This document shows positions 1 to 23,957 of a DNA stretch of 23,957 nucleotides, in pieces. The stretch is taken from positions 205 to 24,161 of the IMG/VR virus record IMGVR_UViG_3300000213_000006. One strand, 5' to 3'. Position numbers and translations under genes: made by a program. The stretch comes from a virus. Under the pieces are notes generated by a model, which was not told where the DNA came from, did no database searches, and saw nothing but the letters and a program-made list of their open reading frames with translations. Each line of letters opens with the position of its first letter. The first letter of the stretch is position 1.

Positions 1-124
1 CCCGAACAGGGCTAACAACATTTTCACTTTCCCGTATGCGATCCGTTTGTGTCTTCATATCAACCTCGAATGGTTGGTTATACACATGAACAACATAGTG
101 AAAGCAAATGGTGCCAGTGATCAT
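1..124 (-). CDS. Truncated phage gene of unknown function, N-terminal 41 codons
   Basis: An open frame starts with ATG at 124 and runs off the left edge of the window. The 41 visible residues begin MITGTICFHYVVHVYNQP and show no recognisable domain. The start lies 2 bases after the TAA of the PAAR gene, and a GGGGA run in the end of that gene could be its ribosome binding site, so the two are probably co-transcribed and translationally linked. By position it may be another baseplate or tail gene, but that rests only on the neighbour. Function unknown. Confidence 0.55.
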   Translation of the reverse strand, partial: MITGTICFHYVVHVYNQPFEVDMKTQTDRIRESENVVSPVR

Positions 125-126
125 CG

Positions 127-450
127 TTATTCCCCATTGGCAAATACATTAGGACTGCCTGATAAAATAATATGATTATCGTAAGCATCTCCTACCCTTG
201 CTATATTTTCGCCATTGGCATACACATTATCAGAAAATGTATCGCAAGCCGGTGAATGTGGTGCACAACATGGTCCAGGATATGAATGCTCAATCATAGT
301 GTCACCCTTCCTAACGACACCAATACCGTTAATAAACACATTCGCTGAACCAGTGTCAGTTGACTGTGCTGAGGGTGACCCACAACACAGACCAGCGCCA
401 TCCGGTGAATCTACACTATCTACACTATCTTTTCTAGCTATCGCTGGCAT
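127..450 (-). CDS. PAAR-repeat spike-tip protein
   Basis: A 107-aa protein with three repeats of the pattern NVF/Y-x-NG (SANVFINGIGVVRKGD, DNVYANGENIARVGD and SPNVFANGE), the hallmark of PAAR proteins. Family knowledge: PAAR proteins fold into a small metal-binding cone that caps the central spike (gp5-like needle) of contractile tails and helps pierce the host envelope; T4 gp5.4 is the equivalent. Cys and His residues between repeats (CC at 22-23 and 61-62, H55, H65, C69) could bind the tip metal, though I cannot assign ligands. The ATG at 450 follows the previous gene's TAA by 8 bases. The length fits a stand-alone PAAR protein with no toxin extension. Confidence 0.85.
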   Translation of the reverse strand: MPAIARKDSVDSVDSPDGAGLCCGSPSAQSTDTGSANVFINGIGVVRKGDTMIEHSYPGPCCAPHSPACDTFSDNVYANGENIARVGDAYDNHIILSGSPNVFANGE

Positions 451-458
451 ACAGCTAT

Positions 459-806
459 TTAGCCCCTTAGAATTCGCTTCTCTTTGGGTAGGTCTAATGC
501 CGAGGTGCTTTCATTGTATACTTCATACATATCAGTGCCAATTTGTCCTACGATAGCACACGAATCTATATTAACCCAAAACAGTTCTTGCGGATTGCCA
601 GACATCATAGTTGGTATTAATTGTGGTCCATCTGCACCCATCCCGACACTTAATGGTTTACTCAGTCCTAGTGCAACCCCGAAATTATTAGTATTGCCAT
701 CATCTTTGACTAAAGTTGCATCACCAATAGTTTCTACTTTTGCGATTACTTCTTCACCACTATTTAATTTAAAACAGTAAACCTCACCCTCTTCAAATTT
801 AATCAT
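459..806 (-). CDS. Small protein, possibly Sm-like fold; function unknown
   Basis: A 115-aa soluble protein. Its N-terminus (VYCFKLNSGEEVIAKVE, then a strand-rich stretch to about residue 60) resembles the Sm1 part of Sm/LSm-like beta barrels, which typically have a G-x-E/D-V-x-G/A-K-V core. I recall similar short proteins in marine T4-like phages without assigned function. It starts at ATG 806, overlapping the TGA of the glutaredoxin gene as ATGA, so translation is probably coupled to that gene. There are no catalytic motifs. The Sm-like reading is tentative, and an RNA-binding role should not be assumed. Confidence 0.7.
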   Translation of the reverse strand: MIKFEEGEVYCFKLNSGEEVIAKVETIGDATLVKDDGNTNNFGVALGLSKPLSVGMGADGPQLIPTMMSGNPQELFWVNIDSCAIVGQIGTDMYEVYNESTSALDLPKEKRILRG

Positions 807-1057
807 ATTAACTCCGCTACTTTGCTTTCAATTGCTGTTCTAGCCATTCCACGCAATCCAGTAAATCCACCTTCTACTAGTATGTTATCACCTACGTAAA
901 ATTGCGGCACAGATTTGTGTCCTTTCTGTATTATAAAATCCTTTGCAATCATATCTTCTTCAATATTAATATCTGTATATTTGATATTGTGACTTTCTAA
1001 TAACTTCTTTGCTTGCACACAATGTGGACAAGTTGTTTTACTATATACTATTACCAT
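803..1057 (-). CDS. grx: Glutaredoxin
   Basis: An 84-aa protein, the normal length of a minimal glutaredoxin. It has the dithiol active site CPHC at residues 10-13 after the first beta strand, the cis-proline loop (SVPQFYV, Pro51) and the GG-F-TGL glutathione-binding segment at 63-68. Family role: a reductant for thiol enzymes, above all class I ribonucleotide reductase; T4 encodes NrdC for this purpose. The phage RNR genes lie about 2.3 kb upstream on the same strand, with the methyltransferase and GNAT-like genes between, so reduction of the NrdA C-terminal cysteine pair is the likely job. A strong ribosome binding site (AGGAG) precedes the ATG. The gene overlaps the GNAT-like gene by 17 bases. 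Confidence 0.93.
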   Translation of the reverse strand: MVIVYSKTTCPHCVQAKKLLESHNIKYTDINIEEDMIAKDFIIQKGHKSVPQFYVGDNILVEGGFTGLRGMARTAIESKVAELI

Positions 1058-1643
1058 TTTTTCTCCTGTTTACGTTAATTTTTTTTACTAATATTCCTTC
1101 CGATATGTACTCTTCCGTGACCAACACCGTATTATTGGCACTTGGTTCATTAGTAAAATACAATTGATATGCATCATCAATGTCATTAGAAATCTTATTT
1201 CCGGTGGTCATATTTATTACAGCTACATTGTACACGCTAGCAATTCTATGCCACAACTTCTTGCCATCCAATGTCTGTTCAAAATCACTCATTAAGTTCA
1301 TCTTTTCAACATTCTTAATGGAATCATATGTCAACAACCCTAATCCTTTGCTTTTATACGTAGGTTTAATTTGAACACCATGTATTTGGATATAACTTGC
1401 TGTTCTTGTATTTTGCAGTGATGCTCCTACCATACATATAACATCTGTTGTACTGCATAAAAAATATTCAATATACCCAGCTGTTATTCTTTTATATAAC
1501 GAATACTCGATGCTATCTGGATTTGATAGCACAGGGTTTCCTATTAGGTTAGATGTGTTTTTTACATCATCAATCGTCATAGTATGTAATTCATCAAGGT
1601 TTATCCCTGATGTATTTGTTTGTGCTATCTCAACTACTTTCAT
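1041..1643 (-). CDS. GNAT-like protein (putative acyltransferase)
   Basis: A 200-aa protein. Residues 86-108 (IHGVQIKPTYKSKGLGLLTY and onward) match the pattern of GNAT motif A: a strand ending in h-x-h-x-P, then a K/R-G-x-G pyrophosphate loop and a helix. That motif binds acetyl-CoA in this superfamily. The rest (LYKRITAGYIEYFL, a central beta sheet, then FEQTLDGKKLWHRIA) fits a GNAT fold seen in phage proteins I recall but cannot name. The substrate is unknown. The ATG at 1643 has a good AAGGA site and lies 12 bases downstream of the methyltransferase stop. The family call is a motif-level inference. Confidence 0.6.
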   Translation of the reverse strand: MKVVEIAQTNTSGINLDELHTMTIDDVKNTSNLIGNPVLSNPDSIEYSLYKRITAGYIEYFLCSTTDVICMVGASLQNTRTASYIQIHGVQIKPTYKSKGLGLLTYDSIKNVEKMNLMSDFEQTLDGKKLWHRIASVYNVAVINMTTGNKISNDIDDAYQLYFTNEPSANNTVLVTEEYISEGILVKKINVNRRKNGNSI

Positions 1644-1655
1644 TAATTTTTCCTT

Positions 1656-3233
1656 TTACTCAAATAACTCATTGAATGTATTCCTTTCTCTTTCTACTAT
1701 ATTAACCTCACCATCAGCTGATAAGTCAAAATCATCAGATGATGCTATTCTTGCCTTGGCAATCTGAAAATATTGTTCATCTAATTCAATACCAATGAAT
1801 TTAAATCCCCCAAGTTTTGCTGCTAATCCAGATGAACCACTCCCCATAAATGGATCTAATGTTATACCATTCTTCGGTGTCACCATTCTTTGTAAGTATA
1901 TCATCAATTTAATTGGTTTAACAGTTGGATGTGGATTTCTACTCATTTGGTGATTTGCAATATTACCTTCACTTCTCTCAAAATCACCCCCGTCAAACTT
2001 AGAATTCACTACTTCTTCGAATGCATCCAATCCGTGATTTCTTTCAGATTTAGAGGTTTTAGCACAATAGAAAAACCTTGATGCACCACCTTTATCACCA
2101 TAATTCGCATTTGAATTATAATATTGTTCTTTATTTCCAAAAAAACTAGACACATCGGCAGTAGTTGGATTTATATCCTTGCCAGATGATAATACCCCAC
2201 TCTGTTCATCCATTATTCTCACTGGGCATCCAGGATGGCAATTGTATTCTTCTACGGTTTCATTTCCATCCTCATCACCATATTTTTGCATTGCGATCCG
2301 ACCATACTCCCCATAACAGGTGGCATTCTCACCTCCGGTGTGGCTAGGTTCATTGCCAGTAATCGACCCACTCTTATTTTTAATTTTTTTAACACCTATA
2401 CATTCGCAATCTGGGTGATGCGACAAAATTACGTTAGATGGGAATCTGCCTTTTGGATCAGCATCAGCATATATAGTTGGTTTCATCCCTGAGTTATCAT
2501 TAGTCCATACATTTTCATCATTGCGTGGTTTTCTGTTAGTAGTTTTCCGTTCCCCAGATAAATTTACTGGGCCAACTCTACTCTCATCAATATTGATCCC
2601 ACCTGTTCCATATTCTAACACATTCTCAACCACTGTTCCTATCAATGGTTTTCTTGCCATGCAAATTGGTTCCATTGCTGGTTTCAAGTTGGTTCCCCAA
2701 CCAACGAATTGCTGTGCTTCATCACTAGATGCTTTAGTTACGGTAGGAACATATTCTCTTCCATTATCCTTAATCCATGAACCAGTCTTATCTTGATCTG
2801 CACCAGGTATCATTCGTTTTACGGCTCGACCTTCAAACACCACTTCTTGTTCATGCCCTAATTTTTTATCAATCGCTTTGCTAATATTCTGGCTTTTTGG
2901 AAATCCAGACCCAAAATTCCAAGAAATCAAGTTTCTTATCTCAAATCCAGCATCCTCGATCCTAACTGCCATTCTATGATATGTGCGAGTGCTACTAAAT
3001 GACAATATGTGTCCACCAGGCTTCAATACCCGCAAACATTCTTCAAAAATCTCTTGTCTAGGAACATCATAATCCCATGTATTGCCCATAAAACCGCTTG
3101 CTGATGTTTTCCCACTATTCTTAGCAGCACTTAACCCATACGGTGGGTCTGTGACAATGCTATCCACACTATTCTCATCCATTGCCTTTAATACACCAAG
3201 GCAATCACCATTATGTAAATCTATGTCCATCAT
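1656..3233 (-). CDS. DNA adenine-N6 methyltransferase (class beta)
   Basis: A 525-aa protein with the N6/N4 amino-methyltransferase layout: a motif X-like start (DLHNGDCLGVL), catalytic motif IV DPPYG at 29-33, and at the C-terminus HPTVKP (435-440) followed by the SAM-binding loop LDPFMGSGSSG (459-469) and FIGIELDEQYF. Motif IV before motif I is the class beta order, and DPPY rather than SPPY favours adenine-N6. The roughly 370-residue middle holds target recognition plus a Cys/His-rich segment (HHPDCEC, later CHPGCP) found in large phage and plasmid methyltransferases. No cognate nuclease is visible, so modification to evade host restriction is the likely role. A GGGAG site sits about 4 bases before the first ATG (3233) and 7 before the next (3230); either may be used. 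Confidence 0.9.
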   Translation of the reverse strand: MMDIDLHNGDCLGVLKAMDENSVDSIVTDPPYGLSAAKNSGKTSASGFMGNTWDYDVPRQEIFEECLRVLKPGGHILSFSSTRTYHRMAVRIEDAGFEIRNLISWNFGSGFPKSQNISKAIDKKLGHEQEVVFEGRAVKRMIPGADQDKTGSWIKDNGREYVPTVTKASSDEAQQFVGWGTNLKPAMEPICMARKPLIGTVVENVLEYGTGGINIDESRVGPVNLSGERKTTNRKPRNDENVWTNDNSGMKPTIYADADPKGRFPSNVILSHHPDCECIGVKKIKNKSGSITGNEPSHTGGENATCYGEYGRIAMQKYGDEDGNETVEEYNCHPGCPVRIMDEQSGVLSSGKDINPTTADVSSFFGNKEQYYNSNANYGDKGGASRFFYCAKTSKSERNHGLDAFEEVVNSKFDGGDFERSEGNIANHQMSRNPHPTVKPIKLMIYLQRMVTPKNGITLDPFMGSGSSGLAAKLGGFKFIGIELDEQYFQIAKARIASSDDFDLSADGEVNIVERERNTFNELFE

Positions 3234-3355
3234 ATCTCCCAGTGATTAATTAATGAATCTATAATACCACATCCAAGTTGAAAGTTCATCCTCTTAATTT
3301 TAAAACTTATCATTGGAACTTGTTGCAACCATTGTTCGGTGGCTGAACCAACGTA

Positions 3356-5464
3356 TCATAAGTCATCTAAGTCAAAATCCTCATCTTTGCTTGAATCTAT
3401 AGCAGCAACATAATTAACAGATTCAATCTCTTGCGGTGCAGATTTTACATGTGAAGAATCTAAATAGTTATCTATCCAAGGCACTGGATTGCTACCAAAT
3501 ACAATACCAAGTTTCGTATGGTCTAATCCAATATTAATCATCCGAACCGCAAAGATATAAGTCATATAATCTTTAAGGATAGTCTCATTCATGCCAATAA
3601 GTGGACATCCTTTGCTAAATAAGTATTCAATCCAAGCCATTTCCTCGTTATATGCAGTTCGGAATAGATCATATACTTCTTCATCCATTTCCTTTGCAAT
3701 CTCAACAAACCCCTCAGATTTATCTTCACGAAGCATTTTGATAATTTTTTGGAATATATTAAGATGAATCATTTCATCACGAGCAATCAATTTGAAGATA
3801 TTTGATGAACCAGGGAACAACTTGGTTGGCTGTTCACTAAATGACCAGTTTGTAACAAATGTACTAAAGAATCTGATACCCTCAAACATATTCAACACAA
3901 TGGCAGATTTATATATTGCCTTTTTAACATCAGTCTCCGTGATCTCAGGAAATGGCTTATCTAATCCATTATCGGTACATGTTTTATTTGCATCCATCTT
4001 ATCAAATACTGCGGTAGCACTATCAAAACTTGCCAAAATCGAGGTTGCACGTTTTTGAACTTGTTCATCATGTATAATATTATCAATAAATACATCAACA
4101 TCATTGTAAATTGCACGAACCATTTCAGTATATGATTCAGAATTACCAGTAACAGCCACCTTACCGTTGAGTCTAGTAATGATGTATGAGCTTGGAACAG
4201 TTACACAATATATATTGCCTTCGTAATGTGCCTTAGTTTTCTGAACTGTTCTGCCGGTTACATAATCCCGATCAACAATTGATACTTGGTAATAATCTTT
4301 ACTTCGTTCCCCTAGATCCTCACCATTAAACCCAGTGGTTTTTGATTTATATATGGTTGATCGCTTACCACACAATACTATAATAGCATGAACTTTATTA
4401 ACAGCATCAACATTAGTATTATTATAAACTTTAGTTCCTTCTTTTCTAACACACCCATCCCACAACACAAGGTTATCTAAAAATTCACTACACCATCTAT
4501 GCGACACATGTTCCAAGTTAACCCATTCAAAGGTTTTATCAATATCAAAATCAATCCAAACATAAAAATCGGTATACCCCTCTTTGGTATTATTTTCATT
4601 CACTGTGTGTCTAAACCCATGCAATAATTCCCGAAGTTGTTCCTTTTTTCTTGATTTCTTAAAATGAAATCTAATACAAGTTCCATCTTTCGTAATATTT
4701 CCACCATTTACCAATGTTCCATCTGCTTGGTAGGCAATTGCCATCTTCTCATTTGGAGTTAGATAATGAGTTGACCCAACCTTATATCCAGATACAGGCA
4801 ATTTATGATTAGTAACTGACGTGTCTTCTGCAAATTCCACACGTAATGCATCATCATTATACCTATCAAAATATAAAATTCTATGATTTGGGGTAACCTG
4901 TTGTAAATAGTGTCCTTGTTCAAATGTATACATGTCCCCAGAATATTCAGATTGAATAATATCAAGCGGCGGAGTAAATGTTATAGAACCATCTTCTTCA
5001 TAATTAGCAACTTTGGTATCATTATCTACATCTCTAAAGTCTTTAAATCCTTCCGCAGTCAAAACCTCAGTGCCCTCCACACAACAATGCAATAATTCGT
5101 TATTCTGATGATTGGTGATATACAATTCCCATTCGGGATTATTTGATATACCACCATTATTAAATAGTTGCAATGGTGCTCTACCTGCACAACTATCCAA
5201 TGTGATTGCAAACTTCAACCCAGCTTCATAGATATGCTGCCCAGCCTCGTCTAAACTATCAAAATCTCGCTTTTCATTTGATAAATCAATTTCAAATTTT
5301 GACCAATTGCCAATCGTTCGCATCTCTTCTGCATAATCCATTATCCAGGGGTATTTCGGATCATGAAATGTTTGAATATTTCTATTGCAACTATTCTCAC
5401 CTAAAAATAAATTTGTATTTTTTGATACTACTGTGTCACCTAAATTAAAAATTTTACAACTCAT
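3356..5464 (-). CDS. nrdB: Ribonucleotide reductase class Ia small subunit precursor, interrupted by an intein
   Basis: The 702-aa precursor consists of a 126-aa N-extein, a 315-aa intein and a 261-aa C-extein, giving 387 aa after splicing, a normal NrdB length. NrdB holds the di-iron/tyrosyl-radical cofactor that starts dNTP synthesis in the alpha subunit. Spliced numbering: iron ligands D90 (in LDSCAGR), E123 and H126 (ELLH), E213 (EGIRFF), E249 and H252 (RDEMIH); radical tyrosine Y130 (SESYTEM). The acidic tail DEDFDLDDL resembles the NrdA-docking tail. I chose ATG 5464 rather than an in-frame GTG at 5476 because a GGAG site lies 7 bases upstream of the ATG. The upstream endonuclease gene ends 11 bases before it. 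The intein must be removed before the metal site can form. Confidence 0.96.
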   Translation of the reverse strand: MSCKIFNLGDTVVSKNTNLFLGENSCNRNIQTFHDPKYPWIMDYAEEMRTIGNWSKFEIDLSNEKRDFDSLDEAGQHIYEAGLKFAITLDSCAGRAPLQLFNNGGISNNPEWELYITNHQNNELLHCCVEGTEVLTAEGFKDFRDVDNDTKVANYEEDGSITFTPPLDIIQSEYSGDMYTFEQGHYLQQVTPNHRILYFDRYNDDALRVEFAEDTSVTNHKLPVSGYKVGSTHYLTPNEKMAIAYQADGTLVNGGNITKDGTCIRFHFKKSRKKEQLRELLHGFRHTVNENNTKEGYTDFYVWIDFDIDKTFEWVNLEHVSHRWCSEFLDNLVLWDGCVRKEGTKVYNNTNVDAVNKVHAIIVLCGKRSTIYKSKTTGFNGEDLGERSKDYYQVSIVDRDYVTGRTVQKTKAHYEGNIYCVTVPSSYIITRLNGKVAVTGNSESYTEMVRAIYNDVDVFIDNIIHDEQVQKRATSILASFDSATAVFDKMDANKTCTDNGLDKPFPEITETDVKKAIYKSAIVLNMFEGIRFFSTFVTNWSFSEQPTKLFPGSSNIFKLIARDEMIHLNIFQKIIKMLREDKSEGFVEIAKEMDEEVYDLFRTAYNEEMAWIEYLFSKGCPLIGMNETILKDYMTYIFAVRMINIGLDHTKLGIVFGSNPVPWIDNYLDSSHVKSAPQEIESVNYVAAIDSSKDEDFDLDDL
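4142..5086 (-). mobile_element. NrdB intein with LAGLIDADG-type homing endonuclease
   Basis: In-frame 315-aa insertion. Block A is CCVEGTEVLT: the first Cys aligns with C1 of the Npu DnaE pattern CLSYDTEILT, and this choice restores the E-x-x-H-S-x-S-Y spacing of NrdB. Block B is TPNH. Block F/G reads VTVPSSYIITRLNGKVAVTGN and ends in Asn, followed by Ser as +1 residue. The usual penultimate His is Gly, and the block F His position is Tyr. The middle contains two degenerate dodecapeptides (KMAIAYQADGT and FLDNLVLWDG), each keeping the terminal acidic residue that binds metal in LAGLIDADG enzymes. Family knowledge: such inteins splice themselves out and home into empty alleles. Activity of either function is inferred. 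Confidence 0.92.
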
Positions 5465-5470
5465 GTTATT

Positions 5471-5475
5471 CTCCA
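5471..5475 (-). promoter_or_regulatory. Ribosome binding site that sets the nrdB start
   Basis: On the minus strand the text is TGGAGAATAAC followed by ATG at 5464. GGAG lies 7 bases from this ATG and directly inside the gap after the TAG of the endonuclease gene. The alternative GTG at 5476 has no such site in front of it. Confidence 0.75.
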
Positions 5476-7104
5476 CTATTTAATGTAAACCAAACTTCCA
5501 CAATCCCACACCCTATCATACCCATTAACCAACATATTATCATATTCCGACATAGTTGAATCAAACACCCTAACCAACTTGTTCAATTTATGTTTCTGAT
5601 ATTTATTCCTTGACTCTAACTTACTATCCACCAAATATCTATAATTTGGTGGCGATTCATGACTTTTCTTCATTCCTACGGCATCATATCCTTTGCCATC
5701 AGAATATCGTCTATCCGCATAACTAACCATATTATCAGGACATCTGGCTAATAATTTACTTAACCCACCAACTACAGTTATCCCTGTTTTAGTAGCACTA
5801 CGAATCAATTCATATTCAATAGCTTTATCATATCTCGACTTCCCAACAATAACCATTTGCATCAATTCATCATTATAGTACAACCCCAACTTAATACCAC
5901 CGCCTCGGAATCCACTCAAATGATTCTGCACCATGAAATCCCTACTTTCGTCCATTGAAACCTCACGCACCACACATTTTCTCGCAAACACTCTATGAGT
6001 CAACCCCAATTTAGATAAAATCATACTCTTCCAGATATTTTGCTTGATTGGATCATTCCATTCATTTTCGTAAATATGAAGAAGCTGAATTCCTCTCTCC
6101 TCACATCCTCTAGTTTTTGCCAAATGGTATGTTCTATCTTTGCCTTTCCCCTCTGTATGCCAATATATACCATTATATTCTATTGCTAATTTGTACTCTG
6201 GCAAAAATATATCAAGTTCCTTGCCACCCAAACATGTCCTATCATTATGCAATACTGGATGAAAAATATGTTCTTTAAGAAACTCAATAATTTCAATCTC
6301 CGCAATAGAATTCATGTACCGTAAATCTACACCTGCCCGGTTTAAATGAACAATAACATTGGATTGCGAAACACCCAATATTTGCGAAACCATTGCACAA
6401 TTCGTATGCTTATTATATAACTCTATCGCTTCATCTATATCAAATAATGTAGGCAAATGATCAAAACTATCTCTATATTTCTTACTCTTGGTGAAAAATT
6501 CACTCCCGTATCTATCCAAACATGTTTCTTTTGCTTTCTGTTTGAACTCTTCTGTTTGTGTATATGATTCACTCCCGTATCTATCTAAGCAAGTTTCTTT
6601 TGCTTTCTGTTTAACTATCGGACTCTGTGATGTTGCACCATACCCATATTTTGTAATATTTGTATTTTTAACACGGGTTTTAAACTCTTCTGTTTGTGTG
6701 TATGACTCATTTCCATATCTATCTAAGCAAGTTTCTTTTGCCTGTTTCCTATTGTTATAGTGTATATCACCATACAACAGTTCTTTGGTTTCTCTCTGTT
6801 TATCTTTCGTGTAATATGTCCCACAGGATAATGAACAAAACTCATAAAAATTTTTAGTATGATCATTCCAATTAGTAATATCATTTCCACACTTGCATTT
6901 GGGGAATCTATCAATATTTTTTAATATCATATGGACACGCATATAAAACTTCACATCACCAAGAAACGAGGTCGAATTAACAATAACATCATAATACTCT
7001 ATAAGACCATGATTAGTAAACCAATCAAGGTGTGTTCTCTTCGGATTTAATGTTCCACTTTTAGTAAGTAATGTATTATTAATAAATGTTGTTAAATTGC
7101 ACAT
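5476..7104 (-). CDS. Free-standing homing endonuclease, Vsr-like (EDxHD-type), between nrdA and nrdB
   Basis: A 542-aa protein from ATG 7104. Parts in order: a zinc-ribbon-like CxC...CxxxC (C70, C72, C90, C94), four tandem 23-residue repeats (123-214), a helix-turn-helix (about 226-258, VSQILGVSQSNVIVHL), and a nuclease core with ELDIFLP (296-302) and LAIEYNGIYWH (306-316). The C-terminal region ends in LESRNKYQKHKL and WDCGSLVYIK. The nuclease signature matches the Vsr-related homing endonucleases typified by I-Bth0305I. The core and C-terminus are clearly paralogous to the endonuclease inside nrdA. ATG 7104 is preferred over GTG 7119 because MCNLTTFINN aligns with the paralogue's MNCILTKKFI. 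The start overlaps the last codons of nrdA-C by 13 bases. The ribosome binding site is poor. It has no intein of its own to mobilise at this site. Confidence 0.87.
   Translation of the reverse strand: MCNLTTFINNTLLTKSGTLNPKRTHLDWFTNHGLIEYYDVIVNSTSFLGDVKFYMRVHMILKNIDRFPKCKCGNDITNWNDHTKNFYEFCSLSCGTYYTKDKQRETKELLYGDIHYNNRKQAKETCLDRYGNESYTQTEEFKTRVKNTNITKYGYGATSQSPIVKQKAKETCLDRYGSESYTQTEEFKQKAKETCLDRYGSEFFTKSKKYRDSFDHLPTLFDIDEAIELYNKHTNCAMVSQILGVSQSNVIVHLNRAGVDLRYMNSIAEIEIIEFLKEHIFHPVLHNDRTCLGGKELDIFLPEYKLAIEYNGIYWHTEGKGKDRTYHLAKTRGCEERGIQLLHIYENEWNDPIKQNIWKSMILSKLGLTHRVFARKCVVREVSMDESRDFMVQNHLSGFRGGGIKLGLYYNDELMQMVIVGKSRYDKAIEYELIRSATKTGITVVGGLSKLLARCPDNMVSYADRRYSDGKGYDAVGMKKSHESPPNYRYLVDSKLESRNKYQKHKLNKLVRVFDSTMSEYDNMLVNGYDRVWDCGSLVYIK
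6463..6738 (-). repeat. Four tandem 69-bp coding repeats (23-aa units)
   Basis: Exact 69-base period, four units, inside the endonuclease gene. Units start KETCLDRYGNES, KNTNITKYGYGA, KETCLDRYGSES and KETCLDRYGSEF. Units 1 and 3 are nearly identical at protein level, and unit 2 is the most diverged. The pattern K-x-T-x-x-x-K/R-Y-G is common in the DNA-binding parts of phage homing endonucleases. It is a coding repeat, not a CRISPR array: there are no unique spacers. Confidence 0.85.
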
Positions 7105-8186
7105 CCACCCGACCCACACCCAGACACAACTGTATCTGATTTATTTTCTTTATCCCTTGTGCGAATATAATACAAACTCTTTAACGAATACTTGTATGCT
7201 GTCAAAATATCACGCTTAACACGGTTCGAATCCAACACCCTATTTGGAATTTTAGTTAAGTCGTACCATTGGTTAACACTAATCCCTTGGTCAATAAATT
7301 TATTGATGACAGCAATCAATTTCAAGTATTCACTAGAATCATTATTCGGCATCTCCCATGCTTTCATATAGTATTTCTCTTTTTCGAAATCTGGTACCAA
7401 CGATTTTACTGTATAACTAGCACTCTCAAATGTATCCGTAATTGATTGTATTGGATCTACCCCTTGGGTGCTATTACTGATCAGGCTTGAACTTGCGGTT
7501 GGCGGAATTGCTGATAAAGCTGTGTTTCTTATACCATATTTCAGTAAATCTTTTCGTAAACCTTCCCAATCACATAACAGATTATTAGCAATCAAACTAT
7601 CTATATTTTTATTGTATGTGTCAATTGGCAAAACACCATCAGAATACAAAGACTGTTTATAGTATTCACACGGACCTCTTTCTTTTGCTAAACTAACCGA
7701 TGCCTTAATTAACCCATATTGGAAACGTTCTGCCCAGCGATGTGTTAATTCTTTCGCTTTTTGTGTTCCCAACCGTGCTTCATGTTTCGCTAAAAAATGG
7801 GCAAAATCAGAAATACCAATACCCAAGAAACGATACCCTTTGGTCGGATATTTAGTTGCATCCATTGGATAATCCTGTATATCAATCAAATTATCAAGAA
7901 ATCTCACCATTAAACTGGTTAAGGTATCTATCCTAGTAATATTTGTCAATTTACCAAAATTCACACATCCAAGGATACATAATGATATCATACCATCATT
8001 CAAATCATAATCTGTGATGTTTTCAAAGTCAGTTTGTTTAAGACCATCAAATTTCATAGCCCTAGTTGGAAGGAATATTTCGGAGCAATTATGAACTAGT
8101 ATACCATTGGCATAAAAGTTATGTGTCTCCTCAACTGTAATATCATATACCGGAATTTGTTTGTTTAGTTTTCTAATTTTTAGCAT
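7092..8186 (-). CDS. nrdA: Ribonucleotide reductase large subunit, C-terminal fragment fused to intein C-half
   Basis: A 364-aa protein: residues 1-33 are the C-terminal half of a split intein, and 34-364 the C-terminal 331 aa of NrdA. Residue 34 is the thiyl-radical cysteine in CSEIFLPT (E. coli Cys439, in the N-L-C-x-E motif). Other landmarks: C70 in ISLCILG (E. coli Cys462, redox pair), the radical-transfer tyrosines Y339-Y340 in SLYYIRTRD, and the C-terminal CGSGGC shuttle pair (C357/C362) ending in AI. Joined to the N fragment it gives 765 aa, the usual NrdA length. The ATG at 8186 has a strong AAGGAAAGAG site and overlaps the upstream endonuclease by 7 bases. Alone it lacks the ATP-cone, Cys225 and half of the barrel, so it must be spliced in trans. 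Confidence 0.95.
   Translation of the reverse strand: MLKIRKLNKQIPVYDITVEETHNFYANGILVHNCSEIFLPTRAMKFDGLKQTDFENITDYDLNDGMISLCILGCVNFGKLTNITRIDTLTSLMVRFLDNLIDIQDYPMDATKYPTKGYRFLGIGISDFAHFLAKHEARLGTQKAKELTHRWAERFQYGLIKASVSLAKERGPCEYYKQSLYSDGVLPIDTYNKNIDSLIANNLLCDWEGLRKDLLKYGIRNTALSAIPPTASSSLISNSTQGVDPIQSITDTFESASYTVKSLVPDFEKEKYYMKAWEMPNNDSSEYLKLIAVINKFIDQGISVNQWYDLTKIPNRVLDSNRVKRDILTAYKYSLKSLYYIRTRDKENKSDTVVSGCGSGGCAI
8088..8186 (-). mobile_element. Split intein, C-terminal half (NrdA)
   Basis: 33 residues starting at the initiator Met. They contain block F (IPVYDITVEETHNFYANG, His22) and block G (ILVHN, ending His32-Asn33), followed by Cys as +1. All C-terminal splicing residues are canonical. 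The length is typical of natural split-intein C parts of about 35 aa. The partner half is encoded by 9747-10079. Confidence 0.95.
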
Positions 8187-9763
8187 TGTTCTCTTTCCTT
8201 GGTGAATACTACATTACCACAATCCCACAATCTCCTGTATGAATTGTTAAACATGTTTTGACTTTCTGTTAAATTCGCATCGTAATCTTCCAATAATGCG
8301 ACCAACTTATGTTTTTGATACTTGTTTCTACTTTCTAACCGCACTTGGTTTTTTGCAATATAGAAGTAATTAGGCAAACTGTTGCCCATATTATTAAATC
8401 CCAGCTTTGTGTATAAATCTCCACGACTCCATCTTCTATTGGCGTATGTTATTATACTATATTGCTTCATCTTAGTCAACAACTTTGATGCTCCACCAAC
8501 CACATGCACACCCTTCATAGAACAGTAGCGAATTAATTCATAATCGTATTTCTTGTTAAACCGTGGTTTTGAGAATGTCATTACCGCTACGATAGTATCA
8601 TCATATTCTAATCCATACGAAATACTTGTCCCAATGCCACCTTGTAAATGATTATCATCGCAGAAATTCCTTGCGACCAACGATGTTATCTTAACAGCGT
8701 TGGTTTTACGCCCATATATTGTTGTATTCTTCCCTAATTTACCATTTATCACCGACTTCCATATTTCTTGTTTTGTGGGATTTTCCCATTCATTGCTAAA
8801 AATGTGCAACAAATGTATACTTTGGCGTTCACATTCTACCGTTTTGCGTAAATGCATTGATTTATCTTCAATCATCGCATTGTTTGGAAATGTTTTACCA
8901 AAACTATGCCAAACAATACCATTGTATTCGATTGCTAACTTGTTATCTGGTAAATATATATCTAATTCTTTCCCATCCAATATTGTCCGATCATTCCGAA
9001 CTAGGTTATGTCCTTGTAAGAATTCAACTAGTTCCCTCTCAGCCGAACTAGAATTTGTTATTTTTATTCCATGCTTTCTTAGATATACTGACACCGTTGA
9101 GTGTGCTACTCCGATGATACTTGCAATTTTGGTTGCACTTTCGTACTCACCGTAAAGTTTCTCCAATACATTCTTATTTTCTAATATATCATAGGTAGTT
9201 GAATCTGTCCGCGACCGCCATACATTACTATCACCATAACGTTTTATATTCGTCTCGGTGCGTTTCTTTTTAACATCTGCAGATTTTGCTGAACATTGCA
9301 AAGAACAATATGTTGGATAGCCCAGCTTAAATGTTACTATTTTGTGTAGTCTGACACCACAATGGTGACAAACAGCACCATCGATCCCGTGGTATACATT
9401 ATAACATTCCGTTGCAGAAACATCATATAGGCACATTTTACCTTGTGATAACTTTCCGTTCGGCAATATAAATTCAGTCGCTATTAGTTCTTTCGTAATT
9501 GAATGACTCTTATTCTTGTTTATGATGACCTGTTTGCTACATCGAGAAGAACATGTTGCCCGAAATCCTTTCCTAAAACTAACAAACCGGGTATAATCAC
9601 CACACAATTCACATTTCCCCTTTTCTGCCATCTCATGGAATACCATATATAGCTCCATTGGTGTGGATTCTATTCCAAACCGCTTCATATTCACAGGGCT
9701 AAGTCTACCATCAACTGTTAGTAAATTATCATCAATGAACTTCTTAGTTAATATGCAATTCAT
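8180..9763 (-). CDS. Free-standing homing endonuclease in the break of the fractured nrdA gene
   Basis: A 527-aa protein from ATG 9763. It has two zinc-ribbon-like units (C51/C54...C71/C75 and C132/C135...C153/C157), a helix-turn-helix (about 205-234, IASIIGVAHSTVSVYL), and a Vsr-like nuclease core with SAERE (240-244), ELDIYLP (266-272) and LAIEYNGIVWH (276-286). The C-terminal module ends in LESRNKYQKHKL and LWDCGNVVF. The gene occupies exactly the gap between the two split-intein halves, the arrangement named fractured genes. It probably cleaves intein-less nrdA near the Cys439 codon and so spreads the whole split. It overlaps the nrdA-N stop by 20 bases and the nrdA-C start by 7. A GTG at 9781 is a possible earlier start, but the paralogue's N-terminus supports the ATG. 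Its ribosome binding site (GAAAG) is weak. Confidence 0.88.
   Translation of the reverse strand: MNCILTKKFIDDNLLTVDGRLSPVNMKRFGIESTPMELYMVFHEMAEKGKCELCGDYTRFVSFRKGFRATCSSRCSKQVIINKNKSHSITKELIATEFILPNGKLSQGKMCLYDVSATECYNVYHGIDGAVCHHCGVRLHKIVTFKLGYPTYCSLQCSAKSADVKKKRTETNIKRYGDSNVWRSRTDSTTYDILENKNVLEKLYGEYESATKIASIIGVAHSTVSVYLRKHGIKITNSSSAERELVEFLQGHNLVRNDRTILDGKELDIYLPDNKLAIEYNGIVWHSFGKTFPNNAMIEDKSMHLRKTVECERQSIHLLHIFSNEWENPTKQEIWKSVINGKLGKNTTIYGRKTNAVKITSLVARNFCDDNHLQGGIGTSISYGLEYDDTIVAVMTFSKPRFNKKYDYELIRYCSMKGVHVVGGASKLLTKMKQYSIITYANRRWSRGDLYTKLGFNNMGNSLPNYFYIAKNQVRLESRNKYQKHKLVALLEDYDANLTESQNMFNNSYRRLWDCGNVVFTKEREQC
8191..8200 (-). promoter_or_regulatory. Strong ribosome binding site of nrdA-C
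   Basis: AAGGAAAGAG lies 4 bases before the ATG at 8186, inside the endonuclease coding end. It is much closer to the consensus than the sites in front of either endonuclease gene. This suggests that the essential NrdA fragment is translated more than the endonucleases. Confidence 0.65.
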
Positions 9764-11381
9764 CGCTTTCAACAAGATCACTGGCTTTCACATACCCATT
9801 ATTCTTAGTATATACCATATGATCGCCAGTACAGACTAGTCGTTGTCCAGTAGCCTCATCCTCAATTTCAAAAACGTCCGCCAATTTATGTGTTTGCGCA
9901 AATGCCGTTATTTGTCGATACTCATCTTCTTCATTGGTTATATTATAACTTAATACTTCAATATTATTATATTCCTGTTCTGTTATGTTATCCAACTGAT
10001 CAATTCGAATTGTCTCATTAACGATATTATTGAGTGCATTGGTATACCGTACAGAAATCATTGTGTCTCCTGCCACACACAAATTAGTTTGGGTAATTCG
10101 TTCCTTAAACATCCCCTGTTTATTAATATTATCAATAAAATGAATGTATATTCTTCCAGTTCCCACTCTCTCTTTAACGAGTTTATCAAATATCTCTTTT
10201 GCTGGCAATACTTCTTTTCGAATTCCACGCTTTTTCTCATACATCACATACGCTTCATCAAACTTATCAGTATCACCATAGAATTCAAATAGATCTGGAA
10301 CTTCTTCCGCACTAAACAGGGTAAAGTTTTCCTTTTTTAAGACACGATCAATAAAAATAGATGTCAAACCAATACTATAATCAATAAACCTTGCCCTGGT
10401 GGTATTACTCCCTTGGTTATTTTTGTACTCCAGAATGTCCATGATTTCAAAGTTAAATATAGGATAATTGACTACAGTAGCACCCGATCGTAATGCATTC
10501 TGTGTAAATTGTTTTGATGTCGCTTCGATTGATTTCAGTATAGGCAATGCACCAGTATGTTTTACTGTATTATTTTTTACGGGTGCAAGAATAGAACGCA
10601 CATTCCCCATATCAATACCAATTCCAGCGCGTTGTGAAGTCATCAGTGATAATGCATACTCTGTGCTAAGAATACTCTCAGTAGAGTCTCCCATCTTGAT
10701 CTTACAACAGGAACTAAACATTTTTAATTGAGTTCTTACCCCAGAAATGATTGGAGTTGGTAATGAAATTTCATCATTTTTTAATGCAGTATAGAACTCT
10801 ATAATAAGTTTTCTTCTATTTTTCTCGGTTGCAAAAATGACCATTGGAATTATCATGAATGTTTCTTGTGGCATCTCCAATAGAATATCAGTTTTGGAAT
10901 CTTTAATTAAATATTTTGATTCCATTTGAACAATTGATGCATATCCACGATTAAAATTATTATCATAATCTAAGAAATCACCAAAATCACTTATTTCGGC
11001 TTCTGTATAATTCTCTAGTAATTCTGGGCTATACAATCCAGAATTAACATTCTTTGTAATATATTCTAAAAATGGTGGTATTTTTCCACTTCCCCCATAT
11101 ACTTGCCTGCGCATATCAGTTACTAATAATCGACCAGCAAAGATATCATAATCTGGGGTATCCACGGAGATCATTTCTGCGGCTGATTTAATCAAGGTGT
11201 GCTGAATATCAACTGTCTTGATTTTATTGACAATCTTAATTTCTGCTTTGATTGCTGTGTCAGAAACCGACACATTTAATCCATCGGAACACCACTCCAA
11301 CATCCTATGGATTTTGTCATAATTTAATAACTCAAGACTTCCATCACGCTTTTTTACATAAATTTCATTAACTGTTGTCAT
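9744..11381 (-). CDS. nrdA: Ribonucleotide reductase large subunit, N-terminal fragment fused to intein N-half
   Basis: A 545-aa protein: residues 1-434 are NrdA and 435-545 the N-terminal half of a split intein. The start EIYVKKRDGSLELLNYDKI is an ATP-cone (allosteric activity site, about residues 5-95). The catalytic barrel begins after it: C225 in FSSCCKIKMGDS matches E. coli Cys225 of the active-site redox pair, and the extein ends at T-N-L, where N433 is E. coli Asn437. The next residue of NrdA, the catalytic Cys, is supplied by the other fragment. The enzyme reduces ribonucleotides to deoxyribonucleotides for phage DNA synthesis. ATG 11381 has a good AAGGTG site and lies behind a candidate sigma70 promoter. 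First gene of the operon. Confidence 0.95.
   Translation of the reverse strand: MTTVNEIYVKKRDGSLELLNYDKIHRMLEWCSDGLNVSVSDTAIKAEIKIVNKIKTVDIQHTLIKSAAEMISVDTPDYDIFAGRLLVTDMRRQVYGGSGKIPPFLEYITKNVNSGLYSPELLENYTEAEISDFGDFLDYDNNFNRGYASIVQMESKYLIKDSKTDILLEMPQETFMIIPMVIFATEKNRRKLIIEFYTALKNDEISLPTPIISGVRTQLKMFSSCCKIKMGDSTESILSTEYALSLMTSQRAGIGIDMGNVRSILAPVKNNTVKHTGALPILKSIEATSKQFTQNALRSGATVVNYPIFNFEIMDILEYKNNQGSNTTRARFIDYSIGLTSIFIDRVLKKENFTLFSAEEVPDLFEFYGDTDKFDEAYVMYEKKRGIRKEVLPAKEIFDKLVKERVGTGRIYIHFIDNINKQGMFKERITQTNLCVAGDTMISVRYTNALNNIVNETIRIDQLDNITEQEYNNIEVLSYNITNEEDEYRQITAFAQTHKLADVFEIEDEATGQRLVCTGDHMVYTKNNGYVKASDLVESDELHIN
9747..10079 (-). mobile_element. Split intein, N-terminal half (NrdA)
   Basis: 111 residues after N-extein T-N-L. 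Block A is CVAGDTMISV with the Cys1 nucleophile, and block B is CTGDHMVYT (T518 and H521 of the precursor, the T-x-x-H motif). It ends SDELHIN and a stop codon. No endonuclease domain is present between the blocks, as expected for a split intein whose endonuclease is encoded separately. Together with the 33-aa C half it forms a complete mini-intein of 144 aa. Confidence 0.94.
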
Positions 11382-11417
11382 CGATCACCTTCATTATTAG
11401 ATTGTCCTATATTTACC

Positions 11418-11446
11418 ATTCTAACAGAAACGCCACCGTTTTTCAA
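11418..11446 (-). promoter_or_regulatory. Candidate sigma70-type promoter of the RNR operon
   Basis: On the minus strand TTGAAA (11446-11441) and TAGAAT (11423-11418) are separated by exactly 17 bases. Each hexamer matches the sigma70 consensus at 5 of 6 positions. It lies in the 75-base gap between the tail spike stop and the nrdA ATG. The predicted start is near 11411, leaving a leader of about 30 bases. This fits early expression by host RNA polymerase. Confidence 0.55.
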
Positions 11447-11456
11447 GTTATAAAAA

Positions 11457-13040
11457 TTATAAATAACTCACTGAATAGCTAATTGACCCATTTACACCAT
11501 TATTAGTTGATGTATAGTTTACTGTAACACTATTGACAGATTGGGTTGCAGTTAATGCGATGCCAGTCGGTGAGTTTTCCCACCCATCATCAACGAACAT
11601 CATATCACTTGATCCGGTTAATCCGGCAGTAATTTTCAATGTGCCGGACTTGACTGCATTGCCACGTGTTATTAAATAATCAACTTTAAATGACTTTGAA
11701 TTCAAAAAAGATATAGTCATTAACGGCATCACGGCTGATGAATTATCATTCAGTTGGTAACTTTTTCCATTCTCACGATAATATGTGCCTATTTGCATCG
11801 GGTGTGCTAAATCAGACGTACTATAATTAGAGTTACCATAATTCACGTTAGTTCTTGGGTATAATCCGCTATCCGAATCAGGTCGTTGAAACATATCACC
11901 ATAACTAATATTATCATAATCATTAAAATCAACTATTGAGGCACTTGGATTGCCAATATCTTGGAATCCATTGGCAATATCATAGAATATATTAAATGCA
12001 CTAATATTTAATTTACAATCACCAACTTCTACCCCTTGTGCGAATATATTATCAAACATATTTTGCACAATCCTAACGCCAGTAGGTCCACCATTTACTG
12101 GCGTTATACCTAATGCGACACCTTTGTATAAAGTATCAAATTTGGAGTTAGATATAGTTATTCCACGGCAAGCATCATTAATGTGAATCCCGTATGTGCA
12201 ATTGGTGATCGTACATTTATCTAATGTGATAAGATTGGATATAATGGCATTTGTGCTTTTTACACGCACCGCAGCAATATTATCAGTTGCATGGTTTAAA
12301 TCAGTGATTGCTAAGTTACCTTTAAGGGTTACGCTATCAAAATAACTCTCAGTGACATCTTCAAAATACACCAAATCTATATTAACTAACGATTCGATAG
12401 TTAAACTACTAATTTCAATGTTCCTCGGTGCTATTGAATTATTATTGCCTATATTAGCATCTACTTGGTGTTTGCTATCAGAGGTTCTTAATACGCAATC
12501 TACTGTATCTGCACCACTGTATCTGATAACTGTGCTATTCATACCTTCCCCCCATATTTTAGCATACGGTGGGATTTTAATGGTATCGGTGACTTTATAG
12601 ACACCTGCTGGAAAATACAAACTACGTCTTGACTCTGGGTTTACTTCCCTACAAAACAGTTGGAAAAATGCACGATTAATAGCATTGGTATCATCGGCTT
12701 CACCATCACCAATCGCACCGAAGTCTTTAATACTAACGATATCATCAAACTTTGTTTGCATTGTCCTAGTAACAGGACTAGTAGTGGTAGCCCCAGTTCG
12801 CGCTACATATCCAGCTGATTCACCCTTAAAGGTATATGTTTTAGCTAATGCTAATATATCACTAAATTCAGTTAGCACCTGTGTATTGCCTAATGCTGGT
12901 GCACCATCCTCTAGTTTTCCATTACCGATATACAATCTTCGTTCATCTAATGCCCAACCCAATTCTGCACCAGATAGTTGTGGTAAATCTGTGTCCAATC
13001 CGTTGCGATGTGTAATCTTTGATATTTGTGTAATTGCCAT
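11457..13040 (-). CDS. Tail spike / tail fibre protein with pectate-lyase-like beta helix
   Basis: A 527-aa protein. Residues 1-60 (ITHRNGLDTDLPQLSGAELGWALD and RRLYIGNG) form a particle-attachment module I recall at the N-terminus of many marine phage tail fibres. SIKDFGAIGDGEADDTNAI (103-121) is the opening motif of the pectate_lyase_3 family of right-handed beta helices. Residues 130-400 show the rungs expected of such a helix (repeated NI, TI and GI strand patterns, e.g. CTYGIHINDACRGITI). A small beta-rich C-terminal domain (about 430-527) may trimerise or bind receptor. Likely role: binding and perhaps degrading host surface polysaccharide. It has its own late promoter at 13066-13073. 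No catalytic residues can be assigned. Confidence 0.85.
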   Translation of the reverse strand: MAITQISKITHRNGLDTDLPQLSGAELGWALDERRLYIGNGKLEDGAPALGNTQVLTEFSDILALAKTYTFKGESAGYVARTGATTTSPVTRTMQTKFDDIVSIKDFGAIGDGEADDTNAINRAFFQLFCREVNPESRRSLYFPAGVYKVTDTIKIPPYAKIWGEGMNSTVIRYSGADTVDCVLRTSDSKHQVDANIGNNNSIAPRNIEISSLTIESLVNIDLVYFEDVTESYFDSVTLKGNLAITDLNHATDNIAAVRVKSTNAIISNLITLDKCTITNCTYGIHINDACRGITISNSKFDTLYKGVALGITPVNGGPTGVRIVQNMFDNIFAQGVEVGDCKLNISAFNIFYDIANGFQDIGNPSASIVDFNDYDNISYGDMFQRPDSDSGLYPRTNVNYGNSNYSTSDLAHPMQIGTYYRENGKSYQLNDNSSAVMPLMTISFLNSKSFKVDYLITRGNAVKSGTLKITAGLTGSSDMMFVDDGWENSPTGIALTATQSVNSVTVNYTSTNNGVNGSISYSVSYL

Positions 13041-13065
13041 ATTGTTTTAATCCGTGTTATTTAAG

Positions 13066-13073
13066 TATTTATA
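13066..13073 (-). promoter_or_regulatory. T4-type late promoter of the tail spike gene
   Basis: The minus strand reads TATAAATA, an exact match to the T4 late -10 consensus used by gp55-directed RNA polymerase. It lies in the 38-base gap upstream of the tail spike ATG (13040), giving a leader of about 20 bases. It was the only exact match I found when scanning the sequence by eye for this motif. Confidence 0.7.
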
Positions 13074-13078
13074 CTATT

Positions 13079-13792
13079 TCACGATGGGTTATTCACATAA
13101 TATTCTTCAACCCTCTGCCACCAAATCTTCCTACACTTATCGAATTCTTTACTCTCCACTACCCATTCTTGATACTGGGGGTTCACATACACCCCTGGTG
13201 ATGGATTATCAGGTTTTACACACATAATAATTACACCTCTATTAATATTAGTCTTGTATAATTCATTATGTGCTTCTGCATATGCGGTTAGTTGGATTTT
13301 ATAATCGGCAACTCTGCTATCTGTTTTAGGTTTATTGGATTGTTTAAAATCCATAATAGCCGGGATACCTTTGTGTTCCCCTACTAGATCGGTTGCACCT
13401 GCATAGATATTTGGATAATACAAATCCACTTCCGCACCCCAATATTCGGTAATGTCTCCTAACCCCTTGTCTATAATTTCGGCAGCCATTATATGTGCTT
13501 CCTTGGCATAAGGGTTAGAACCTGCTTTCTTAATTTCACCATTTAATACATAACCTTCAAGATAGTTATGCATTCTGGTGCCACGATTGGCAGCTTCGTT
13601 GCATATAGCATCAGCTTTTGCTTTGCCTACTGCTTTTCGCCAACCATCCAATGCCTTTTTATCTTTCTCTGGCTTCGTGGTTGATAAGATTGTCGTTACC
13701 GATGGTAACTTACCGCTTGGTGTATCATACACGTGATCTGCCGTTCTTGAAATTGATTGGTATGGGTATTTATTTTCCGTTATTAATGTCAT
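13079..13792 (-). CDS. PD-(D/E)XK exonuclease, RecB/MGME1-like
   Basis: A 237-aa protein with the motifs of RecB-family single-domain nucleases: RGTRMHNYLEG with H75, E121 in the following strand, GATDLV with D135, MDFK with D148 and K150 as the catalytic D-x-K, and a QLTAYAEA helix with Q167 and Y171. Such nucleases degrade or process DNA ends; in marine T4-like phages similar proteins are annotated as exonucleases and may help in host DNA breakdown or recombination. Its start is 12 bases after the radical SAM stop, with no clear ribosome binding site, so coupled translation is likely. Cas4 is an alternative family, but the four iron-sulfur cysteines of Cas4 are absent. Confidence 0.82.
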   Translation of the reverse strand: MTLITENKYPYQSISRTADHVYDTPSGKLPSVTTILSTTKPEKDKKALDGWRKAVGKAKADAICNEAANRGTRMHNYLEGYVLNGEIKKAGSNPYAKEAHIMAAEIIDKGLGDITEYWGAEVDLYYPNIYAGATDLVGEHKGIPAIMDFKQSNKPKTDSRVADYKIQLTAYAEAHNELYKTNINRGVIIMCVKPDNPSPGVYVNPQYQEWVVESKEFDKCRKIWWQRVEEYYVNNPS

Positions 13793-13804
13793 CTATATAG
13801 CATA

Positions 13805-14710
13805 TCATTTTTTCGGATATGGATCAACCAATGAATGGAATTGCTGATCAACAACACACATTTTACACTGTGGGATAGGAGTATCCAATGCATTATAAAA
13901 ATCATTATTATAGTCAGTATAATTTTCAATAGTTAACGGTTTATATTGGTTTAACAGGGCAATATCTTCATTTGGTATTTCTAGCAATCCTTGATCTATT
14001 AAGTCCAAATAATGCATAACATTGCCACATTTATATAATTTTCCTTTTATAAAATTGTATGTTTTAAATTCAACATAATGACATGCATCATGTGCATCCT
14101 GTGGATTATTATTAGATAGAGTCCATTTATCATCATTTGATATCAACGAGTTATTGAGAAAATCTGTTTCCGTTATAAGTGATAATCTGACCCCTCGATG
14201 TTTATTGCCAATTGGATCAACCCATTCACCGTTCCCCTTAATACCATCATGAAAATAATCAGATGGATATGGATGACCCTGTGTATTCCGTTCATGGAGA
14301 TGATACGGAGGGGTAAGATATTCATCTATAATATCATATATCTGTTGCCTAGCTAATTCATAATGAAGACTTATCTCAATTTCTATATTATTATCTTCTT
14401 GTGCTTGTTTTAACCCTTTCGCTCTGGCTAGATATGTGCCATTGGTTAATAACACAATCCTAGTATCCGGCCATAATTCACGTAACCCATACATCCATTG
14501 CGTAACCGTAGGGTTCATTAATGGTTCACCACCTATAATTACAATTTTGTCATCAAATGTAACTCGCTTACTCCATTCTTTGTATAAGTCTTTATAATCG
14601 TCCCAATGCTGATGTCCTTTAAATTTTAAATTATTAAATCGGTTACACCCATTGCATGTAAGATTACATACATTGGTAATATAAAATTCTGCTATATTAA
14701 GATGTTTCAT
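13805..14710 (-). CDS. Radical SAM enzyme with possible auxiliary iron-sulfur site
   Basis: A 301-aa protein beginning with a beta strand and CNLTCNGC (C15, C19, C22), the CxxxCxxC motif that binds the SAM-cleaving [4Fe-4S] cluster. IIGGEP (58-63) is the SAM-binding GGE motif, and IVLLTNGTYL is a later barrel strand. Four further cysteines, C210, C228, C282 and C285 (QCKMC), could bind a second cluster, as in SPASM/twitch enzymes. Family members modify peptides, nucleic acids or cofactors by radical chemistry; the substrate here is unknown. No candidate precursor peptide is obvious beside it. It lies directly upstream of the exonuclease, which hints at nucleic-acid metabolism but proves nothing. 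Confidence 0.85.
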   Translation of the reverse strand: MKHLNIAEFYITNVCNLTCNGCNRFNNLKFKGHQHWDDYKDLYKEWSKRVTFDDKIVIIGGEPLMNPTVTQWMYGLRELWPDTRIVLLTNGTYLARAKGLKQAQEDNNIEIEISLHYELARQQIYDIIDEYLTPPYHLHERNTQGHPYPSDYFHDGIKGNGEWVDPIGNKHRGVRLSLITETDFLNNSLISNDDKWTLSNNNPQDAHDACHYVEFKTYNFIKGKLYKCGNVMHYLDLIDQGLLEIPNEDIALLNQYKPLTIENYTDYNNDFYNALDTPIPQCKMCVVDQQFHSLVDPYPKK

Positions 14711-14746
14711 TATACTTATTTAATATAAGCAATGATAGGTGTGATA

Positions 14747-15094
14747 TTATTGTCTACGATCCATAGCACGATGTGCCATTTGATCTACTTGTTGTTCTGA
14801 CTGCTCTGCGTCAGATGGAACACCCATGCTTTCAGGACCACTTGCTTCTATTTCCGTGGAAAACCGAATTTCACTAGCATCCATATCAGCAATTCCTGGG
14901 AATTGTCCCTGTTCAACCATTGACATCAGCATATCATCATTGATAGATATCCCCATATTACCTACCAACGAAATAAAAGAATCCACTGACATTTTACCAC
15001 TAACGTTCTTATCATCAGACAATCCAATGATAACCTGGTTAATACTATTGATTACTTCCTCTGTGGATTCTTTTAGTATTTCGTTTATGAACAT
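14747..15094 (-). CDS. Hypothetical protein, acidic, 115 aa
   Basis: No recognised domain. Helical, acidic N-terminal half (MFINEILKESTEEVINSINQ) and a low-complexity C-terminus rich in Glu, Gln, Ser and Met. The ATG at 15094 shares one base with the TAA of the preceding gene, so the pair is translationally coupled. Both have Asp/Glu-rich tails with Met and Pro and may act together, possibly as structural or scaffold-type proteins; that is a guess from composition. Confidence 0.65.
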   Translation of the reverse strand: MFINEILKESTEEVINSINQVIIGLSDDKNVSGKMSVDSFISLVGNMGISINDDMLMSMVEQGQFPGIADMDASEIRFSTEIEASGPESMGVPSDAEQSEQQVDQMAHRAMDRRQ

Positions 15095-16002
15095 TATCTA
15101 CGTTCACGACCAAGATCTTCAACATCTGAATCAAATTCCATATCGGCTTCTGGTGCAATGTCATCCAATCCTTCTAGATCCAATTCATCAGCCATTGGGT
15201 CAGCTTCCATTCCCATATCTGCTGGCATACCTACTTCCTCACCAGTAACAATCCCTACCGCACTTTCCATTTGTGATTTGGCATCCTTTAATTGATCAGC
15301 TAATGTTTGCAATGCTGTTGTCATAGTTTCAGAGAATTGGACAGATGATTCAATGCCCATCTCAGCTTTTACACTATCAGCCAATGATGGAATATCCTTG
15401 TATTGTACATCAACCATCTCTTCAATCATCTTTTGAATTCTGTCAACAATATCCTGTGCAGCTAAAACTACTTGTGCATTCTCAACATCACCTTCCATTA
15501 TAGCTCGTTTTGCACCACGCTTGTTCTCAACGATCTTTCGCATAAATTTAATTGCAGTGTATCGATTTTCAAGAACTTTGACCAAACCTTCTTTCACACC
15601 TGATTTTCTTAACTTTTTGCACTCTGTAGTAACATCTTCACCAGATGCTGACTTTTTAAGTGCATTACTGTATTCATCTGATTTACCTGGTACTATACTC
15701 ATATTATCCTCTTTTGTTTTGTTTGATGCACCAAACGATCCGGCGCTCTCTTTTAGTTCACTTACCCTTATAGTCAATGCTTCAGCAAGCATTATCATTC
15801 GTAAGTATGTAGGGTTGTTTTCACTTCTATGAAACTGCACCGATCCTTTGTATTCCTTGATATTTTGTCTGATCTTAGATAACATTTTGTTACCACCCTT
15901 GAAATCAATGTTACTCACATCAATGTGTGATCCAAATTGGGATTCATACAACTTAAAATAATCAGTTGAGGTTGGTTTATGTGATAGACTTCGTAGTTTC
16001 AT
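15094..16002 (-). CDS. Hypothetical helical protein with acidic tail, 302 aa
   Basis: No family recognised. Residues about 60-250 look almost wholly alpha-helical with coiled-coil character, including a basic stretch (LRKSGVKEGLVKVLENRY, KFMRKIVENKRGAKRA). Residues 255-300 are strongly acidic with Met-Pro-Ala spacers (DPMADELDLEGLDDIAPEAD). A helical core with an acidic tail is seen in phage scaffold or head-core proteins and in chaperones, so a morphogenesis role is possible but not shown. It overlaps the preceding gene by 26 bases and the next by one. Confidence 0.7.
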   Translation of the reverse strand: MKLRSLSHKPTSTDYFKLYESQFGSHIDVSNIDFKGGNKMLSKIRQNIKEYKGSVQFHRSENNPTYLRMIMLAEALTIRVSELKESAGSFGASNKTKEDNMSIVPGKSDEYSNALKKSASGEDVTTECKKLRKSGVKEGLVKVLENRYTAIKFMRKIVENKRGAKRAIMEGDVENAQVVLAAQDIVDRIQKMIEEMVDVQYKDIPSLADSVKAEMGIESSVQFSETMTTALQTLADQLKDAKSQMESAVGIVTGEEVGMPADMGMEADPMADELDLEGLDDIAPEADMEFDSDVEDLGRERR

Positions 16003-16459
16003 TAGCTAATCCTTTCGTTTTAATATATTTAGCTTTTTTAATATAATTCTGAAGTTCATGTTTTGCATCATTGTACCGCCGTATATCATGATGTAATTTT
16101 AATTCTATTATTGTTTTCTGTTCAGCACTTATACTAGATTTTAATATATCATTGTAATTTCGTATATCAAACCACCTATTCCCCAGTATTCTATCATAAT
16201 ATATAAGATGTTTCTGTAGCATATATTCATTTAATTTGTTAGCTACACACCACGACAATGCTGTTGATATATAGCCTACCGTTTCAATATATTCACCATC
16301 AGCGTATATTTCAAAGTTTCCATTGTTATCGGTCACATGATATATTCCGAATACAATATATGTATCACCAATCTTAACAACAGATGCTGACATCGTTTTT
16401 AATGTATCCCGTGATATATTATGCAATGTTCTACTTAACAGTTTAAAGTTAACATCCAT
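15977..16459 (-). CDS. Hypothetical protein, 160 aa
   Basis: No recognised domain. The first half alternates strands (SASVVKIGDTYIVFGIYHVTD, FEIYADGEYIETVGYIST), while the second half is helical and basic (KHELQNYIKKAKYIKTKG). The ATG at 16459 directly abuts the TAA of the preceding gene (TAAATG), typical of translational coupling. Part of a five-gene block of unknown function from 17115 to 14747. Confidence 0.7.
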   Translation of the reverse strand: MDVNFKLLSRTLHNISRDTLKTMSASVVKIGDTYIVFGIYHVTDNNGNFEIYADGEYIETVGYISTALSWCVANKLNEYMLQKHLIYYDRILGNRWFDIRNYNDILKSSISAEQKTIIELKLHHDIRRYNDAKHELQNYIKKAKYIKTKGLANETTKSIT

Positions 16460-16921
16460 TTATTCGTTACCTTGTGCAAAATATGTATTTCTTGACTCAG
16501 AACAATCAACATATGGGGATACATTATCCCCTTCCAATAAATTGACCATCATAGGCACATTATTGCAATCTGAATACAATAACCCAATCGGATCGTTGTC
16601 TGTCGCTAATGCATCGGTGGTTTCATACCCGAACTCGACCATCCATACCGGATGATTCGTTGTATAGTGTTTGCCAAATTCATAACGGTTTATATCATCA
16701 TCAATTGAAATCGGCCCATCAATGTCCATTGGTTGTATTCGCAATGATAATAGTTGCAATAATGTCTCAAAATTTCGCTGTTGTCTTCTGGCAAATAACC
16801 ATTTTTGTTCGGTATCAATCACATTGCCTGTGTTATCAGTATACAATAAATCTTTCTTAAAGTTTCTTATTACACCAGTACTGGTAATATCAATTAATGT
16901 GTAGGCTTTTATTCTTTGCAT
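16460..16921 (-). CDS. Hypothetical protein, 153 aa
   Basis: No recognised domain. Residues 1-60 look like a beta hairpin followed by a helix (MQRIKAYTLIDITSTGVIR, RRQQRNFETLLQLLSLRIQP); the remainder is acidic with aromatic clusters (HPVWMVEFGYETTD). The start overlaps the preceding small gene by 13 bases. I recall similar short proteins near structural genes in marine T4-like phages, but cannot name one. Confidence 0.7.
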   Translation of the reverse strand: MQRIKAYTLIDITSTGVIRNFKKDLLYTDNTGNVIDTEQKWLFARRQQRNFETLLQLLSLRIQPMDIDGPISIDDDINRYEFGKHYTTNHPVWMVEFGYETTDALATDNDPIGLLYSDCNNVPMMVNLLEGDNVSPYVDCSESRNTYFAQGNE

Positions 16922-17115
16922 AATGCAACTACTGTTTTTAGTCTTTCTAATACACTCTGTATATTGGGGTCTTCTGCAATATCATCCCAATCATGTGCCT
17001 CCATATACTCATTCCACAGAAATACTGGACTTTGTATTAATGTTCTTTTTGTCGCACCCATTTCTCTTTCATACACAGTTTTACCACCATCAGGACTTTC
17101 ATATATTTTGGTCAT
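16909..17115 (-). CDS. Small hypothetical protein, 68 aa
   Basis: A 68-residue protein (MTKIYESPDGGKTVYERE...) with an acidic middle and a C-terminal helix ending in VVALCKE. No domain recognised. It is the first gene after the terminator at 17135-17164 and overlaps the next gene by 13 bases. No clear ribosome binding site precedes the ATG at 17115, and only about 20 bases separate it from the hairpin, so its transcription start is unclear: readthrough or a promoter hidden in the hairpin region. Confidence 0.65.
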   Translation of the reverse strand: MTKIYESPDGGKTVYEREMGATKRTLIQSPVFLWNEYMEAHDWDDIAEDPNIQSVLERLKTVVALCKE

Positions 17116-17134
17116 GTTGATATTTAAGCCATAA

Positions 17135-17164
17135 AAAAAGCCTAGTTAAAAAACTAGGCTTTTT
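17135..17164 (-). terminator. Rho-independent terminator after the 92-aa gene
   Basis: An 8-bp perfect stem (GCCTAGTT at 17140-17147 with AACTAGGC at 17152-17159) and 4-base loop. It is extended by flanking A and T runs (five A-T pairs) and followed on the minus strand by a run of seven T. The flanking A run on the other side makes it plausible in both directions. Confidence 0.92.
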
Positions 17165-17181
17165 CAATACTAAATTATATC

Positions 17182-17460
17182 TTAGTAGTTAGCTAGTGCA
17201 GCCGAGGTTACACCTGTTACACTACCAAAATTAGAACCTGCACCGATTGCTGGACCTTCTGTGATGATAGTAACAACATCTGTTACTCCTGCTTCAAATG
17301 CACCGACTGCGGTGATTGAATTTGTAGTTTGAATAAACTGACAAACTGAATTTAATTCTGCTTGTGTCATATCCGTTTTGCTGAATGTTGAAATCGCAAT
17401 ATCGCGACCGATTGCCTCAAATGCACCATGATTTCCATGAACTTTAGTTACTGCTGGCAT
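17182..17460 (-). CDS. Small abundant-type protein of unknown function, 92 aa
   Basis: A 92-aa protein beginning MPAVTKVHGNHGAFEAIGRD and rich in Ala, Gly, Thr and Val, with alternating hydrophobic strands (VVTIITEGPAIGAGSNFGSV). No membrane segment, no catalytic motif. It has its own AGGAG site 7 bases from ATG 17460, a near-consensus late promoter just upstream and a strong terminator 18 bases after the stop, so it forms a single-gene unit built for high late expression. That pattern and the composition suggest a virion component such as a head decoration or tail protein; I recall homologues in marine phages but no firm function. Confidence 0.8.
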   Translation of the reverse strand: MPAVTKVHGNHGAFEAIGRDIAISTFSKTDMTQAELNSVCQFIQTTNSITAVGAFEAGVTDVVTIITEGPAIGAGSNFGSVTGVTSAALANY

Positions 17461-17505
17461 AATAATTCTCCTAAATCTATTTTATGTGGCTTTCGCCGTT
17501 ACTTT

Positions 17506-17513
17506 TATTTATC
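17506..17513 (-). promoter_or_regulatory. Candidate T4-type late promoter of the 92-aa gene
   Basis: The minus strand reads GATAAATA, 7 of 8 positions of the TATAAATA late consensus. It lies in the 69-base gap upstream of the 92-aa gene, placing the start about 40 bases before the ATG. Confidence 0.5.
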
Positions 17514-17529
17514 CTTTTTAGCAAAAAAG

Positions 17530-18807
17530 CTATGCCCTCATTCTTAATTTTTGCGCAATCCTCTCAATTGCAATGTATAAATCGGGGTACACCTGTTCGC
17601 CTTTTCGCATTAATATCATTAAATACCGCATCAATTGTTCCTTGTCATGTGAATTCATACCAGAATAATCAGCGATCCTTCGCCGAATGCGCCAATGAAT
17701 GCTTTCCACTCCTTTTAATCTTCGCAACATCATAATCAGCATCTCATTGTAATCCCGCTCATCTACTTTGCCAGATGCTATAATCCTTAAATTCCGTTTA
17801 ATTCGCAATTCAGGCAATGTTATATCCGATCCTTTTACCAAATCTGAATACTGATCTTGTTTGAATACCAACACTAAAACATTATATAAATCAGGTTGGC
17901 TAGTCTTAAACCCACTATAACTCTGTTGATTAACTAACTGCTGTGCATATCTTGCGGCTTGCTTTTTGTCCTCGTGATACACTACCTTTAGTGCTAATAA
18001 GAAATTCAATGCCTTTATAGCGATATCATCAACACTCATGCCTCTGACCAAAGACAATCGCTTAAATGTCCTTGATTCTTCCAAATTATCAATGAATGCA
18101 TATTTAGATTCTTGCTGTATTGCTTTATTAACCATCTTACTAACTTTCTGCTTATTAACCCTCCCCAATGTTATAGGACTTATTCTATATAATGTCATAT
18201 AGGTGGATTTAGCGGTTCTGTTGTTATCTAAATTGCTTATATGGCTAGGTTCTTCTACTTCAACATCCAATGTGAAGTCCATATCTTTATCCCAATACCA
18301 AACATCATTGAATTTAACCCATCTATTCTTATGCTGATGTGTTACTATTCTCACTGGATGGGTTGATCCAGTTGTCATTGGTCCAGATATCCCACCATAG
18401 TCAATGACATCTTCGTCTGGTGGTATTGATTCGGTTACTTGACTAATAGTATATGTTGCTATAATTTTAGTCATTTTAGTTCTAGCTAGTTGGTTATTCA
18501 ATATATTTCCCAAGTCAACGAAATCTTGGATTTGTTTTCTAATATTGGGATCGGCTTCTTGTATATTCAACATTGATGCCAATTCCATTGCTAAGATAGA
18601 ATCTGATAGCACATCACCGTATTGTGATTTTAATTCGTTGTATTTACCCTTCCACGAATCAACATATGAATTGGATATTTTTCTAATAGAAGGAAGTGAT
18701 GACACAAAAGCCAATATGGATGCATCGGTTGTCGCTGGACTTAATATCTTTTGCTTAATTCGATCAATATCATTTGAAATTTTATCATTAAACACACTAA
18801 TTCTCAT
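17530..18807 (-). CDS. Hypothetical protein, 425 aa
   Basis: No family recognised. The N-terminal 120 residues look helical (DRIKQKILSPATTDASIL, MELASMLNIQEADPNIRK). A beta segment at about 145-205 contains an aromatic cluster (RWVKFNDVWYWDKDMDF). The C-terminal half is helical and very basic (ELRIKRNLRII, MLRRLKGVESIHWRIRRR). The basic helices could bind nucleic acid. The start is uncertain: ATG 18807 (10 bases inside the upstream gene's end) is preferred, but an in-frame ATG at 18843 would add 12 residues. It follows the helicase and an 81-aa gene, so a replication or recombination role is possible. Confidence 0.75.
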   Translation of the reverse strand: MRISVFNDKISNDIDRIKQKILSPATTDASILAFVSSLPSIRKISNSYVDSWKGKYNELKSQYGDVLSDSILAMELASMLNIQEADPNIRKQIQDFVDLGNILNNQLARTKMTKIIATYTISQVTESIPPDEDVIDYGGISGPMTTGSTHPVRIVTHQHKNRWVKFNDVWYWDKDMDFTLDVEVEEPSHISNLDNNRTAKSTYMTLYRISPITLGRVNKQKVSKMVNKAIQQESKYAFIDNLEESRTFKRLSLVRGMSVDDIAIKALNFLLALKVVYHEDKKQAARYAQQLVNQQSYSGFKTSQPDLYNVLVLVFKQDQYSDLVKGSDITLPELRIKRNLRIIASGKVDERDYNEMLIMMLRRLKGVESIHWRIRRRIADYSGMNSHDKEQLMRYLMILMRKGEQVYPDLYIAIERIAQKLRMRA

Positions 18808-19042
18808 TAACTCGCTGAAGACTTCTCTGAAACTTACGCACATCCTTGGTTCTAATAGAATTAAGCATTTTTCTGATTAGATCCCCAGCTTGGTCTTCGG
18901 GGTAAGCATCTTCCATTAATTCTATAATTCGGATAGCACTTTCAATGATGTTATCTGCCCTAGTTCTAATAATATGTTTTTTATCATGTTCTATATCAAT
19001 TGACATGATCTCTTCTAGTATACCTTTAGTGCGTGACTCCAT
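18797..19042 (-). CDS. Small helical protein, 81 aa, downstream of helicase
   Basis: An all-helical, charged protein (DNIIESAIRIIELMEDAYPED, then DLIRKMLNSIRTKDVRKFQR). No domain recognised. It starts at ATG 19042, 8 bases after the helicase stop, and overlaps the next gene's preferred start by 11 bases. A small accessory protein of the replication machinery is conceivable from position only. Confidence 0.7.
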   Translation of the reverse strand: MESRTKGILEEIMSIDIEHDKKHIIRTRADNIIESAIRIIELMEDAYPEDQAGDLIRKMLNSIRTKDVRKFQRSLQRVNEN

Positions 19043-19050
19043 TATGATAT

Positions 19051-20439
19051 TTAGTTCTTTATCTTAGCAAGTAAGCCTTTAACTTTAGAGGAATCTATAC
19101 TGCCTGATACCCTACCTGTGCTACTAGTCTGAACAGTTCCGTCCGAGTTTACACTAGTAGTTGTCTTTAAATTCTGCATAATTTCGTTAGATGTTGGGGA
19201 ATTGGCAGTATATGTATCACCGGCATCAGTAATCCGAAGGGAATTTATATCAAAATCAAGTTCAATTTTCTGTCCTACACCAGCACTAGATCGGGTTTTC
19301 ATCAATTGCAGTTGGTATTTCCCACGTTCTCGCATCATATTGTTTGTCAAAATCCCAAATACATTATCAGCAGTATTGATTTTTGATATACCACCCGATA
19401 TGTGACTGTGATCAAAGTCTGTTTCATCCACACTAGACCGATTCAATTGGGATGCCGTAACCATAATAATATCCAATTCCTTCGCAAGGTTACGAATCTC
19501 TTCACTAACGTACTTGTCTTTTACGAATAGATTATCTGGACTTACCTTAGCAGTGACTGGCATTAACAGATCAAGGTAATCAATGCACATAGCACCAATT
19601 TTTATTCCAGTTTGTACTTCCAGTTCCTTGACATATGCACGAACATCATTGACCGTACTTTGTGCTGCCATGTATTTAATTCTTAATTCGCCCGATTGCT
19701 TCGCTAACATTTTCACTTTCAGTTCAACATTATCAATGTCTTTGAATATATTTTTTGACGGGGTATCAGTCATCATAGCATCCATTCGCATGCTACACAG
19801 GTCTTCACTCAATTCTAACGTGATAAATGCACAATTTAACCCTTTCTGAACCCAATTAACCATTAAGTTCTGCATAAACAGCGATTTTCCACTCCCAGAC
19901 CCACCGGCAAATATTTCCAGCTCTCCTTTATTAAATCCCCCGTACAACTTTTTATCTAATGTTGGCCATCCTGTGCTTATCTGCCCGTTATTAGATTTAA
20001 TAGCTTCCAATCGTGCCCTGGGATCATCAAAATAGTCAGTTCCCATATCTCTTGTCAAACTGATTTGCACTGCATCCTTTATTAGTTTCTCAACTGGATC
20101 ATAGTCGCCCTTTTCTAGCAAATCAACACTTTCAAGAATAGCACGTTCTAATTCCTGCCTGCGGGTAAAACTTTCAAACTCCTCCATAAACCACTCATAA
20201 TGACCATCATTCAAGTCATCAATAGGCAGTAGATCAATACCAGTAGTTACTTTCAACTGTTTTCGTTCAGGCATTGTGCTATACTGATCAGTGTGTTCGG
20301 CAATCATCTGTGCAGCTGGTTGCAACGATAAATCAAAATTAGCTACATTATAGATGTTCTGAACACGCACATAACTCTCCGCATTATTCATCATCATTTC
20401 CAAAAAAAGTTTTTGGATTTCTTTGTTATACTCTTTCAT
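19051..20439 (-). CDS. gp41: Replicative DNA helicase, DnaB/T4 gp41 family
   Basis: A 462-aa protein close to T4 gp41 in length (about 475). The C-terminal RecA-like ATPase holds Walker A GGSGSGKS (179-186), a catalytic-Glu strand FITLELSED (205-213), Walker B GAMCIDYLDLL (282-292), the sensor strand IIMVTASQLNR and a later KTRSSAG arginine segment. The N-terminal 140 residues are the helical domain of DnaB-type enzymes. It unwinds the replication fork 5' to 3' as a hexamer and works with the primase. Residues 410-462 are Ser/Thr-rich and probably flexible. The start overlaps the end of the primase gene by 14 bases, consistent with the two acting as one primosome. Confidence 0.93.
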   Translation of the reverse strand: MKEYNKEIQKLFLEMMMNNAESYVRVQNIYNVANFDLSLQPAAQMIAEHTDQYSTMPERKQLKVTTGIDLLPIDDLNDGHYEWFMEEFESFTRRQELERAILESVDLLEKGDYDPVEKLIKDAVQISLTRDMGTDYFDDPRARLEAIKSNNGQISTGWPTLDKKLYGGFNKGELEIFAGGSGSGKSLFMQNLMVNWVQKGLNCAFITLELSEDLCSMRMDAMMTDTPSKNIFKDIDNVELKVKMLAKQSGELRIKYMAAQSTVNDVRAYVKELEVQTGIKIGAMCIDYLDLLMPVTAKVSPDNLFVKDKYVSEEIRNLAKELDIIMVTASQLNRSSVDETDFDHSHISGGISKINTADNVFGILTNNMMRERGKYQLQLMKTRSSAGVGQKIELDFDINSLRITDAGDTYTANSPTSNEIMQNLKTTTSVNSDGTVQTSSTGRVSGSIDSSKVKGLLAKIKN

Positions 20440-21406
20440 TGATTCGTTTCTGTAATGCCTTTTTTGCTAATTTTATCTTAATACTACTTGTTTTCCTATA
20501 CTTCATTATATACATCAATGTTCCCAATTTACCATACTCAATAACCGCATCATTTACATCTTTAATGCCTTGATCCCATAATGGAATACTAACACTAAAA
20601 CTATTATCCAATGCTTGGTCTATTAATTTTAACCCTGCTTTATCTTGGTCTGGTACTACTATGATCTCTTTTCCTACTCGTTTCAACTGCATTGCTTGTA
20701 CTTCACTAATTTCATTATGTAATACTGCAATGCCGTCTATACTTATAGCATCAAATACTCCCTCAACAACTATTGCTATATTCCATTCAGGTCGTTGAAA
20801 ATCCAACCCAAATATATATCCAGGCTGTTGTTCATTAAGATACTTTGGGTGTCTATCATCTAAAAATCGTGAAGTATAACCCACTAATTCATCTTTGTAC
20901 ATATACGGTACGATAATTCTATTGGCGTTTCTACCTCCATCCATTGGTGTTATATGATATGGATACATCATATAATCCAATCCTCTGGAATCTAAATAGT
21001 CAACGAACCTTACATCAGATACAGTGATCTGCTTGCTATTTAATGGATAATCAACCGTATTAAATGATACATTGCTAGACACCGCATTGCGATTATGTAA
21101 TATATCATCTATACTCTTATTTCGTAAACTTTCCAATGTAAGATGTGCTATTTCTGTTTCTGGGACACCTAACCAATTTAATAATTTTCTAGTTTTGATG
21201 CCAACAGGTTTCCCCATCATAAATCCTGTCTTAAACCCACAGTTAAAACAATGGTATATCCATCCATCACCATCCTGTATTATGCCACCACGTCCTTTGG
21301 TGTCGTGAGTTTCACCATTGTGAATACAACAGGGGGCATTAAACGAGATCCATCCGCTTGCAGATTTTTTTCGTTTGTTTGGCAAATATGAAATGATATC
21401 CAACAT
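20426..21406 (-). CDS. gp61: DNA primase, T4 gp61-like
   Basis: A 326-aa protein, the length of T4 gp61 (342). The N-terminal zinc-binding domain has Cys26/Cys27, His29, Cys53 and Cys56 (APCCIHNG and HCFNCGF), which reads the priming site. The TOPRIM fold has the catalytic Glu in VVEGVFDA (E215) and the D-x-D pair in VPDQDKAG (D253, D255). It makes the RNA primers for lagging-strand synthesis in complex with the adjacent helicase. The C-terminus (KYRKTSSIKIKLAKKALQKR) is strongly basic and may contact helicase or DNA. It follows phoH after a 33-base gap. Confidence 0.93.
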   Translation of the reverse strand: MLDIISYLPNKRKKSASGWISFNAPCCIHNGETHDTKGRGGIIQDGDGWIYHCFNCGFKTGFMMGKPVGIKTRKLLNWLGVPETEIAHLTLESLRNKSIDDILHNRNAVSSNVSFNTVDYPLNSKQITVSDVRFVDYLDSRGLDYMMYPYHITPMDGGRNANRIIVPYMYKDELVGYTSRFLDDRHPKYLNEQQPGYIFGLDFQRPEWNIAIVVEGVFDAISIDGIAVLHNEISEVQAMQLKRVGKEIIVVPDQDKAGLKLIDQALDNSFSVSIPLWDQGIKDVNDAVIEYGKLGTLMYIMKYRKTSSIKIKLAKKALQKRINERV

Positions 21407-21439
21407 TATTGCATATCATAACACAATACGACAGATTAT

Positions 21440-22192
21440 TCAATCATCATATGCATCCACTACTTCTTGCACAATACCAGACCTCACTATATCTGTTCTT
21501 TCAAACGTGATTAATTTAACTGCGTTGATATGGTCTAATCTTTTTACGGCATCTGTTAACCCACATTGCCCTTTGATATCCCGTTGCGATACATCACCGT
21601 TGACTACAACTGTGCAGTTTTCACCGATCCTTGTCAAAAATAATTTCATTTGTATTGGTGTGCAGTTTTGTGCTTCATCTAATATAATCCAAGCATTTTT
21701 AAATGACCTGCCACGCATATATGCCAATGGTGATGCTTCAATTCTTCCAGCTTTAGTCAATCCTTGCACATGACCTTTACCCAACCGTTCTTCCAATACA
21801 TCCTTGAATGGTTGAAAATATGGTGCAAACTTGTCTTCTAATTCACCAGGAAGAAATCCAAGGTTTTCCCCTGCTTCTTGCACTGGTCTCGTGACTATTA
21901 TTTTTTCTGTTTTTCCCTTTGCTAATGCTTCTGCTGCCAATGCACCGCATACGTATGTTTTACCAGTGCCAGCTGGTCCGCATCCGAATGTAATTAAGTT
22001 GTCGTTGATTGAATTTATGTATGTTTGTTGCATTGGTGTCAATGCCCTTAATGGTTCATTAACCCTCGGTGTTGTGTAATCTTGTATCAGCGTTACTACT
22101 TCGTGTGCCTGTTCTAAATATTGCGCATTATTATTATCTAAATTGCCCCGCTTTAGTTCTCTGAGAAAAGAACGTCTTTGTTTCTTTGTCAT
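21440..22192 (-). CDS. phoH: PhoH-like ATPase
   Basis: A 250-aa protein with Walker A GPAGTGKT (72-79), a strand IIVTRPV followed by GENLGFLPG (the PhoH signature), Walker B WIILDEAQN (168-176) and a later VVVNGDVSQRD (sensor I). This is the nucleotide-binding PhoH family, common in marine phages. It is often used as a marker gene, and its role is unsettled (RNA metabolism and phosphate response have been proposed). ATG 22192 has an AAGGAA site. It heads the primase-helicase run and is divergent from the plus-strand gene at 22358. Confidence 0.94.
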   Translation of the reverse strand: MTKKQRRSFLRELKRGNLDNNNAQYLEQAHEVVTLIQDYTTPRVNEPLRALTPMQQTYINSINDNLITFGCGPAGTGKTYVCGALAAEALAKGKTEKIIVTRPVQEAGENLGFLPGELEDKFAPYFQPFKDVLEERLGKGHVQGLTKAGRIEASPLAYMRGRSFKNAWIILDEAQNCTPIQMKLFLTRIGENCTVVVNGDVSQRDIKGQCGLTDAVKRLDHINAVKLITFERTDIVRSGIVQEVVDAYDD

Positions 22193-22357
22193 ATAGATTC
22201 CTTGTTATTTTTACTATTTTTATCTCTGTATTTCTGCTAACCTAACCGTTATACTCCCTTTAAAGACTTGTGACTGTAAAAATATTTAGCACTAATATAG
22301 TTGAATAATATCAGTATATAATTCAATACACTAAATAAAGTTTATACTTGAATACCT
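22193..22357. other. Intergenic region between divergent genes
   Basis: The longest gene-free stretch in the window (165 bases), very AT-rich, between phoH (minus) and the plus-strand gene. It should hold promoters for both directions. A TATAAT at 22317-22322 points toward the plus gene but has no -35 at 16-18 bases. I found no exact late-promoter motif and no clear hairpin. Confidence 0.6.
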
Positions 22358-22735
22358 ATGTCTGATGATCTAATAAAAAAAATAGAGGAGAAATACCCTT
22401 TCTTATCAATCTGCCAATACGCAGGTGATGAATATATTGGTATCATAATGAATCGTGACAAGAGTATTCTTACGATGTATGACTATGATATGATTAAAAT
22501 CCCTGAATTAAAGAAGCATTTTTTAGAATTGGGTGAAACATGGTGGTGGGAATCTAGTAGGAATATACCAATCAATCTTTTTTTAAAACACGAATGGGAT
22601 GTATTTAAAAATTACAAGCGTGTATTCACGAACAAGAATGTTAAAATATTATGTGGTCCAAACACTAGCCTAACCGAAATAGCAATACAGAAGAAGAAAC
22701 GAAAATCAATTATTCTCGTTCGTCGTGTTGAATGA
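22358..22735 (+). CDS. Conserved phage protein of unknown function, the only plus-strand gene
   Basis: A 125-aa protein starting MSDDLIKKIEEKYPF. Residues about 40-80 carry a distinctive core (ELKKHFLELGETWWWESS and NIPINLFLKHEWDVF), and the C-terminus is basic (KKKRKSIILVRRVE). I recall this core from conserved hypothetical proteins of T4-like cyanophages, which supports it being a real gene. The GPNTSLTE segment and the basic tail may form a nucleic-acid or protein contact, but no function is known. No ribosome binding site is visible before ATG 22358. Its 3' end overlaps the convergent mini-polymerase gene by 26 bases. Confidence 0.8.
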   Translation: MSDDLIKKIEEKYPFLSICQYAGDEYIGIIMNRDKSILTMYDYDMIKIPELKKHFLELGETWWWESSRNIPINLFLKHEWDVFKNYKRVFTNKNVKILCGPNTSLTEIAIQKKKRKSIILVRRVE

Positions 22736-23303
22736 ACTCTTCATTAATTATGTTCATATGAAGTGCTACTAACATCGCATATGATACTGCATGTGCTTTC
22801 TTAAAATAGTAACTACCATCATTCGGCTTATCCCAAATACCCTCAGCTATTTCTCCCCACGACTTATCCAATAAGTGCCGCTTCGCTGGTCTAACTAGTG
22901 CTAAAAACATAGCCATCTTCGGAATACTATCAGGACGCAATCTACATATTAAATCATTGTAATTCCCAATGTGTATTACGTGTTCGCAAAAATCCTTATC
23001 TAGTAATTTCTCCCACTGTGGTTTCTGTGCGAGTAAATGTTCATAGTGATCTTGATCTTTGATGAGTTTATATACTGAAACATTCAAGAAATCAACCTTG
23101 AAATATCCACGAGTATCAGCTTCTTTATAATCAATACTTGCACAATCATGCACAGGATCATACGGAATATCAGTAACATATACACCACTATTATGATGCT
23201 TTGATTCCGTATTAGTTTCTTGTCTTGCTGGTATGTGTTTAATCAAATTAAGTATATCTTCACGGTCAGCAAAATCAATGTCAATATCAGCATTATGTGC
23301 CAT
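22710..23303 (-). CDS. Compact protein resembling the palm region of DNA polymerase III alpha
   Basis: A 197-aa protein. Landmarks match bacterial DnaE in order: NADIDIDFADREDIL (D8 and D10 fit E. coli Asp401 and Asp403 in PDFDVDF), SGVYVTDIPYDP (fits the HAGGVVI region), GYFKVDFLNV (D71 fits Asp555 in KFDFLGL), RPDSIPKMAMFLALVRPA (fits the KPD...ALYRPGP segment) and YYFKKAHAVSYA (fits the F-N-K-S-H-A-x-A-Y segment). All three catalytic Asp are kept, but the roughly 400-residue PHP and thumb regions of DnaE and the C-terminal domains are missing. T4-like phages replicate with a family B polymerase, so the role here is open. ATG 23303, 2 bases after the upstream TAA, is preferred over an in-frame TTG at 23312. 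The assignment is motif-based. Confidence 0.7.
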   Translation of the reverse strand: MAHNADIDIDFADREDILNLIKHIPARQETNTESKHHNSGVYVTDIPYDPVHDCASIDYKEADTRGYFKVDFLNVSVYKLIKDQDHYEHLLAQKPQWEKLLDKDFCEHVIHIGNYNDLICRLRPDSIPKMAMFLALVRPAKRHLLDKSWGEIAEGIWDKPNDGSYYFKKAHAVSYAMLVALHMNIINEEFIQHDERE

Positions 23304-23305
23304 AT

Positions 23306-23957
23306 TTACCAACCCGCCTTAGTTAACATTTCTTTGGTATATACCTGGTCTTCCTCATAATCATTAAACTTTTTTTGCCAATAATCTGGTGCAATGTAAT
23401 CCCATATGATTGCCATTTGATCCTCGTTTAAACCATTTAAAAACTGCTGTCCGCTGTCACAATTGTATATAACCCACGCACTCAGTTCACCTTTTGTAAT
23501 AGCAAGACATATCGCATTAGTGCCACCTTTTCGCAATAAATCTGAGTATACATTATTGGTTAACTCTGCCCAGTTAACACCATGCCGTAACCCACGACTT
23601 AATGCATCGGTTGAATGTTCGGTATGTAATAATTTTAACTTATATTCAGCATACGTCGAATCCTTTGCCCAATGATCTAATTTTTTTCCACTTCCAATCA
23701 CAAAATCGGCAAATTTAGCTGGATTAATAGCATTGATATCATTGCAATACCTACCAAACTTTACAAAAGCATTATAATATGAACTTTTTATAAAATCCTC
23801 CTCCGATTTTAATTTAGCTGACCCTTGTGAATATTCATAGAATTTTAGATAGGTATTAAACCCATACCGAACCCCTTTTTCAGTTCGTTCACAGGATCTT
23901 TTCTTTGGTTCACATAAATGAACGATTAATGATTTTTCACGCTTAAAATCTTTATTA
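23306..23957 (-). CDS. Conserved phage protein of unknown function, N-terminus outside the window
   Basis: The frame is open from the right edge to a TAA at 23306, giving 216 visible residues with no stop; the true start lies beyond the window. A GTG at 23701 in this frame is internal, since the upstream 85 codons read as coherent protein (e.g. YGFNTYLKFYEY, NAFVKFGRYCNDINAINPAKF). The core SGKKLDHWAKDSTYAEYKLKL and the C-terminal DYIAPDYWQKKF match a conserved hypothetical family I recall from T4-like marine phages. No catalytic motif. It ends 2 bases before the Pol III-like gene, so the two are likely co-translated. Confidence 0.75.
   Translation of the reverse strand, partial: NKDFKREKSLIVHLCEPKKRSCERTEKGVRYGFNTYLKFYEYSQGSAKLKSEEDFIKSSYYNAFVKFGRYCNDINAINPAKFADFVIGSGKKLDHWAKDSTYAEYKLKLLHTEHSTDALSRGLRHGVNWAELTNNVYSDLLRKGGTNAICLAITKGELSAWVIYNCDSGQQFLNGLNEDQMAIIWDYIAPDYWQKKFNDYEEDQVYTKEMLTKAGW

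What the first reader, a model, noticed from the sequence alone, without database searches (positions are those of the whole stretch)
7092..11381. Fractured nrdA: split intein breaks the RNR large subunit exactly at the thiyl-radical cysteine
Two separate proteins encode NrdA. The first ends in extein T-N-L followed by a 111-aa intein N-half; the second starts with a 33-aa intein C-half followed by C-S-E-I-F-L-P-T. Joined, they restore the N-L-C-x-E motif of class I RNR, so the +1 nucleophile of splicing is the same cysteine (E. coli Cys439) that carries the catalytic radical. The joined length of 765 aa is normal. Established knowledge: fractured genes with split inteins and an endonuclease between the halves have been described, including for RNR genes. 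The site choice makes clean loss of the element impossible without restoring the active site exactly.
Basis: partly seen in the sequence, partly recalled or inferred. Interest (0 to 1): 0.85.

Follow-up and report, generated by a model that had tools for sequence, protein, structure and literature searches.

The report
Split intein at reductase radical cysteine
In this marine virus the gene for the DNA-building-block enzyme ribonucleotide reductase is broken into two, and each half carries part of a self-splicing protein tag predicted to rejoin them exactly at the enzyme's radical-bearing cysteine; such 'fractured genes' are already known, but here the same codon proves to be hit in many divergent viruses by one kind of tag carrying interchangeable DNA-cutting genes.

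Summary
nrdA is two ORFs: a 434-aa extein + 111-aa intein N-half, and a 33-aa intein C-half + 331-aa extein. Joined (765 aa) they align end to end with E. coli NrdA, and the +1 residue is Cys439. It is a phage 'fractured gene' of the type described in 2009, so a new member of a known kind. What is added: (1) the nearest relatives carry intact nrdA (79% identity), whereas the intein's relatives sit in only 28-41% identical NrdAs, so the element was acquired horizontally. (2) 80 of 80 examined viral loci (468 matches) plus Yersinia phage TG1 have a related split intein at the same codon; the nuclease in the gap belongs to unrelated families (GIY-YIG, HNH, here a Vsr/EDxHD type) or is missing. 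(3) The nuclease and its paralogue between nrdA and nrdB carry a C-terminal domain related to the phage Mu Mom DNA-modification enzyme. (4) nrdB carries its own intein just before the radical tyrosine, so both ends of the radical pathway are interrupted. Trans-splicing and homing are inferred, not shown. The 'impossible clean loss' argument holds for any intein and is not specific evidence.

The parts
9744..11381 (-). nrdA-N ORF (545 aa): N-terminal half of class Ia RNR large subunit fused to intein N-half
10080..11381 (-). N-extein, 434 aa, ends T-N-L
   Evidence: alignment to 2r1r
9747..10079 (-). IntN, 111 aa: C1-V-A-G-D-T, block B C-T-G-D-H
8180..9763 (-). HE1, 527 aa, predicted homing endonuclease: two CxxC-type zinc motifs, TyrR-like HTH (197-234), Vsr/EDxHD-like nuclease (about 238-345), Mom-like GNAT domain (about 354-466). 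Start overlaps the IntN ORF by 20 nt, stop overlaps the IntC start by 7 nt (ATGCTAA)
7092..8186 (-). nrdA-C ORF (364 aa): intein C-half fused to C-terminal half of NrdA
8088..8186 (-). IntC, 33 aa, ends V-H-N
7095..8087 (-). C-extein, 331 aa; first codon (8085-8087) is the +1 nucleophile = E. coli Cys439
5476..7104 (-). HE2, 542 aa, Hef-like paralogue of HE1 (about 34% identity) at the nrdA/nrdB junction; start overlaps the end of nrdA-C by 13 nt
3356..5464 (-). nrdB interrupted by a contiguous intein
4142..5086 (-). NrdB intein, 315 aa (CCVEGTEV...AVTGN), probable LAGLIDADG type, inserted NELLH^SESYTEM between the ExxH iron ligands and the radical tyrosine

Best explanation
nrdA is a 'fractured gene'. 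NrdA-N and NrdA-C are made as separate proteins from one overlapping operon; the two intein halves associate, and trans-splicing excises 144 aa and joins TNL to CSEI. The thiol of Cys435 (E. coli Cys439) first acts as the +1 splicing nucleophile and afterwards as the radical-bearing catalytic cysteine, so no active reductase can exist before splicing. HE1, encoded between the halves, is a free-standing homing endonuclease expected to cut intact nrdA alleles near this conserved codon, so that repair copies the IntN-HE1-IntC cassette into them. The cassette entered this phage lineage horizontally, and the nuclease slot is modular. Shown here: anatomy, insertion codon, empty sites, horizontal distribution, nuclease families. 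Inferred: splicing, cleavage site, homing.
For: Full-length alignment of the joined extein to E. coli NrdA with C439 at +1; intein profile and sequence matches to solved inteins; empty-site alleles in the closest relatives; the extein tree puts the window inside a set of intact NrdAs (SH-aLRT 100), while the intein is about 48-58% identical to inteins in NrdAs only 28-41% identical, TG1 excepted at 38%; same codon in all 80 best viral loci and in TG1, with GIY-YIG, HNH or EDxHD genes in the gap; nuclease fold and profile match to I-Bth0305I; only 28 weaker matches in 84,980 cellular genomes.
Against: No experimental proof. The IntN profile score is just under the NCBIfam cut-off and both halves are under Pfam's gathering score. 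HE1's target is unknown. HE1's nearest relatives are mostly free-standing genes with no intein detected nearby, so its tie to this intein may be loose or recent. The phylogeny of the intein itself is poorly resolved (long branches).
Confidence: 0.88

Rival explanations
1. The halves assemble non-covalently into an active NrdA without splicing, as reported for Aeromonas phage Aeh1 whose nrdA is split by mobE.
For: Precedent in PMC3653736 and PMC2988022.
Against: Here the halves end in recognisable intein halves with conserved C1, block B TxxH, HN and C+1; without splicing the radical cysteine would stay behind 33 extra residues, so its loop could hardly form (inference).
Confidence: 0.05
2. The split nrdA is decaying and non-functional, and the phage relies on the host reductase.
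For: Insertions at three places in one operon.
Against: The catalytic positions are kept; frames are open in independent contigs; the same split persists in many divergent lineages.
Confidence: 0.04
3. HE1 and HE2 are not homing enzymes but a restriction-modification type weapon: the nuclease attacks competitor or host DNA while the Mom-like domain modifies the phage's own DNA, as proposed for Mom-nuclease fusions of jumbo phages (PMC7824862).
For: Mom relationship: hhalign 97%, E 1e-10, Foldseek best hit 8bv8; published reading.
Against: HE1 occupies the slot that GIY-YIG and HNH nucleases hold in related fractured nrdA loci; HE2 sits where T4 mobE and U5 hef sit; relatives sit between genes 23 and 24 and next to uvsX, known homing-gene places. 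The two roles are not exclusive.
Confidence: 0.2

Closest known systems
Fractured genes with split inteins and Vsr-related endonucleases (Dassa et al. 2009, NAR 37:2560; includes NrdA-2)
   Same: Enzyme gene in two ORFs, each with half an intein, free-standing nuclease between them; nrdA among the hosts; Vsr-related nuclease; phage setting (the paper is not held; partly from memory, partly via PMC3653736 and PMC7090010).
   Different: This locus adds a second paralogous nuclease at the nrdA/nrdB junction and an intein in nrdB. Whether NrdA-2 lies at the same codon could not be checked.
Yersinia phage vB_YenM_TG1 nrdA (KP202158)
   Same: Split intein at the same codon (SNL^CAEI), nuclease in the gap, and an HE1/HE2-like gene between nrdA-C and nrdB.
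   Different: Gap nuclease is annotated HNH; nrdB has no intein; extein only 38% identical.
Campylobacter phages CP20/CC_R7 and Klebsiella phage KP13-7 nrdA
   Same: Related split intein within the NLCxEI motif.
   Different: Split one residue later (NLC^CEI), so the radical cysteine is the last N-extein residue; different gap genes; a further intein in the C-terminal part.
Aeromonas phage Aeh1 nrdA interrupted by mobE
   Same: nrdA in two proteins with a nuclease gene between.
   Different: No splicing element; the split enzyme is functional as it is (PMC2988022, PMC3653736).
T4 mobE and U5 hef between nrdA and nrdB
   Same: Free-standing nuclease at the nrdA/nrdB junction, as HE2; the mobE start overlaps the nrdA stop, as here (PMC2988022).
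   Different: HE2's cleavage site is unknown; MobE and Hef cut nrdB. The U5 Hef sequence itself was not compared.

Membership tests
Fractured-gene locus (split intein + free-standing nuclease) | Conserved enzyme broken in two ORFs whose inner ends are intein halves | tested here: met
Fractured-gene locus (split intein + free-standing nuclease) | Endonuclease gene between the two halves | tested here: met
Fractured-gene locus (split intein + free-standing nuclease) | Intact intein-less alleles in relatives | tested here: met
Fractured-gene locus (split intein + free-standing nuclease) | Protein trans-splicing | not testable with these tools
   needs co-expression
Class 1 (standard) intein | Cys1, block B TxxH, C-terminal His-Asn, Cys+1 | tested here: met
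   CVAGDT; C-T-G-D-H; VHN^C, conserved in the alignment
EDxHD / Vsr-like homing endonucleases (I-Bth0305I) | Vsr-like nuclease domain with conserved acidic and His residues | tested here: met
   profile vs 3r3p E 1e-8; Foldseek 3r3p target TM 0.64, Vsr 1cw0 0.50; invariant D268, E279, H286
EDxHD / Vsr-like homing endonucleases (I-Bth0305I) | Cleavage of intein-less nrdA and homing | not testable with these tools
   needs enzyme assay and mixed infection
Mom DNA-modification (GNAT) family, for the HE1/HE2 C-terminal domain | Homologous fold with conserved pocket positions | tested here: met
   hhalign 97%, E 9.6e-11; Mom invariants H58, E108, R111 line up with HE1 H372, E409, R412; D149 falls on an Asn in HE1 but on Asp in HE2 and many relatives
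Mom DNA-modification (GNAT) family, for the HE1/HE2 C-terminal domain | Adenine modification activity | not testable with these tools
   needs base analysis of DNA
Aeh1-type genes-in-pieces (no splicing element) | Split without intein or intron | tested here: not met
   intein halves present
Class Ia ribonucleotide reductase NrdA | Catalytic residues equivalent to C225, N437, C439, E441, C462, Y730/Y731 and C-terminal cysteines | tested here: met
   alignment

The most novel reading that the evidence does not exclude
The radical-cysteine codon of nrdA is a standing landing slot in phages: one split intein lineage spreads horizontally while unrelated nucleases (GIY-YIG, HNH, EDxHD) replace one another between its halves, often with the same 7-nt start/stop overlap. 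In this phage the slot holds a self-contained nuclease plus Mom-like base-modification enzyme, a homing endonuclease that may mark or protect DNA as well as cut it.
Probability: 0.3. Interest if true: 0.72.

Novelty: new member of a known kind. Interest (0 to 1): 0.5.

Why it matters
It is a clean natural case where one cysteine must serve as a splicing nucleophile and then as the radical catalyst of an essential enzyme, so dNTP synthesis by the phage enzyme would depend on protein trans-splicing. The survey shows the same codon invaded across divergent phages with interchangeable nucleases, including split inteins with no nuclease left, which makes the proposed route from mobile intein to naturally split gene directly testable. 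The nuclease plus Mom-like fusion links two literatures (Hef-like homing enzymes and jumbo-phage 'restriction-modification' fusions) that may describe one protein family.

Tried and rejected
Non-splicing complementation as in Aeh1: set aside because intein halves are present. Assembly artefact: rejected, same layout in independent contigs. Cyanophages S-RIM50 and Syn9 seemed to carry the split (match from residue 1), but their nrdA is one contiguous gene of about 767 aa; the match simply over-extended. NrdB intein first read from the second Cys (NELLHC^C); intact relatives show the insertion is NELLH^C, i.e. 315 aa. The Tenacibaculum PTm1 nrdB intein is related but at another site. A close-relative scan with the intein halves found only the same virus; a motif alignment was needed. 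Dassa 2009 and Carvajal-Vallejos 2012 are not held, so the NrdA-2 insertion codon stays unchecked. The intein tree has long branches and was not used to order nuclease swaps. Structure prediction of the joined intein was not attempted, since the joined chain is not read from one stretch of DNA.

Full report
WHAT IS THERE. The window is part of a 24,161-base virus record. On the minus strand the order is nrdA-N, HE1, nrdA-C, HE2, nrdB. nrdA-N is 434 aa of NrdA plus a 111-aa intein N-half; nrdA-C is a 33-aa intein C-half plus 331 aa of NrdA; joined, 765 aa. The joined protein aligns end to end with E. coli NrdA, E 3e-183, and counting along the 2r1r row puts the junction between L438 and C439, the radical cysteine. 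Other catalytic positions are kept: FSSC, NLCxE, the second active-site Cys, the YY pair and the C-terminal cysteines (residue roles are established knowledge).

IS IT AN INTEIN. The C-half scores 46.6 bits against NCBIfam intein_Cterm (cut-off 15.6); the N-half 22.2 against 24.5; Pfam Intein_splicing is matched in order by both halves below threshold. Joined halves match the NrdJ-1 split intein (E 8e-17), an Spl DnaX mini-intein and gp41-1. C1, block B TxxH, HN and C+1 are all present.

EMPTY SITES AND ORIGIN. 70 further viral loci found with nrdA-C match only its extein part; those that span the junction carry a contiguous nrdA, without indels in the closest ones (79% identical over the whole protein), and read TNLCSEI with no insert. 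Two loci, L002 and L003, are near-identical copies of the window's virus with the same split. In a tree of exteins the window lies in a set of 20 rows with 19 intact NrdAs (SH-aLRT 100), apart from the other split ones. By contrast the intein's relatives (about 48-58% identical; IntC 76% in most; TG1 is the exception at 38%) sit in NrdAs that are only 28-41% identical. So the element most likely came in horizontally.

THE SAME CODON ELSEWHERE. A motif scan with IntC gave 468 related places; the best 80 were kept and all 80 are ORFs that begin with IntC and continue C-[QSTM]-E-I into NrdA-like sequence. The ORF in the gap is GIY-YIG in most, HNH/NUMOD3-like in L182, TG1-like in L172 and L177-179, EDxHD in the window and probably in L116, and absent in L145 (71-nt gap) and L174 (4-nt overlap). 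Pfam does not itself recognise the TG1 and L172 gap proteins; TG1's is HNH by its record's annotation and L172's by similarity to it. 65 loci, the window's virus included, share a 7-nt overlap in which the start of IntC, ATG(C/T)TAA, contains the stop of the upstream gene, across three unrelated nuclease types. Many of these loci are close relatives of one another, so they are not 65 independent events. Among cultured phages, Yersinia TG1 has the same site; Campylobacter CP20 and CC_R7 and Klebsiella KP13-7 split one residue later (NLC^CEI); Sphingomonas PAU has a contiguous intein at NL^CTEI. In 84,980 cellular genomes the same scan gave only 28 weaker matches.

THE NUCLEASES. HE1 and HE2 are about 34% identical to each other and match PHROG 3339, homing endonuclease. 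A profile of 17 family members hits the I-Bth0305I catalytic domain (3r3p, E 1e-8). The AlphaFold model of HE1 (mean pLDDT 78) matches 3r3p and Vsr and, best of all, phage Mu Mom, a GNAT-fold protein. Profile-profile comparison with a Mom alignment gives 97% probability, E 1e-10, over HE1 residues 354-466, with the Mom H, E and R positions lined up. Mom-nuclease fusions in jumbo phages were read as restriction-modification (PMC7824862). The positions seen here (inside a split intein, at the nrdA/nrdB junction, and in cultured phages between genes 23 and 24 and next to a RecA-like uvsX gene) favour homing enzymes that carry a Mom-like domain. HE2's site equals that of T4 mobE and U5 hef, both of which cut nrdB (PMC2988022).

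NRDB. Intact relatives read NELLHSESYTEM or one substitution from it; the window has NELLH^(315 aa)^SESYTEM. Aligned to E. coli NrdB this is just after the E115-x-x-H118 iron ligands and a few residues before Tyr122 (residue roles from established knowledge). Thus both the radical-tyrosine region of NrdB and the radical cysteine of NrdA are interrupted.

HOW IT MOST LIKELY WORKS. Overlapping genes give coupled synthesis of the halves (inferred); the halves trans-splice (inferred from conserved chemistry and known relatives); HE1 cuts intact nrdA and the cassette is copied in by repair (inferred). Rivals and refuting results are listed in their sections.

NOVELTY. Fractured nrdA genes have been known since 2009 (cited in PMC3653736; NrdA-2 in PMC7090010), so this is a new member of a known kind. 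The recurrence at one codon with interchangeable nucleases, and the Mom-like domain on the homing enzyme, are the parts I would bring to a specialist.

Noticed in passing
window 4142-5086: A 315-aa contiguous intein in nrdB lies between the ExxH iron ligands and the radical tyrosine; related phage inteins cover its full length, but the PTm1 nrdB intein is at another site.
   Followed up: partly
window 8180-9763 and 5476-7104: Both nucleases carry a C-terminal Mom-like (GNAT) domain behind a Vsr/EDxHD nuclease; the jumbo-phage literature reads such fusions as restriction-modification, their location here suggests homing.
   Followed up: partly
L145 (6606-7001) and L174 (178-471): Split nrdA inteins at the same codon with no nuclease between the halves: possible end-stage of nuclease loss with the split kept.
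   Followed up: partly
L172, L177-L179: The NrdA frame before IntN is only about 250 aa, suggesting nrdA is broken a further time upstream in these phages.
   Followed up: no
L098, L102, L101: Campylobacter and Klebsiella phage nrdA split one residue downstream (NLC^CEI), and bear a further intein in the C-terminal part.
   Followed up: partly
L116: nrdA-C with the same IntC, the tail of an HE1-like gene just upstream, and a second intein motif inside the C-extein ORF.
   Followed up: no
window 13805-14710: Radical SAM domain protein in the phage (PHROG hits).
   Followed up: no
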